A stretch of DNA of 64,000 bases from Saprospiraceae bacterium (GTDB taxonomy: Bacteria > Bacteroidota > Bacteroidia > Chitinophagales > Saprospiraceae), in assembly GCA_958295895.1 (NCBI GenBank), contig CATQHI010000011.1, positions 186,001 through 250,000 of the forward strand, in the 5' to 3' direction. A model generated the notes under the pieces. The model searched no databases and was not told where the DNA came from. It saw only the letters and a program-made list of their open reading frames with translations. Of this stretch, positions 1-64,000 are shown piece by piece. The position numbers and the translations under genes are program-made. Numbering within the stretch: position 1 is the stretch's first letter; the number at the start of each line of letters is the position of its first letter.

Positions 1-631
1 CACCCCGCCGGTGCAATCTCTCCTGGTAGGCCTGGTGCAGTTCGGAGTGGCGCCGGGTAGCCAGCAGCTCGTACCTCGCGCTAAGGGCATCAAAAAGAGT
101 AGTTTGCACCGCTGCAAGGCTCAGTGGCTTTCCAAGGTACTGCGACAGGGAGGTGGCGCTACGGGCTAGCGGCTCCGGGAAGTCTCGTTCGTTCACGTTG
201 AGGCCGATGCCCGCCACGGTCCACTGCAGCTGCGTGCCCCGCAACCCATTTTGTAGCAGGATACCGGCAATTTTTTGCCGCCCGACGTACACATCGTTGG
301 GCCACTTCACGGCCACTTCCCCTTCTGGTAAGTAAGTCTGCACAGTACTGGCTACGGCTAGGGCGACAAACTGAGTAAGCGGAAGTAGATGGTCGACTGT
401 CAGTCGGTCAGGCCGCAGCAGAACGCTGAGAGTCAAATTGGCACCCGGACTGCTGTGCCAGCGGTTGTGTCCCTGTCCGCGACCGGCTGACTGGGAGTGA
501 GTGGTATAGACGGCTCCGTGGGGCGGCGGCGCGCCGGTGCCAAGGTCCTCGAGTAAGGCAAGGTTAGTGGAGGCTACGCGACTAAATGCCCTGGCAACTT
601 TAGGAACCAGCACTCTGTTTTGACTGTACAT
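1..631 (-). CDS. birA: biotin-[acetyl-CoA-carboxylase] ligase (3' end outside window)
   Basis: Biotin protein ligase, which activates biotin with ATP and attaches it to a lysine of carboxylase carrier domains. The minus strand is open from an ATG at 629-631 to the window edge and encodes the family signatures GRGQGHNRWHS (biotinyl-AMP loop), VKWPNDVYVGRQKIAGIL and AGIGLNVN. No N-terminal DNA-binding domain is present, so it is the short, non-regulatory type. It is divergent from rsfS, and their 5' ends are only about 50 bp apart. The last part of the gene lies outside the window. A copy of the dispersed repeat variant (521-540) falls inside it, encoding part of a proline-rich stretch. Confidence 0.9.
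   Translation of the reverse strand, partial: MYSQNRVLVPKVARAFSRVASTNLALLEDLGTGAPPPHGAVYTTHSQSAGRGQGHNRWHSSPGANLTLSVLLRPDRLTVDHLLPLTQFVALAVASTVQTYLPEGEVAVKWPNDVYVGRQKIAGILLQNGLRGTQLQWTVAGIGLNVNERDFPEPLARSATSLSQYLGKPLSLAAVQTTLFDALSARYELLATRRHSELHQAYQERLHRRG
521..540 (-). repeat. dispersed 20-bp repeat, variant copy
   Basis: The plus strand reads GGGCGGCGGCGCGCCGGTGC. The identical 20-mer recurs at 23613-23632, and it resembles the reverse complement of the window-wide repeat TTGCACCTGCGGCCCCGCCC. It lies in frame inside birA. Confidence 0.5.
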
Positions 632-679
632 TTCCTGGGGGAATGGTTTTTGCTACCTTACAGTACCCAAAGTATCAGT

Positions 680-1072
680 TTGAATACATCCACAACGACT
701 ACGCGTAAGGCGCTGAGCCCGAATATGGAACAGCGGCTGGACGTGATTCTGGACAGCATCCAGGACATCAAAGGTAAAAATATCGTGCGCCTCGATCTGC
801 GCAAGCTCGACGACCGGCCGGCGGAGTTCTTCTTCATCTGCGAGGGAGAGTCTACCACCCAGGTCCGGGCCATCGCCGAGAATGTACACCGGCGCATGAA
901 ACACGAGCTCGGAGAGATCACCAAAAACCCCATCGGCAGCCGTCCGGCTAACTGGGTATGTCTGGATTACTTCGACACCGTAGTACACATTTTTTACCCC
1001 GAGACCCGGGCCTTCTACCAGATCGAGGAGCTGTGGAGCGATGCCGATTCTACCGAATACGAGAGTGCCTAA
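680..1072 (+). CDS. rsfS: ribosomal silencing factor RsfS
   Basis: RsfS/Iojap protein, which binds ribosomal protein uL14 and blocks subunit joining when nutrients are scarce. The family core is clear: DSIQDIKGKNIVRLDLRKL, FFFICEGESTTQVRAIAENV, NWVCLDYFDTVVHIF and a final IEELWSDA. The frame is open from 620, but that start would overlap birA. I prefer the TTG at 680 (NTSTTTTRKALSP leader) or the ATG at 725, which fit the usual 115-130 residue length. ftsH follows 66 bp downstream on the same strand, a common Bacteroidota order. Confidence 0.9.
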   Translation: MNTSTTTTRKALSPNMEQRLDVILDSIQDIKGKNIVRLDLRKLDDRPAEFFFICEGESTTQVRAIAENVHRRMKHELGEITKNPIGSRPANWVCLDYFDTVVHIFYPETRAFYQIEELWSDADSTEYESA

Positions 1073-1138
1073 GGGCCGCTCGTCCAAAATATGTGCGGCC
1101 CGCCAACGAAAAGCACTTCCGCACGTTAGCCATAAGAT

Positions 1139-3130
1139 ATGAGCACAAACAATAAGAATTCCAACCCCGAGGAAACCGGCGGTCCGAAATTCCAGAGCTA
1201 CTGGATCTACGCGATCATGTCCGTAGTCCTGTTGGCCCTCGTGCTGACCAACTGGGGCACGGGTGCCTCCAGCGAGATCCAGCTCAATCGCCTCAATGAC
1301 ATGATCAAGGACAATGCCGTCCAGTCGATTAAGCTAGTCAACGGCGACCGCGCCGAGATCTACATCAAGGAGGACAAGAAGTCGCAGCCCGCCTACGAGG
1401 ACGCTGCCCCCGAGGGCATGGGCGGCTCGCGCTACGATTACTACCTCGAAGTAGCCGACCCCGGCTCCTTCAACGACTTCATCAATAAAGCCTATGAGGA
1501 GCAGGGCGTGCCCTTCGCCGACCGGGTGCGCGTCGACGCCGAGCGCCGCACCGACTACCTCGGCAATGCCCTGCAGTGGTTGCTTCCCCTGGCCGTGATC
1601 GCCTTCATCTGGATCATCCTGATGCGCCGCCTCGGTAGCGGTGGCGGAGGCCCCGGCGGACAGATCTTCAACATTGGCAAGTCCAAGGCCACGCTCTTCG
1701 ATCAGAACAGCAAGGTCAACATCACCTTTGCCGACGTAGCCGGCCTGGATGAGGCCAAGGAGGAAGTGATGGAGGTCGTGGACTTCCTCAAGAATCCTAA
1801 GAAATACACCGCACTCGGTGGTAAGATTCCCAAGGGCGTACTGCTCGTAGGCCCCCCCGGTACCGGTAAAACTCTGCTGGCCAAGGCAGTGGCCGGTGAA
1901 GCCGGGGTACCGTTCTTCACCATGTCGGGTTCCGACTTTGTGGAGATGTTCGTCGGCGTAGGTGCCAGCCGCGTGCGGGACCTCTTCAAGCAGGCCCGTG
2001 AGAAGGCCCCCTGTATCATTTTCATCGACGAGATCGACGCCATCGGCCGTGCCCGTGGCCGCGCCAATATGCAGGGCGGTAACGACGAGCGGGAAAACAC
2101 CCTCAACCAGCTGCTGGTCGAGATGGATGGCTTCAGCACCGATAAGGGCGTTATTCTCATGGCCGCCACCAACCGGCCGGACGTACTGGACTCGGCCCTC
2201 CTGCGCCCCGGTCGCTTCGACCGCCAGATCGGCATCGACCGGCCCGACCTGAAGGGGCGGGAGGCCATCTTCAAGGTCCACCTCAAGACGATCAAGACCA
2301 ACGACACCGTCAACGCCGAAGTACTGGCCGAGATGACGCCCGGCTTCGCCGGTGCCGAAATCGCCAACATTTGTAACGAGGCCGCCCTGATCGCCGCTCG
2401 CCGCAACCAGGACAGCATCGGTTTGGACGACTTCAACTACGCCCTCGATAAGGTCATCGGCGGATTGGAGAAAAAGAACAAACTTATCTCGCCCGACGAG
2501 AAGAAGATTATCGCGTACCACGAGGCCGGTCACGCCATTTGCGGCTGGTTCCTGGAGCACGCCATGCCCCTGGTCAAGGTGACCATCGTACCGCGTGGTG
2601 TCGCTGCACTGGGATATGCACAGTACTTACCCAAGGAGCAGTACATCACCCGTACCGAACAAATGCTCGACATGATGTGCATGACCTTCGGTGGTCGCGC
2701 CGCCGAGGAGGTGGTCTTCAACCAGATCAGTACCGGAGCCCAGAACGACCTTGACAAGGTGACCAAGATGGCCTACGACATGATTACGGTCTACGGTATG
2801 AACCCCGATGTTGGTCAGGTCAGTTTCTACGGTATGAGCCGCGACGCCTACCAGCGCCCCTACTCCGACGAGACGGCGACTCTGATCGATGATCGGGTAC
2901 GCGATCTGCTACAGGGGCAGTACGATCGCGCCAAGCGGTTGCTGATCACTAAGCGCGATGCGGTCAACAAGCTGGCCGAGGCCCTGCTCGAAAAAGAGGT
3001 ACTCAGCCGCAAGGACCTGGAGACGCTGATCGGCCCCCGCCCGGCAGATGCCGAGGAAGGATACCAGGAATGGGCCGGCGTAGTAGATAATGCGCACGAT
3101 TCAGATAACAACGGCCTGATTACCCCCTAG
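1139..3130 (+). CDS. ftsH: ATP-dependent zinc metalloprotease FtsH
   Basis: Membrane-anchored AAA+ protease that degrades misfolded membrane proteins and short-lived regulators. It has two membrane segments (about residues 21-40 and 143-161) flanking a periplasmic domain. The AAA module carries Walker A GPPGTGKT (about 238-245), Walker [12 protein letters not shown] and the second region of homology [18 protein letters not shown]. The zinc site HEAGH lies at about 460-464. Length (663 aa) and domain order are normal and the frame is intact. The start ATG at 1139 is followed by a polar N-terminus typical of the family. A hairpin lies 24 bp after the stop. Confidence 0.98.
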
Positions 3131-3153
3131 CGATCGGGCACAGCGTTCCCCGG

Positions 3154-3187
3154 CGAAGGCTCCACGAGTAAGCTTGTGGAGCCTTCG
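3154..3187 (+). terminator. hairpin terminator after ftsH
   Basis: A perfect 12-bp stem CGAAGGCTCCAC / GTGGAGCCTTCG closes a 10-nt loop 24 bp after the ftsH stop. Only a weak T-rich tail (TCAGTTT) follows, so the call rests on stem strength and position. Confidence 0.65.
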
Positions 3188-3253
3188 TCAGTTTAGCCCA
3201 CTGCTTACCGGTGTTTATGCTATCTTCACGGGCCTAAGAACCTAGCGCTACAC

Positions 3254-5832
3254 TTGCCTCTAGCTGATCCAGCACCCGCCGTTGACGCCCTGCTGCAGAT
3301 GCACCAGGATGCCTTTGACCTCGTCAGTGAGGGGGTGCTATGGGTAGACGTGACCGGCCGCGTACAGTACGGCAACGAGAGTGCCGCTACCCTGCTGGGG
3401 TACTCCCGCAACGCCCTCCAGCGCGCTAGTTACTTCGAGATCAACCCCCACTTATGCTGGGGTGGAAGCGTTTCTGGAACCGCCTACAGGAGAACCAGAG
3501 CGAGCGGTTGGATACCGAGTTCGTGAATGCCGATGGCAAGCTATTTAGTATTCGGGGGCGGGCCGGCTTCGACATCTATAGCATCGACCCGGAATTGTGC
3601 CTGGTCGTCTTTCAGGCCACGGAGGCCGGCAAGCGCGACGCCGACCTACTGGAGGTGGTGCAGCGCGACGGTAAGATCGGCGCCTGGGAGGTCAACCTCA
3701 CCACCAACCAGGTCTACATCGCGCCCCTCATCCGCTGGTGGTTGGGGCTGGTAGCGGACCGCCCCTTCTACCCCGCCGGTGAGTTCCTAGCCATAATGCA
3801 GGAGCGGGTGTTACCCTCCGCTTACCCGGATCTACGCAGCACCTATAAGCAGCTCAGAGACACCATCAACCAGATCGAGGTGCAACTACCCGTGCGGACC
3901 ACCGCGGCGGATAAGCAGACCGCCCCTACGGTGTACACCATCCGGGCGCAGTCGGTGGAGAATGAACTGGAAGTGTACAAGGTGTACGGTACCCTCACCC
4001 GGAGCGACGATGCCCCCACGGCCGCCATTTCAAACACCCAGGCCGGTGACGAGCTTTTCCGCACCGCGCTGGACCGGCAGTCCGATGCCGTCTTCGTCAT
4101 CGCCTACGCCGACCGCAAGATCACCTACGTCAACGACCAGGCTACGGAGCTGACGGGTTATTCCCGCAGCGAACTCATCGGTAGTCCGGCCTCCCGGCTA
4201 TCCGATCCCGCCCGCAGTGAACAGATCAGCGCCCTGTACGATCGAGTGCGTGAACGCAAGTACGTAGAGCTACAGAGTGCCACGGTACACCGCAATGGAT
4301 CCCACCAAACGACCCTGTCGCGTATCTACCATCACGAGTACAACGAGGAGGAGTTTCTAATCGTGATCACTCAGGACATCCGGGAGGAGACCCAGCTCTC
4401 GGAGAACCTTCAACTCTACAGCAAGACCCTCAATGCCCTCAATGAGTGGGTGATCTGGCTTAACCCCACCAATGAGATTGTACTACTCAACGAAGCCGCC
4501 CGCCGCAAGCTCCGTCGCAAGACCAGCCGCCCCCTGGAAGGCCTGAGCATCACCGAACTGATGCCCGACCTGGAGATTCCCGCCCTGGCCGATATCCGCC
4601 AGGAGCAGATCGACGGGCGCTTCCGCTCCGCCGTCGACTACATCTATTCCACCCCCAGTGGGGATGACCGTACCCTACAGGTGCGCTTCGCCCAGGTAGC
4701 TGCCGGGGCGCAGTACTTCCTCTGCCTCATCTGCCGCGACGTCACCCTACAGTACAACAACCACAGCGCACGGTTGCAGAAGACCAAGCGCCGGGTCGAC
4801 GAGCTCACACGCCAATTACAGAGTGAGAACGAGGCCCTGCGCGAGCAGGTGGAGCAGGTCAACGCCAGTGGCCCCATCATCACCGTATCGCGCAAGTACC
4901 AACAGGTACTGGCCCAGATCGCCCAGGTCGCCGACACCGATGCTACCGTACTGGTGACCGGCGAGACCGGTACCGGTAAGGAGCTGCTGGCCCAGTCGAT
5001 CCATAAATTCAGCCGCCGCAGCCGCAAACCGCTCATCAGCGTGAACTGTGCCGCCCTACCCGAATCCCTCATCGAGAGCGAACTCTTCGGCCACGAGCGC
5101 GGGGCCTTCACCGGCGCCATCGCGCAGAAAAAAGGGCGCTTCGAGCAGGCCGACGGGGGTACCATCTTTCTGGACGAGATCGGCGAGCTGCCCCTCGACA
5201 TGCAGGCCAAACTGCTGCGGGTGCTCCAGGAGGGAGAGATACAGCGTATCGGCTCCACGGAGCCCATCATGGTGGACGTACGCGTGGTGGCCGCCACCAA
5301 CCGCGATCTGGAACAGATGATTGGATTGAGCAATTTCCGCGAAGACCTCTTCTACCGCCTCAACGTCTTCCCGATCCACAATATGCCGCTGCGGGAGCGC
5401 AAGGAGGACATTCCGGTACTGATCAAGCACTTCGCCAAGGTGTACTCCGACCGCATGGGCCGCAACATCACCCACATCAACCCCAGCGACATCGAGACGC
5501 TCACCAACTACGAATTTCCCGGTAACGTACGCGAGCTCATCAACCTGGTCGAGCGGGCGGTGATCACCTCGACGGCCTCTACCCTCAACCTGAAGGCAAG
5601 TCTTAACGCCCTGCGGCGGACGGACCGCAACGGCGAGGAGGCCTCCTTCCGCAGCGAGCGGATCATTCCCTTCGAGGCCATGCAGAAGCAGTACATCATC
5701 GAGGCGCTTAAGCGTACCGGTGGCAAGGTTACGGGTCCGGGCGGGGCGGCCGAGCTCCTGGACCTCAACGGCCGTACGCTGATGTCGAAGATGAATAAGC
5801 TGGGCATCGACCGCAATAAGTTTACCGGGTGA
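3254..5832 (+). CDS. PAS-domain sigma-54-dependent transcriptional regulator (one frameshift)
   Basis: An enhancer-binding activator that remodels sigma-54 RNA polymerase. From the N-terminus there is a PAS domain ([22 protein letters not shown]), a second PAS near 4050-4400 ([18 protein letters not shown]), a third near 4410-4700, and a coiled coil. The AAA+ domain has Walker A GETGTGKE, the sigma-54 loop GAFTGA and Walker [14 protein letters not shown] Fis-type helix-turn-helix ([18 protein letters not shown]) ends the protein. There is no receiver domain, so sensing is probably through the PAS domains. The reading starts at a TTG at 3254 and changes frame near 3453, where one base seems to be missing inside the first PAS domain. 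Its stop overlaps the next start (GTGA). Confidence 0.88.
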
Positions 5833-6634
5833 AACGGCAGCTCGAGCGACCGGAGCTGGTGCTCTTCGAAAGCGCCCTCTTTCGCACCGTTACCACCCTC
5901 GTTATCGGCGAGCAGTATCTGCTACTCGTCGATCCCAACTGGCTACCCGACGAGGTAGCGCACATCGCCGACCTAGTAGTCCCGCTCACCAAGGGCCGGG
6001 AGTGCTTCCTGCTCTTCACCCCACTCCGACTACGACCACATCATCGGCTACGGTAAGTTCAGTTACTTTCACACCATCGCATCGGAGGCCTTTGCGCACA
6101 CGACGGACCGGGAGAAGGCCCTCCAGCAGGTCACCGACTGGGACGATAGCAACTACATCGCGCGTGACTATCCCCTGGTGTACCCCCCCATCGACCGGCC
6201 CATCGCCGGGCAGGGCACGGAGCTCACCCTAGGCGAGGATACCTATGCCTTCTACCAGGCTCCGGGCCATAATGCCGACGGCCTCCTCACCTTCAACCGC
6301 AGCCGGGGCATCCTCATCGTGGGCGACTACCTGAGCAACGTCGAGTTCCCTTACATCTACCACTCCATCGCCGATTACCGAATCACGCTCAATACGCTGG
6401 AGAGATTGATCCGTAGCGGCGGGGTAAAGCTGCTCGTCACCGGTCACGGCGACCACACGACCGAGCAGGAAGAGATGCTACACCGTATCCGCGAGTCGCG
6501 ACAGTACATCGACGAACTAGTGCGCAGCGTGCGGGAGGGTACGCCCTTCGATCTGGAGCGGCTGCTGAGCCGGTACGAGTTTCCGACGATCATGCGGAAG
6601 TTCCACGCCGGGAATGTGGCCCTTGCGGGTAGCC
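5829..6634 (+). CDS. metallo-beta-lactamase fold hydrolase (one frameshift)
   Basis: The GTG start at 5829 overlaps the stop of the regulator gene, so translation is probably coupled. The product starts with the fold's first strands ([20 protein letters not shown]) and then has the metal motif HSDYDHIIG, once one extra C in the run near 6018-6022 is removed. Later metal-site motifs are [16 protein letters not shown] and VTGHGDH. The substrate is unknown. No stop codon separates it from the downstream aceK frame, and the boundary given here is where MBL similarity ends and a dispersed repeat begins. It may be a fused ORF or an artefact of that repeat. Confidence 0.7.
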
Positions 6635-6655
6635 TTGCACCTGCGTTCCCCGCCC
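6635..6655 (+). repeat. dispersed 20-bp repeat at the MBL/aceK seam
   Basis: TTGCACCTGCGTTCCCCGCCC differs from the consensus by two substitutions and one extra base. It lies exactly where the metallo-beta-lactamase similarity ends and AceK similarity begins, and is translated as LAPAFPA. Confidence 0.6.
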
Positions 6656-6669
6656 TACTGCACTACGAG

Positions 6670-8374
6670 GTGGCCCAGCGGATCCTGACGGGCTACATGA
6701 GCTACTACTACCGCTTTAAGCTGATCACCAAGCGGGCCCGGATACGCTTCGAGCGGCGCGACTGGCACGGTACCCAGGCCGATGCCCGTAGCCGGATCGC
6801 CCTGTACCGCGACGAGGTGGCCGCCACCACTCAGCAGCTACAGGAACTGATGGCCGGGCAGCGCGAGGACCACACCTTCTGGGCCAGGGTGCGCGATGCC
6901 TACGCCGAGGATATCGCCCACTTCAACACCCGCAATATCGCCGAGACTTTCTTCAACTCAGTGTACCGCTACACCTACGGTATCGGGGCCGACGGGGCGG
7001 TGATGTTCGTGGTGCGCACCGGCAGCTACCGGGAGTACCGGGGGCTATCGACCATCACTTACGACTTCGCGCTGGGAGCGTTTGCCCTGGAGGGGATCGT
7101 GCGGCAGGTACTGGACTACTTCCCCTTCGACGTGGCCTGGGACGACCGGGAGCGCGACATCCGGCTGGTGGCCGAGCGCTGGCAGGCCTTCGTGCGGGAG
7201 CGCGGGGGGCGGCACCCGGGCGATCAGCTGGAGGTGCTACAGTCGGTATTTTACCGCAATAAGACGGCCTACATCGTGGGGCGCTTCTTGTCGCGGGGGG
7301 CGGTGTTTCCTTTCATCCTGCCGCTGTTACACCCGGTGGGCCGCGGCGTGCTGATTGACGCCCTGTTATTGGAAGCAGACCAGGTCGTGTCGATCTTCAG
7401 CTACCACCGCTCGTACTTCCTGGCCGACATCAGCGTACCCAGCGACATGGTCGACTTCCTACAGACCTTCATGCCCAGCAAGCGCATCAGTGAGCTCTAC
7501 AACGCCATCGGCTTTGAGAAGCACGGCAAGACGGTCTTTTACCGCGAGCTACTGCGGCACTTCAGTCGGCACCCGGCCCCCGAAGAGGCCTTCGTGAGTG
7601 CGCCGGGCATCGCGGGCATGGTCATGTATGTCTTCACTACCCCGAGGCTCAATATGGTCTTCAAGGTGATCCGCGACCACTTCGCCCCGCCCAAGCAGGT
7701 CACCCCCCGAGACCGTCAAGGCCCGCTACGAGCTCGTCAAGCGCCACGACCGCGTGGGCCGCATGGCCGATAGCTACCTCTTCGAAAAGCTGGCCCTACC
7801 GCGCGACCGCTTCAGCCCCGAGTGCCTGGCCGAGCTCCAGGAAACCGCCCCCTCCAAGGTGGAGCTGCTCGGTGACTGCGTCCTACTAAGCCACGTCTAC
7901 ATCGAAAAGAAGATGACGCCGCTCAACCTGTACCTCCAGACGGCCAACGAGGCCATGGCGCAAAAGGCCCTACGCGACTACGGCCGCGCCATCAAGCAGC
8001 TCGCGGCGGCCAATATCTTCCCCGGTGACCTCCTCCTCAAAAACTTTGGCGTCACCCGCGTCAACCGCGTCGTGTTCTACGACTACGACGAGATCGAGCA
8101 CGTCACGGACTGCAACTTCCGCCACCTCCCCGAGCCCCGCACGCCGGAGCAGGAGATGGCCTCCCAGCCCTGGTACTACGTGGGGCCCCGCGACATCTTC
8201 CCCGAAGAGTTTCCCGGCTTCCTCATGCGGGCCGGTCCCCACCTCAGCTACCTGCGCCAGCAGCACGGCGAGATCTTCGACGCCGATTTCTGGAACGATG
8301 TGAAGCAGCGCCTGCTGGCCGGCGAGATCATGGATGTGTTTCCTTACCGGACTGGGTGGCGGTTCCTTCAGTAA
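6670..8374 (+). CDS. aceK: isocitrate dehydrogenase kinase/phosphatase AceK (one frameshift)
   Basis: Bifunctional enzyme that phosphorylates isocitrate dehydrogenase to divert carbon into the glyoxylate shunt and also reverses this. Similarity to E. coli AceK runs along the whole product: VAQRILTGYMSYYYRFKLIT, ETFFNSVYRYTYG, VFYRNKTAYIVGRF, APGIAGMVMYVFTTP, VFKVIRDHFAPPK, VGRMADSYLFEKL, AAANIFPGDLLLKNFGVTR and VVFYDYDEIEHVTD. One extra C in the C-run near 7702-7707 breaks the frame; correcting it joins both parts. The frame is open upstream into the MBL gene. I place a possible GTG start at 6670, giving about 568 residues against 578 in E. coli. No aceA or icd lies in the window. Confidence 0.88.
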
Positions 8375-9196
8375 GCCACCACCCGCCACTTCGTCCGCAG
8401 CGTAGCCGTCTCCCCGTACCGCAGCTCCCGGTAGTCCCCCTGTAACTCCAGCTCGGCAAATTTCCGCTGCGGCTCGATGTACACCTCCAGCGGGGCCTGC
8501 CCCGGGGCCACCCGGTAGAAATCCTGCACCACGGTATGCTTCTCCAGCACCAGCCCGTCGACGTAGTAGCGCACCGGGATGCTGTCCAGATTGGCGAATA
8601 CCTTAGCGGGTGCGGGATGGCGGTCATCCAGATAGATCGTGCGAAAGCTATCCTGAGACTCCACTACCCCATCGCTCTTTTCGGTGCGCACGGAGTCGGC
8701 AAAGAACTCGATCCGGCCGGTGTAGGGCAGCCGCGTCACCTCCCAGGCTGCGACGGCACGGGCGGTATCGCGGTTGTAAGTCAGCCAGTAGGTGAGTCCG
8801 ATATCGGAGTCGGGGCCCAGGCGGTAGCGCTTCTGAAAGACCAGTCCGCTGCTATCTTCTTTGCCCAGTAGTAGGACCGAGTGCTCATCGACCTTTTGTA
8901 CCGTGTAGGGCTCGCGATCCAGCGCGGCGGGGGGTGGCCAACTCCAGTCGGACTGTGGGCTCGGCCAGGCGGTGCTACCGTAGGTAAAGCCCGTGCTATC
9001 CCGCACCACGTTGAGCAGTTCCCGGTCGCCGTACTTCAGACTGGTCAGGCGGGCGCCGTAGCTAGGGTCGACGGTCAGGCTGATCGAGTCGCGGGTAAGC
9101 GTGATGGGCCCGTCCTGAGGCGGGGTCTCATCGGGGGCGGGGGCCGCAGGTGCAAAGCTGTAGGATAACAAGCAGTAGGGTCGTGATTCGAAGCAT
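8368..9196 (-). CDS. DUF4380-like (mutarotase-fold) lipoprotein (one frameshift)
   Basis: A secreted protein with a galactose-mutarotase-like start (ISLTVDPSYGARLTSLKYGDRELL), resembling DUF4380 proteins. The natural start is the ATG at 9194-9196, which gives a lipoprotein signal peptide MLRITTLLLVILQLC. One extra G in the run at 9139-9143 breaks the frame. Restoring the dispersed-repeat consensus (four G) gives LQLCTCGPAPDETPPQDG and joins it to the rest. The start overlaps the stop of the upstream gene (TAATG). The stop overlaps the end of the convergent aceK by 7 bp. Its ligand is unknown. Confidence 0.6.
9135..9157 (-). repeat. dispersed 20-bp repeat forming a lipobox
   Basis: Copy of the repeat with one extra G. 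It encodes the lipobox and first mature residues (CTCGPAP) of the DUF4380-like lipoprotein when the extra base is ignored. Confidence 0.75.
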
Positions 9197-9994
9197 TATG
9201 CGGTAGCGGGTGGGGCTGTAGCCGGGGCGGGTGGCCCGGGCGGCGGCGGGGTACCCGGGCGGACGTAGCTGTAGGTGATGTTGAGGTTGCGCACCTGGGA
9301 AAAGGGAATGACCAGGTACTCGCCCGGCATATCGTAGTTCGGCGGCCGGGACGCATAGGACTCGCCCACCGGTAGCACCCCGGATAGATCGAGGTTATGC
9401 CGGCGAATAGCGCTACTGATGAATACCTGATCGATGACCTGCTCGCGGTTGAGGGAGTAATTTTCGAGCACACCGGAGTAGAGGACGGCGTTGCCCCCAC
9501 TTCCATCGACCAGGATGTCCACCCAGATGAAGTTGAGCTTTCTGCGGCGGTCGGGCGGCAGCACGTAGCCGGTGAAGTAGCGGTCCCAGTCGTTCAGGAC
9601 GCGCAGGCCTTTGTAGCGCTGGTCGTAGCCACGGCGCAGGACCAGCCGCTGTAATCCGTACCCTAGCCCCACACCCGATCGTGGTTAGCAAGAGCGTGTA
9701 GGCCAAAAATGGCACAAAGGAATCCGCTAATACTCGATAATCTTCGGGGTCGAGCGTACCGCCGGTGGCCAGCAGATACAGGATGCGTACATCGGGGTCA
9801 GGTCCGAAAGCTTGGGCTACCACACCCCCCAGCGTATGCAGCAGCAGCGCAACGACGACCATAATGACCGCCTCACTCAGCAGGCTAAAGTCTAAACTGC
9901 GCCGAATGGAATTACTGCGGATATAGGCGTACCGAAAACCGATGCCCGGCAATAGCAGGAGCACGATCAGGAGGGCGCCGAAGGCCAGACTCAC
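9196..9994 (-). CDS. DUF6338-like membrane protein (one frameshift)
   Basis: The N-terminus is strongly hydrophobic: a first membrane segment LAFGALLIVLLLLPGIGFRYAY, a second near AVIMVVVALLLHTLGGVV and a third near PFLAYTLLLTTIG. This and the following soluble region (RVLNDWDRYFTGYVLP, FIWVDILVDGSG, VLYSGVLENYSL) resemble DUF6338 proteins. One base is lost or gained near 9665-9672, between the third membrane segment and the soluble part. Translation begins at a GTG at 9994 that overlaps the preceding stop (GTGA). The C-terminal tail is rich in proline and alanine. Function unknown. Confidence 0.55.
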
Positions 9995-10191
9995 GCTTTC
10001 GCCTCAGTCGTTCGCTCTAGCTGTTCGGCCGATAGTTCGGTCACCGAGACCGTATGGTACACCTTACCGTCTACCTCGAACTCGCGCTTAAACCCACTAC
10101 TCGGGTCCTGAGCGGCAATGGCCGACTTCAGGGCCGCACGTTTAGCATCGGGCGAAAGCTTGCGAAATTCTTCGGACTGGTAGGCACGCAT
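9991..10191 (-). CDS. small conserved hypothetical protein
   Basis: A 66-residue acidic protein starting MRAYQSEEFRKLSPDAKR, with no membrane segment or motif I recognise. An upstream in-frame start at 10242 would add 17 residues and reach further towards the divergent SWIM gene, so I prefer the ATG at 10191. It overlaps the next gene by 4 bp (GTGA), so it heads a small operon with the DUF6338-like and DUF4380-like genes. Confidence 0.5.
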   Translation of the reverse strand: MRAYQSEEFRKLSPDAKRAALKSAIAAQDPSSGFKREFEVDGKVYHTVSVTELSAEQLERTTEAKA

Positions 10192-10278
10192 GGTGAGGCA
10201 GAATTTGACGGGAAGGTAAGGGCTTAATTGGTTATACAGCAACTTAACGCCCCCGCCGCACCTTCGGTTTGTCTAGCC

Positions 10279-11556
10279 ATGCCCGCCGCCACCAATCACC
10301 TATTGCAACTTGCCCCCGACGGCAAAACCCTCGAAAGCGGTCGCCGCCTATTCTATAGCCGCCGCTGGCGGTTGCTGGGCGGCGATGGGGAGTGGCTCTG
10401 GGGCGAGTTCGACGTGAATAGCAAACGACCCATCGAGTCGGCCGTGCAGGTCGTCGAGGGTAAATTTCACTGCACCTGCCGCGCCCGCGCCCGCCCCTGT
10501 GCGCACGGACTGGCGCTGGTCCTATTACTCAAAAACAATCCCGACCGCTTCACCGTAGGCCAACCGCCGGAGTGGTTCCGCACGGTACAGCACCAGGCTA
10601 CCAAACCCTTCCGCGTCACTAAGGACATCACCAAGGCCGATGATCGCCTCACCGCCCGTCTGGAGCTCATGGACAGCGGCGTAGATGAGCTCGAACTCCG
10701 CTTGCTCGACGTAGCCCGCCGGGGGCTGGCCGACACCCAGGCGCAGGGCAGCGAGACCTGGCTGGCCACCGCCGCCCGCCTTACCGACGCCAAGCTTCCC
10801 GGCCTGGCCGGAAAAGTCCGCCGCCTGGCCGCGCTGGGTAGGGAGGGCACCGAAGCGGAGGCAGCACGTACGCTAGGCGATCTTTACCTGTTCCTCCGCG
10901 CCTGGCGTATTCGTGAGGAGTTTTCTACCGAGCGACGGGAAGAACTCTACCAGATCGCCGGCATCAACACCAAGAAGGATGAGTTACTAAGCCGTCCGGT
11001 TACCATCGATCACTGGCTGGTACTCGGCACCGTAGAGGGACAGGAGGACCGTCTGCGCTACCGCCGCATCTGGCTACGGGGCGAGCAAAGCCGCCGCTAC
11101 GCCCTCCTACTCGACTTCGCCTTCGGGGACTTTCCCTTCGAGCAGTCGTGGCCGCTGTCGGCCTCCTTCGACGGTGGGGTGCACTACTACCCCGGTAGCT
11201 ACGCCCAGCGCGCGGTGCTTCCCGAACCTCGGCCCGGCGGGCGACCCTACGATGGACTGAGTGGCTACGCTAGCTTCGGTGGCATGCTGGAGAATTACCG
11301 CAAGGCATTAGGGGTCAATCCCTGGCTGCTACAGTACCCCACGTACCTCGATGCGGTGCGGCCGGTGAGGGAGGGGGAGCAGTTTTTACTCGTCGATGCG
11401 GATGGGGTAGCCTTTCCCCTGGTATCGGACTACGAGAATTTTTACCGGCTGCTGGCGGTGAGTGGTGGGGGGGAAATGACGGTGTTTGCGGAGTTTGATG
11501 GATACCGGCTGCGGCCGTTGAGCTTGCTTACCGAGCTGGGGTTGGTGGGTGCCTAA
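10279..11556 (+). CDS. SWIM zinc-finger protein
   Basis: The N-terminal quarter contains a SWIM zinc finger with the pattern CxC...CxH (FHCTCRARARPCAHGLALVLL), a domain that binds DNA or protein. The remaining 330 residues are acidic and helical with no catalytic motif that I recognise. In many bacteria such genes sit beside MoxR ATPase and von Willebrand-factor A genes. Here the gene stands alone between small envelope genes and prmC, so its partner is not evident. I chose ATG 10279 over the upstream 10228 start because it begins right before the conserved-looking region. It overlaps prmC tail-to-tail by 4 bp. Confidence 0.7.
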   Translation: MPAATNHLLQLAPDGKTLESGRRLFYSRRWRLLGGDGEWLWGEFDVNSKRPIESAVQVVEGKFHCTCRARARPCAHGLALVLLLKNNPDRFTVGQPPEWFRTVQHQATKPFRVTKDITKADDRLTARLELMDSGVDELELRLLDVARRGLADTQAQGSETWLATAARLTDAKLPGLAGKVRRLAALGREGTEAEAARTLGDLYLFLRAWRIREEFSTERREELYQIAGINTKKDELLSRPVTIDHWLVLGTVEGQEDRLRYRRIWLRGEQSRRYALLLDFAFGDFPFEQSWPLSASFDGGVHYYPGSYAQRAVLPEPRPGGRPYDGLSGYASFGGMLENYRKALGVNPWLLQYPTYLDAVRPVREGEQFLLVDADGVAFPLVSDYENFYRLLAVSGGGEMTVFAEFDGYRLRPLSLLTELGLVGA

Positions 11557-12410
11557 GCCTCGTCTGCCGAGGGCCGCGTAGCCCGTAGCATCCGCCATTT
11601 GCCCTGCAGGTCCCGTCTGCGTTGCACCTGCGTGTACCCGCCCGCCTGAAACAGTTGCTCGACTTGCTCGCTATTGAACTCGTTGACTTCTAGGTAGACA
11701 TGGCCTTCGTCCACCAGCGCAGTCCAGCCGATAGTAGCAATGTGGCGGTAGTAAAGCAGCGGGTCTTCTTCCGGGGTGAAGAGAGCCACCTCCGGCTCGT
11801 AGCTTAGGGTAGAAGCTCCCATCTGCGCACGTTCCGACGGGGGGATGTAGGGTGGATTGGACACCAAAACATCATAGCGCATAGTGAAAAGTAATATATC
11901 GCCTTGCCGAATATCGCCGTGGTTAAATCTCACATCCAGCCCCAACCGTTCACCATTGGCCACCGCCACCGCAAGGGCCGCCTCACTGATATCCCACCCC
12001 TCACACCGCCAGGTCGGCCGGCGCGATTTTAGCGCTAGCGGGAGGCAGCCCGATCCGGTGCCCAGATCGACCGCACTTCGCAGCTGCGTCCCCGGGTGGT
12101 CTTCCAGGATCCACTCCACCAGCTCCTCGGTTTCCGGTCGGGGAATGAGGACGTCGGGCGTGACGTGGAGTTGTAGGCCGTAGAAGTCGGCAATACCCGT
12201 CACGTACTGCACTGGCTCACCGGCCAGTAGGCGCTGCAGAACCCTGGTAGCGAACTCTTCCTCGTCGGTACTGAGTTGCCGCGGCCGCTGCCCTTTTCGA
12301 TGGTCAAACAGGTCCTCCAGCACCAGGCGGGTCACGGATGCAGCCTCTCCGGGTCCGAGTCTGGGCGCAAGCGCATCGTAAAAGTACTGGCTGAGTTCGT
12401 CGGTACGCAA
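11553..12410 (-). CDS. prmC: peptide chain release factor N5-glutamine methyltransferase
   Basis: Methylates the GGQ glutamine of release factors 1 and 2, which speeds peptide release. The product has the N-terminal helical domain with YVTGIADFYGLQLHVTPDVL and RPETEELVEW, then the SAM-binding motif AVDLGTGSGCLPLAL and the catalytic NPPYIPPSE. At 285 residues it is of normal length and intact. dcd lies upstream on the same strand with 9 bp between them, suggesting co-transcription. The 4-bp overlap with the SWIM gene is convergent. Confidence 0.95.
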   Translation of the reverse strand: MRTDELSQYFYDALAPRLGPGEAASVTRLVLEDLFDHRKGQRPRQLSTDEEEFATRVLQRLLAGEPVQYVTGIADFYGLQLHVTPDVLIPRPETEELVEWILEDHPGTQLRSAVDLGTGSGCLPLALKSRRPTWRCEGWDISEAALAVAVANGERLGLDVRFNHGDIRQGDILLFTMRYDVLVSNPPYIPPSERAQMGASTLSYEPEVALFTPEEDPLLYYRHIATIGWTALVDEGHVYLEVNEFNSEQVEQLFQAGGYTQVQRRRDLQGKWRMLRATRPSADEA

Positions 12411-12419
12411 ATTGTAAAC

Positions 12420-12956
12420 CTAAAACTGATTCTTCCACATCATCGACTCCATCGGCCGCTCGCTCACCCGGTTGTACTTCGCCCCCGGCTTCTTGTTGTA
12501 GTAGTTCTCGATATCGCCCTCGACGGCGAAGTAGATGAGCTGCCCGATGGGCATGCCGGCGTAGACGCGCACGGGGTGGGTGCAGCTGATTTCCAGCGTC
12601 CAGTGGTTGCAGAAGCCGACGTCGCCCTTACCGGCCGTAGCGTGAATGTCGATGCCCAGGCGGCCGACGCTGCTCTTGCCCTCCAGGAAGGGGACGCTGG
12701 AGTGGGTCTCGGTGTACTCCAGCGTGACGCCGAGGTAGAGGGTGTTGGGGTGGAGCACGTAGCCCTCCTCGCCGATCTCCAGCTCCTCGATCTCGTTGTG
12801 TTTGCGGGCGTCGAGGATGTGGTCCTTGTAGCGGGCCAGGTACTTGCCGAGGTGGACGTCGTAGCTGTTCGTACCGAGGTTAGCGCGGTCGTAGGGGCGG
12901 ATGACGATGTCTCCGGAATCGATGGCGGCCAGTATCTTCTTGTCACTCCAGATCAT
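12420..12956 (-). CDS. dcd: dCTP deaminase
   Basis: Deaminates dCTP to dUTP, feeding dTTP synthesis. Signatures are IRPYDRANLGTNSYDVHLGK, FLEGKSSVGRLGI (active-site region), HATAGKGDVGFCNHWTLEI and MPIGQLIYFAVEG. I use the ATG at 12956 (MIWSDKKILAAIDSGDI), which matches the family start; the longer frame to 13019 adds 21 residues that look like leader sequence. The gene is divergent from the Nramp gene, and the 110 bp between the two starts hold the Nramp operator. Confidence 0.95.
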   Translation of the reverse strand: MIWSDKKILAAIDSGDIVIRPYDRANLGTNSYDVHLGKYLARYKDHILDARKHNEIEELEIGEEGYVLHPNTLYLGVTLEYTETHSSVPFLEGKSSVGRLGIDIHATAGKGDVGFCNHWTLEISCTHPVRVYAGMPIGQLIYFAVEGDIENYYNKKPGAKYNRVSERPMESMMWKNQF

Positions 12957-13020
12957 GGGGCGAAGGTAGGGTGAGCGGGCTGGTAGAGGGGTGCACGGAA
13001 TGAATAAGAATACTCCCAAA

Positions 13021-13042
13021 AAGTTAGACTATCCTAACTTTG
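13021..13042 (+). promoter_or_regulatory. DtxR/MntR-type operator over a TAnnTTTG -7 element
   Basis: A perfect inverted repeat AAGTTAG-N6-CTAACTT (13021-13040) overlaps a Bacteroidota -7 element TAACTTTG (13035-13042), 24 bp before the Nramp start. TTAG-N6-CTAA symmetry is typical of DtxR-family metalloregulator sites, so repression by Mn or Fe is inferred. It also fixes the start, because the upstream ATG at 12991 would precede the promoter. Confidence 0.6.
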
Positions 13043-13065
13043 CGGCTTATACTAGATGCCTTGCT

Positions 13066-14481
13066 ATGTCGGGTATTCATCACGAATCGCTACAGGAGGT
13101 TCATGCTTCGGTAGACACCACGGCGCACAAGAAGGGGTGGCGTCGACTACTGGCCTTCATGGGGCCGGCCTACCTGGTCAGTGTAGGATACATGGACCCC
13201 GGCAACTGGGCCACCGATATTGCCGGTGGCTCGGCCTTCGGCTACCGCCTGATCTGGGTGCTATTGATGTCGAACATCATGGCCCTGCTGCTGCAAAGCC
13301 TGAGTGCACGCCTGGGGTTAGTACGGCAGCTTGACCTGGCGCAGGCCTCCCGGCTCAGCTATCCCCGCGGCATCAACTTCGTGCTGTACCTACTGGCCGA
13401 GATCGCGATCGCGGCCTGCGACCTGGCCGAGATACTGGGTATGGCGATCGGACTGCAGTTACTCACCGGCCTACCCCTACTGTGGGGGGTGACGCTCACC
13501 GTGCTGGATACCTTCATTATCCTACTGCTGCAGCGGTTCGGCATTCGCAAGATGGAGGCCTTCATCATTGCGTTGATCGCCATCATTGGGGGGGCGTTTC
13601 TGATCGAAATGGTACTGGCTAAGCCCGATTTAGGGGAGCTGGCGCTGGGTTTCATACCGACCCTACCGAACGAAGCGGCCCTCTACATCGCCATTGGCAT
13701 CATCGGGGCTACGGTGATGCCGCACAACCTCTATCTACACTCGGCCCTAGTGCAGACGCGTAGGTACGGACGTGGCGAGCGGGAACTGCGGCAGGCCCTG
13801 AAGTACAACTTCATTGACTCGGCCATTGCGCTGAACCTGGCCTTCTTCGTCAACGCGGCCATCCTCGTACTGGCGGCAGCAACCTTTTATCGGAACGGGA
13901 TGTACGAGATTGCCGAAATCCAGGATGCCCACGCGCTGCTCGAGCGCTTACTGGGCAGTAGGCTTTCGCCGATCCTCTTTGCCGTGGCGTTGATTGCGGC
14001 CGGTCAGAGCTCGACCATTACCGGCACGCTGGCCGGACAGATCGTGATGGAGGGCTATCTGCACATCCGGCTGGCCCCGTGGTTGCGCCGGCTGATCACC
14101 CGCTTGCTGGCCGTCATTCCGGCCTTTCTCATGATCCTCATCTTCGGGGAGGAGGAGACGGGGCCGCTGCTCATCTTCAGTCAGGTACTGCTGAGCTTAC
14201 AGTTGGGTTTTGCGATCATCCCGCTTATTCACTTCGTATCGGACCGTAAAACGATGGGAGAGTTTGCCATCGGCACCCCGCTCCGGGTGGCCTCGTGGGT
14301 GATCACGGCCATTATCGTGGGCCTGAACGTACAGTTGGTGTACAACGAGGTTGGTGGCTGGATTGAGGCGGCGGGCGAGCGGGCCTGGCTGCTTTGGGTG
14401 ACGGTGGTGCCGGTGGTGGTGGCGGCGCTGTTATTGCTGGTGTATCTAACCATACGACCTACGGGACGTACGCACGTGTAG
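13066..14481 (+). CDS. mntH: Nramp-family divalent metal (Mn/Fe) transporter
   Basis: Proton-coupled importer of Mn2+ and Fe2+ in the inner membrane. The metal-binding motif of TM1 is present (SVGYMDPGNWATDIAGG), as is that of TM6 (GATVMPHNLYLHSALVQTR). About eleven hydrophobic segments follow in the usual order. I chose the ATG at 13066 because the promoter/operator lies at 13021-13042; the upstream ATG at 12991 would put that site inside the gene. The start gives 471 residues with a short polar N-terminus (MSGIHHESLQEVHASVDT). Control by a DtxR/MntR-type repressor is inferred. Confidence 0.92.
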   Translation: MSGIHHESLQEVHASVDTTAHKKGWRRLLAFMGPAYLVSVGYMDPGNWATDIAGGSAFGYRLIWVLLMSNIMALLLQSLSARLGLVRQLDLAQASRLSYPRGINFVLYLLAEIAIAACDLAEILGMAIGLQLLTGLPLLWGVTLTVLDTFIILLLQRFGIRKMEAFIIALIAIIGGAFLIEMVLAKPDLGELALGFIPTLPNEAALYIAIGIIGATVMPHNLYLHSALVQTRRYGRGERELRQALKYNFIDSAIALNLAFFVNAAILVLAAATFYRNGMYEIAEIQDAHALLERLLGSRLSPILFAVALIAAGQSSTITGTLAGQIVMEGYLHIRLAPWLRRLITRLLAVIPAFLMILIFGEEETGPLLIFSQVLLSLQLGFAIIPLIHFVSDRKTMGEFAIGTPLRVASWVITAIIVGLNVQLVYNEVGGWIEAAGERAWLLWVTVVPVVVAALLLLVYLTIRPTGRTHV

Positions 14482-14492
14482 TGATGGGTTAG

Positions 14493-15167
14493 CTACAGAG
14501 TCACCGCATACTCCCCCACGGGCTCAAAATCCTCCAGCCAGTAATCCGTACTGTAAATCGTAATACGATAGCTGTTCTCCCCTTCCGCCTCGGATTTGAT
14601 CTGATAGAGTAGGTTCTTCGCCGCGGCGAACTCCCCCGCCTTCAGCTCCTCCTCGTACAGCCGGTGCAGGAGGGCATGGTCGTTCATGGCCGGAGCCATC
14701 AGCCGGAGCAGTAGCGCGGCCTTCGGCGTCTTCAGCAACGCGGCCCCTTCTTCGTCCTTCGCCGTGACGGTGATGACCACTTCCCGCCCGTCCGGCTTGG
14801 GGTGGCCCCCGTTGTAGGCCGCGTAGAGCAGGCTACCGACGCGGAAGAAATTGCGGTGCTGCACCGGTTCGGCGTACTCTTCCCACAGCCGCTCGGTATT
14901 CATCTCATGGCTACTCTGCTGGCGCTGTCCCTCGGTCAGTGCATCTTCGGGAAACACGTACTTCATGAGCAGCTCGGCGGCCTCGGGCTTTTCGAGGTCG
15001 GCAATAGACATATAGGCCATGTCCTTAAGTTCCTTGTCGGACAGGTCGGAGGCATCGCCGTACTCGGTCAGCTCCAGGAGCTTGCGGTAGTCGTCGGTTG
15101 CCCAGTCGCCGGGCAGCATCAGGAGCGCCTCGGAGGACACGGGGGTAATCGTGAAGGTATGTTGCAT
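14493..15167 (-). CDS. hypothetical protein
   Basis: A 224-residue acidic soluble protein with no signal peptide or membrane segment and no motif I recognise. Its N-terminal third is rich in leucine and glutamate (DDYRKLLELTEYGDASDL) and the C-terminal end is strand-rich (NSYRITIYSTDYWLEDFEPV). It is convergent with mntH, 11 bp away, and divergent from araB with about 70 bp between the starts. Codon use matches the neighbours, so it is a native gene rather than a shadow. Confidence 0.6.
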   Translation of the reverse strand: MQHTFTITPVSSEALLMLPGDWATDDYRKLLELTEYGDASDLSDKELKDMAYMSIADLEKPEAAELLMKYVFPEDALTEGQRQQSSHEMNTERLWEEYAEPVQHRNFFRVGSLLYAAYNGGHPKPDGREVVITVTAKDEEGAALLKTPKAALLLRLMAPAMNDHALLHRLYEEELKAGEFAAAKNLLYQIKSEAEGENSYRITIYSTDYWLEDFEPVGEYAVTL

Positions 15168-15238
15168 GTGTACCCAACCCGGTCAGAGCAAGCATGTGCG
15201 GTGGTTGGGTGCCGTGGTCTATCTTACCGGCTCAGGCT

Positions 15239-16909
15239 ATGGACCCTACCTACACCATCGGACTTGACTTCGGCACCGACTCCGTACGGGCCTTGCTTGT
15301 CGCTACCGCCGACGGGCGCAAGCTAGCCACCGCCGTACATCCCTATGCCCGCTGGGCGCGGGGAGACTACTGCGACCCCTCCGCCAATCGGTTCCGCCAG
15401 CACCCGCAGGATTACATCGAGGGCATCGAGTCTACGATCACCCAGGTGCTCGCCCAGGTCGACCAAAACGTACGCGATGCGGTGATCGGGATCGGCGTCG
15501 ACACCACCGGCTCCAGCCCGGTCGCCGTAGATCGTAGCGGCACCCCCCTGGCCCTGCTCCCCGAGTTTACCGATAACCCCCACGCCATGTTCGTCCTCTG
15601 GAAGGACCATACAGCCGTGGCCGAGGCCGCGGAGATCAACCAACTGGCCGCCGACTGGCCCACGAACTACCTCACCTACTCCGGCGGCGTGTACTCCTCC
15701 GAGTGGTTCTGGGCCAAGGCATTGAAGATCAGTCGCGAGGACGCCGCCGTCCACCACGCCGCCTACAGTTGGGTCGAACACTGCGACTGGGCGCCCTTCT
15801 TGCTGGCCGGGGGCAGTGACGTCCACCAAATGAAGCGCAGTCGCTGCGCTGCCGGGCACAAGGCGCTCTGGCACCCGGATTGGGGCGGCCTACCCCCGAA
15901 CGAATTTTTTACCGCGCTAGATCCCCTACTTGATGGGCTCACCGAGCGATTGTACTCCGACACGTATACCGCCGAGAAGTCCGTGGGTACCCTCTGCCCC
16001 GAGTGGGCCGAGCGCCTCGGCCTATCTACCCGGGTGGTCCTCAGCGGTGGGGCCTTTGACGCGCACATGGGGGCAGTAGGCGCGCAGATCGAGCCCGGCT
16101 ACCTCGCCAAGATCATGGGCACCTCTACCTGCGACATTCTGGTGGCCCCGGCCGGACAGGTCGACCACCCGGTGGCCGGTATCTGTGGGCAGGTCGAGGG
16201 TTCGGTCCTGCCGGGCATGCTGGGGCTGGAGGCCGGTCAGTCCGCCTTCGGGGACCTCTACGCCTGGTTTCAGCGTCTGGTGAGCTGGCCGCTGCTGGAG
16301 GTGTTGCGCGAATCTACGCTAGTCGATCAGGCTACTAAAGAGGCACTCATCGCCGAGACCATCGCCGGCATCATCGCCGCCCTCAGTGAGGCGGCCGCCA
16401 GGGAACCCGTCGGCGCATCCGGCGAGTTGGCCCTCGACTGGATCAACGGCCGCCGCACCCCCGACGCCAACCAACAGCTCACCGGTGTGCTGGCCGGTAT
16501 TAACCTGGGCACCGATGCCCCCAAACTCTTCTGTGCGCTGGTCGAGGCCAGTTGCTTCGGTGCCAGACTCATCAACGATCGGTTTGCCCGGGAGGGTGTA
16601 GCGATTCGCGGCGTCATCGCCCTGGGGGGCGTGTCCCGCAATTCCTTCATTATGCAAATGCTGGCCGACGTGCTCGGGATGCCGCTTCGCGTAGCTGCCA
16701 CCGATCAGACCTGTGCCCTCGGTGCTGCCATGTTTGCCGCCGTGGCCGCGGGGGCTTACGGTACGGTGGGCGGGGCCGCAGCTGCAATGGGAAGCGGGTA
16801 TGCTGCTACCTACCTTCCCGACACCGATTGCTCCCGGCAGTACGAGGCCGTCTACCAACGCTACCGGGAGCTGGCTACCACGCTGGAACCGCTGCTTTCT
16901 CGCCATTAA
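15239..16909 (+). CDS. araB: ribulokinase
   Basis: Phosphorylates L-ribulose to L-ribulose 5-phosphate, the second step of L-arabinose breakdown. It is a FGGY-family kinase: phosphate-binding motif TIGLDFGTDSVRALLV at the start, VIGIGVDTTGSSPVAVD, the substrate region GGVYSSEWFWAKALK, and the second phosphate motif KIMGTSTCDILVAP. The nucleotide-site motif is IALGGVSRNSFIMQMLADVLG. The ATG at 15239 gives 556 residues, the usual size. It is the first gene of araB-araD-araA, all on the same strand. Confidence 0.96.
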   Translation: MDPTYTIGLDFGTDSVRALLVATADGRKLATAVHPYARWARGDYCDPSANRFRQHPQDYIEGIESTITQVLAQVDQNVRDAVIGIGVDTTGSSPVAVDRSGTPLALLPEFTDNPHAMFVLWKDHTAVAEAAEINQLAADWPTNYLTYSGGVYSSEWFWAKALKISREDAAVHHAAYSWVEHCDWAPFLLAGGSDVHQMKRSRCAAGHKALWHPDWGGLPPNEFFTALDPLLDGLTERLYSDTYTAEKSVGTLCPEWAERLGLSTRVVLSGGAFDAHMGAVGAQIEPGYLAKIMGTSTCDILVAPAGQVDHPVAGICGQVEGSVLPGMLGLEAGQSAFGDLYAWFQRLVSWPLLEVLRESTLVDQATKEALIAETIAGIIAALSEAAAREPVGASGELALDWINGRRTPDANQQLTGVLAGINLGTDAPKLFCALVEASCFGARLINDRFAREGVAIRGVIALGGVSRNSFIMQMLADVLGMPLRVAATDQTCALGAAMFAAVAAGAYGTVGGAAAAMGSGYAATYLPDTDCSRQYEAVYQRYRELATTLEPLLSRH

Positions 16910-16911
16910 CT

Positions 16912-16931
16912 CCGCACCCGCGGCCCCGCCC
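16912..16931 (+). repeat. dispersed 20-bp repeat, variant copy
   Basis: CCGCACCCGCGGCCCCGCCC fills the gap between the araB stop and the araD ATG, leaving only one or two bases on each side. Confidence 0.6.
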
Positions 16932-16932
16932 T

Positions 16933-17640
16933 ATGTCCCGTTTTGCTGCCCTGAAGGAGGAAGTGTACCGCGCCAATATGCGGCTGCCGGAGCTGGGTCT
17001 GGTGCTGTTCACCTTCGGTAATGCGAGTGCCGTGGATCGTGACGCCGGGGTGTTTGCCATTAAGCCGAGTGGAGTGCCCTACGGGGAGCTGCGGCAGGAA
17101 GACATCGTGATCTGCGACCTGGACGCCCGGGTGGTAGAGGGAGAACTACGCCCGAGCTCCGACACCAAGACCCACGCCGTGCTGTACCGCGCCTGGCCCG
17201 AGATCGGCGGCGTCGTGCACACCCACTCTACCTACGGCACGGCTTGGGCCCAGAGCCTGCGCGACGTTCCCATCTTCGGCACCACCCACGCCGATCACCT
17301 CACCACGGCCATCCCCTGCGCCCCGCCCATGGACGATGCCCTGATCGAGGGGGACTACGAAGAGATGACCGGCCACCAGATCGTGGACTACCTCCGCGAT
17401 CAAGGTCTGGACTACCGCCAGGTGGAGATGTTGCTGGTGGGCAGTCACGCGCCCTTCACCTGGGGAAAGACGGTGGACGGTGCGGTGTATAACAGTGCGG
17501 TGTGTGAGGAGGTGGCTAAGATGGCGTACCTGACGCTGCAGCTCAATCCGGGGGCGGGGGAGCTTAAAGAATCGCTCAGGCGTAAGCACTATGCGCGCAA
17601 GCACGGGGCGGATGCTTACTACGGGCAGGAGGGGGAGTAG
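16933..17640 (+). CDS. araD: L-ribulose-5-phosphate 4-epimerase
   Basis: Converts L-ribulose 5-phosphate to D-xylulose 5-phosphate, sending arabinose carbon into the pentose phosphate pathway. A class II aldolase-type zinc enzyme: [22 protein letters not shown] is the substrate loop, [12 protein letters not shown] supplies two zinc histidines, and [20 protein letters not shown] is the C-terminal active-site segment. The ATG at 16933 lies 23 bp after araB and directly behind a repeat copy. The frame is open much further upstream, but that part is antisense-like noise over araB. Length 235 residues is normal. Confidence 0.95.
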
Positions 17641-17644
17641 AGGA

Positions 17645-17681
17645 GTCGTCCGACGAGCCCTGCGGGAACTCGGCGGACGAC
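17645..17681 (+). other. strong intercistronic hairpin between araD and araA
   Basis: GTCGTCCG pairs perfectly with CGGACGAC, and the inside pairs again (CGAG with CTCG, CCC with GGG). It lies 4 bp after the araD stop and about 25 bp before araA. No T-run follows, so it may stabilise or process the mRNA rather than end it. Confidence 0.55.
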
Positions 17682-17705
17682 GTAAAACGAAAATTGTACA
17701 TCCAT

Positions 17706-19178
17706 ATGACCCTACACTTCATCACCGGCAGTCAGCACCTCTATGGGCCGGAGACCCTCACTCAGGTAGCCCGCCACGCCCGCGAGATCGCCACGGCCTA
17801 CGACGAGGACGAGCGGCTGCCGGTACACGTGGTACACCAGCCGGCGGTGACGACGCCGGACGAGATACTCGCCGCCTGCAAGCGGGCCAATGCCGATGAG
17901 CAGTGCATTGGACTAATCCTATGGATGCACACCTTCTCGCCGGCCAAGATGTGGATCGCGGGCCTACAGGCGCTGCAAAAACCCTTCCTGCACCTGCACA
18001 CCCAGTACAACCGCGACATCCCCTGGGACAGTATCGATATGGACTTCATGAACCTCAACCAGTCGGCCCACGGCGGGCGGGAGTTCGGCTTCCTGTGCAC
18101 GCGGATGGGGCTACGGCGTAAGGTGGTGGTGGGTCACTGGCAGGAAGAGGAGGTGATCCGCCAGGTAGCCGACTGGGCACGGGTGGTGCGGGCCCTGGCC
18201 GATAGCAAGCGGATGCGGGTGGCTCGCTTCGGGGACAATATGCGGGAGGTGGCGGTGACCGAGGGCAATAAGGTAAGTGCGCAGCTGACCTTCGGCTACG
18301 CTGTGAACGGTTACGGGATGGGTGACCTGGTGGCCGTGGTAGATGAGGTCGCGGATACTGCGGTCGACCGGCTCGTGAAGGAATACGACGATACCTATAC
18401 GCTGGCCGAAGTGCTACGCCACGACGGCGACCGTCACGAAAGTCTCCGGGAAGCCGCCCGCATCGAGCTCGGCCTACGCCAGTTCCTGGAGGCTGGAAAC
18501 TTTACGGCCTTTACCAATACCTTCGAAAACCTCCACGGGCTGCGGCAGCTACCGGGTATCGCGGTGCAGCGGCTCATGGCCGACGGCTACGGCTTCGGGG
18601 CGGAGGGGGACTGGAAGACGGCCGCGCTGGTGCGCACGATGAAGGTGATGGGCGGGGGGCTACCGGGGGGCAATAGCTTCATGGAAGACTACACCTACCA
18701 CTTCGATCCGGCGGGCGGGGCGTGCCTGGGGTCGCATATGCTGGAGATCTGTCCGTCGATCGCGGCCGGGGAGGTACGCTGCGAGGTCCATCCACTCGGC
18801 ATCGGAGGTAAGGAAGATCCGGTGCGGCTGGTGTTCACCGGTGGGGCGGGGCTGGCGCTGAACGCTACGGTCGTCGATCTGGGCGATCGTTTTCGGATGC
18901 TAGTCAATACGGTCCAGGCCATCGAGCTACCGGAAAAGATGCCTCAGCTACCGGTAGCGCGGGTGCTCTGGCGGCCGGAGCCAAATCTGCGGGAGGCGGC
19001 GGCCTGCTGGATCTACGGCGGCGGGGCTCACCATACCTGCTACAGTGAGAACGTGACACCAGAGATGTTGCAGGAGTTTGCGGAGCTGACGGGGGTGGAG
19101 TACGTGGAAATCGGGGCGGGGACGCGGGTGCGGACGTTTCGGGAGGGGCTGCAACACCCACCCACTCGAAGTCGTTAA
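17706..19178 (+). CDS. araA: L-arabinose isomerase
   Basis: Interconverts L-arabinose and L-ribulose with Mn2+, the first catabolic step. Family signatures are [59 protein letters not shown] and [10 protein letters not shown]. The metal ligands are the glutamates and histidines around [11 protein letters not shown] and [12 protein letters not shown] use the ATG at 17706 ([10 protein letters not shown]); a TTG at 17694 would add four residues. The product has 490 residues against about 500 in E. coli. Confidence 0.96.
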
Positions 19179-19198
19179 CTTGCCTCAAGCCCCTTGCG

Positions 19199-20476
19199 AT
19201 GCTCCGTAGACTTTCCCTTCTCCTCCTGCTGCTGGCCGTAGCCACGGTGGCCCGTGCCTCCACGATCCTCATCCCAATGGACGATACGCAGACCGACCAC
19301 CTCAAGGCCTACGGCATCACCTACTGGGTACTGAGCAACAACATCGAGGCCTGGTGGCTACTCAACTACCGGGGCGGCAGCTTCGCCTTCCAGCACAGCC
19401 GGGCCTTCGAGCGGGAGTGCCTGACGCGCGGGGTGAAGTACGAGGTCATCCCCGATGCAAGCTTCAACGGCATCCTGGCCGAGATCGCCAATCCGGAGAA
19501 AAACATGGACGCGATGAAGCTCGAAAAGGCACCGAAAATTGCCGTCTACACGCCAGACTACAACTTTCGCGAGGGCACCGACGTGCAGCCCTGGGACGAT
19601 GCCGTGACGCTGGTGCTCACCTACGCCGAGATTCCCTACGAGACCGTCTACGACACCGAAGTACTCGACGACAAGCTAGCCGAGTACGACTGGCTACACC
19701 TGCACCACGAGGACTTCACCGGGCAGTTCGGTCGCTTCTACCGCAGCTTTCATACCGCCCCCTGGTACCGGCGGCAAGTGGCCTACCAGGAAGAACTGGC
19801 GGCGAAGAATGGCTACGATAAGGTGAGCCAGCTAAAACTTGGCGTGGTCAAGAAGGTGCGCGAGTACGTTGGCGGGGGTGGCTTCATGTTCGCCATGTGT
19901 TCGGCCACGGACAGCTACGACATTGCCCTGGCCGCCGACGGCACCGACATCTGCGCCCAGTATTACGACGGCGACCCCATCGACCCCAATGCCCAGTCGA
20001 AGCTCGATTACTCCAAAACCTTCGCCTTCGAGAACTTCCAGTTGGAACGCAATCCGCTGGAGTACGAGTTCAGCGACATCGACCACAATCCGCGGCCGGT
20101 GACGGAGGAGCAGGACTACTTCACGCTTTTTGAATTCAGCGCCAAGTGGGACCCGGTACCCAGCATGCTCACGCAGAACCACGTGCGCACCGTGAAGGGA
20201 TTCATGGGCCAGACCACCGCCTTCACCAATAGCCACATCAAGAGCAACGTGCTCGTGCTCGGCGAGAACAAGCCGGCGCAGGAGGCGCGCTATCTGCACG
20301 GGCAGTTTGGCGAGGGCTTTTTTACTTTTTACGGGGGGCACGATCCGGCCGATTACCGCCACCTGGTGAATGATCCGGAGACGGACCTGAGCCTGCACCC
20401 AAATAGCCCCGGCTACCGCCTGATCCTGAATAATATTTTGTTTCCGGCGGCTAAGAAGAAGGAGCGGAAGACGTAG
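19199..20476 (+). CDS. secreted Bacteroidota protein often labelled asparagine synthetase B
   Basis: A 425-residue protein with a clear signal peptide (MLRRLSLLLLLLAVATVARA). It matches a conserved Bacteroidota family by recall: STILIPMDDTQTDHLKAYGI, WWLLNYRGGSFAFQHS, LHLHHEDFTGQFGRFYRSFH and GGGFMFAMCSATDSYDIALA. Databases often call these asparagine synthetase B, but neither the N-terminal glutamine amidotransferase cysteine nor the synthetase P-loop is visible, and the protein is exported. The label is probably wrong. The FMFAMCSATDSYD segment may hold a nucleophile. It follows araA by 20 bp and precedes an asparaginase-domain gene. Confidence 0.75.
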   Translation: MLRRLSLLLLLLAVATVARASTILIPMDDTQTDHLKAYGITYWVLSNNIEAWWLLNYRGGSFAFQHSRAFERECLTRGVKYEVIPDASFNGILAEIANPEKNMDAMKLEKAPKIAVYTPDYNFREGTDVQPWDDAVTLVLTYAEIPYETVYDTEVLDDKLAEYDWLHLHHEDFTGQFGRFYRSFHTAPWYRRQVAYQEELAAKNGYDKVSQLKLGVVKKVREYVGGGGFMFAMCSATDSYDIALAADGTDICAQYYDGDPIDPNAQSKLDYSKTFAFENFQLERNPLEYEFSDIDHNPRPVTEEQDYFTLFEFSAKWDPVPSMLTQNHVRTVKGFMGQTTAFTNSHIKSNVLVLGENKPAQEARYLHGQFGEGFFTFYGGHDPADYRHLVNDPETDLSLHPNSPGYRLILNNILFPAAKKKERKT

Positions 20477-20511
20477 TCATTACCTTCGCCGCCGAGTAAA
20501 TTACAGCAGGT

Positions 20512-21000
20512 TTGATTCAGGTATTCGTCACGGGGGGCACCTTCGATAAGGAGTACGACTTCGTGACGGGGCGGCTGTACTTTAAGGACAGTAGCCTACC
20601 GAAGATGCTCGAGGTAGGCCGTTCCACTCTGGACGTCAATATCCGTACCCTGATGATGGTCGATAGCCTCGACCTTACGGACCAGGATCGCGAGAACATC
20701 GCCAACAACTGCCGGGCGGCGGCCACCGATCAGATTCTGATTACCCACGGTACGGATACCATGACCGAGACGGCCCACTACCTGGCCCAGGAGGACATCC
20801 GTGGTAAGACGATCGTCATCACCGGGGCCATGATTCCCTACGCCTTCGGCAGTTCTTCCGATGGTTTTTTTAACTTGGGCAGTGCCCTGGCCTTTGTGCA
20901 GTCGCTCCCGGCGGGTGTCTATATCGTCATGAACGGACGGTACTTCACCTGGGACGGGGTGCGTAAGAACCGGTCTACGGGTTTTTTTGAGGCTATATAA
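20512..21000 (+). CDS. short asparaginase-domain protein
   Basis: Contains the N-terminal catalytic half of L-asparaginase: VTGGTFDKEYD with the first threonine nucleophile, then ILITHGTDTMTETA with the second T-D pair, and VITGAMIPY. At 162 residues it lacks the C-terminal domain of full-length type I or II enzymes (about 330 residues). It may be a stand-alone short form known in Bacteroidota; activity is not certain. The only usable start is a TTG at 20512, 35 bp after the AsnB-labelled gene. No signal peptide, so it should be cytoplasmic. Confidence 0.75.
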   Translation: MIQVFVTGGTFDKEYDFVTGRLYFKDSSLPKMLEVGRSTLDVNIRTLMMVDSLDLTDQDRENIANNCRAAATDQILITHGTDTMTETAHYLAQEDIRGKTIVITGAMIPYAFGSSSDGFFNLGSALAFVQSLPAGVYIVMNGRYFTWDGVRKNRSTGFFEAI

Positions 21001-21010
21001 TTGCTAGTTC

Positions 21011-21682
21011 ATGATGTCTCCCGGTATGGCCCGCTTTATGCTCCGCTTAAACGGCATGCAGTTCGTGGATCACTGTGCGGGGCAGTGGCCAAAGAAATGC
21101 GTGGTACCGACCGGCCCCCATACCACCAACCGCGACTTTCCCTACGGCATCTACGCCCGGGCGGCGGCGGGGCAGTACATCCAGTTTGTGGCCAAGTCTA
21201 CCCTCTTCAAGGGGCCGGCAGGGGCGGTGATGAAGGCGCTTGGTGGCGTGCCCGTGGTGCGCGAGAAGCGGACTAATTTCACCCAGGCCGTCGCGAAGAT
21301 TTTCGCCGAGCGCGAGGAGTTCAAGCTCTGCATCGCCATGGAGGGCACCCGTAAGCAGGTCGACCGCTTTCGTACCGGTTTTTACTGGATCGCGCGGGAG
21401 GCCGGGGTGCCGATGGTATTCTGCAAATTCGACTTTGGGAATAAGGTGATCGAGTTTTCGGAGCCGTTTTATCCTACGGGGGATGTGCGGACGGATTTCG
21501 ACTTTATTTATCGGTACTTTGATGGGGTACGGGGGCTGGTGCCGGGGAATAGTTTTGTGTATGATCCTGCGGTGTTGGAGGAGTTGCCTAGCGGGGAAGG
21601 GGGAGGTAAGGCGTCGGAGGGGGATGCGTCGGAGGGCTCAGCACAGAGGACGCAGAGGTATACACGGAGGGACACGGAGTAG
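21011..21682 (+). CDS. PlsC-like acyltransferase with repeat-derived C-terminus
   Basis: A 1-acyl-glycerol-3-phosphate acyltransferase-like enzyme. The catalytic HxxxxD motif is in TGPHTTNRDFPYG and the third block is AMEGTRKQVDRF. It starts 10 bp after the asparaginase-domain gene. From about 21595 the frame runs into repeat DNA (GGAGGGCTCA, CACAGAGG), so the last 25-30 residues (GKASEGDASEGSAQRTQRYT) are low-complexity sequence contributed by the left arm of the GxxExxY element. The original C-terminus is probably lost or shortened, but all catalytic blocks remain. Confidence 0.8.
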   Translation: MMSPGMARFMLRLNGMQFVDHCAGQWPKKCVVPTGPHTTNRDFPYGIYARAAAGQYIQFVAKSTLFKGPAGAVMKALGGVPVVREKRTNFTQAVAKIFAEREEFKLCIAMEGTRKQVDRFRTGFYWIAREAGVPMVFCKFDFGNKVIEFSEPFYPTGDVRTDFDFIYRYFDGVRGLVPGNSFVYDPAVLEELPSGEGGGKASEGDASEGSAQRTQRYTRRDTE

Positions 21683-21740
21683 ACTATGCGTCGGAGGAGG
21701 TAACCAGAGGCCCAACTTAGCGGTTGGCGGGAGGTGGAGT
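21631..21740 (+). repeat. GGAGGGCTCA/CACAGAGG repeat, left inverted copy
   Basis: Begins GGAGGGCTCA, continues with CACAGAGG-type motifs, and ends in a hairpin CCAACT-TAGC-GGTTGG (21712-21727). About 41 of the first 50 positions match the reverse complement of the copy ending at 22325. Together they bracket the GxxExxY gene. Confidence 0.75.
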
Positions 21741-21742
21741 GG

Positions 21743-22114
21743 TCAGTAGATGATGCGTTTGATGCCGTGGCGGAGGTGGGGGATGTTGAAGTTGATTAGG
21801 AGACCGAGCTTGATTTTGGCGAGGCGGAGATAGGTGAGTACCTGAGCTGTGTCTATAGGGCGTAGCTCCCGTACTAACTTCAGTTCGACGATCAATCTAT
21901 CCTCGATGAGCAAGTCCAATCGATAGGCATTAGGAACCGTAACGCCGCTGTACGTGAAAGGAAGCATCACCTGCTCTTGCACCACCAGACCGGCCTGCTT
22001 AAGCTCAATGGCCAAACACTTCTCGTAGGTAGATTCCAGTAAGCCAGGTCCCAGTGCGGTATGCACCCGAAAGGCCGCCCCACGCACCGCGTAAGTAAGT
22101 TGATTCAATTCCAT
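21743..22114 (-). CDS. GxxExxY protein (PD-(D/E)XK nuclease-like)
   Basis: A 123-residue protein with the family-naming motif in GPGLLESTYEKCL and a nuclease-like core YRLDLLIEDRLIVELKLV (D...ExK), followed by LTYLRLAKIKLGLLINFN. The biochemical role of the family is not established; it is found scattered in genomes, often as cargo next to repeats. Here inverted copies of one repeat lie on both sides (21631-21740 and 22205-22325), so gene plus repeats form a compact unit of about 695 bp. The stop is only a few bases from the hairpin of the left repeat. Confidence 0.85.
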   Translation of the reverse strand: MELNQLTYAVRGAAFRVHTALGPGLLESTYEKCLAIELKQAGLVVQEQVMLPFTYSGVTVPNAYRLDLLIEDRLIVELKLVRELRPIDTAQVLTYLRLAKIKLGLLINFNIPHLRHGIKRIIY

Positions 22115-22204
22115 TAGTCTGTTTCTCTAAGGGTGGAGCAAACATAGCGTTCTTCCCATAAACAAACAAATTGTTTGGCAAATAAATCAACACACGGGCT
22201 GAGC

Positions 22205-22325
22205 TAAACCCCTCCACACTTTCCCCCCTCCGATGACCGCAAGGTCATCTCCTCCGTTACCCTCTACCCCACCCCACTCCGTGCACCTCAGTGTTCACCT
22301 CCCTGTCCTCTGTGTTGAGCCCTCC
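22205..22325 (-). repeat. GGAGGGCTCA/CACAGAGG repeat, right inverted copy
   Basis: Reverse-strand copy ending at TGAGCCCTCC (22316-22325). Its hairpin reads GATGACC-TTGC-GGTCATC in element orientation (22232-22249), with a different stem sequence but the same pairing as the other copies. It stops 22 bp before the thiolase stop codon. Confidence 0.75.
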
Positions 22326-22347
22326 AACACCCATCAAAAACGCCGCC

Positions 22348-23541
22348 TTAAACCACCTCCACCACCATAGCACTAGCACCCCCACCCCCATTACACAGCG
22401 TAGCCAGGCCATACCTACCCCCCCGGCTATGCAAGGTATTAATCAGCGTGACCAGGATACGCGCCCCCGAGGTACCCAGCGGGTGGCCCAGCGATACCCC
22501 GCCCCCATTCACATTCATATTCTTACCATCGAGCCCGAGCTCCTTACTGAAGGCCATGGGCACCACGGCGAAGGCCTCGTTCACCTCCATGTAGTCAATG
22601 TCACTCATGGCCAGGCCAGCGCGCTCGACGGCCAGTGGAGCGGCTTTTGTAGGTGCCGTCGTGAACCACTGCGGCTCGTGGGCCGCATCGGCAAAGGAAA
22701 CGATCTTAGCCAGGGGCTTCAGCCCCAGCTCATCGACCACCCGCTGACTGACGAGCACCAGCGCCGCCGCCCCGTCGTTGATGGTGCTCGCGTTGGCGGC
22801 CGTCACCGTACCGTCCTTACCGAAGGCCGGGCGCAGGGAGGCCATCTTCTCAAACTTGACCTTCTTGTACTCCTCGTCTTCGGTGACTACCACATCATCC
22901 CCCCGACGCTGCGGTACACTCACCGGTACGATCTCGCGGCCAAAGGTGCCGTTGGCCGTAGCCTCCGCGCTGCGCTTGTAGCTGTTGGTGGCGTATTCGT
23001 CCTGCTCCTCGCGGGTGAAGCCGTACTTCACGGCCGTCGCATCGGCGCAGCTGCCCATGGCGTTCTGGTCGTAGGCATCGGTGAGGCCGTCCTTGGCCAG
23101 TCCGTCGACGAGAATGCGGTCACCGTACTTGGCACCCCAGCGGGCATCGGGCACGTAGAAGGGGATATTGGACATACTCTCCATGCCGCCGGCCACCACC
23201 ACGTCATTGTGTCCTAGCATGATCGACTGGGCACCGAACATGACGCTCTTCATGCCACTACTGCATACCTTATTTACCGTGGTACATGGTACCGTATTCG
23301 GGATGCCAGCCCCTAAAGCAGCCTGGCGGGCGGGGGCCTGTCCGAGGTTGGCACTCACCACGTTACCCATGTATACTTCCTGCACTTTGTCGGCCGCTAC
23401 TCCGGCACGTTCTAGCGCTCCTTTGATGGCCGCGCTCCCCAACTGGGTAGCCGATAGCGAGGAGAGTACGCCCCCAAACGAGCCGATGGGTGTACGTACG
23501 GCGGAGACGATATAAACGGGGGGGGGGTGGTGCTGGGGCAT
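22348..23541 (-). CDS. acetyl-CoA C-acyltransferase (thiolase)
   Basis: Condenses two acetyl-CoA to acetoacetyl-CoA or cleaves 3-ketoacyl-CoA. The acylation cysteine is in TTVNKVCSSGMKSVMFGAQS, the histidine motif in NVNGGGVSLGHPLGTSGARI, and the second catalytic cysteine in YGLATLCNGGGGASAMV. At 397 residues it is complete and unbroken. It stands alone: the M23 gene is divergent, and the repeat-bounded GxxExxY unit lies just beyond its stop. Whether it serves biosynthesis (acetoacetyl-CoA) or beta-oxidation cannot be told from context. Confidence 0.94.
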   Translation of the reverse strand: MPQHHPPPVYIVSAVRTPIGSFGGVLSSLSATQLGSAAIKGALERAGVAADKVQEVYMGNVVSANLGQAPARQAALGAGIPNTVPCTTVNKVCSSGMKSVMFGAQSIMLGHNDVVVAGGMESMSNIPFYVPDARWGAKYGDRILVDGLAKDGLTDAYDQNAMGSCADATAVKYGFTREEQDEYATNSYKRSAEATANGTFGREIVPVSVPQRRGDDVVVTEDEEYKKVKFEKMASLRPAFGKDGTVTAANASTINDGAAALVLVSQRVVDELGLKPLAKIVSFADAAHEPQWFTTAPTKAAPLAVERAGLAMSDIDYMEVNEAFAVVPMAFSKELGLDGKNMNVNGGGVSLGHPLGTSGARILVTLINTLHSRGGRYGLATLCNGGGGASAMVVEVV

Positions 23542-23612
23542 GATCGAAAAATTTAATCAAAGGTAGTTGTCAGGCTAACAGTTTGGGTACGGAATTAGGT
23601 CTAAGAAAAAAC

Positions 23613-23632
23613 GGGCGGCGGCGCGCCGGTGC
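23613..23632 (-). repeat. dispersed 20-bp repeat, variant copy
   Basis: Plus-strand GGGCGGCGGCGCGCCGGTGC, identical to the copy inside birA (521-540). It is intergenic, between the divergent thiolase and M23 genes. Confidence 0.5.
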
Positions 23633-23698
23633 GACCAAAGTGGAAGGAGCGGTAGGAAACGGGTTGTGATCCCGTATTTTTGCGGCCCCAATTCTACC

Positions 23699-24550
23699 AT
23701 GCGCCTCCTCTTCTTGCTCGGCTTGTTCCTTATTGCTTGCACCTGCGGCCCCGCCCACTTGCTTGGACAGTATGCGGACGACCGCCCACGGGTCAGCCTC
23801 GCCAGCCGACAACTGGAGGACCGGGTGGAGATCGTAGCAACCAACGAGGAGTATGTGCCCTGCTCCGTAGTCGTGGATTTTGAGCTAGTCAATATGGCCG
23901 TGCAGGAGACTGGTGGGCCGGATACGATTACGCTGGCCCCGCGTAGCGATACGGTGATCTACACCCTGGTGCCCGTAAAGGCCGGAGAGCGCTACGGATT
24001 CGGTTATCAGTTGCACTACGCTCACGGGACCGTCCGCCCCCAGCCCTACGATACGAACTACGTCTATAACTTGCCCTTCGCCGCCGGGAAGTCTTACCGG
24101 GTAGACCAGGGGTACGATGGGCGCTTCTCCCACGCGGGGGAGGCGGCGCTGGACTTCAGTATGCCGGAGGGTACGGCGGTCTTTGCCGCGCGCGACGGGA
24201 CAGTAGCACGGGTCGTAGATCGCTGGTCGGAGCACTGCGCAAGGCCGGAGTGTAAGCGGTACAATAACGTGATTGAGATCGTGCACGACGACGGGACGAT
24301 GGCCGACTACGTGCACCTACAAACGAACAGTGCACGGGTGAAAGTAGGCGAGCGGGTCGAAGCGGGTGCCTTCATCGGTCGTAGCGGGTGGACGGGCTAT
24401 ACCACCGGGCCACACCTGCACTTCGGGGTGTACCGTCAGGGGTGGGAGGGGCGCGAGCATCTGCGGACCCGCTTTCGGGTGGCCGGGGAGGCCGCGGCGG
24501 TGGAGTTGGTGGAGGGACAGTCCTACCTTCGCCCCCATGAAGCACATTGA
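23699..24550 (+). CDS. M23-family (LytM-type) peptidase, probable lipoprotein
   Basis: A putative peptidoglycan endopeptidase or a catalytic-fold regulator of cell-wall hydrolases. The ATG at 23699 gives a signal peptide MRLLFLLGLFLIAC with lipobox cysteine, followed by TCGPAH encoded by a dispersed repeat. The C-terminal LytM domain has the zinc motifs HAGEAALDF (HxxxxxxxD type), MADYVHLQ and HLHFGV. All four expected zinc-site residues appear present. The earlier half is a strand-rich domain without a motif I recognise. The stop overlaps the start of tesB by 14 bp. Confidence 0.85.
   Translation: MRLLFLLGLFLIACTCGPAHLLGQYADDRPRVSLASRQLEDRVEIVATNEEYVPCSVVVDFELVNMAVQETGGPDTITLAPRSDTVIYTLVPVKAGERYGFGYQLHYAHGTVRPQPYDTNYVYNLPFAAGKSYRVDQGYDGRFSHAGEAALDFSMPEGTAVFAARDGTVARVVDRWSEHCARPECKRYNNVIEIVHDDGTMADYVHLQTNSARVKVGERVEAGAFIGRSGWTGYTTGPHLHFGVYRQGWEGREHLRTRFRVAGEAAAVELVEGQSYLRPHEAH
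23737..23756 (+). repeat. dispersed 20-bp repeat, consensus copy, in a signal peptide
   Basis: Exact TTGCACCTGCGGCCCCGCCC. It is translated as CTCGPA across the lipobox of the M23 lipoprotein. Confidence 0.8.
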
Positions 24551-25394
24551 CGAACTGCTGGGCCTACTCGATCTCGAACGGCTGGAGGTGAATATGTTCC
24601 GGGGCCAGAGCCGGAGCGTCGGCTCAGCACGGGTATTCGGTGGGCAGGTGCTGGCCCAGTCCCTGGCTGCAGCGGTACAGACGGTACCCGAGGACCGCTA
24701 CGTACACAGTCTACACGGCTACTTCGTACTACCGGGGGAGCTCGATATTCCCATTGTGTTCGAGGTAGACCGTATTCGCGATGGCGGCAGCTTCACCACC
24801 CGGGCGGTGCGGGCGATTCAGAACGGGCAGGCGATCTTTTTTCTCACCGCCAGTTTTCAGCTCGACCAGACCGGCTTCGAGCACCAGGCCGACATGCCCG
24901 ACGTACTACCTCCGGAGGAGCTGGTGAGCTACGAGGGGATGGCCAGGCAGTTCGGCGAGCAGCTGCCGGAGAATATCCGCCGCATCCTGAGTGTCGAGCG
25001 GCCGCTGGAGTTTCGCCCAGTAGAATTTCTCAACCCCTTCGCCCACGAGAAGTACGCCCCAAGCCGCAACGTCTGGCTCCGCACGAAGGGTGAGATGCCG
25101 GATGATCGCCGCCTGCAGGCCCTGGTGCTGGCTTACACTAGTGACTATAATCTGCTCACCACCGCCCTGTTACCCCACGGCCGGGCCACCGATTACCGCA
25201 ACCTACAGATGGCGAGTCTGGACCACGCCATGTGGTTCCACCGGCCCTTCCGGGTGGATGAGTGGCTACTGTACAGCATGGACTCGCCGAGTGCCAGCGG
25301 GGCGCGGGGCTTTACGCGGGGCAGTATTTTCGACCGGGCGGGGAAGCTGGTGGCTAGTGTGGTGCAGGAGGGGCTTTTAAGAGAGAAGAAGTAG
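24537..25394 (+). CDS. tesB: acyl-CoA thioesterase II
   Basis: Hydrolyses medium- and long-chain acyl-CoA to free acid and CoA. The double hot-dog protein is recognisable from FRGQSRSVGSARVFGGQVLAQSL, YVHSLHGYFVLPGELDIPI and GGSFTTRAVRAIQNGQ. The catalytic C-terminal block is LAYTSDYNLLTTALLPHG and SLDHAMWFHRPFRVDEWLLY. The ATG at 24537 overlaps the M23 stop by 14 bp, suggesting coupled translation. Length 285 residues is normal. It is convergent with the TMEM175 gene, 5 bp away. Confidence 0.93.
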   Translation: MKHIDELLGLLDLERLEVNMFRGQSRSVGSARVFGGQVLAQSLAAAVQTVPEDRYVHSLHGYFVLPGELDIPIVFEVDRIRDGGSFTTRAVRAIQNGQAIFFLTASFQLDQTGFEHQADMPDVLPPEELVSYEGMARQFGEQLPENIRRILSVERPLEFRPVEFLNPFAHEKYAPSRNVWLRTKGEMPDDRRLQALVLAYTSDYNLLTTALLPHGRATDYRNLQMASLDHAMWFHRPFRVDEWLLYSMDSPSASGARGFTRGSIFDRAGKLVASVVQEGLLREKK

Positions 25395-25399
25395 ACCGG

Positions 25400-25993
25400 T
25401 CAGGTACTGCGTTCGTCTTCGGTGACGGGGGTCAGGGCGAAGTAGAGATGGGAGGCCACGAAGACCAGTAGGCCGGCAACGGGTTGCCAGAGGGCGACTG
25501 CCATGGCAAGGAGGTAGCCGAGCATAGCCAGGAGAAGCCGGCGCTTGAGGGCGGTGACCGTTTGCTGGGGCAGGTCCTTGTCGACGAGGTGGTGGTCTTT
25601 GGTGGCGTAAGCCCAGACGGCATAGAGGGAGCCGGCAGCCAGGGTCAGGTTACCGCCGTAAATCAGTACGGCCAGGGAGTCGGTATAGTACTCGCTGAGC
25701 AGTCCGGCAGGATACGGCACCAGGGCCGCCCAGATCAGAAAGTTGATCGACAGCCACAGGTGGGTACGGTCGGATCGCTTGACGTAGGAGGCGGCAATGT
25801 AGTGGCCGTTCCAGAGTAGCCCTAGGATGAGGAAGCCCATGATGTAGCTGGCCAGCTTCGGCCAGAGCGTGGGCCAGATTTGCGCGTGGGTATCTACGCC
25901 CTCGGCGGCGTCCATCACGTCCAGCACCAGGAAGGTCATGGCAATGGCGAAGACCCCGTCGGTGAGGGTGTTGATGCGTTGGGGCTCGGTCAT
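25400..25993 (-). CDS. TMEM175-family potassium channel protein
   Basis: The first membrane helix carries the diagnostic pattern RINTLTDGVFAIAMTFLVLDV, which lines the pore in bacterial TMEM175 channels. Five further hydrophobic segments follow (for example ASYIMGFLILGLLWNGHYI, WLSINFLIWAALVPYPAGL, LLLAMLGYLLAMAVALW). The ATG at 25993 starts directly before the first helix; an upstream in-frame start at 26068 would add 25 unlikely residues. At 197 residues it is the usual one-repeat bacterial form. It probably works as a tetramer in the inner membrane as a K+ leak channel. Confidence 0.85.
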   Translation of the reverse strand: MTEPQRINTLTDGVFAIAMTFLVLDVMDAAEGVDTHAQIWPTLWPKLASYIMGFLILGLLWNGHYIAASYVKRSDRTHLWLSINFLIWAALVPYPAGLLSEYYTDSLAVLIYGGNLTLAAGSLYAVWAYATKDHHLVDKDLPQQTVTALKRRLLLAMLGYLLAMAVALWQPVAGLLVFVASHLYFALTPVTEDERST

Positions 25994-26158
25994 GGGGGGT
26001 GAAAATAAGCCACCGGCCAGGACCTCCAGGGGTCCGTTGGAGCAAAGCCCCCTCGGACCTTTACGCAAGCGTGATGGCTTCGCTCGGAGTTGAGCGTCTG
26101 GTCGAATTGCGACTCAGCACATTCGGCTCACCAGTAATTCTTTACCTTAGGCCCTATA

Positions 26159-26809
26159 GTGATAATCACGAAAGCAGGTATAATCGTTGGAGTCGCACTG
26201 TTAGTGCTATTGCTGCTTGTGACTATCATTCATATGTATCGGAAGCAACAACGGAAGGTACGCCATACACAGGAAAAATTATCTGACCGGGATCTACTAA
26301 GGAAACTCTCCGATCAAACGGACGGCTTTCTTACACCCCACCATCTTTCCGAGATCTCCTCGCTCACGCTGAGCGAAGCACGTCTACGTCTTGGCACACT
26401 ACACATGGCCGGTCTGCTAGACTCTGGTTACAATGCAAACGGGAGAAGTTATTTTCGTCTCTGTAGACCCCTGGCTGAAACTCCCCTGTTGGATCTTTCA
26501 CCCGAGCCCTTTTTGACCGTCGAGGATATTCTAAAAATATTCAGCGCTTACGACTTCAGACTAACCGAACAGGACCTCATCCTATCAACCGGCCTACCGC
26601 TCGCGCTGATTCGTCGGGAGTTGAAGCACTTTGAAAAAGAGCAGGTACTGGAGACTGTTTATACATCCAATCCGATGGGGACTTCCAACCAGTGGATGTA
26701 TCTGCTTAAGGAACCTTACCGTAGCCAACCAGATGCTTTTTTAGAGCGGGCGGATGTGATGGACCTTGAAGTACGCACGATTCTGCGGAATGATAATTTC
26801 ATTGTTTGA
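26159..26809 (+). CDS. membrane-anchored winged-helix-like hypothetical protein
   Basis: A 216-residue protein with one N-terminal membrane helix (IIVGVALLVLLLLVTIIH) followed by a basic stretch and two helical regions. These look like winged-helix folds (FLTPHHLSEISSLTLSEARL; LTVEDILKIFSAYDFRL, LILSTGLPLALIRRELKHFE). The fold assignment is inference from the spacing of helices and strands. It starts at a GTG (26159). Base composition is lower in GC than the neighbours, which suggests later arrival. No family recognised. Confidence 0.55.
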   Translation: MIITKAGIIVGVALLVLLLLVTIIHMYRKQQRKVRHTQEKLSDRDLLRKLSDQTDGFLTPHHLSEISSLTLSEARLRLGTLHMAGLLDSGYNANGRSYFRLCRPLAETPLLDLSPEPFLTVEDILKIFSAYDFRLTEQDLILSTGLPLALIRRELKHFEKEQVLETVYTSNPMGTSNQWMYLLKEPYRSQPDAFLERADVMDLEVRTILRNDNFIV

Positions 26810-26846
26810 GTCGAGCGGTGGGTAGCGATCTCTCGCGGTCCTAGCC

Positions 26847-26877
26847 TTTAGCAAGCTCCACACCTTTCGTACCTTTG
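26847..26877 (+). promoter_or_regulatory. Bacteroidota-type promoter for the ABC-F gene
   Basis: TTTA, 19 bp, then TACCTTTG (26870-26877) fits the -33/-7 pattern TTnG-N19-TAnnTTTG of Bacteroidota, 45 bp before the ATG at 26922. Confidence 0.5.
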
Positions 26878-26921
26878 CGCCCGTTTAACCATTACTCGCG
26901 CAACGGCCTATCCCCCATACT

Positions 26922-28838
26922 ATGTTAAGTGCCACCGGCATCTACCAACAATACGGCGACCGCATCCTCTTCGACCGCGTCACCTTCACCATCGGCAGCC
27001 GCGATAAGGTCGGGCTGGTAGGCCGCAACGGGGCCGGGAAGTCTACGATGCTCAAGATCATCGCCGGGGACGTCTCGCCCGATGAGGGAAAAGTGCAGCG
27101 GGAATCGGGCTCGACCCTGGGCTTCCTCCACCAGGAGATGGACATGCCCACCGGCAATACCGTCATGGAGGAAACCCTCACCGCCTTCGCCCACATTCAG
27201 GAAATGGAGGACCGGCTGGAAGCGCTTAATAAGGAGATGGAGGTACGCACCGACTACAGCTCCGAGTCCTACTCCGAGATGCTCGAGGAGTTTACCCATC
27301 TGACGGAGCGCTTTGCCCTAGTGGGCGGCATTACGATAGAAGCCGAGGCCGAACGGGTGCTCAAGGGGCTGGGCTTCGAAAGCAAGGACTTCAGCCGCCA
27401 GACCACCGAGTTTTCCGGCGGCTGGCAGATGCGCATCGAGCTGGCCAAGATGCTGCTCCAGCGCCCCGATTACCTCCTGCTCGACGAGCCGACCAACCAC
27501 CTCGACATCGAGTCCATCATCTGGCTGGAGAACTGGCTGGCGAGCTACTCCGGGGCGGTGATCACGATCAGTCACGATAAGCAGTTCCTCGACAACGTCA
27601 CGAACCGCACCCTCGAAATTGAGCTCGGCAATGTATACGACTACAAGGCCGGCTACTCCAAGTACGTCGAGCTCCAGGCCGAACGCCGCGAAAAGGCCGA
27701 GGCCGCCTACCTCAATCAGCAAAAGGTGATCGCCGATAAGGAGCGTACCATTTCCCGCTTTATGGCCAAAGCCACCAAGACTAAGATGGCCCAGTCGATG
27801 CAAAAGCAGCTCGATAAGATCGAACGCATCGAGCTCGACGTGACCGACAACGCGGTGATGAATCTGCGGTTTCCACCCGCCCCGCGCTCCGGTGCCATTA
27901 CGCTCAAGGCCAAGCACGTCACTAAGACCTACGGCAAGCTCAACGTCCTGCGCGGCGTCGATATCAAGGTGGACCGCGGCGACCGCGTCGCCTTCGTAGG
28001 CCAGAACGGACAGGGCAAGACCACGCTGGCTAAAATCCTGATCGGCAAGCTCCCCGCCACCGCTGGCGAGGTCGAACTCGGCCACAACGTCAGCGTCGGC
28101 TACTACGCCCAGAACCAGAGCGATGCCCTGGACGGCAACAAAACGCTACTGGAGACGATGGAGGAGGCCAGTCCGCCCGAGATGCGCACCCGCCTGCGCA
28201 CCATCCTGGGTGCCTTCCTCTTTTCCGGCGAGGATCAGGATAAGAAGGTCATGGTGCTCTCCGGCGGCGAGCGCGCCCGCCTGGCCCTGGCCTGCATGCT
28301 CCTGCGCCCCTTCAACCTGCTGGTACTCGACGAGCCGACCAACCACCTCGACATGGCCTCGAAGGACATGCTCAAGTCGGCCCTCATGGATTATGACGGT
28401 ACCCTGCTGGTGGTCAGTCACGATCGGGAGTTCCTGGCTGAGCTCACCGAGCGGACCATCGAGTTTCGCGATCACCGGCTCTACGAGCATCTCGGCGACG
28501 TCAACACCTTCCTGGAAAAACGGCAGCTTGACGATATGCGCAGCGTAGAGCTGGAAAAGCCTAAACTCAACGGGCACGCACCTGCGGCCCCGCCCCCCCG
28601 TGTTACGCTTGACCCCGACACCCAGCGCCGCCTGGAAAAAGACATCGCCAACGCCGAGCGCAAAATCGAGCGACTAGAGTCAGAGATCAAAGCGATCCAC
28701 CTCGCGATGTCGGACCCTAGCTTCTACGATGATGCGGCGCAGGTGACCTCGGTGACGGATAAGCTGAAGGGAAAGCAGGAAGAACTGGCCCGGGTGATGG
28801 AAAGCTGGGAAGAAGCGAGTATGGTGCTGGAGGGATAA
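26922..28838 (+). CDS. ABC-F family ATPase (Uup/EttA-like)
   Basis: A cytoplasmic translation-associated ABC-F protein: two ABC domains without membrane segments. Domain one has Walker A GLVGRNGAGKST, signature FSGGWQMRIELAKML and Walker B LLLDEPTNHLD. The linker is the P-site tRNA-interacting region KAGYSKYVELQAERREKAEA. Domain two has FVGQNGQGKTT, LSGGERARLALACML and LVLDEPTNHLD. A C-terminal coiled coil (RRLEKDIANAERKIERLESE) is joined by a proline-rich linker that contains a dispersed repeat (28578-28595). At 638 residues it is Uup/YfmR-like; it probably resolves stalled ribosomes or folds RNA. Confidence 0.93.
   Translation: MLSATGIYQQYGDRILFDRVTFTIGSRDKVGLVGRNGAGKSTMLKIIAGDVSPDEGKVQRESGSTLGFLHQEMDMPTGNTVMEETLTAFAHIQEMEDRLEALNKEMEVRTDYSSESYSEMLEEFTHLTERFALVGGITIEAEAERVLKGLGFESKDFSRQTTEFSGGWQMRIELAKMLLQRPDYLLLDEPTNHLDIESIIWLENWLASYSGAVITISHDKQFLDNVTNRTLEIELGNVYDYKAGYSKYVELQAERREKAEAAYLNQQKVIADKERTISRFMAKATKTKMAQSMQKQLDKIERIELDVTDNAVMNLRFPPAPRSGAITLKAKHVTKTYGKLNVLRGVDIKVDRGDRVAFVGQNGQGKTTLAKILIGKLPATAGEVELGHNVSVGYYAQNQSDALDGNKTLLETMEEASPPEMRTRLRTILGAFLFSGEDQDKKVMVLSGGERARLALACMLLRPFNLLVLDEPTNHLDMASKDMLKSALMDYDGTLLVVSHDREFLAELTERTIEFRDHRLYEHLGDVNTFLEKRQLDDMRSVELEKPKLNGHAPAAPPPRVTLDPDTQRRLEKDIANAERKIERLESEIKAIHLAMSDPSFYDDAAQVTSVTDKLKGKQEELARVMESWEEASMVLEG
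28578..28595 (+). repeat. dispersed repeat in the ABC-F linker
   Basis: GCACCTGCGGCCCCGCCC, an exact 18-bp match. It is translated as APAAPP between the second ATPase domain and the C-terminal coiled coil. Confidence 0.75.
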
Positions 28839-28896
28839 CTGCAATACTGAATAAGGGCGGGGCTACGGCTGCGGTGGAATACGGTATTTTCCCGCC

Positions 28897-30122
28897 ATGA
28901 AGTATACGTACTGCTGCCTTTTGATCACGCTGCTACTGAACTGTAGCAGGGACCAAGACAAGCAACCAGTACAATCCGGAATTCATGGCTACGCTGGGGC
29001 TAAAGCCGTACTACGCAATACCGGATACGGGGGTGAAGATGATGTCGCAGCTACTGCGCGAGCACGGCTACTTCTGCACCAATAGCGACAAAACGGACTA
29101 CCAGTTCCGCGAGCCCAGAACGGCCTGGGACGAAAACAGCAGCCGCGCCCACTGGAGGCACCGTCCTCCCGGTATGCCCTTCTTCAGTGTGTTTAACCTG
29201 GAGATCACCCACGAAAGCCAAATCTGGACCACCTACGCCAAAAACTTTCGCTACCGGCCGGGCATGGAAACCGATACGGCCCAGACCTGGAACTGGGACG
29301 ATCCCCTTCCCGGCGGCGGCCAAATGCCCCTCCTGGTCCCGGAGGACCTGCCCGTACCCGTGCCGCCCTACCTAGCCGATACCGAGGTAACCCGGCGCGA
29401 CATCCGCCGCCTGTACAGCAATATTCAGATGATGGACGAGCAGGTCGGCTCCCTACCGCGCGGCAAGCGGCTGCTCTACGATAGCGGCATCCGGGTGCCG
29501 ATGATCGTGGCCTGGCCGGACGGCCGGCGCGCCGGACAAATCGACAGCAGCCTGTTCAGCTTCGTGGACCTGGCTCCGACGACCTTTAGACTGGCGGGCG
29601 TCGACCTTCCGGCCTACTGCGAGGGGCAGGCCATCCTGGGCGAGGCCGCCGCCCCACCCCGCGACTACGTGTTCGCCCATACCGACCGGGAGGATGAGGA
29701 GTACGACCGCATTCGCGCCGCCCGCGACCGCCGCTACAAGTACCTGCGTAACGCCTTTCCGGAGCGCCCCTACTACCTACCGGTCGATTACCGCGAGCAG
29801 ATGGGGGCCATGCAGGAGCTGCTACGGTTGCGCGATGCCGGTCAGCTCGACGATGTGCAGGCCGATCCTTACGAGCTGCACAACCTTGCCGGCTAGCCCC
29901 GGTACGCCGACAAACTTGCCGAGCTGCGCCGGGCTACCGACGACTGGTTGGCCCGCACCGGCGATCTAGGGGCCCTGCCCGAGGCGGAGCTGCTCGAGCA
30001 GCTCTGGCAGGGGGGGGATGAACTGCCGCAGACTGCCCCGGTTACTCTCGCCGGTGGTGAGCGGTTGGAGGCGGAGGCATTGCGGATCGGCTACAGCGCG
30101 AGCGAGGTGCTTACCCAGCGTT
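28897..30122 (+). pseudogene. sulfatase remnant lacking both active-site segments
   Basis: A lipoprotein-type signal (MKYTYCCLLITLLLNCSRDQD) is followed, after a frame change near 28990, by sulfatase sequence: LREHGYFCTNSDKTDYQF, AWDEN, FFSVFNLEITHESQIW, then RGKRLLYDSGIRVPMIVAWP and FSFVDLAPTTFRLAGVD. The part that should hold the metal aspartates and the Cys-x-Pro-x-Arg modification site is missing between signal and YFCTNSDKTDYQ. The DHG-type second metal site is missing between MMDEQVG and LPRGKR. A TAG at 29894-29896 interrupts the end, after which the frame stays open to 30122 (PRYADKLAELRRATDDWLA). It cannot be an active sulfatase. The gap to the next gene (30123-30273) holds no gene. 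Confidence 0.8.
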
Positions 30123-30273
30123 AATTTGGCTACGGAGGCCCCTAAACTTAATTTATTACTAATATGGCCCCGCAGCCTATACTTTTCCCCTGCCGCCATC
30201 GTATATTACCTACAAGCGAGGATGGATGTTCGCAGTCCCTCGCACCTGGTCATTTTCCTGAAACTAACCCCAA

Positions 30274-31470
30274 ATGAAGTGTATTGCCGCACGGCTGGTC
30301 GTCCTCCTATTATGCCTCTTAGCGTTTGCTAATACCAACCTGACCAACCTCGGTAATCCGGATAATTACCAACGCTTTTCCATTCCCTTCTACACCCAGG
30401 CCGTCGACCTGACCTACGACCCGGGCATGCTGGTAGAGGAGCCCCTTACGGTGACCAATGCCTCCATCCGGGCGACCTACAACCAGCTCGAGCGCCGGCC
30501 CACTCAGGTACTGCTCAATCACCTGCTGGCGGCCAAGGCGCACTACCGCCTCAACGATTTCCTGTTCTATAAGCTGGCCGGTAGCACCATCGCGGCCATC
30601 TACCGCGGCGAGTCGCTGAACGCCCAGCGCATCACACTGTACAAACTACTGGTCGACAGCGGCTTCGATGCCCGGCTTACCTTCCGCGGCAACGAGGTGT
30701 TCATCAACGTCTACACCACCCAGGAGCTCTTCGAGGTACCCATCATCGAGACCGCCGGCCGGCCCTACGCCAACCTCAGCTGCCTGGGCGGAAAGTGCGA
30801 AGGCCGCCAGCGGCTGTACATCTTCAACGAGCACCCCAATCCGCGGGGCAAGTCCTTCGGCTTCCAACTCGAGGCCTGGCCCGTGCTGGCCGAGCAGCCC
30901 ATCGCCAAGGACCTGGAGTTCACCTTTCACGGCGTGGCCCAGCAGCTGCAGGTCACCTTCGATCAGACTATGGTCGACATCATGTCCGACTACCCCTTTA
31001 TCCACGAGTACTGCTACCTGGAGACGCCGCTCTCCCCTACCCTCACCCGAAGCCTGCTGCCCCAGCTACAGCACTTTATGGAGGGCATGGGCACGCAGCA
31101 GCAGCTCGAGTTACTGGCCAGCTTCACCCGCTCGGCCTTCGCCTACAAGGAGGACAACGAGTACTTCGGCCGCTCCAAGCCCATGGTGCCCGAGGAGCTG
31201 TTCGGCTACAGCTACTCCGACTGCGAGGACCGCTCGGCGCTCTTCTTTGCCCTGGTGCGCGACCTGCTCGATCTGCCCATGGCCGTGATCGCCTACGAGG
31301 ACCACCTCACCGTGGCGGTGGGCACCGACATGGAGGGCGATTCCTTCCACTACAAGGGGCAGCGCTACGTCTTTTGCGACCCCACCGGACCGCGCAACAG
31401 CAGCCGCATCGGGCAGGTACCCCCGGGCTACGAGGACAAATCCTTTACCGTCATCGGTACGTACAACTAA
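30274..31470 (+). CDS. transglutaminase-like cysteine-protease-fold secreted protein
   Basis: A 398-residue exported protein (signal MKCIAARLVVLLLCLLAFA). The C-terminal third is a transglutaminase-like domain: the cysteine in YSDCEDRSALFFALVRDLL, the histidine in YEDHLTVAVG and the aspartate in YVFCDPTG form the triad in the expected order. The N-terminal part has no family I recognise; its spacing suggests strands and helices. It may be a peptidase or have a structural role in the periplasm. The start ATG lies about 150 bp after the sulfatase remnant and about 140 bp before DUF2795. Confidence 0.75.
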   Translation: MKCIAARLVVLLLCLLAFANTNLTNLGNPDNYQRFSIPFYTQAVDLTYDPGMLVEEPLTVTNASIRATYNQLERRPTQVLLNHLLAAKAHYRLNDFLFYKLAGSTIAAIYRGESLNAQRITLYKLLVDSGFDARLTFRGNEVFINVYTTQELFEVPIIETAGRPYANLSCLGGKCEGRQRLYIFNEHPNPRGKSFGFQLEAWPVLAEQPIAKDLEFTFHGVAQQLQVTFDQTMVDIMSDYPFIHEYCYLETPLSPTLTRSLLPQLQHFMEGMGTQQQLELLASFTRSAFAYKEDNEYFGRSKPMVPEELFGYSYSDCEDRSALFFALVRDLLDLPMAVIAYEDHLTVAVGTDMEGDSFHYKGQRYVFCDPTGPRNSSRIGQVPPGYEDKSFTVIGTYN

Positions 31471-31606
31471 CTGACGCTTAGCTCGTTAAGCCTCGCAAAA
31501 CATCCGCTGCCGGATAGTTGCGGCCAATTACTACATTTGCGCCCCGGAACACGGGGAACATTTCACTACCTCGCGGCTTTTTTAGGTACTCAAACTCAAT
31601 ACCCGT

Positions 31607-31828
31607 ATGTACTGGACGCTCGAACTCGCTTCTCACCTCGAGGATGCCCCCTGGCCCGCAACCCGCGATGAGCTCATCGATTTCGCCATCCGCTCCGGTA
31701 GCCCCCTGGAAGTGATCGAGAACCTCCAGGCCATGGAGGACGAGGGCGAAACCTACGAGGCCATCGACGACATCTGGCCCGATTACCCCCGCAAGGACGA
31801 TTTCTTGTTCAACGAAGACGAGTACTAG
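31607..31828 (+). CDS. DUF2795 protein
   Basis: A 73-residue protein typical of Bacteroidota: MYWTLELASHLEDAPWPATR, DELIDFAIRSGSPLEVIENL, and the acidic end IWPDYPRKDDFLFNEDEY. The family is probably DNA- or RNA-associated but has no proven role. A -7 promoter element TACATTTG lies at 31532-31539. The stop codon directly abuts the first codon of cmk in the same frame. Confidence 0.85.
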   Translation: MYWTLELASHLEDAPWPATRDELIDFAIRSGSPLEVIENLQAMEDEGETYEAIDDIWPDYPRKDDFLFNEDEY

Positions 31829-32503
31829 ATCAAAGCCCTCACGATCGCCATCGACGGCTATTCCGCCTGCGGCAAGTCGACCCTCGCCCGCGCCCTGGCT
31901 AAGCGGCTGGACTACAGCTACATCGACACCGGGGCCATGTACCGTGCCGTCACCCTCCACCTCCAGCGCCTGGGTACCGACCTGCAGGATGAGGGCGGGG
32001 TCGCAGGTGCTATGCAAACCCTCGAGATCGCTTTTCGCCCCGGTGACAACCACGTCCTCCTCAACGGTGAGGACGTGGAGTCCGAGATCAGGGGGCTGGC
32101 AGTAAGCAATATGGTCAGCCCCGTAGCCGCCCTGTCCCGGGTGCGCCGCGCCATGGTCGAGCAGCAGCGGCAGATGGGCCGCGACGGCGGCGTCATCCTC
32201 GATGGCCGCGATATCGGCACCGTCGTTTTCCCCGACGCCGACCTTAAGCTCTTTGTGACCGCCGAGCTCGACACCCGCATCGACCGTCGCCTCCGTGAAC
32301 TACGCGCCGCCGGCCGGGAGGTGCGGCGCGCTGATGTAGCCGCCAACCTAGAGGAACGCGACTACATCGATAGCCACCGGGAGGATAGCCCCCTGCGGCA
32401 GGCTGAGGATGCCATCCTGCTCGACAACACCGAGCTCGACCTCGACGAACTTGTAGAACGCGGTGCGGAACTCCTGGCTCAAGTCAGAACAGCCCGAAAA
32501 TAA
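31829..32503 (+). CDS. cmk: cytidylate kinase with apparent ATC start
   Basis: Phosphorylates CMP and dCMP. The P-loop is IDGYSACGKSTLARALAKRL, followed by YIDTGAMYRAVTLHL, ILDGRDIGTVVFPDADLKLF and a C-terminal DNTELDLDELV. The first complete ATG (31937) is inside the P-loop domain and cannot be the start. The frame opens right after the DUF2795 stop, and the only plausible initiator is ATC (31829-31831) in IKALTIAIDG, where relatives have M-K. This is either a rare start or a G-to-C error. A dispersed repeat (31993-32010) lies in the coding sequence. It overlaps the DUF4112 gene tail-to-tail by 20 bp. Confidence 0.9.
   Translation: MKALTIAIDGYSACGKSTLARALAKRLDYSYIDTGAMYRAVTLHLQRLGTDLQDEGGVAGAMQTLEIAFRPGDNHVLLNGEDVESEIRGLAVSNMVSPVAALSRVRRAMVEQQRQMGRDGGVILDGRDIGTVVFPDADLKLFVTAELDTRIDRRLRELRAAGREVRRADVAANLEERDYIDSHREDSPLRQAEDAILLDNTELDLDELVERGAELLAQVRTARK
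31993..32010 (-). repeat. dispersed repeat inside cmk
   Basis: Plus-strand GGGCGGGGTCGCAGGTGC, one mismatch from the consensus reverse complement. It is translated as GGVAG in cmk. Confidence 0.6.
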
Positions 32504-32975
32504 ACTCGAAGATCTGTACGGTCACCCATACCAGGATCACCATCAGCACCAGGATCGACCCGATCACCACAAGTACTACCGGCCAGACGCTACCCGTGTG
32601 CTTCCCCTCCTCGTAGTACTCCCGCATCAGCTCGGCGTTGCGGTAGTTGGCCTTGTACACTAGGTCGAAGATGTTGCCCAGCACTGGGATGGAGCCGACG
32701 AAGGCATCGAGGATCACGTTGACCATCATGCGCGCTACTAGTAGCGGACTAGCTCCGTGCTTGGCCATCGTAGCTACTAGCGTACCCGACATCCCTAGTG
32801 AGAGAATATCGCCCGCCCCCGGTACCAGTCCGAGGATGAAGTCGAGCCCGAAGCGCAAGTCCGTGCCCGGTATCCGAAACTTAGTATCGAGGGTACGGCT
32901 GAAGGTGTCGACCCAGCGCAGCTGGGGTACGGCGCGTTGTTTTTCGGTCAGGATGGGGTGGTCGGGGGTGTGCAT
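32484..32975 (-). CDS. DUF4112 membrane protein
   Basis: A 163-residue protein with the DUF4112 pattern: LDTKFRIPGTDLRFGLDFIL GLVPGAGD is followed by a conserved helical block (DAFVGSIPVLGNIFDLVYKA NYRN) and a C-terminal membrane helix (VWPVVLVVIGSILVLMVILV). The ATG at 32975 fits the family start; the frame extends to 33101 but that part overlaps the end of the next gene's territory. Function unknown; it is probably an inner-membrane protein. Convergent with cmk. Confidence 0.8.
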   Translation of the reverse strand: MHTPDHPILTEKQRAVPQLRWVDTFSRTLDTKFRIPGTDLRFGLDFILGLVPGAGDILSLGMSGTLVATMAKHGASPLLVARMMVNVILDAFVGSIPVLGNIFDLVYKANYRNAELMREYYEEGKHTGSVWPVVLVVIGSILVLMVILVWVTVQIFEFIFGLF

Positions 32976-33045
32976 GTGTATCGGTAAGGTAACCCCTAAA
33001 GCGCAGGGGGTCGCTACCGTGTTCAAAGGTCGAGCGGCCTCCAGT

Positions 33046-36000
33046 TCACTTCGCGGAAAGAAAGCTTTCCTTATCGGGATACACGATCCGCTGCTCGGCA
33101 CTAAGCCCCTCGTTCAGGACTCGTACGGCCTCCAGCAACTCCCCGACCTCTCCTTCCACACCAGCCACCTCACCCCGTAGCCGCTCCGCCTCCGCTACCT
33201 GACTAGCCGAGGGCCGCCCGGGAAAATTCGATACCGCACCGTATAGCTGCGTCACCGACTCCCCTAGTTGCTCCCCCTCGTTCACGTAGCCATCACCACC
33301 GCTGAAGACTAACTCGGCCTGCAGCGTCCTGGCCCGGTCGAGTAGCTCCGCCGCCCCCAGGGTATCGGCCTGCACCGCCACCCGTTTCAGTACCTCGTGG
33401 AGGTAGGCGACCTGCTCGACGTCGTCGTACAGCCGGAGTAGTAGCTCGCGCTGGGCCTCACGGTCGGCCGCGGGGTAGGGACTCTCGGGATGGGGGGCTA
33501 CCGTAAAGGTCGTCTCGTACGTATCCTTGCCCTTAGTCAGCACTACGCGGTAGGTACCCGCCTGAATGCTCGGCCCCTCCATGGTGCCGTAGCGTGCCGA
33601 ATTATTGTCGGTCGGGGGCGACTTGGGCTTTTCTAGGGTGATGGGTAGGCTGACCGAATTGAGCCCGGCGCTCTTACCGGCCTGTAGGGTGCGGATCAGC
33701 TGGGTATCGCGGTACACCTCCACGTACATCTTGCCGAAGGTGTGCCGCTTATCGGCGTAGTAGAGAATGCGGGCATCCTGGCTGGGATTAGGCCCGAAGA
33801 AGTGACCGCTGCCACTGAGCCGTCCCGCACCGCCACCGCTGCCGTCATAAAAGTAGGTGGTATCCGGCCGTAGAAAAGTAATGCCGTTACCCATAATATC
33901 GGGAGTGAGCTGTCGCAGCGCCTCCAGGTCGTCCAGGATGATGCTGCCCCGTCCGTGGGTGGCCAGCACCAGGTCTGCCTCCCGGGGGTGGATGACCATG
34001 TCGCGGATACCCACCATGGGTACGCCGTTGCGGAAGGGGGCCCAGCTCAGGCCGCCGTCGAGACTAATATATAGGCCAAACTCAGTACCTAGGTACAGCA
34101 GATCGGGGTTGACCGGATCCTGCCGCACGCTCAGGGCGTAGCCGGTGATCGCTTCGTCCATTAGGCGGGTCCAGCTCTGACCGGCGTCCGTAGTACGGTA
34201 GAGGTAGGGTGTCTGATCGCCCGTACGGTGAGCGTCGAAGGTGACCAGGGCGGTAGCGGGATCGTGGGGACTCGGGTCGACAAAAGTGATCCAGGCACCG
34301 CGGGGCAGGTCGGAATCATCAGGGGTGACCAACTCCCAGTTCTCTCCACCGTCGCGGGACAGTTGCAGATTACCATCATCGGTGCCTACCCAAATGGTTT
34401 CGGCCTCCAGCGGGCTCTCGGCCACGGTGTAGATGGTCGTGTAGTTTTCGGCCCCGGAATTGTCAATACTCAATCCCCCGCTCTGGTACTGCTTCTGGTA
34501 GGCCGTATCGTTCGTGGTCAGGTCGGGGCTGATGCGCTGCCAACTATCCCCCTCATCCGCCGAGCGGTAGAGGTACTGACTGGCGAAGTACAGCCGCTCG
34601 CCGTCGGCACTCAGGTGGATGGGCGCATTCCAGTTGTAACGTAACTTATCCGTTGCGGCATCCCGGTAGGGGGCAATTGACTTGGAGCGACCGGTGCGTT
34701 CGTCCCAGCGTCCCAGTGCTCCCCCCTGGGCCTCACTAAATACGAAGTGCGGCTTCGTGGGGTGGCGGAAGCTGTAGAAGCCATCCCCTCCGTAGGTGAC
34801 CAACCAGTCGGCATTGGTGATGCCCCCGGCGCTCTGACTCGGTCCGTACCAGCTGCCGTTATCCTGTAGCCCGCCGTACACGCGGTAGGGCTTGGCGTTG
34901 TCGACGCTGACGTGGTAGAACTGGCTGATCGGCAGGTTATTCCACATACGAAAGGACCGGCCGCGGTCGTGCGACTCGTAGACCCCGCCGTCGGTTCCCA
35001 CCAGCATATGCTTGCCGTCCGCCGGGTCGAACCAGATGGCGTGGTAGTCGGAGTGGACGTGGTTCGGAAAGTCGCGCCAGAGCCTACCGGCCGTCTCACT
35101 GATGATCGCGGTCAGCCCACACTTCGCCACGATGCTATCGTTGGATGGATCGACGGCCAGACTGGCGAAGTAAAAGGGCCGCACCTGACTATTGAAACTC
35201 TTATCGATCATGCTCCAGCTCTCTCCGCCGTCGGCGCTTCGGTACATGCCCTTGGTCTCCTTCGTGCCGGTTTCCACGGCGGCGTATACAATCTCCCCGT
35301 TACTGGGGGCTACGGCCACGCCGATGCGGCCGAGCGTTTCATCCGGTAGGCCTTTGGTAAGCTTATCCCAGTTTTCGCCGCCATCGGTAGTCCGGAATAG
35401 TCCTGAACTCCCCTTGTATCCGCTATCGAACCCATAGGGCGTACGCCGGTGGCTCCACATACCCACGAACAGTACGTCGGGGCGCTCCGGGTCCATGCTG
35501 ATACTTGCCGCGCCGGTACTTTCGTCGAGGTAGAGCACCCGCTGCCAAGTCTGCCCGCCATCCGTAGTCTTGAATACGCCACGCTGGCTGCCGTCGCTCC
35601 ACAGCGGACCGAGGGCGGCCACGTAAACCACGTTTTCGTCTTCGGGGTGCACGACAATGCCACTGATGCGTTCGGTGCTATCCAGACCGAGGGACTGCCA
35701 GCGATTACCGCCATCTGTACTCCGGTACACGCCCGTGCCTACGCTGACGCTGTTGCGTACCCAGGGCTCGCCGGTGCCTACGTAGACCACCTTGGGGTTA
35801 CTCGGTGCCAGGGCAATGGCCCCGATGCTCTGGCTGTAGTCGTCAAACACGGGTTGGATGCTACTGCCACCGTCGGTGGTTCGCCACACCCCGCCGCCGC
35901 CGGCACCGACGTAGACCGTGTTGGCGTCGGTAGGGTCGACGGCCAGGCAGCTCACCCGTCCGCTCATGGTGGCCGGACCGATCTGCCGTGCCTGAAGGTC

Positions 36001-36090
36001 ACCGAACAGGGCCGTAGTGGTGCTAAATTCCTGAGCCTGTACGGCGGTGACCACTGCCATTCCATAAAGGAGGAGGACGAAAAATCTCAT
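33046..36090 (-). CDS. secreted VPS10/BNR-repeat beta-propeller protein
   Basis: A 1014-residue exported protein (signal MRFFVLLLYGMAVVTAVQA). It is built from many BNR-type blades such as VYRSTDGGNRWQSLGL, VFKTTDGGQTWQRVLYL, LFRTTDGGENWDKLTKG and LYISLDGGLSWAPFRNG, matching the sortilin/VPS10-like propeller of Bacteroidota. A strand-rich domain follows (IQAGTYRVVLTKGKDTYETT F), and then a helical tail. Such proteins are often annotated as glycosyl hydrolases, but no catalytic site is evident. It may bind protein or sugar at the cell surface. It lies downstream of the LolA-like gene, with a repeat hairpin between them. Confidence 0.85.
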   Translation of the reverse strand: MRFFVLLLYGMAVVTAVQAQEFSTTTALFGDLQARQIGPATMSGRVSCLAVDPTDANTVYVGAGGGGVWRTTDGGSSIQPVFDDYSQSIGAIALAPSNPKVVYVGTGEPWVRNSVSVGTGVYRSTDGGNRWQSLGLDSTERISGIVVHPEDENVVYVAALGPLWSDGSQRGVFKTTDGGQTWQRVLYLDESTGAASISMDPERPDVLFVGMWSHRRTPYGFDSGYKGSSGLFRTTDGGENWDKLTKGLPDETLGRIGVAVAPSNGEIVYAAVETGTKETKGMYRSADGGESWSMIDKSFNSQVRPFYFASLAVDPSNDSIVAKCGLTAIISETAGRLWRDFPNHVHSDYHAIWFDPADGKHMLVGTDGGVYESHDRGRSFRMWNNLPISQFYHVSVDNAKPYRVYGGLQDNGSWYGPSQSAGGITNADWLVTYGGDGFYSFRHPTKPHFVFSEAQGGALGRWDERTGRSKSIAPYRDAATDKLRYNWNAPIHLSADGERLYFASQYLYRSADEGDSWQRISPDLTTNDTAYQKQYQSGGLSIDNSGAENYTTIYTVAESPLEAETIWVGTDDGNLQLSRDGGENWELVTPDDSDLPRGAWITFVDPSPHDPATALVTFDAHRTGDQTPYLYRTTDAGQSWTRLMDEAITGYALSVRQDPVNPDLLYLGTEFGLYISLDGGLSWAPFRNGVPMVGIRDMVIHPREADLVLATHGRGSIILDDLEALRQLTPDIMGNGITFLRPDTTYFYDGSGGGAGRLSGSGHFFGPNPSQDARILYYADKRHTFGKMYVEVYRDTQLIRTLQAGKSAGLNSVSLPITLEKPKSPPTDNNSARYGTMEGPSIQAGTYRVVLTKGKDTYETTFTVAPHPESPYPAADREAQRELLLRLYDDVEQVAYLHEVLKRVAVQADTLGAAELLDRARTLQAELVFSGGDGYVNEGEQLGESVTQLYGAVSNFPGRPSASQVAEAERLRGEVAGVEGEVGELLEAVRVLNEGLSAEQRIVYPDKESFLSAK

Positions 36091-36110
36091 AAAGTAGTGT
36101 GGTAAATGAA

Positions 36111-36157
36111 GGCGGGGCCGCGTACGGGGGCTATTCCCTGCACCTGCGGCCCCGCCC
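36111..36157 (-). repeat. dispersed repeat pair forming a hairpin
   Basis: The exact copy GCACCTGCGGCCCCGCCC (36140-36157) faces an inverted arm GGCGGGGCCGC (36111-36121), giving a perfect 11-bp stem between the LolA-like gene and the VPS10/BNR gene. It might reduce read-through; no T-run follows. Confidence 0.7.
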
Positions 36158-36186
36158 GAAGTAATGTGGAGTGTATGTAGGTGGTC

Positions 36187-36915
36187 TTATTTCAGGGTGA
36201 AGAAGTCCTCCTCGAGTTCGGGATTGATGCTTACGTTGGTGAAGGTCATCTTCATGATGGTCTGGCCGTTGGCCTTATTCTCGATGTACATGGGCACCAT
36301 AAGGCCTTCAACTTCCTGATAGTCACTCATGTAGCCCTCCATGACCATGCCCTGTGCCTGGGGGCTCTTGCTGGCCTGCACGGTCATGAGTGGGACCATT
36401 GTCTCGGTATCGAAGTAATAAGTGCGGTCGTAGCCATCGGCATTGGTGACCTGGACGCCGTAGGTGGACGTGCCCTCGACCTCCTTGCCCTCCACGGCCG
36501 TGAGGGTGTAGCCGCGCGCTTCGGTGTCGATAAATTCGGTGAGGAAGGGGGTATCGGCCAGGTCGGCAGACTCCTCGGCGCTCATCTCCTTGGGCTCGGT
36601 GATGCCCTGCATGGGGAAGAGGATGTAGCCCGTAGTGCCGTTGTAGCTCTGCGTCATGGGGCTACCCTGGATATCCATGTCGATGCGCAGTTTGTTGCCC
36701 TCGGCGGCGGTTACCGTAAGGGGGAACTCCATTCCTTGCATCGTGGCGGCACCCTCCATTTTGGTGGATTTTACGGCCAGCCAGGCATCCTTACCACCGG
36801 TAGCTTCAACGTAGGCGTCGGCGATTTCCTGGGGGCTGGGGGCGGTAGCGGCATCCTGGGCGAGCAGGGCGGTGCTGACGAAAAGCAGCAGGAAGAGTGA
36901 GGCGAAGTGTTTCAT
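36187..36915 (-). CDS. LolA-like outer-membrane lipoprotein-sorting protein
   Basis: A 242-residue exported protein (signal MKHFASLFLLLFVSTALLA). The mature part matches the Bacteroidota LolA-like/DUF4292-type pattern: ADAYVEATGGKDAWLAVKSTKMEG, TVTAAEGNKLRIDMDIQGS, YDRTYYFDTETMVPLMTVQAS and YQEVEGLMVPMYIENKANGQ. The alternation of strands fits an incomplete beta-barrel that carries a lipid or lipoprotein. No gene for a dedicated partner is next to it. The downstream gene on the same strand is the VPS10/BNR protein. Confidence 0.75.
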   Translation of the reverse strand: MKHFASLFLLLFVSTALLAQDAATAPSPQEIADAYVEATGGKDAWLAVKSTKMEGAATMQGMEFPLTVTAAEGNKLRIDMDIQGSPMTQSYNGTTGYILFPMQGITEPKEMSAEESADLADTPFLTEFIDTEARGYTLTAVEGKEVEGTSTYGVQVTNADGYDRTYYFDTETMVPLMTVQASKSPQAQGMVMEGYMSDYQEVEGLMVPMYIENKANGQTIMKMTFTNVSINPELEEDFFTLK

Positions 36916-36946
36916 CTAGTTGTTTGTTGTTGCGCCAAATATACGA

Positions 36947-36966
36947 GGGGCGGGGCCGCCGGTGCA
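36947..36966 (-). repeat. dispersed 20-bp repeat, variant copy
   Basis: Plus-strand GGGGCGGGGCCGCCGGTGCA, intergenic and upstream of the LolA-like gene, about 30 bp before its ATG. Confidence 0.6.
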
Positions 36967-37110
36967 GCCTTTTTCGATGAATGCAAGCTGCCAGGCGATC
37001 AAATGCGCCACAATCGGTAGCCGGTGCCGGGCTGACCTGACAAAGTTTCCGTCTGCCCCACGTGGCCCCATAGTTGCCCCCGCGTAGGGGTGCTGAAAAA
37101 ATATTTCAAG

Positions 37111-37692
37111 ATGAGTAAGAAGAACCCCGACGAGTCCATCGTGGACGATGAGATGCTAGACCACAGTGATGCCGCCCCCGAAGAGCACGTGCTGAACCAG
37201 GACCTGAAAACCGACGAAGACCTCCAGGAAGAGCTACCCGACAGCGTTGACATGAGCGAGCTCGAGCAGCGACTGCAGGAAAAGGAGGACCGGTACCTGC
37301 GCCTTTACGCGGAGTTTGACAACTATAAGCGCCGTACCCAGCGCGAGCGCCTGGAGATGATGGATACGGCCGGTAGTAAGACTATGAGGGCACTCCTTCC
37401 GGTACTGGACGACTTCGACCGGGCCGCCCAGGTTGCCAAGCAGGACGAGGCCACGGCCGAGATCTGGAATAATGGTATCGGGCTGGTACAAAAGAAGTTA
37501 CTGCAGGCGTTAGCCTCCCAGGGGCTCAAACCAATGGAGAGCACCGGCAACGACTTCAACGCCGATCTCTACGAGGCGGTCACGGAGGTGCCCCACCCCG
37601 AGCTCAGGGGCAAGGTGGTAGACACCATCGAGCGCGGCTACACCCTCAACGGCCGCATCATCCGCCACGCCAAGGTGGTGGTGGGTAAGTAA
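37111..37692 (+). CDS. grpE: nucleotide exchange factor GrpE
   Basis: Exchanges ADP for ATP on DnaK. An acidic N-terminal tail (MSKKNPDESIVDDEMLDHSD) leads to a long helix and then the GrpE core: YLRLYAEFDNYKRRTQRERL, LLPVLDDFDRAAQVA and the final beta domain DLYEAVTEVPHPELRGKVVD with IERGYTLNGRIIRHAKVVVGK. I chose the ATG at 37111; the GTG at 37090 would add seven residues. dnaJ follows 20 bp downstream, so it is an operon. dnaK itself is not in the window. Confidence 0.95.
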   Translation: MSKKNPDESIVDDEMLDHSDAAPEEHVLNQDLKTDEDLQEELPDSVDMSELEQRLQEKEDRYLRLYAEFDNYKRRTQRERLEMMDTAGSKTMRALLPVLDDFDRAAQVAKQDEATAEIWNNGIGLVQKKLLQALASQGLKPMESTGNDFNADLYEAVTEVPHPELRGKVVDTIERGYTLNGRIIRHAKVVVGK

Positions 37693-37712
37693 CAACTTAA
37701 GCAAATAGCCTG

Positions 37713-38879
37713 ATGGCAAGAGATTATTACGAGGTGCTCGGCGTACCCAAAAATGCCGACTCCGATACCCTGAAGAAGGCCTACCGCAAGCTGGCCATGA
37801 AGTACCACCCCGACCGCAACCCGGATAATACCACCGCGGAGGAGAAGTTCAAGGAAGCGGCCGAGGCCTACGACGTACTCAACGACGACGAAAAGCGCGC
37901 CCGCTACGACCGCTTTGGCCACGCCGGCGTAAACGGGCAGGGTGGCTTCGGTGGTGGGGCCGGGGGCATGACCATGGAGGACATCATGGCGCAGTTCGGC
38001 GATATGTTCGGTGACGGCGGGGGCGGCGCATTCGGCTCCTTCTTCGGGGGTGGCGGCGGCGGCGGTGCCCGCCGGCAGCCCCGCGGCGAGCGCGGTAGTA
38101 ACCTCCGCATTAAGGTGCCCCTGGAACTAGAGGAGATTGCCGAGGGCGTCACCAAGCGCATCAAGGTGAAGCGGCAACGCGAGTGCGAGGTGTGTGACGG
38201 CACGGGAGCTAAGGATGCCGAGAGCGTCGAGACCTGCCGTACCTGTGGCGGGGCCGGCGTGGTCCGTCAGGTACGCTCCACCTTCATCGGTCAGATGGCC
38301 ACCACCGCGACCTGTCCGACCTGCTCCGGTACCGGTACCCAGATCAAGGCCACCTGTAGCAACTGCAAGGGCGACGGCCGGGTGTACGGTGAGGATACCA
38401 TCGAGGTCAATATCCCCGCCGGCGTGGAGGAGGGTATGCAGCTCAGTATGCGCGGTAAGGGCAATGCCGGTCGCCGCGGTGGCCCCCCCGGTGACCTACT
38501 CATCAATATCCAGGAACGGCCCCACGAGGAGCTGCAGCGCGACGGGCAGAAGCTGATTTACGACCTCTACCTCAATTTCGCCGATGCCGCCCTGGGTACC
38601 TCCGTGGAGGTGCCGACTATTGGGGGCAAGGTGAAGATCAGGGTGCCGGCCGGCACCCAGTCGGGCAAGATCTTCCGTCTGCGCGGCAAGGGCCTACCCG
38701 CCCTACAGAGCCACGCCAAGGGTGACCAATTAATTCACGTCAACCTCTGGACCCCCAAGAAGCTCACCCGCGAGGAGACCGAGCTACTGGAGCGCATGCG
38801 CGGCATGGAGAACTTCGCCCCCAAACTCGAAAAGGGTGACAAGGGCTTCTTCGAGCGCATGAAGGAATACTTTACGTGA
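37713..38879 (+). CDS. dnaJ: chaperone DnaJ
   Basis: Class A J-domain co-chaperone for DnaK. The J domain ([20 protein letters not shown]) contains HPD in [11 protein letters not shown] glycine/phenylalanine-rich region is followed by the four zinc repeats [24 protein letters not shown] and CSNCKGDG, then the substrate-binding C-terminal domains and dimerisation region. Length 388 residues is usual. The stop overlaps the GTG start of gldH (GTGA), coupling the two genes. Confidence 0.98.
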
Positions 38880-39340
38880 GCTTAGGGCGGTGGTGCCTAG
38901 GATGTCTGATTTGCCTGCTATTTCTAGCCTGCGGACCGGATGTCGTCTACCAGGAAGAAATCGAACTGCCCGCCACGGGCTGGCCCTACGCCGATAGCCT
39001 CACCTTTACCTTTCCGGTCACGGACACCAGTGGCCGCTATGATTTAGTCCTCACCGTCGCGCACACCGAAGACTTCCCCTACCAAAACGTTTACGTCCAC
39101 CTAACTACGCACATACCGAGTGGTGTGCTGCGTAGTCAGCCCCTTTCGCTCCAACTGGCCGATACCTTCGGCGACTGGTACGGAGACTGTAGCGGTGGGG
39201 TGTGCCGTGCGGATATCTCGCTGCAGGAGGGTACGCGGTTTACGGAGGTGGGGGAGCACCGGCTGGTGGTGGGGCAGTTTTCGCGGGAGGCGGTGCTGGG
39301 GGAGGTTACTGGGATGGGCTTCCGGGTGGTGCGCCGCTGA
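38876..39340 (+). CDS. gldH: gliding motility lipoprotein GldH
   Basis: A 154-residue lipoprotein with signal [19 protein letters not shown] and lipobox FLAC. The mature part has the GldH pattern [39 protein letters not shown] and GDWYGDC. GldH is one of the proteins needed for gliding motility and type IX secretion in some Bacteroidota, which supports the lineage call. No other gld gene is close. Starts at GTG 38876, coupled to dnaJ; it is followed by a large hairpin shared with rpoD. Confidence 0.85.
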
Positions 39341-39369
39341 CGCTTACCGCAGCTCCGCTGCTGTGGGTA

Positions 39370-39453
39370 GGTTAAACCGCAGAGGGCGCAGAGATACGCA
39401 GAGGCACACTCAGCAACACCTCTGCGGTCCTCCGCGCCCTCTGTGGTTGAACC
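39370..39453. terminator. 84-bp hairpin between convergent gldH and rpoD (CACAGAGG repeat)
   Basis: Arms GGTTAAACCGCAGAGGGCGC (from 39370) and the region ending at 39453 pair over 24 bp with three mismatches. The inside pairs again (CGCAGAGG with CCTCTGCG). It ends just before the rpoD stop and probably acts in both directions. Its sequence belongs to the CACAGAGG family of the GxxExxY element. Confidence 0.7.
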
Positions 39454-39458
39454 TAAAG

Positions 39459-40325
39459 CTATCCCAGGTAGCTACGCAGCAGGTTCTTATTCCGGCTACG
39501 CCGCAGCCTACGAATAGCCCGCTCCTTAATCTGCCGCACCCGCTCCCGCGTAAGGTCGAAGCGGTCGCCGATCTCCTCCAGGTTCAGCTGCTCCTCGCCG
39601 TCGAGGCCGAAGTAGGCGGCCAGTACGGCGCGCTCGCGGGGGGCCAATAGGTTGAGGTTGGCTACGACTTCCTTGCTCAGGCTTTCGCCCATTACCTTTA
39701 GGTCGGGGTTGGAGTGTTCGTGGTTGGGCAGGGTGTCGAGCATGGTGATGTCGGAATCATCGCCGGCCACCGGGGCATCGAAACTGAGGTGGCGCATGCG
39801 GCCACGCATGGCGCGCTCTACGTCGGCTAGAGAGATTTGCAGCACTTCGGCCAGTTCCTCCGGCTCCGGGTCGCGCTCGAATTCCTGCTGGAAACTGGAG
39901 ATTGCCTGGGTGACCTTCGTGTAGCCGGCGGCCTTGTTGTTGGGCATGCGCACCAGGCGGCTGTACTCCACGATGGCCTGCATGATGCTCTGGCGGATCC
40001 ACCACACGGCGTAGGAGATGAACTTAAAGCCCCGGGTCTCGTCGAAGCGGCGGGCGGCCTTGATGAGGCCTACGTTACCCTCGTTGATGAGGTCCGACAG
40101 GCTCAGTCCCTGATTCTGGTACTGCTTGGCTACGGAGACGACGAAGCGCAGGTTGGCCTTCGTGAGGCGCTCCAGGGCTACCTGGTCGCCCTCCCGGATG
40201 CGGGCGGCGAGCTCGGCCTCGTCCTCCGGCGTCAATAGATCGATCTTCCCGATGTCGGTCAGGTACTTTTCCAGGGCGATGCTCTCGCGGCTGGTAATTT
40301 TGTTACTGATCTTTAACTGACGCAT
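39459..40325 (-). CDS. rpoD: housekeeping RNA polymerase sigma factor
   Basis: Primary sigma-70 factor of the short Bacteroidota type (288 residues, no region 1.1). Region 1.2/2 is LDYLTPEDEAEL-like and includes LRFVVSVAKQYQNQGLSLSD LINEGNVGLIKA and the -10 recognition helix SYAVWWIRQSIMQAIVEYSR. Region 3 is IRLPNNK-like (VRMPNNKAAG). Region 4 contains LNLEEIGDRFDLTRERVRQI for -35 binding. The genes on either side are unrelated. About 200 bp to the divergent DUF983 gene hold its promoter; I see no other gene there. Confidence 0.97.
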   Translation of the reverse strand: MRQLKISNKITSRESIALEKYLTDIGKIDLLTPEDEAELAARIREGDQVALERLTKANLRFVVSVAKQYQNQGLSLSDLINEGNVGLIKAARRFDETRGFKFISYAVWWIRQSIMQAIVEYSRLVRMPNNKAAGYTKVTQAISSFQQEFERDPEPEELAEVLQISLADVERAMRGRMRHLSFDAPVAGDDSDITMLDTLPNHEHSNPDLKVMGESLSKEVVANLNLLAPRERAVLAAYFGLDGEEQLNLEEIGDRFDLTRERVRQIKERAIRRLRRSRNKNLLRSYLG

Positions 40326-40530
40326 TCTGACTACCTTTTCAACACCTGGGTTTTTCGCGGTTAGAACCTTGCAATTTGGTAGGATTAGTTTCCAAGTCCT
40401 AATATAGCAAACATTCTCCGGTACACATCTACACTGCTATACATCCATAATGCGGCTACGGACCCAAAAAGTTACCTCTCCGCGCTACCTTACCCCTTAA
40501 TAACTCCTGATTATCCGCTAACGTGCGCCC

Positions 40531-40953
40531 ATGGCCAGTAAATTCTATAGCATCTTTTCCCTGAAGTGCCCGACCTGCCACCGCGGCGAGCTCTTCCCTA
40601 CCCCCTCGTTTTCCTTCCGCCAGCCCTTTGCCCAGTACAAGTACTGCCCGGCCTGCGGCCAGTCCTACTTTCCCGAGCCCGGTTTCTACTACGGAGCTAT
40701 GTTCATCTCCTACATCGGCTCCGGCTTCTTCTGCCTCGGCGTCGTGATGTTCCTACACTGGGTGCTCGACTGGTCCATGGGGGCCTCCTTTGCCGCCCTC
40801 ATCGCCATTGTGGCTATTCTGTTCGTCTGGTGGTTCCGCGTGTCGCGCTCCGCCTACCTCAACCTCGTCTTCGGTTTCAAGCCCGACATTGCCGCCGCCG
40901 TCGACGCCGGTGCGCTCCAAATCCCCCCTCCCGACGTCGTCAAGTCTACCTAA
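40531..40953 (+). CDS. DUF983 membrane protein with zinc ribbon
   Basis: A 140-residue protein with two CxxC pairs (LKCPTCHRGELF and YCPACGQSYFPEPGF) before two membrane helices (FISYIGSGFFCLGVVMFLHW and FAALIAIVAILFVWWF). This is the DUF983 arrangement of Bacteroidota and Proteobacteria. Role unknown; a metal-binding membrane protein is inferred. Starts with ATG and is followed 3 bp later by the SUI1-like gene, so they are probably co-transcribed. Confidence 0.8.
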   Translation: MASKFYSIFSLKCPTCHRGELFPTPSFSFRQPFAQYKYCPACGQSYFPEPGFYYGAMFISYIGSGFFCLGVVMFLHWVLDWSMGASFAALIAIVAILFVWWFRVSRSAYLNLVFGFKPDIAAAVDAGALQIPPPDVVKST

Positions 40954-40956
40954 GCC

Positions 40957-41346
40957 ATGGCCAAGAAGAACTACGCGCCGAAACCTACTACCCAGCCAGA
41001 CGAGAACCCCTTCGCTGCCCTCTCCCGGCTCAGTAACCTCCCCCCTCCCCCCGATAATCTACCTCAGGACGAAGCAGTAGCCGGGGCCGCAGGTGCAAAG
41101 CAACATGACCCCCTCCGCGTCACTGTAGACCGCAAGTACCGGCGGGGCAAGTCTGCTACCCTAATCACTGGATTTACCGGCGATGATGAGGTACTGCAGG
41201 AACTCGGCAAAACGCTCAAGGTGCAGTGTGGTGTGGGCGGCTCGGTGAAGGATGGGGTGATCATCATTCAGGGCGACCAGCGGGAGCGGGTGGTGGATAT
41301 ACTCCTTGATCTAGGGTACCGCAATACCAAAGCAGCGGGTGGTTGA
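40957..41346 (+). CDS. SUI1/eIF1-family translation factor (YciH-like)
   Basis: A 129-residue protein whose C-terminal half is the SUI1 domain: LRVTVDRKYRRGKSATLITGF, LQELGKTLKVQCGVGGSVKDG and VIIIQGDQRERVVDILLDLGY. Bacterial members bind the 30S subunit and can affect start selection. The N-terminal 50 residues are a low-complexity tail and include a dispersed repeat (41083-41100) translated as AGAAGAK. Convergent with glnS, 24 bp apart. Confidence 0.88.
   Translation: MAKKNYAPKPTTQPDENPFAALSRLSNLPPPPDNLPQDEAVAGAAGAKQHDPLRVTVDRKYRRGKSATLITGFTGDDEVLQELGKTLKVQCGVGGSVKDGVIIIQGDQRERVVDILLDLGYRNTKAAGG
41083..41100 (-). repeat. dispersed repeat in the SUI1 protein tail
   Basis: Plus-strand GGGGCCGCAGGTGCAAAG, an exact match to the consensus reverse complement including the AAAG flank. 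It encodes part of a flexible tail. Confidence 0.7.
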
Positions 41347-41370
41347 TGCTGTAGCGCCGGCTTAGCTACG

Positions 41371-43035
<1,665 letters not shown>

Positions 43036-43078
43036 GGGTCGCTGCTTTAGCGGGCAAAGGTAGTTGGTTCGTGGCTTC

Positions 43079-43588
43079 TTACCGCCAGCCGTCGCGTTCC
43101 AGTCGCGTGTACTTTTCTTCTACTGCTGCCCGTAAGTCCTCCTGATAAGCCGTCATTTTCTTCCGAATCGCCTCATCCTGCGCCCCCAGGATGCGTGCTG
43201 CTAATAACCCTGCATTCTTCGCCCCATCCAGTGCCACTGTTGCTACCGGTATGCCGCCCGGCATTTGAAGAATGGACAGCACCGAGTCCCACCCGTCGAT
43301 GCTGTTGCGACTCTTGATGGGCACCCCGATCACGGGTAGCGGACTCAGGCTAGCCACCATGCCCGGAAGGTGGGCCGCTCCCCCCGCCCCCGCGATGATG
43401 ACCTGCACCCCGCGCGCCGCCGCCCCCCTGGCGTACGTGAAGAGCCGCTCGGGCGTGCGGTGGGCGGAGACGACGGTGACCTCGATCTCGATGCCAAAGT
43501 CGGTGAGCACCTCGGCCGCCTGGCGCATGATGGGGAGGTCGGAGTCGGAACCCATGATGATCGAAACCATAGCTAAATTTTTGGGCAA
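43079..43588 (-). CDS. purE: N5-carboxyaminoimidazole ribonucleotide mutase
   Basis: Class I PurE, which moves the carboxylate of N5-CAIR to form CAIR in purine synthesis. Motifs are IIMGSDSDLPIMRQAAEVL, SAHRTPERLFTYARGA, IIAGAGGAAHLPGMVASLSP, PVIGVPIKS and SVLSILQMPGGIPVATVALDG. Length 169 residues is normal. purK is not adjacent. A cluster of palindromes lies just upstream (43617-43758), so its promoter must overlap or adjoin repeat DNA. Confidence 0.96.
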   Translation of the reverse strand: MPKNLAMVSIIMGSDSDLPIMRQAAEVLTDFGIEIEVTVVSAHRTPERLFTYARGAAARGVQVIIAGAGGAAHLPGMVASLSPLPVIGVPIKSRNSIDGWDSVLSILQMPGGIPVATVALDGAKNAGLLAARILGAQDEAIRKKMTAYQEDLRAAVEEKYTRLERDGWR

Positions 43589-43616
43589 GATAGGAGTAGA
43601 CCGGCGCTGTGCGACC

Positions 43617-43758
43617 GGGTAGACCCCTCGCTGGCGCGTTCGGGGATAGACCCTGGGGGTTAGACTCGGCTCGCAGGCACGACGGCGGTAGCTCTACCTC
43701 GCTTTAGCGAGTCTACGCCCGAACGCGCCAGCGAGGGCTCTACCCCAGCAAAGCTGGG
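43617..43758. repeat. cluster of palindromes flanked by GTAGA/TCTAC
   Basis: Outer arms 43617-43644 and 43718-43745 match over 28 bp with one mismatch; the core CCCTCGCTGGCGCGTTCGGG has a perfect inverted copy at 43718-43737. Smaller hairpins are CTCGCTTTAGCGAG (43698-43711) and CCCAGCAAAGCTGGG (43744-43758). Each is bordered by TCTAC or GTAGA. The cluster fills most of the 171 bp between purE and the receptor gene. Confidence 0.8.
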
Positions 43759-43759
43759 T

Positions 43760-46180
43760 CTACTGCACCCTACCTGCTTCCTCTTCCAGCCCGGACTTTC
43801 GCTCCCGACTCTTCACCTTCTGGTTACCGAAGTTATACGTTAGACTGATACCCACCCGGCGGCTGTCCCAGTTACCGCGACCGGTGCTGACCAGGCCGGC
43901 AAACTCGCTCTGACCGCGCCAGCCGGTCGTGTACAATATGTCGTTGGCGCTAAGCTTAACGTTGAGCTGGTCGGCGAGGAACTTACGCTGGAGGCCCAGA
44001 TTCAGCGAGCCGCTATCCTCGTACTCAAAGACGCCGCCCCACACGCCGGGGCCGGAGTAGTAGCCACTTACCTCACCGGTGAGTGCCCAGGGAAGTTTAA
44101 AAGTATTCTGAACGAAGAAGTTATAGGTAAAAGCTTGGAGGTCAATGGTAGCTCCGTCGCCGTAATCAGCTTGGTTGTCGAGGTGACTGGCCGAGGCGTT
44201 GACGTACAGGTCCCATTTTTTGCTGATAGTGACCGGCGCGCTGGCATTGAAACTAATGACGCGCTGGCTGGCCAAATTATCCCAGCTGATGAAGCCGGCC
44301 CGGGGGTCGACCTCATCGGGCCCGATCAGGCGGGTGATCTGGTTAGCGGTCTCGCTGTAGCCGAGCTTGAAGTTGTAGCGGTAGGCCAGGGTGTAGCCCA
44401 GTTCGAGATTGTCGACGATCTCGGGGCGCAGGAAGGGGTTACCGCGCTCGTAGCTGAGTTGGGTGAGCTGGATGCGGAAGGGGTTTAGGATGTTGTAGTC
44501 CGGCCGGTTGATCCGACGACCGTAGTTGAGCGACACGCTGTTGCCCTTTTCGGCGTTGAGCTGATAGGTCAGGCCGGCGCTGGGAAAGAAACTTAGGTAG
44601 TTTAGCTCCACGGGGTCCTCCTGTAGGCTTATCTCAAAGGCCTGTAGGTTGCCGGTAGCGTCAGTCAGTTCACTCCGTACACCCAGGCTGTAGCTGATGC
44701 GATCGTTGAGGCTGGCCGCAAAGTTGAGGTAAGCGGCGTATACGTTTTCGGTGTAGTCAAAGCGGTTGGAGCGGGCGGTGCTCAGCACCTGCGTCCCCGC
44801 CAGGACATCGTAAAAGAGGAAGGTATTATCGGTCGCCACCCGGCTGACCTTAAGCCCGCTGCCCAGTTGTCCGCCCAGCAAGGGTTGCTCGTAGTCAGTC
44901 TTGAGCGTATAAATATCGATGTCGGTGGGGGTGTCGAAGTAGTTGAGGGTCTCGCTTAGCAGCGTGTTACCGTCGGGGCCGAAGTAGCGGTTGGGTTGGT
45001 CGAGAAGGGCGGTATTGCGAAACCGCCCATAATCGAGGTCGACCGTCAGGGTGCGCTGGTCGCCGATGCGGTACTGGTAATTGAGGTTATAAGTCTGCTG
45101 CTCGTGGTCTTCTCTGGTAATGTTATCCGCGCGCAGTAGGCTATCGGGCAGGGTGGCAGTGGGCTTGCCGAATATCTCGGAGCTATTGTGGGAAACGACG
45201 TCGTTACGATTGAGCTGGCCACTCAGCAAAAACCCTATAGTGTGCTTTTTCGCGATATAAAAGTCGGTGCCGAGCCGGTAGGCGGGGGTCACGGCCTTGC
45301 CGGTAAAGTTGTTGGCCTCCTTGATACGCAGTCCGTTCTGCCGACTGTCGAAACTGATCTGGCTCCAAAAATTGTTGCTGTTAGCGTTAAGCAAGCCAAA
45401 GGTGTTGAAGTTTTTATTTCGGTAATTCCCCGTCAGTCCGGTATTACTGCGCGCATAGCGCCCCTGACTGAATGCGGTGGTCACCGTACCGTTGGCCCCC
45501 TCATCCTCCGCTTTCTTTAGCCGGATGTCGATAATACCGGCATTGCCCTCGGCCTCGTACTTCGCTCCTGGGTTGGTGATGATGTCGATGCGGTCGATTC
45601 GCTCGGCCGTGAGGTTGCGCAGGTAGTTGCTCAGGTCACCGCCGCTTAGGGGTAGACGCTTCCCGTCTACGTACACCAGTACCCCGGAGCGGCCCAGCAC
45701 GTTGATGTTATCATTGTTATCGATGTTGACGCCAGGAGCCTTGCGCAGCAGTTCCAGCCCGTCGTTACCCACAGCATTGATGGTACCGTCTACGTTGAAG
45801 ACGGTACGGTCGGGTTTCACTTCCACCAGGGCGCGCTGGGCGGTCACGGTAGCCTCAGCCAGTTCCACGGCGGCGGGGACCAGAGATAGTACACCCAGAT
45901 CGATATCCTCGGTCACGTTCACTTCTTGTCGTAGTTCGGGTGCCCCGAGGTAGGTTATGCTCAGGGTGTAAGTGGCAGCTGGTACATTCTGCATCCGAAA
46001 GACTCCGGCATCACCGGTCGTCTCGACTTTTACTAGGCTAGAGTCCGTGGCGGCATACAGGGCCACATTAGCAAAGGCCACGGCCTGATTGTCCGCATCC
46101 TGTACCTGTCCGATCACGCTAAACTGTGCGCGGACGCAGGTGCAAAGTAGGAAGAGGGTGAGCGTGAGGGTGGTGCGCAT
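43760..46180 (-). CDS. outer-membrane beta-barrel receptor (OMP_b-brl family)
   Basis: An 806-residue TonB-dependent-receptor-like protein. The ATG at 46180 gives a signal peptide (MRTTLTLTLFLLCTCVRAQ) whose end is encoded by a dispersed repeat. A carboxypeptidase-regulatory-like domain comes first (FSVIGQVQDADNQAVAFANV, YTLSITYLGAPELRQEV). The plug follows (NAVGNDGLELLRKAPGVNID, LNVLGRSGVLVYVDGKRL-like). Then comes a large barrel with a C-terminal aromatic-rich end (VGISLTYNFGNQKVKSRERK). The ligand is unknown; the upstream genes give no clue. A broken paralogue lies directly upstream. Confidence 0.85.
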   Translation of the reverse strand: MRTTLTLTLFLLCTCVRAQFSVIGQVQDADNQAVAFANVALYAATDSSLVKVETTGDAGVFRMQNVPAATYTLSITYLGAPELRQEVNVTEDIDLGVLSLVPAAVELAEATVTAQRALVEVKPDRTVFNVDGTINAVGNDGLELLRKAPGVNIDNNDNINVLGRSGVLVYVDGKRLPLSGGDLSNYLRNLTAERIDRIDIITNPGAKYEAEGNAGIIDIRLKKAEDEGANGTVTTAFSQGRYARSNTGLTGNYRNKNFNTFGLLNANSNNFWSQISFDSRQNGLRIKEANNFTGKAVTPAYRLGTDFYIAKKHTIGFLLSGQLNRNDVVSHNSSEIFGKPTATLPDSLLRADNITREDHEQQTYNLNYQYRIGDQRTLTVDLDYGRFRNTALLDQPNRYFGPDGNTLLSETLNYFDTPTDIDIYTLKTDYEQPLLGGQLGSGLKVSRVATDNTFLFYDVLAGTQVLSTARSNRFDYTENVYAAYLNFAASLNDRISYSLGVRSELTDATGNLQAFEISLQEDPVELNYLSFFPSAGLTYQLNAEKGNSVSLNYGRRINRPDYNILNPFRIQLTQLSYERGNPFLRPEIVDNLELGYTLAYRYNFKLGYSETANQITRLIGPDEVDPRAGFISWDNLASQRVISFNASAPVTISKKWDLYVNASASHLDNQADYGDGATIDLQAFTYNFFVQNTFKLPWALTGEVSGYYSGPGVWGGVFEYEDSGSLNLGLQRKFLADQLNVKLSANDILYTTGWRGQSEFAGLVSTGRGNWDSRRVGISLTYNFGNQKVKSRERKSGLEEEAGRVQ
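46126..46147 (-). repeat. dispersed repeat in the receptor signal peptide
   Basis: Reads CTTTGCACCTGCGTCCGCGC on the minus strand, the end of signal peptide sequence LCTCVRAQ. Confidence 0.7.
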
Positions 46181-47402
46181 GTAGGTAAATTTTGCCGGGT
46201 TGATCTTGGTACTCCAAAGATTCGGCAAAGGTTACCTGTCAGAATGACTTTTTCGGCGAACGCCCAGAATCCATGTATAAGCCACGTGATCAAGGACGAA
46301 TCTACCTCACCCGCCCAGCAGCTTCATCCAGCCCCGTATCCCGCCGCCGGCTACTCACCTTCTGGTTCCCAAAATTGTAACTCACGCTGAGCGCTACCCG
46401 GCGACTATCGCGCAGGATGCTTCCACGAAACAGCAGCCCGTCGAAGTTGCTGCCGCCGTTGATGACGAAGTTGCGGAACAGGTCGTTGCCGCTGAGCTTG
46501 ACGTTGAGCTGGCCGGCGAGGAAGCTGCGCTGGAGGCCGACGTTGACCTGGCCCAGGGCGTCGTACTCGAAGATACCCTCGCTGATCCCGGCGCTGATAT
46601 AACGGCCGGTGAGCTCGGCGGTGAGGGTCCCAGGGCAGGGTGAAGGTATTCTGGAGTAGGCCGCTGTAGTTGAACTGCTTGACGTCGACCACCGGGGCGG
46701 GCCGGCCGAACTCCTCGGGGAAGTTGGCCTGGTTACTGACGTAGCTGGCCGCGCCGGAGAAATAAACGCTCCACCAGGGGGTGAGCTCCACGGGGGCACT
46801 GGCGCTGAGGGAGTAGACCGTGCGCTGGTTGAGGTTGTCGTAGGTGGCGAAGCCGGCGGCGGGGTTGATGCGGTCGGGACTGAACAGGCGGGCGATCGCG
46901 GCCTCGGTGCGGCTGTAGGCGAGCTGGAAATTGTAGCGGCCGGCGATGGTATAGCCCAGTTGGAGGTTGTTGACGATCTCGGGGCCCAGGGTGGGGGTTA
47001 CCGGCCTCGTAGCTGAGCTCGTTGAGCTGGACGCGGAAGGGGGTTGAGGACGTTGTAGTCCGGCCGGTTGATGCGGCGGCCGTAGCGGAGGCTGAGCGTA
47101 TGGTTTTCGTCGACCTGGTAGGTGAGGCCGGCGTTGGGGAAGAGGCTGTAGTAATTGGAATCGATGGGCGTGGTCACCGCGTTGTTCTCCAACTCCAGCA
47201 ACCGGCTATCGGCCCGGGTGGCCTCCAGGCGCAAGCCCGCCGAGTAGCTCAGGCGCTCGCCGAAACTGCCGGCGTAGGTGAGGTAGGCGGCGTAGACCGT
47301 CTCGTCGTAGGTAAATTGGTTGCTGCGATCGGCGCGGAAGTCGCGCACCGGCGAGAGGCCGTCGTAGGCCAAAAAGGTGTTGTCTGTTTTTACCCGCGTG
47401 TA

Positions 47403-47427
47403 CTTTGCACCTGCGCTGGCCGCCCCC
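47403..47427 (+). repeat. dispersed repeat inside the second receptor
   Basis: CTTTGCACCTGCGCTGGCCG followed by CCCCC. It resembles the consensus with a short insertion and lies in the barrel region (ASAGAKYTRV on the minus strand). Confidence 0.5.
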
Positions 47428-48710
47428 TGGCCCAACGGGAAGTCATAATCGAGCCGACCGGTATAGATGTCGATGTCAATGGGGGTATCGAAGTAGGCGT
47501 CCGCGGTACGCAGCAGCCGGCCGTCGGGGGTTTCGTAGCGGTTGGGCTGGTCGAGGACGTCGTCGTTGCGGAAGCGGCCGTAGTCGAGGTCCACGTTCAG
47601 GTTGTGGCCGGCGGCGATGGCGTAGTTGTAGTTGAGGTTGAAGGTATTCTGGGTTGTGATCACCGCGCCCATCTACGCCCCCGATCAGAATGCTATCGGC
47701 CTGGGAGCTGGGCGGCGGCTCCTCCGGAATGGAGGAACCGAAGGAATCGCTGTGGATGACGGTCCTATTCTGCACGTCGCGCACACTGGACTGAAACTGC
47801 CCGCTGTAGAGGGCCCCGAGCGTGGAGCGTTTTGCCGAGGTAGAGGTCGAGCCCCACGCGGGCGGCGGGGGTGCGCAGCTGGGGCTGGCTGTACTGCCGG
47901 TCGAAGAGTAGGAACTGGTTTTGTCGGCTAGTGAAGACCGACTTCGTGTAGCTGTCGTTGGCGGTGTAGCCGAGGTTACCGAACAGATTGAAGCGCCGGT
48001 TGCGGTAGTTACCACTGGCGTTGAGGCTATAGATGGCGTAGCGGCCCTGGCTACCGGAGGCGGCGAGGGTACCGTTGGTGCCCTCGTTTTCGGCCTTCTT
48101 GAGGCGGATGTCGATGATACCGGCGTTGCCCTCGGCCTCGTACTTAGCTCCGGGGCTGGAGATGATGTCGATGCGGTCGATCTGCTCGGCGATGAGGTTG
48201 CGCAGGTAGTTGGTCAGGTCGGTGCCGGTGAGGGGCAGGCGGCGGCCGTCGACGTAGATGATCACGCCGGCGCGGCTCAGTACGCTGATGTTGTCGTTGT
48301 TGTCGAGCGTCACGCCGGGGGCCATACGCAGCAGGGCCAGGGCGTCGTTGCCGGCCGCGTTGATGGTGCCCTGCACGTTGAAGATGGTGCGGTCGGGCTT
48401 GACCTCCACCAGGGCGCGGGCGGCGGTGACGATGGCCTCGACCAGGTCTACCCCGGCGGGAGCCAGTTGCAGAGTGCCCAGGTCGGTGGATCGGTCAAGT
48501 TGGAGATTGTCGTGACGCAGGTCCGGGGCACCCAGAAAGGTCACGACCAGATCGTAGGTACTGGTGGCCAGGTTCTGCAGCCGGAAGCTACCGTCGTCGC
48601 CGGTGGTTTCGACCTTGACGAGCTGGAGTCGGCGCTGGTGTACAGGGCTACGTTGGCGAAGGCCACGGCGGCTCCTGTTCGTCCAGCACCCGCCCGGTCA
48701 GGGTATTCTG

Positions 48711-48730
48711 GGCGCGTACGCAGGTGCAAA
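48711..48730 (-). repeat. dispersed repeat in the second receptor signal peptide
   Basis: Minus strand TTTGCACCTGCGTACGCGCC, encoding the end of the signal peptide FCTCVRAQ. Confidence 0.7.
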
Positions 48731-48853
48731 AAAGGCATAAAAAGGCCAGACAAAGCGTGGTTTTCATACGGGTAAGGTGCAAACGTCGGGGGTGAGTCCG
48801 TGACGAAGGTACAAAACGCACCCTACCTCCTGGTAGTGCTTACCTTACCAAAA

Positions 48854-49217
48854 TGGAATTAGATCGACTGCGCGACTACTGTCTGGCGAAGCGGGGCGGT
48901 CACCGAGGAACTGCCCTTCGGCCCCGACACCCTGGTGTTTAAGGTGGCGAATAAGGTATTTGCCCTCACCGGTCTGGCGGACGACGATTTACGCAATCAA
49001 CGTCAAGTGCGACCACAGCGGGCCGTGGAACTGCGCGAGCGCTACCCGGAAGCGATCGTGCCCGGCTGGCACATGAACAAGCGACACTGGAACACGGTGT
49101 ACGTGGAGCGGGGGGCACTCGACGACCGATTGGTGGAGGAGTTGATCGACCGGAGCTATGCGTTTGGTGGTGGCAGGGTTGCCGCGGCGGGTGCGGGAGG
49201 AGCTCGCGTTGGGGTAA
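48854..49217 (+). pseudogene. MmcQ/YjbR-family protein with several frameshifts
   Basis: Begins MELDRLRDYCLAKRG at an ATG at 48854. It then needs small frame corrections near 48895, 48990-49010 and 49160 to give ELPFGPDTLVFKVANKVFAL TGL, RAVELRERYPEAIVPGWHMN KRHWNTVYVE and VVAGLPRRVREELALG with a TAA at 49215-49217. This is the MmcQ/YjbR family (CyaY-like fold, probable DNA binding). At about 118 residues the corrected length is normal. The breaks fall in the same error-rich stretch as the neighbouring genes. A consensus dispersed repeat follows 3 bp after the stop. Confidence 0.7.
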
Positions 49218-49220
49218 GCG

Positions 49221-49240
49221 TTGCACCTGCGGCCCCGCCC
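49221..49240 (+). repeat. dispersed 20-bp repeat, exact consensus
   Basis: TTGCACCTGCGGCCCCGCCC, lying between the YjbR-like stop and the end of the convergent rhodopsin gene. Confidence 0.85.
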
Positions 49241-49244
49241 TAGG

Positions 49245-50003
49245 CTAGTGCGGCAGTTGGATTGCCCGCTTTGCGTACCTCCTCGACCGAACGCGGATGG
49301 GCCGCCCCCTGGTGCAGATAATCCGCAGCGCCCGCAGCTTACCCAGGTTGTAAAAGGCAAAGCCGGCCTTGGAGACGATGGGCAGAATGATGAAGAGCAC
49401 CGAGGTCAGCAGGGGGACCGAACAGCGCCAGCCCCGGCGTACCCAGCGCCCACACCAGCGGATAGAGCAGCCACTGTACACTCAGGTATACGGCCGAGGC
49501 TCTATAGGCAGCCGTGAGCTCCGGCCCCTGAATTTTGGCCTTTTCGTAGAGCTCCTTCCACATGAGGCGGTAGACGACCAGCAGGGCCACGCAGCCGGCG
49601 ATGTACCAGAACCAGCGGTTCTCAGTCGGGGAAAGATCGGCAATGAGGCCGCTGAGGATCATGATTACCTGGGAGCCCAGCAGTCCGGCCGTGATGCCGC
49701 CCTCCAGCTTCAGGGTGTACTTACCGGTGAGCACGAGCGACAGTAATAGCAGGGGGCGTACTCACCACCCAGTCGAGAGGTAGCGGGCGAAGTAGACCGT
49801 CTCGCCACCCACCTCCACGGTACCCTGCCCGAGGGCGATGGCGGAGTAGGCCAGTCCCGACCAGATGACCACGAAGGCGTGGATCATGTACTTGTACTGG
49901 GGTACGCCCCGGGGGGTTGCGGGCCATAAAACAGAATAGCGATGGCGCTGATGGCCATGACGGCCACGTAGGCCCAGTGGAGTAATACGTCGGTAGTGTC
50001 CAT
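49245..50003 (-). CDS. xenorhodopsin-like microbial rhodopsin (several frameshifts)
   Basis: A seven-helix retinal protein. It starts at 50003 (MDTTDVLLHWAYVAVMAISAIAILFYG). Helix C, after two apparent indels near 49758 and 49775 are corrected, reads ARYLDWVVSTPLLLLSL. The sequence then continues through GGITAGLLGSQVIMILSGLI, WFWYIAGCVALLVVYRLMWK and LLYPLVWALG. The last helix is FIILPIVSKAGFAFYNLGKL with the retinal lysine. Compared with bacteriorhodopsin, Asp85 is kept, Asp96 is Ser and Asp212 is Pro. The Ser and Pro changes match Anabaena sensory rhodopsin and xenorhodopsins. Further breaks lie near 49420 and 49900. The role is either light sensing or inward proton transport. Confidence 0.75.
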
Positions 50004-50043
50004 AGGTCGGGGGTGTTTGTGGGGTAACCCGGGGGGGGATTGT

Positions 50044-51023
50044 CTATGTTCCTGGCGTGTACAACCTGCTGCCACGAGCGGCCGGACTGGGGAAAGCAGG
50101 GGCGCCCAGGCGGACTTTGCTTTCTTCCACCTCGCCGGCGGGATGGGCTAGTTGCGGTACGCGGTCGGCCCACCCACCGCGCAGCTTCAGCAGTTGCTCC
50201 TCTTCGCCGCGGTGACGCGCGTGGGTGTTGACCAGCTCCAGGAAGTGTCCGGCTACGCGATCCATACGCACGAGGTGGGCCATGACGGCGGCATCGTCGC
50301 GGTAGTGGATGCGTAGGGCCATGGTTGCCTCGTGCAGGGAGGCGACCTGTACGGTGGCGGAGTAGGCCAGCCCGTCGGAGAGGAAAAAGCGCACGATAGG
50401 ATAGCAGCGCTGGTTGTTGATGTGGGTGTTGAGGAGGCTCCACGAGGTCGTCGACGCGCTCGGTGAAGAAGCTACCGTCGGGCTGGGTGTAAAGTAGTCG
50501 TAGAGCTCCAGCGGCGTATTGCCCATGCTGGAGATGTAGGTGGCCAGGTTCTTCTTGCGGTTGGCGGCGCTCATCACGTTGATGATGTAGGTGATGGCCG
50601 TGGTGAGCACTCCGAAACCAAGGATTGGAGTACACCACCGTGAAGTAGCGGCTGAAGTCGCTGCCGGGTATGTAGTCGCCCGTACCCAGGGTAGAAAACA
50701 CGAAGCCGGTCATGTAGGCCCGCTGCGGCAGGGTGGCCGGCTCCTGGGTGCTGGAGTGGATGACCATATCGTCGTAGCCGGCGTAGACCAGGAAGCCCGC
50801 TACGAGCAGCAGGATGACCCAGTTGAGGAGGGTGGCGATGAGGTGGACCGCCCCCGTTCCAGCGCCGGCCCCGGTCGGTGTGTACGTGGAAGACCTGCCG
50901 TACCCCGGCGTTGACCAGGGTGGTCATGCCGCCGGAGCCGTTGCAGGACAGCGTGGTGTAGAAGAAGTCGGTAAGGGTGAGGCCAATGAGGCCGAAGCCG
51001 AGGAGGGTAAGGAGCAGGTCCAT
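50044..51023 (-). CDS. two-TM potassium-channel-like protein (several frameshifts)
   Basis: Opens with an N-terminal membrane helix (MDLLLTLLGFGLIGLTLTDF). Across two or three frame breaks it continues through a second helix to the pore region YMTGFVFSTLGTGDYIPGSDFSR, where STLGTGD stands in place of the usual TVGYGD filter. The inner helix (LTTAITYIINVMSAANRKKN) and a cytoplasmic domain of about 170 residues (LATYISSMGNTPLELYDYFT, RCYPIVRFFLSDGLAYSATV) follow. The fold is the ion-channel (Ion_trans_2) type. It lies upstream of the rhodopsin gene on the same strand with about 40 bp between, so the two may be co-transcribed. Confidence 0.65.
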
Positions 51024-51089
51024 TGGTCACCCGGATTTGGTGCTTGGCGGGGGGTTCGCAAATATGGGAAAAGTTTGGGGGTAGGTGTT

Positions 51090-51175
51090 GGAGGGCTCAC
51101 CCCAGAGTCCCCACAGAGGCGGGCGGCAATGAAGGGAAACAGAGTCCAGCACCTAGCGGTGCTGCGGGAGGTGTG
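51090..51175 (+). repeat. GGAGGGCTCA/CACAGAGG repeat upstream of Fic
   Basis: Starts GGAGGGCTCA (51090-51099), contains a CACAGAGG motif, and ends in the perfect hairpin CAGCACC-TAGC-GGTGCTG (51147-51164). About 85 bp can be aligned with the copy at 52401. It occupies much of the 318-bp gap before Fic. No gene is seen in that gap. Confidence 0.75.
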
Positions 51176-51341
51176 GGGCTGCGTTAACGGGGGGAGGGGC
51201 CCCCGGTATAAGCTGGGTGCAAGAGTGGTCAGAGAAGCGGTTTATCTGACAGGAGTGACGCTAAGTTATTAGACAAACAAGGGCATTCGTGTCGAATAGA
51301 GGAGGTAGATTTGTCAGATAAATCTGGTAGTCCCTTCAACG

Positions 51342-52378
51342 ATGGAAGAGAAGATACTGCAATTGCTAGCCCAGCAGGGTGCATTGTCCTCTTCGGAGGT
51401 TCATGCGGCTGTCGATCCGGATCGGCACGTGCGTACCACCAAGCGGGTACTGGATCGGTGTGGTGGCGGAGGCGACTGGTCGAGCGTGGTGGGGAGCGGC
51501 GGGCTACCCGTTATCGACTGAGCGATTCCTATGCCCTGCTCCATTCCGTTGATGTCGATGCTTACTTTGCCCGGGAGCCCGATGAGCGCGCTATTCAGCC
51601 GACTTTTAATTTTGAGTTACTGCGAGAGCAACTTCCCACCCTGCAACTCTTCACCGACGCCGAACGCGAGCAGCTCACGGCCCTGCAAGCTACCTACCGC
51701 AGTAACGTAGCGCAGCAGGACCCCAATTACTTACCAAAAGGAGGTCGAGCGGCTGGCCATCGACCTGAGCTGGAAGTCTTCCCAGATTGAGGGCAATACC
51801 TATAGCTTACTGGAGACGGAGCGCTTACTGAGGGAAAAACAGACCGCGGCGGGGAAGACCAAGGACGAGGCAGTGATGCTGCTCAACCACAAGGAGGCCA
51901 TCGACTTCGTGCTGGAGCACCCGGATTACCTGGACAACCTTACGGTGCGTAAGATTGAAGATATTCACAGTTTGCTCACCAAGGAACTGGGCATCACACG
52001 CAATCTGCGCAACCGACGTGTGGGTATCACGGGCACTAATTACCCGTCCGCTCCGATAATGAGTTCAGATCAAAGAGGCTTTTGCCTCGATGTGTCAGTT
52101 GATCAATGGCCGGCCGGACCCCTTCGATAAGGCGCTCCTGGCGCTGGTGCTTATCTCCTATATTCAGGGCTTCGTAGATGGTAATAAGCGTACTGCCCGT
52201 TATCGTGAGTAATGCGGCTGCTGATTGCTGCGGAGCACTGTCCGCTGTCCCTTTCGTACGGTGGACTCTATAGCGTACAAAAAGGCGATGCCTGGTGTTT
52301 TACGAGCGGAATAGCATTACTCCCTTTAAGCGGATCTTTATCGAGCAATTTGCCTTTGCGGTGGATACTTATTTTTAA
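51342..52378 (+). pseudogene. Fic-family protein with frameshifts and a substituted catalytic His
   Basis: An N-terminal winged-helix-like region (MEEKILQLLAQQGALSSSEV) is followed, through frame breaks near 51460, 51745, 52040 and 52200-52300, by a Fic protein. The parts are FNFELLREQLPTLQLFTDAE, LSWKSSQIEGNTYSLLETER (an S/TxxxE-type inhibitory motif), IDFVLEHPDYLDNLTVRKIE and the Fic loop ISYIQGFVDGNKRTAR. In active Fic AMP-transferases the loop reads HPFxxGNGR; here Gln-Gly replaces His-Pro. The end is YERNSITPFKRIFIEQFAFA with a stop at 52376-52378. Either the gene is decaying or the stretch has sequencing errors. Confidence 0.75.
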
Positions 52379-52400
52379 GCTGTTGAGCGGCACAATGTCG

Positions 52401-52520
52401 GGAGGGCTCAACACAGAGGACACCGAGTACAACACAGAGCAGCACGGAGGAAAACAGATAGGGCAGAAGGGAACCGGAGGCCAGCACCTAGCGGTACTGC
52501 GGGAGGCAGTACAATGCTGC
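52401..52520 (+). repeat. GGAGGGCTCA/CACAGAGG repeat downstream of Fic
   Basis: Same orientation as the copy at 51090. It starts GGAGGGCTCAACACAGAGGA and its hairpin is CAGCACC-TAGC-GGTACTG (52482-52499, one mismatch). It begins 22 bp after the Fic stop. The remaining bases up to 52671 hold no gene I can see. Confidence 0.75.
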
Positions 52521-52671
52521 CTCCGGCAGCGCCGTTGCCGCACGCTATGGGTGCGAGGCTATGGATGGAACCGCTAGGGCATCGAACATTCGCACAGCAG
52601 TGCAAACCAACTCGGGCTACAAGCCACTCGACCTTGGTACGTAAGGCAATTCTTTATCCCTGACAGGTCGT

Positions 52672-52980
52672 TTACTCCTCCAGCAGCGCCCTTACCCGCT
52701 CAACCCCCAGTCCAGTAAACTCCGCCACCTGCTCCACCCCTACCCCCGCAGCCAGCATTCGCCGCGCAATGGTTATAGCTTGCTCTTTGCTGCCTTCCTT
52801 TCGGCCCTCCTCCCGACCCTCTTCCCGTGAAGTATCCACCACATTCTTACTATCTCGGTAGTACTTCAGGCGCTCCTCATGTGCCTCTCGTTCCCCCCGC
52901 CGTGAAATGGCTGACTTCTGCAAGCTCACGCAGCTTCTGTACAGCGAGGTGGTAAAGGTCCTTTTGGTCCATCATAAGTA
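52672..52980 (-). pseudogene. 3' remnant of an Rpn-family (PD-(D/E)XK) nuclease gene
   Basis: Only the C-terminal part remains: DQKDLYHLAVQKLRELAEVS HFT, then after a frame break in a G-run near 52900, EAHEERLKYYRDSKNVVDTS, the charged linker REEGREEGRKEGSKEQ and the end IARRMLAAGVGVEQVAEFTG. This matches the C-terminus of Rpn recombination-promoting nucleases. The nuclease domain is absent: the 5' side is cut by the IS630 element at 52987 and no matching part lies beyond it. The remnant is read in the frame of the transposase, which has no stop before it. Confidence 0.75.
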
Positions 52981-52986
52981 TTCCTA

Positions 52987-54030
52987 CAAAACTTACTTTA
53001 CAACTTCTGTGCGGTAGTTGAGGGCAAACTCCGAGGTTTTGAAAGTTGGCAAGTACGTACTTAATGCGGTCGTGTAGCTTTTGCTTCGAGTCAAAGTCCT
53101 GCGGCCTCAACCACTGGTACTTGACCATCTTCCACCGGATCTCGATGGGATTGAGGTGTGGAGAGTAAGTGGGCAGGTGGTAGATGATCAAATTACGGTC
53201 TTCCCACCGGGAAAGGCAATCCATAAACGCCTTGGATCGGTGCCAGGGAGCATTGTCCATAACGACCACGGTAGGCTTGGTCAATGTCCTGCTGAAATCA
53301 TCCAGCCACTCGATCACCTGCGCGGAGTCGACTCGGCCCTCCGTCAGGTAGGTAGTGAGCTGGTTAGTCTGGACGTCCAGTAGGCCAAACACGTTCAGGT
53401 TGCCGCCTCTGATCGCCTTGATTCCCTGCTGCTCGCCCACCGGACCCCAACCATAGGGGATGTTGGAACTCAACTGAAAGCTCGTTTCATCGCAAAACCG
53501 GACATCGATCATCCCACAGACCGCCATGACGCCCAGCATCTCCAACACTTCACGGGCGCGGGCTACCTCTGCCGGCGTGGGTTGCTTGCCCGTTACGGCT
53601 CGGAGTCGCTTGTACGAGCAGCGGTTTTTTTTAGAAAGCGAATGAGCGTCTGCTTGGATGGAGTGATGCCAAACTCCTGTTCGATGATAGGTAGTGCCTC
53701 CTTAAGCTGCTGGGGGTGATCGGCCACGATCTTCTTGATCCGTTCGATCTCCACCGGGTTGTCCACCTTGATGATAGGGGGTCTACCCCCGCCCTTACTG
53801 CGCTGCAGACCATCGATACCGGAGGCTTGGTAAAGGTTAAAGCAGGTGTGAATAGAGGGCCGACTTACCTCGAGTAGGTCCATAATCTCGGCGATGGTCT
53901 TACCTTTATCGCTGAGCAACAACATGTGGCACCGGCGGCGGAAACGTCCCTTGCTACCATTCTGGTAGCCTTCCTGGAGTGCCTGACGCTGCGCATCGGT
54001 GAGCTGGATGAATGTCTTCTTTCCTTTCAT
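52987..54030 (-). CDS. IS630-family transposase, two frames joined at an A8 run
   Basis: The first frame (54030 to 53593) carries a helix-turn-helix DNA-binding region: LTDAQRQALQEGYQNGSKGR, IAEIMDLLEVSRPSIHTCFN. A run of eight A on the minus strand (53625-53632) lets a -1 slip give FLKKNRCSYKRLRAVTGKQP and join the second frame. That frame has the DDE residues: IDVRFCDETSF (D), VVMDNAPWHRSKAF (D) and HLNPIEIRWKMVK (E). Either programmed frameshifting, as known for this family, or a one-base error explains it. The second frame passes through the terminal repeat (KVSF) into the Rpn remnant and stops only at 52877. Confidence 0.8.
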
Positions 54031-54064
54031 CCCCTGGGAACACCAAATTAGAAAGTAAGTTTTG
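52987..54064 (-). mobile_element. IS630-family insertion sequence (about 1.08 kb)
   Basis: Bounded by the inverted repeat CAAAACTTACTTT (52987-52999) and its reverse complement (54052-54064). It encodes a two-frame IS630-type transposase on the minus strand. The left flank is TA, the usual IS630 target, but the right flank is AT, so no clean TA duplication is visible. It separates a truncated PIN gene from an Rpn remnant, which suggests a deletion or rearrangement beside the element. Confidence 0.8.
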
Positions 54065-54528
54065 ATGGACTACTTAGTATCGTGTTTCTTTCCTCTACTA
54101 TGTCATACACTTCCACCCCATTAGCTTTAGCATAGTCCGACAACTGCGAATCCCCCGTGATGAGAAGATCGTGATTTCTGGATAAGTGTAGGAGCAACGA
54201 ATCGGTGATCCCCAGATCATAGAAACTAGCTTCGGCAGTTGCTAAAGAGGTAGCGATATATTCTTCCGACACCTGAGTGACTAGTTCCGCTAGTACCGCC
54301 ACGTAGTTATCCTTCCGCTGCCCGCCCAGTGAACCCGTTGAGTAAATTATCTACTTCGGTCCAGACGTTCGGTATTATTAGGAGTTGCTTGACATCCCCT
54401 ATCCTAGTCAGTAGATCGTCGAAGTCTCTAGCATCATAGATCGATGTTCGCTTGTGCCCTTCTATTAACCGTGGGTCCATCAATCCAAGCACCAGAATGA
54501 CCAGCGCATTGGTATCAATTACGATCAT
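54048..54528 (-). pseudogene. PIN-domain (VapC-like) protein, frameshifted and trimmed by IS630
   Basis: The start MIVIDTNALVILVLGLMDPR shows the first PIN aspartate, and the second part has FYDLGITDSLLLHLSRNHDL LITGDSQLSDYA with the later acidic residues. One base too many near 54315-54325 breaks the frame; correcting it gives NGFTGRQRKDNYVAVLAEL. The last residues (SKLTF and the stop) come from the IS630 inverted repeat, so the natural C-terminus is lost. PIN domains are Mg-dependent RNases and often toxins. The start overlaps the upstream 91-residue gene (ATGA), the arrangement of a toxin-antitoxin pair. Confidence 0.7.
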
Positions 54529-54800
54529 CGCTGAGTCTCAAACATGTATAGCCCGATGACTTCTTTGTCAGCGTTAATCTTGAGGGCCTTATACATGCGC
54601 AGATACTCAAACCCTGTCGATAAATTCGTAAGAGGCCTAATTTTTCTATTCACGTTTTCCACGAGGTAGGAGACGACAATCTCCCATACGTTAGTCTCCT
54701 TGTCATATTCCGCTTGCTCCAGTCTGAAGTCGGGGTTGTCTACCGACGTAAGATCGGCCAGTTCTGCTTTGGCGATGTCTAATAGTTCTTTAAGATTCAT
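54525..54800 (-). CDS. small protein paired with PIN gene (possible antitoxin)
   Basis: A 91-residue protein: helical start (MNLKELLDIAKAELADLTSV) and a strand-rich second half (VWEIVVSYLVENVNRKIRPL, KALKINADKEVIGLYMFE). The second half has the spacing of gas-vesicle-protein-O-like folds (W-x-V-x-V...Y...D..G.L..Y), but that is only a resemblance. It has no ribbon-helix-helix or AbrB motif of common VapB antitoxins. The stop overlaps the PIN start by 4 bp, so the pair is translationally coupled. About 170 bp upstream (54801-54974) show nothing I can call. Confidence 0.5.
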   Translation of the reverse strand: MNLKELLDIAKAELADLTSVDNPDFRLEQAEYDKETNVWEIVVSYLVENVNRKIRPLTNLSTGFEYLRMYKALKINADKEVIGLYMFETQR

Positions 54801-54974
54801 AGCCTTTTAGTTTCTACAAATCAGTGATACTGATCTACGGTTGGGCTGCCCTACCTGATACTAACCCCGGTGTCCGTTCAAGGTTTGAAGGGATTTTTGA
54901 GGCGCTGGCACTGCCTCTGTGCCAAACTCAAGTCAGTATTGAGCTAGGGTTGCCCGATCGGAATAGTTTGTGAC

Positions 54975-55872
54975 TCAATCAGAATACCCCAACAATTCCT
55001 CCAAAGAAACCTTCCCCCACCCACTTTCATCAACCAAAACCCAATCAAACAGCGCTACATGACTAGCACCGTAAATAACTAGAATGCGCTCAGCCTCGTG
55101 ATCCCTTGCGTCCTTCAGGATAAAAGAGAGTATATCTAGATGCTTCCTGTAGCAATCTAACACAATACCCACACCCAACTCGTTAGCCTTACCACCCGTC
55201 GCTAGGATGGTGTTAAGCATCATCAGTTCCCGGTTTCTGAAAGCTTCACTATTCAAGTGCATCAACAAGCCACACAAAGACTTCGCATCACGCCATAAGC
55301 TGTCCGTCTCGTTAGTTACCTCACTTATGTAGGCGTTTGATATCTCCTCAAAGTTTACGTACTGATCGACATTGAGGGACGCTATCAAGCTATCCAATTC
55401 TAACATACCTGGGTCTATATCAACGGCTACCACGCCTGCTTCATCGGTACAGTTAGCTATCGGGGCCGCAAGCGATGTGATTCCATCGGATAGATCGACC
55501 TGCTGACTGGAAGAAGCAGACACCAGTGAATCTAACGCAGACTGACTACCCCGGTCAAACTCAACATAGATTCTTTCGGGGGCGAACTCACAGATGGAAC
55601 CGATGAAACCTTTTACCTCTGTATTTAAGTCGTCTACGTCCGTCTGGGAGAGTCCTTGCCGTGCACAGCGTATTGAAATGTTGGATGCCTAGTAACAGAA
55701 TTTGCTTCTCTGAGGAGGACGCTGCTGGCTCCGTAGCTGTTGTACTTGAGCAGTTAATACTAACTGCGATAAGGATAAGTAACACTAGGCCTTTAATTGG
55801 CAGACTGGTATATATAATAAATATATAGCAAATACGAAACCTTAACCTCAGCGATTTAATTAAAAAACCCAT
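54975..55872 (-). pseudogene. DUF5694-type lipoprotein (one frameshift)
   Basis: The first part has a lipoprotein-like hydrophobic leader ending LLILIAVSINCSS and the motif KQILLLGIQHFN. The second frame continues LSQTDVDDLNTEVKGFIGSI, FAPERIYVEFDRGSQSALDS and finally LVIYGASHVALFDWVLVDES. This is the DUF5694/TraB-like layout (GxxHF ... P.xIxVE ... GxxH), but a one-base shift near 55655-55665 separates them. The ATG at 55872 is within the terminator of the next gene, so the true start may be a later codon. Function unknown. Confidence 0.65.
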
Positions 55873-55890
55873 GTTATTGCTAACATGGGT
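55861..55890 (-). terminator. rho-independent terminator of the HipA-like pair
   Basis: On the minus strand a perfect 10-bp stem ACCCATGTTA / TAACATGGGT with loop GCAA is followed by six T. The stop codon of the HipA N-domain gene lies inside the stem. Confidence 0.85.
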
Positions 55891-56272
55891 CAAGAATGTA
55901 TGGATTGGATATGCTTTCCCTTCCAAATTTTTCTAAAAGCGAGAATTCGTCAGTTGAATCAATCTGTTCCCGTTCAAGTATTTCTCTCACAAGCGGCTGC
56001 TTCAGCCCGGGAATTCTTAACCTGAAAAAAGGCCACAACTGGCTACTAACGTACTCTTTATTCGTATCAGAAAATCCAACTATTCTTCTGAACTTATCTT
56101 GATTTCTGAACTCATCCGAGTAACTAAACCGCCAGGCACTTTCTACGTAAGTTAGAATACCGATTTTTACATTATCAATTCGTAGTACAAAGCTGCGTCC
56201 ATTATCGTGGGAAGACAACTGGATTGCTTCATCTTTATCTCGATTAGTAAACCATCTTTTTAGAATCTTCAT
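55880..56272 (-). CDS. stand-alone HipA N-terminal domain protein (HipS-like)
   Basis: A 130-residue protein matching the N-terminal subdomain 1 of HipA: VLRIDNVKIGILTYVESAWR FSY, then SSQLWPFFRLRIPGLKQPLV and REILEREQIDSTDEFSLLEKFG. In HipBST systems this domain is a separate gene (hipS) and acts as antitoxin. Here the order is reversed, with the kinase gene first and this gene second, overlapping by ATGA. No HTH (hipB) gene is adjacent. The role as antitoxin is inference from homology and pairing. Confidence 0.65.
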   Translation of the reverse strand: MKILKRWFTNRDKDEAIQLSSHDNGRSFVLRIDNVKIGILTYVESAWRFSYSDEFRNQDKFRRIVGFSDTNKEYVSSQLWPFFRLRIPGLKQPLVREILEREQIDSTDEFSLLEKFGRESISNPYILDPC

Positions 56273-57294
56273 AGTTGCAAGGATTTTCTACACTTATCAA
56301 ATCTCAACTTTAGGAGGGTTTCCATAAGTTTACATCGTTCTTTACAAACAATAGGGTCTGCTTCAATCCTTAATGTTTCGACTGCGCGATATTCAACATT
56401 TTGTGTTAAAAGTTTGGTAATTACGTCCCTGTAGACTGCATTAGAACTGCTAAGATAGCTCAAAAGTTGGAAGTGATCTGCGTTATGATTGTCATCAAAG
56501 CTGAATCTAGGCTTTGTTCTGTGCGCAAAATGCTTCAATTCATCAGATCCTGTAATGTTTTGCTTATACATTGTCTTGACCGCCTCATCTGTTTTGTTCC
56601 AAAACAGCGCTCTTGCGGTATCGTAAATCGGCGATAGTCTAACGCGTTTTCCCTCAACCTTTTCGACATAATCGATTACCCCCCAGTTATGGTAGTGCCT
56701 ATCATTGTTTCCCACAATAGCATCAAATACAATCATCTTGACTAGATCAAGCATGATGATATCATGGCCAAGAGGATAGACGTATTTGATAGCCTCATTC
56801 ACCTCTTCGAAGGTAAAAAATTCACGCCGTGTTTTCCTATCTTTGTTAATCTCCTCTACGAACCCCCTATCCTGAAAATATTCAGCGAGAATTTCAACTC
56901 CATGAACCAGTTTTTGTCCGGGCGTTAAGAAGTCCTGACTTAGGAATCTGACCTGTCCATTGATTATCACTAATCGAACTTGGTTCATGTTGATCCCCAT
57001 ACTCAAGCCAATTATATTTATTATATATTCTATTATTGATTCGTGCGGATATGATTTACCGCCAAATTTTGCAAAGTACCCTTTCCATTTGCTGGGAGAG
57101 ATAGCCTTTGGGCAATTTTTAAAATAAAAGTAGGCCTTGATGTACTCCTTAGGTTGATCCCCATCCAAAGGAATCGGAATTGGGTAATAGTGTCGATTTC
57201 GCAACTTTGGAATGGCTTTCAAGTTGGCCTCACCTGAAAACTGCCGCGATTTTTCCGTTCTGATTCGTGATCGTAATCGTTTTTGTAACTCCAA
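56269..57294 (-). CDS. HipA-like/CtkA-like Ser/Thr kinase (HipT-like)
   Basis: A 341-residue protein with the HipA_C kinase core. Motifs are a lysine in YFAKFGGK (about 73-80), helix ESIIEYIINIIGLSMGINMN (85-104), the catalytic loop FDAIVGNNDRHYHNWGVI (190-207; D198 and N203) and the metal site LSPIYDTARALFWN (220-233; D225). The usual N-terminal domain of HipA is missing from this protein and is found in the next gene. The family includes HipT toxins and Helicobacter CtkA. Base composition is AT-rich against the chromosome average, and codons also differ, so it was probably acquired. Target tRNA ligase or other substrate unknown. Confidence 0.75.
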   Translation of the reverse strand: MELQKRLRSRIRTEKSRQFSGEANLKAIPKLRNRHYYPIPIPLDGDQPKEYIKAYFYFKNCPKAISPSKWKGYFAKFGGKSYPHESIIEYIINIIGLSMGINMNQVRLVIINGQVRFLSQDFLTPGQKLVHGVEILAEYFQDRGFVEEINKDRKTRREFFTFEEVNEAIKYVYPLGHDIIMLDLVKMIVFDAIVGNNDRHYHNWGVIDYVEKVEGKRVRLSPIYDTARALFWNKTDEAVKTMYKQNITGSDELKHFAHRTKPRFSFDDNHNADHFQLLSYLSSSNAVYRDVITKLLTQNVEYRAVETLRIEADPIVCKERCKLMETLLKLRFDKCRKSLQL

Positions 57295-57983
57295 GTGCTA
57301 CTAATTTATATGAGTTGTTAGAATACTTAGCCGGTGCATCAAAGCTAAGGAGCAACTATCATTAATAAAGTAACCGAACATATTTTTGTTTTAAAGGTGA
57401 TGAGACCCTTAAGAATTCTCATCCGCTCGGACTGCCCAGATGGGAAGATAGTCAAGATCAGACGAACTCGCTATGGTGCACAAAACCATGAATGCAAAAA
57501 TTCAACCAGAGTTTGTAACAACAGTATAAATAGCCCGATTGCTAATAACCGCTAAGTTTTGGTCACGCTCACCCGGCTTACATCGGGGCTGGTCGAACCC
57601 TGTCTCCCCTTAGCCCTAAAAAATCTTGACACACTTTGTATAATACTCCCAGCAGTCCGCAGGGTAGTAGCACGGAGTCATCGCAGCCACTACGAAAATG
57701 AAGTTTTGCGGGAACTTGAAAATCCTGAGTATAACTTTATGCAATACTCCCGTCTATCCCACAAAACACGACCGCTCACATTGGTAAGTCAGCTCGCACA
57801 AGCCTAATGACTTTAACCAGCAACTGGGGCACGACATCGTTAATAGCCACATCTTTGTAACCGACAGGACTCGGTCACCCTCGCATGGCTTTTTTAAGGT
57901 TGGTCAGAACCTGTTTCTCAACTCTAAAGACTTCTGCACACTTTACGTAATACTCCTATTAAGCGGACAAATATTGAAAGAAT
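57295..57983. other. 689-bp intergenic region with a three-copy short motif
   Basis: AT-rich, no convincing gene on either strand (a plus-strand frame at 57559-57807 has no family resemblance). Three copies of ACTTT-N4-AATACTCC occur at 57633-57650, 57734-57751 and 57940-57957, about 101 and 206 bp apart. It contains the promoter of the HipA-like kinase at its left end. Confidence 0.5.
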
Positions 57984-60167
57984 TCAGTGCTTATTTTTCT
58001 TGATGAATTCGTAAACGTTTACTGTAAGTCTTTGAGCTGCCTTACTCATCCCATCCCATGTAATTTCTTTCAATATGATACTCGCGAGTTTGTTTTTATA
58101 ATATGTAGTCAAAGTACCACTAGGTTCTTTGAAACTTTTTGGAAGGAGGTCTTCAGGAACTACTCTCTGTAGATAATTGCCTAAGTACGCCGATCTAAAA
58201 CTACTTTGATTAAATTTGATATGTTTTATACTGTCTTCTGTCACCTTTTGGAACAACTTGGGGAGCACCTTTTTCAAGGTTGGACCACTAATTAAATTTT
58301 CAACCTCTCTAACGGGAAGCACAGCATATTGAAATGTATCGCTTTGATTTGCTAAATATTTTAAGTGCTTTTCACTTTTACCACCATCTCGATCCACAAT
58401 TAAAAATATCTTCTTAGAGATAAATTCCGCAACCACCTTATCAGTATGTTTGATGGTATCATTACCAAATAAGTAATGTGCTAAGTTTGATCCACCATAT
58501 TCGATAAAAGTGTAGTCTATGTCGAGGTGAAGACGTCCTCTTGATCTATTTTCTTTCTGGTATGCTAACAGGAAACTCTGAATTATGCGCCTATCAGTGA
58601 TCCCTTCCACCCACAATGAACAATTTGCAAGGAATACAGACGACGGTTGTACACCTAGAACTGAAAGTAACTTTGAGTCCTTGTTTACAACGTTGTCAAT
58701 TTCTATCCAATCAGAATTGGACGACTTATCGATTGTGAATATCGATGGTTTAGTTTTATACTCTAGTGATAAATCTAGCAAGTGATTAGAATGTGTTGTT
58801 ATGAATATTTTTAGTTCTTTGTCCACAAGTATACCCTTCGAAAGTTGTGCCATTAACACCCTCTGTAGGCCTGGATGCATATTTAATTCAGGTTCTTCGA
58901 TAAATACCCATGACTTGTCCTCAACAATATACAAATTATACATAAGTATGATCAGCGCCTGGATTCCGTCGCCAAGATCGTGTATGTCTCGTTCAGCTTC
59001 ATCAATATTAATAATGATGTTTTCACTGTTTGCGTCTCCTACATCCTTAGCAACGATGTCAATCCTTCTGCCTTCGAAGAATTCCTTGCTTATAAAATTC
59101 TCAAACTTATCAAACCTTTGCCGAACCTCTCTGATGTTGTTTCTTGTTCGTCGAATACTCGAATACAAATCTAGGCCAGTAGCAATTGTTAACTTGAGTC
59201 GGTTCTGCTCATCATTATACAACCCAAAATTCTTCTCTATAGAGCTCCTAAATATGTTATCTGACAATTTTTTATACCCCACCTCATTGCCGTCGCGGTT
59301 CTGACTATCATACTCGTAAAGCGTTGTTGCCGATCTCATTGTAGGAATATACAACCTTTGTGGATCATCTATTTTGTATGTCACTAGATCTTTATGTTTG
59401 AAATAGCTCTGTAATAGATTATCTATTAGAGATATTACACCTGCTCTATCATAAATATTAAATTCTTCGATCGTTATACCTCTATCTCTAGTTAAATTAT
59501 ATACCTTCCTACTTAATTCGCTGTCGGGGTGTAGCATGATTTTAGTTACGCTCAAATATTTAAATAATGCTTCTAAAAGCTTTTCTATTTTAGTATACTC
59601 ATGTTTCTCATTAAAAGAATTCAGATGATGGAGAAAGTCTTCGATATACTTTACATCTATCTTAAAAGCAAGCGCGCTATTTCGCTGCTTTGCATCATCT
59701 ATAAGCGACCTATGGGCTTCACTAAGGATACGCTCTTCTGGCTGACTATACTGGGTTATATTCAGTTTGACGAAACCCTTTCGAAGTATATTTGAATATC
59801 CGCTCGAAGCTTGCTCAAAATCGTCCATAAGAGACAGGCTTGCTAGATCATTGGTCAGCACTAAATTCCTTGATCGCATTATGCCCCGAAGTAATCGACT
59901 CTTACCGGAATTATTTTCTCCAACGAACAAGTTTAAGTTCGATATTGGTCCGATATACTGTGTCTTCACTTGATTTCCATTCATCGTGTAGTTAGACTTA
60001 GCTATCTCAGGTCCAACACTATCATCAAATACGATATACATATATGTTAAATTTTTTCTATCACTATAGCTAGTATAAGCTAATCTATCAATGTTACGAT
60101 GCTTGATGATAACAGGAAATGATTCAGTCTGATCCCTATCTAAGGATAAGCTTCTATGCCAACTCAA
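57984..60167 (-). CDS. OLD-family ATPase/TOPRIM nuclease
   Basis: A 727-residue protein with an SMC-like ATPase and a TOPRIM domain. Walker A is GENNSGKS (83-90), the signature-like region LGDGIQALI (398-406), Walker B VFIEEPELNMHP (421-432) and the switch histidine TTHS (457-460). The TOPRIM motifs are LWVEGITDRRII (518-529) and FLIVDRDGGK (588-597), with EVENLI after them. OLD proteins are nucleases, several of which act in phage defence (GajA, PARIS-type relatives). No UvrD-like partner (GajB) is next to it, so Gabija is not supported. It follows the interrupted methyltransferase by 56 bp on the same strand. AT-rich. The start could also be M43 (60041). Confidence 0.85.
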   Translation of the reverse strand: MSWHRSLSLDRDQTESFPVIIKHRNIDRLAYTSYSDRKNLTYMYIVFDDSVGPEIAKSNYTMNGNQVKTQYIGPISNLNLFVGENNSGKSRLLRGIMRSRNLVLTNDLASLSLMDDFEQASSGYSNILRKGFVKLNITQYSQPEERILSEAHRSLIDDAKQRNSALAFKIDVKYIEDFLHHLNSFNEKHEYTKIEKLLEALFKYLSVTKIMLHPDSELSRKVYNLTRDRGITIEEFNIYDRAGVISLIDNLLQSYFKHKDLVTYKIDDPQRLYIPTMRSATTLYEYDSQNRDGNEVGYKKLSDNIFRSSIEKNFGLYNDEQNRLKLTIATGLDLYSSIRRTRNNIREVRQRFDKFENFISKEFFEGRRIDIVAKDVGDANSENIIINIDEAERDIHDLGDGIQALIILMYNLYIVEDKSWVFIEEPELNMHPGLQRVLMAQLSKGILVDKELKIFITTHSNHLLDLSLEYKTKPSIFTIDKSSNSDWIEIDNVVNKDSKLLSVLGVQPSSVFLANCSLWVEGITDRRIIQSFLLAYQKENRSRGRLHLDIDYTFIEYGGSNLAHYLFGNDTIKHTDKVVAEFISKKIFLIVDRDGGKSEKHLKYLANQSDTFQYAVLPVREVENLISGPTLKKVLPKLFQKVTEDSIKHIKFNQSSFRSAYLGNYLQRVVPEDLLPKSFKEPSGTLTTYYKNKLASIILKEITWDGMSKAAQRLTVNVYEFIKKNKH

Positions 60168-60223
60168 AACTAATATGGCTCAATATATGTATCCTAATAA
60201 TATTCCACCTCAAAAAATTCCCC

Positions 60224-61572
60224 CTACTCCAAAACCCACCCCCCACCAACAACCCCCACCAACCCCAGCCCCCCCAGCACCTCCAACAACCCAACCGCCA
60301 CCCCCAACCGCTGCTTACTCAACTTCGGCTTGAACGCCTCCGCCAAATCCGCCTCCCCCACCGGCCCGCCGGCCGCCCCCAGCACCTCGCGCAGCACCGT
60401 CACCTGCCCCGGCTTGTCCTTGGGCCACTTGCGCTTTTCGGCCAGCACGACCGGGGCCGGGGCATCCGCATCCACCAACTCCAGGGCAGACTGCTTCCCC
60501 ACCAACTCATCCGGGGCCTGGTACTCCGGGCGCAGCCAGCGGACTAGCCCCCTAGCCTCCTCCGCCGCGCGCTCGGCGTTGAGGTCGACCAGGCGCTGGA
60601 GGATCTCCTGCTCGGCGAGATCGGCGGGCCACCCGTAGGCGGCGGCGACGGCAGCATCGAGCTCGTTGTGCAACTGGCGGAGGATGCTGACCAGCCCCCG
60701 CTGGTAGATCTTACGCTCCTTGTCGCTCAGGACCTCGCCGGACCGCTCCCGCTCCAGCACATTGTACATCCCGGTCATCGTCAACTTCGGGTGCAGGGTC
60801 TGCTGCCGCTTGCGGTGGGCGTCGAGGCGTTCGGCTAGGTCGCGGATGGTTTGGCGCTGGGCTTCGGTGGGGGTTGGGAAGGGGAAGGTTTCGAAGCAGC
60901 GGGTTTTGTTGTAACGAGGGCGATCTTCTAATGTGCCACCAGCTGCTAAAGCCCACAGAATATGGGTAATACTAGATAATATACCAAGATAATAGGCATC
61001 TTCTACAGCGATATTGACCAGCATGTTATCTGGCAAAACTTCCTGATCGAGAAAAACGAAGAAGCGATGCTTTGATGTTTCAACGGTTGCTATAAAGCGC
61101 TGAAGCCCTTCCAAGGCTTGCCTCATATTTGTTCTAGCTTCCCCGTGTATCCACCAATTCTCACGGTAGCTCTTACGTCTGTTCTGATCACGATCTGGTT
61201 TAACGTGATTGATCACATGGTTAAGAATATCTGGAACTTCCTTTTCCAAATAAGATAGATCATATCCATACAAATCTATTACTAGCACTTCTCTTGAAGT
61301 AGAAGTAATATCGCGACCGTTTAGATATGTGCGTATGAATCGTTGACCGGGAATTTTGATAGATGGAAATTGATCTACCTCTGATCGTTCGACGATAAAC
61401 CCACTGCCTATCAGTTGTACACCCCGGTGACCTAAGCCTTCATTAGCTTCGAACTGTATGGCACTGACCACGTCAACTCCAATATCTAAACCTGAGAATA
61501 TTTTACCTTCCTCTGAGGTCAATTTTACTTTGGAAGCCAAGTTGTCGTGTTGAATCTCTTCACGCACCGAAT
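60224..61572 (-). pseudogene. C-terminal part of an MmeI-like DNA methyltransferase gene, split by ISAs1
   Basis: Continues the frame of the segment right of the insertion element. It includes the target-recognition part (VRIEFQHDNLASKVKLTSEE-like start, IQFEANEGLGHRGVQLIGSG, IRTYLNGRDITSTSREVLVI), then MRQALEGLQRFIATVETSKH and FFVFLDQEVLPDNMLVNIAV. A helical end follows (LAERLDAHRKRQQTLHPKLT, YQRGLVSILRQLHNELDAAV, YGWPADLAEQEILQRLVDLN) and a proline/glycine-rich tail. It has no own start and is silent unless the element leaves. The OLD gene lies downstream. Confidence 0.8.
61564..61572. repeat. target-site duplication, left copy
   Basis: GCACCGAAT, identical to 62726-62734 on the other side of the ISAs1 element. 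Confidence 0.9.
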
Positions 61573-62725
61573 TAGGGCAAACGCATCAAAGTTGTAGCTT
61601 TAGCAGCATGATTCAAACAAAAACACCCTGTTCGATTGCGTAGTTGATCCACGTGTCAGTGGCCGGTGCCGCTACAAGCTTAATGATCTTTTATTCATCG
61701 CCTTATGTACTTTACTTGCTAATGGTGAGGATTATGAGGATATGCAATTCTTTGCTGAAGAGCGCAGCGACTGGCTGGCAGACCGTTTATCCGACCCCGG
61801 TATTACTCCATCTCACGACACCTTTAATCGGATATTCCAGATCGTTGATCCTGAACACCTTAAGCAAGGCCTTGCCGAAGACGGACGCCGCTTACTTGAT
61901 AGCCTAGAAGGTCAGTTGATCAATATCGATGGTAAGAAGCTAAAAGGGAGTAATCCCACCAGTCGGGGAAATAGTGGATTATTCATTCTCAACGCCTGGG
62001 TCAGCGACCATAGCATATGTATCGGGCAAACTAAGGTGATGGATAAAAGCAATGAGATTACGGCCATTCCCCAACTGCTCGACGAACTTGAGCTGCAAGG
62101 AAGCACGGTCAGCCTCGATGCCATGGGTTGCCAGCATGAGATCGCCGATCAGATCGTGGAGGCCCAGGCCAACTACATCCTGGCACTCAAAGGCAACCAG
62201 GGAGACCTGTACGAAGAAGTTCAGGAGGCCTTTCACTACGGGCGCATTGAGGCTGCGGACGAACAGTGGGAGTACGACCACGGTCGGTACGAAACCAGAC
62301 GGTGTGAGGTGATGACCGCCATGGGGTACCTGAGCCCTAAATTCACCCAGCGATGGGCCTCCGTTCGACAGTTCGTACGACTGACTGCTCAACGTACGAT
62401 TGGTGAGGTAACTACCACCCAGACAAGGTATTATCTCACCAGTAGTACGGACGTTGACGCCCGTAAACTTAACAAGTTGATCCGCGGACACTGGAGCATA
62501 GAGAACAAGCTGCACTGGCACCTGGATGTTACCTTCAATGAAGATGGTAGTCGAGCACGCAGGGGCCATGCAGCAGTCAATTTGAGCATCCTGCGCAAGA
62601 TGGCCTTGCATCGGATCAAACAAGACACCCAGAAGCTAAGTCAGAAGAAGCGACGATTCAAAGCTTCGATGAACGTAGATTATCTCGACCAGCTTTTACA
62701 ACTATGATTTGATGCGTTTGCCCTA
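61573..62725 (+). mobile_element. ISAs1-family insertion sequence (1153 bp)
   Basis: Perfect 18-bp terminal inverted repeats TAGGGCAAACGCATCAAA (61573-61590) and its reverse complement (62708-62725), with a perfect 9-bp target duplication GCACCGAAT. The single transposase gene is on the plus strand, opposite to the interrupted methyltransferase. Intact ends and an undecayed duplication suggest a recent insertion. Confidence 0.95.
61608..62707 (+). CDS. ISAs1-family transposase (H-repeat type)
   Basis: The catalytic core is present: [11 protein letters not shown] (D), [20 protein letters not shown] (D), [17 protein letters not shown], and the E region [33 protein letters not shown]. The main frame has an ATG at 61742, but family similarity ([32 protein letters not shown]) extends upstream. 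The ATG at 61608 (MIQTKTP) would join it if one C were added to the CCC run near 61625-61633. So the N-terminus is broken by a one-base deletion, or by a sequencing error. Ends 18 bp before the right terminus. Confidence 0.88.
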
Positions 62726-62734
62726 GCACCGAAT
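62726..62734. repeat. target-site duplication, right copy
   Basis: GCACCGAAT, matching 61564-61572. Confidence 0.9.
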
Positions 62735-64000
62735 AGACTACGCCCTGTTCTTCACCACCTATACCTATAGTCATAGCAATCCGCACCGCCGCCCCATCCG
62801 CACTATCCACCCAGGGGTGATCGGGGATGGCGAAGGCCAGACTCAGCGGGTCCTTCTGGTTCATGTGGTGCTGGATCACCCGCCGGTTGAAGGTCTGCCG
62901 GATGCTGTTCGTGGTGATCAGGCCGAAGCGCTCCGTTTGGCCACTGCGCACCACCTCCGCCGCCTTGTCCCACCAGAACATCACGAAATCCGCGCTATTC
63001 GGTACGTTTTTGTAGGTGCTGCGGAGGGCTTCGGTGTAGCCGTCCCCCAGGGTTTCGCGCATGCGACTGGTACCAATAAAAGGCGGATTCCCAACAATAA
63101 AATCAGCCGCCGGCCACTCCGCCGCCCGCGGTTCCACGTACCTCTGCACCTGCGTCCGCGCCCCCTCATCCGGCACCTCCAATCCCGTGACGGGGTGAAG
63201 CTTGTACGTGACGCCATCCCACCGCGTGACCGGCTTGCCCGCCCCGTCCAGTAGGGGTTCGGTGCCCGTGTAGGCCAGGACGGCGTCGCGGTTTTCGATG
63301 TTGTGGTAATCGCGGAGGAGGGGCTCGCCCAGGTCCGTCGAACCGGTCGTGCGGATCTGCCAGCGGAGGTAGCCGATCCAGAGCACGAGCTCGGCGATGG
63401 CGGCGGCGCGGGGATTGAGCTCGATGCCCAGCATATTGGCCGGCGTGACCGTCGCCCCCGCGATGCCCATGCTCACCTGCTGCTCGCCCAGGTCGCGCAG
63501 TACGTTGCGCACCTCGCCCTCCAGTCGTTTGAGGAGCTCCAGGGTGACGTAGAGGAAATTGCCGCTGCCGCAGGCCGGGTCCAGCACCCGCACGTCGGCC
63601 AGTCGCTGCACAAAGCTTTGTACCAGGCGGCGGGCCTCGGCGTCATTGCCGGCCTCGCGCTCGCTTAGGGCGGCGGTCTGTACGCTTTCCCACTCGGCGC
63701 GCAGGGGGTCCAGCACGGTGGGTTGCACGAGCCGCTCCACGTAGGCGCGCGGGGTGTAGTGGGCACCGAGCTTGTGGCGGTCGCGCGGACTCAGGGCCCG
63801 TTCCAGCAACGTACCGAAGATGGCGGGCTCCACCTCCGTCCAGTCGGCCCGGGCGGCTTCGAGGAGGAGTTGGATCTGGTCGGCGTTCAGGTCCAGCGCC
63901 GTCGTATCCGCGAAAAAGCCCCCGTTGAACCGCCGCAGCCGGGCGTCGAGTACGAGGCTGTAGCCGCCGCTGTTCATTTTTTGCCAGAGCTCCTCCACCT
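62735..64000 (-). pseudogene. catalytic part of an MmeI-like (type IIL/IIG-like) DNA adenine methyltransferase, 5' end outside window
   Basis: Class I amino-methyltransferase. SAM motif I is [20 protein letters not shown], the catalytic motif IV is [13 protein letters not shown], and the upstream helical part has [30 protein letters not shown]. Motif order and GAHYTP match MmeI-like single-chain restriction-modification enzymes; the nuclease end, if any, would be beyond 64000. At 62734 the frame meets the ISAs1 element. Removing the element and one 9-bp duplication gives [18 protein letters not shown], an unbroken frame into the left part. A dispersed-repeat-like stretch lies at 63144-63165. 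BREX PglX is a less likely alternative. Confidence 0.8.
63144..63165 (+). repeat. possible dispersed repeat in methyltransferase gene
   Basis: CTGCACCTGCGTCCGCGCCC is close to the receptor signal-peptide copy at 46126-46147. It may be chance in GC-rich coding sequence. Confidence 0.35.

Follow-up and report, generated by a model that had tools for sequence, protein, structure and literature searches.

A 695-bp unit in the genome of a Saprospiraceae bacterium, in which a gene for a GxxExxY protein stands between two inverted arrays of a short repeat, is best explained as the gene-bearing member of a repeat family. We consider it probable (at roughly 0.57) that the GxxExxY protein maintains or spreads its own arrays by acting on them, much as is supposed for RAYT proteins and REP repeats. 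The unit lies in a stretch of 64 000 nucleotides of contig CATQHI010000011.1 (the window), to which all positions refer unless a locus is named. We know of no tested function for GxxExxY proteins, and a search of the open-licence literature in PubMed Central found no account of GxxExxY genes beside repeats or inverted arrays; the association suggests a partnership between repeat and nuclease of a kind not yet described.

The window unit and its predicted nuclease

The features of the unit are as follows.

21611–21682, plus strand: 3' end of an acyltransferase ORF, upstream of the gene and running into the left arm
21628–21680, plus strand: left arm, with units CACAGAG, CGCAGAG, CACGGAG and CACGGAG; subfamily A
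21712–21727, plus strand: left hairpin, CCAACT-TAGC-GGTTGG (stem search in the sequence)
21743–22114, minus strand: GxxExxY gene, 123 amino acids, PF13366 (PD-(D/E)XK nuclease superfamily; profile matches)
22232–22249, minus strand: right hairpin, GATGACC-GCAA-GGTCATC (stem search in the sequence)
22276–22328, minus strand: right arm, an inverted copy, with units CACAGAG, a degenerate unit, CACTGAG and CACGGAG; subfamily A

The two arms are 53 nt each, are 81% complementary and are separated by 595 nt. Their local alignment score is 56, and a score of 50 was reached by none of 396 flank pairs swapped between loci (from the best 80 of at least 571 relatives). An earlier note on this DNA, which had placed a GxxExxY gene between inverted arms, is borne out by these values, and its coordinates were right to within a few bases. 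Each arm is an array of a 7-nt unit, CRCNRAK (R = A or G; K = G or T), spaced at 8–13 nt and pointing inwards; CACAGAG as the sole unit was dropped, the true unit being broader. The right arm is too degenerate for the three-unit detector, which counts the left arm alone at the window. The 695-bp piece consists of the arms and the GxxExxY gene, with no second gene inside, and its neighbours, the acyltransferase (plus strand) and a thiolase (minus strand), converge on the GxxExxY gene. The end of the acyltransferase is readable in four of 12 loci: it runs on in the window and in L194, and stops at or before the arm in L193 and L198.

Both of the hairpins described in the earlier note are present. 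Its further claim, that the stems covary, fared less well. Stems of differing sequence do occur at the same position in other arms of this genome (CATCGCC/GGCGATG, CAGCACC/GGTGCTG twice and GGAACGC/GCGTTCC). By the same rule, however, two of eight inner stretches (L005 and the left one of L021) have no stem, and stems as long as those of the left and right hairpins arose in 113 and 40 of 300 shuffles, respectively, so that each hairpin taken singly is within chance. Hairpin covariation is weak evidence for a kept structure and was dropped as the main evidence after the shuffle test.

The window protein matches TIGR04256 with 142 bits (cut-off 35) and PF13366 (PDDEXK_3) with 139.8 bits (cut-off 22), each over its whole length, and is a full-length member of this family. 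These are the only profiles that match it, Cas4 and other profiles giving no match; PF13366 is its sole Pfam domain, and the HUH Y1 transposase domain (Transposase_17) is absent. The residues H18, E27, D67, E77, K79, Q91 and Y95 are present. In an alignment of 82 proteins (the window protein and 81 of 89 candidate rows) E27, D67, E77, Q91 and Y95 are invariant, and H18 and K79 are kept in at least 90%. The catalytic D and the (D/E)xK that define PD-(D/E)XK enzymes are represented in this set by D67, E77 and K79, with weak fold matches. A pattern of H, D, ExK and QxxxY is characteristic of RecB/Cas4-type nucleases. The predicted structure has a mean pLDDT of 97, and its nearest solved folds are SSO0001, which we take to be a Cas4, and lambda exonuclease (best E 3e-3, TM about 0.5); no match was obtained at E 0.001 in this fold search, in which a protein listed as Cas4 ranked 12th, and a search of solved structures by sequence gave none at E 10. 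From the model we infer a compact predicted nuclease with a RecB/Cas4/lambda-exonuclease-like fold. It shares with those enzymes the H, D, ExK and QxxxY residues, but has 123 residues against about 200 and matches no Cas4 profile.

Array type and protein clade across genomes

A scan of 84 980 species genomes gave at least 571 confirmed relatives, of which the best 80 were analysed; these were ranked by likeness to the window protein and are not a random sample. Among these best 80 of at least 571, the strict detector found arrays within 500 bp of the gene in 38 loci, 23 of which have them on both sides (as inverted pairs in 22), with a density of 1.00 per kb near the gene against 0.044 far from it. 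With the broader unit, 99 inward and 25 outward arrays lie near the gene in the same best 80, corresponding to 1.93 and 0.49 per kb, respectively, against 0.042 per kb and strand far off, which makes inward arrays some 45-fold enriched next to the gene. Since the units were derived from the same loci, a motif-free comparison of flanks matters here. At a score of at least 36, inverted flanks match in 42 of these best 80 loci compared with nine of 396 swapped pairs; direct flank matches (18 of 80) also exceed the swapped pairs (nine of 396). For the family loci, full flanks were required and 22 of 29 were used. Over a set of 136 loci, four of them duplicates, 92 have an inward array, 52 have one on both sides and four have outward arrays on both sides. 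The armed loci fall under 12 phylum labels, archaea included, many of them being metagenome bins in which contigs may be misassigned. Three loci fetched later, two from plasmids and one from a viral contig, all have inverted arms of the CRCNRAK kind; seven plasmid records contain a match, of which these two were examined, and the viral contigs gave the one locus, with no match in phage records.

Arms and gene can also be followed as one piece. The elements of Nostoc (L066) and Tolypothrix (L101) lie at different places with a DNA similarity of 82%, which extends from 46 nt before the gene to 57/51 nt after it within the 3 kb of flank examined; a further match, of 58 nt, links the right side of L066 to the left side of L101. 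Compared with L101, the right end of similarity is at +49 in L057 and L063 and at +18 to +27 in L068, L076 and L078, three of the six Nostocaceae loci thus losing similarity where the right arm begins. Arms and gene are likewise common to L061/L073, L061/L080, L119/L131 and L090/L119, with flanks that are unrelated over up to 3 kb (335 nt for the left flank of L119). In most other listed pairs the similarity stops inside the gene or the match represents flanks of the same site. The pair L027/L058 was dropped as an example of unrelated flanks owing to a common repeat-rich stretch more than 1 kb downstream. In L063 (Komarekiella) the left arm is split by a hairpin-like insert.

The kind of unit differs between protein groups. 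In the LGPGLLE clade inward CRCNRAK arrays are present in 59 of 80 loci (the best 80 of at least 571), 18 of 26 in the family of the window and 12 of 21 in the genus, and outward arrays in 21 of 80 (the same best 80), eight of 26 and none of 21; a quarter to two fifths of the LGPGLLE loci have no detected inward array. Loci of the GNGFQE clade (L319–L348) have inward CRCNRAK arrays in none of 22 and instead bear RGGAT arrays, inward in seven and outward in three, inward RGGAT being found in no other group. Genes for S23 proteins (L162–L191; TIGR02436) have CRCNRAK arrays inward in none of 24 loci and outward in one, and show a 7-nt periodicity in 16 of 24, with a unit that varies between genomes. 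In 1092 background windows CRCNRAK, RGGAT and 7-nt periodicity were found in 25, 0 and 38, respectively. Both the GNGFQE and S23 loci come from the same sample of family genomes, and those with full flanks were used (22 of 30 and 24 of 30, respectively); the GNGFQE loci were picked by likeness to one protein, and a GNGFxE-like motif is present in some frame in 21 of the 22 and GPGLLE in none. These differences by group indicate that the unit goes with the protein clade, and this clade specificity supports a putative recognition of its own arrays by the GxxExxY protein.

Agreement is also seen at a finer level. Within the LGPGLLE clade (four duplicates among 136 tree rows left out) the subclass of unit (GAG, GAT or AAG) is that of the nearest relative in 60 of 87 cases, compared with a shuffled mean of 35.7. 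With relatives below 75% identity the agreement is 51 of 87 and below 65% it is 34 of 87, which is no better than chance and implies that the subclass changes fast. Repeat and protein are concordant between clades and among close relatives, and are not among distant members.

That two unrelated repeats merely happen to lie around an ORFan is hardly credible: such repeats are common in this genome, but chance would have to account for the link of array and gene across phyla, the motif-free flank matches, the clade specificity and the three further loci.

The S23 genes had been chosen as a negative control for inverted flanks and failed as such (16 of 24 at a score of at least 36 compared with three of 118 swapped pairs), because they bear inverted arrays of their own kind; they were retained as a control for the CRCNRAK unit alone. 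Their loci resemble the window unit in having a small orphan gene between inverted arrays of a short unit, and differ in the unrelated four-helix-bundle protein, in the 7-nt period and in being known inside 23S rRNA. Heptameric repeats are described upstream of S23p in an rRNA intervening sequence (PMC4990558). By analogy, the arms of the window might pair in a transcript to form a long stem whose loop holds the gene, like the intervening sequences that RNase III cuts out of rRNA, and have no role in DNA. The complementarity of the window arms agrees with this, as do the inverted arrays of S23 genes, which are known from rRNA intervening sequences (PMC4990558). We nevertheless regard it as highly unlikely, since 28 of 32 array sites examined in this genome lie between predicted genes and the unit differs by protein clade; moreover, the window protein is not an S23 protein, and a search of the window with Rfam at the gathering threshold gave no match and hence no rRNA.

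Gene-less palindromes and fixed sites

This genome contains two GxxExxY genes, the second on contig 27, and 71 matches to a three-unit array (37 and 34 on the two strands; none for the reversed pattern), which merge within 400 bp into 53 array places. For 32 examined sites the nearest arm type is A (that of the window gene) in five, B (that of the second gene) in 18 and undecided in nine; the split is soft, the window left arm scoring 38 against one B arm and B arms 39 against each other. The arms of the two genes are nearest to different palindromes. A palindrome score of at least 30 was obtained in 19 of the 32 sites, without a shuffled control. By a tally from the 44 loci in which these sites recur, 20 lie between tandem genes, eight between convergent genes, three inside predicted ORFs and none between divergent genes, with one unclear; divergent gaps make up five of the 30 gaps of at least 50 bp in the window (p = 0.053 against the absence of divergent sites). 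At L021 (1412–2310 of that locus) subfamily A arms surround not a GxxExxY gene but what is presumably a DsbA-like gene, named from its sequence.

Across genomes the arrays follow the gene. GxxExxY genes were found in 80 of 120 sampled genomes of the family, and arrays in 21 of these 80 compared with two of the 40 without the gene (p = 0.006; 20 of the 40 were listed as such and the remainder derived by exclusion). Within the genus, array matches number 0–58 in the 12 genomes that have an armed gene (one-sided in one of them, of AAG type in another) and 0–2 in the nine that do not (p = 0.001); both p-values are too small, because the genomes are related and some of the counted arrays are the arms themselves. 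Genomes were judged unarmed from the loci fetched, leaving out a partial gene in G133 (L257), which gave no match, and some further genes of other genomes, and the array pattern must begin with CACAGAG or CACAGAT and misses arrays of CGC units. The type of array often agrees with that of the arms: G125 has no GAG and 19 GAT arrays with GAT arms, and G136 has 12 GAG and four GAT arrays with GAG arms. The exceptions are G006, G116, G126 and G128; G006 and G128 have an armed gene and no array by the search pattern, and G126 has nine GAG arrays and a gene of another unit type. In G133 and G135 we found two arrays apiece and no armed gene.

The earlier note had held that arms found equally often without a GxxExxY gene, together with a lack of empty sites in relatives, would make the bracketing a coincidence. 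Arms do go with the gene across genomes, but within this genome gene-free arms are far commoner. Taken together, gene-free arms that are common here and arrays that are tied to the gene across genomes point to a gene-bearing copy with gene-less relatives and not to coincidence. The main rival reading is that the arrays live on their own, spread by some other enzyme, for instance an IS200-like or RAYT transposase, or kept as 3'-end structures, and that the GxxExxY gene is surviving cargo. It would account for arrays that outnumber GxxExxY genes in this genome, for the arms around the DsbA-like gene and for the preference for tandem and convergent over divergent gaps, which is that of harmless or terminator-like 3' elements. 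Cargo should vary, however, and yet a single protein clade keeps to a single unit type across many phyla, the GNGFQE clade and S23 genes bear other units, and arrays are few in genomes that lack an armed gene; we consider this reading unlikely.

An empty site, for which the earlier note had proposed a search, was found for a gene-less palindrome and none for the gene.

39370–39453, no strand assigned: gene-less palindrome of CRCRGAG units, between a small convergent ORF and rpoD

The palindrome is absent and the gene order the same in ten relatives (G125, G129, G132, G137, G006, G121, G133, G136, G116 and G134), in which the ends of the ORF homologue (45–71% identity) and of rpoD are 5 to 104 bp apart and no array lies between them. 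In G130 and G131 the homologue ends 669 and 306 bp off, respectively, and eight genomes gave no homologue next to rpoD; in G130, G131 and those eight there is likewise no array within 150 bp. The palindrome is best read as an insertion on the lineage of the window.

The site of the GxxExxY gene in the window can be followed through the genus, whose members include Neolewinella maritima (L053, identical to L261 of G125) and Lewinella sp. IMCC34191 (L054, identical to L243 of G130). The acyltransferase is present in all 21 genus genomes and adjoins a GxxExxY gene in ten of them, one of which is rearranged; the gene at this site contains stop codons in G123, and G124 has a decayed remnant there (L199), identified by eye. 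Recurrent insertion at this site is not needed to explain the distribution: a single origin of the ten genes is not rejected (p-AU 0.64, from a tree with few columns in which 71 of 129 inner branches are open). The window-site gene is old and vertically inherited, and recent mobility at this site is accordingly not supported. The earlier description of the unit as mobile or selfish therefore holds to the extent that arms and gene recur together in many phyla and in the three further loci, and is not supported for the window site itself. Other sites common to several species are L024/L261, L243/L245/L260 and L266/L268 in the genus and one site (six loci) in Nostocaceae.

The arms at the window site differ by species, being of CACAGAG in some and of CACAGATT or CACGGATT in others. 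Within a species, however different from the next, its left and right arms match at a score of at least 36 in eight of ten cases, compared with 19 of 90 swapped combinations. Arms that vary by species and yet fit within each species imply a concerted renewal of the arms around a gene that stays in place. Vertical inheritance at fixed sites and a conserved active site would also suit a protein that recognises the arms but limits or edits the repeats, for example by removing or resolving extruded cruciforms, and so is a keeper and not a mover. Cas4 and lambda exonuclease, the nearest folds, trim DNA, in keeping with such a role. Repeats are more numerous, not fewer, where the gene is present, and we judge this restraining role distinctly unlikely.

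Relation to known systems

On the preferred reading, in which the protein keeps or spreads its arrays, it would recognise them as duplex, cruciform or single-stranded hairpin and would cut or trim DNA there; arms and gene-less palindromes would be copied into further intergenic positions, or their sequences would be kept uniform in each genome. Recognition is supported by clade specificity; cutting and movement by the protein are what we infer. The working would resemble that of RAYT and REP, with an unrelated nuclease and unrelated repeats. RAYT genes have few copies and are vertically inherited. RAYT genes are reported to lie without exception between two REPs in inverted orientation, and REPs are also dispersed, often as inverted pairs (PMC2817692). 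The gene described here is likewise flanked by inverted copies of a dispersed repeat. The differences lie in the protein, a member of a PD-(D/E)XK family and not an HUH Y1 transposase, in the repeat, which consists of 7-nt units every 8–13 nt where that of RAYT systems is a GT(A/G)G-headed hairpin, and in the occurrence of GxxExxY arrays in both bacteria and archaea. The paper on REPINs is also said to treat REP repeats as dispersed and often in inverted pairs.

MITEs and heptanucleotide STRR sequences comprise gene-less palindromes and short-unit arrays in intergenic DNA, and both kinds of feature are found here. Unlike MITEs, the unit has no DDE transposase, as it contains no other gene, and no target duplication, which the earlier note had suggested looking for, was noticed in an unsystematic look.

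The link from clade to array offers a testable DNA substrate for GxxExxY proteins and accounts for one class of palindrome in intergenic DNA. It also suggests that REP-like populations may be maintained by nucleases outside the HUH group. A wider proposal, which we put forward only tentatively, is that GxxExxY proteins are the engines of widespread tiny DNA replicators in bacteria and archaea, each reading a clade-specific unit whose inverted arrays are spread and homogenised, with the 7-nt arrays of S23 genes as an independent second class.

Several minor observations concern the surroundings of arms and palindromes. GC-rich hairpins such as GCAGCTCCGCTGC lie outside several B-type palindromes (L010, L011, L015, L018 and 39349–39363 of the window), and in L010 the hairpin is inverted on both sides of the palindrome. 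In G131 (L202) a different gene-less palindrome, GATTGAAGGACAGAAGG..., was seen by eye between the thiolase and the acyltransferase, at the site orthologous to that of the window gene. Arms are also repeated in tandem along with adjacent sequence in L197, L211 and G116:C27:220351–221050, and the copies in L197 apparently include the end of the neighbouring gene.
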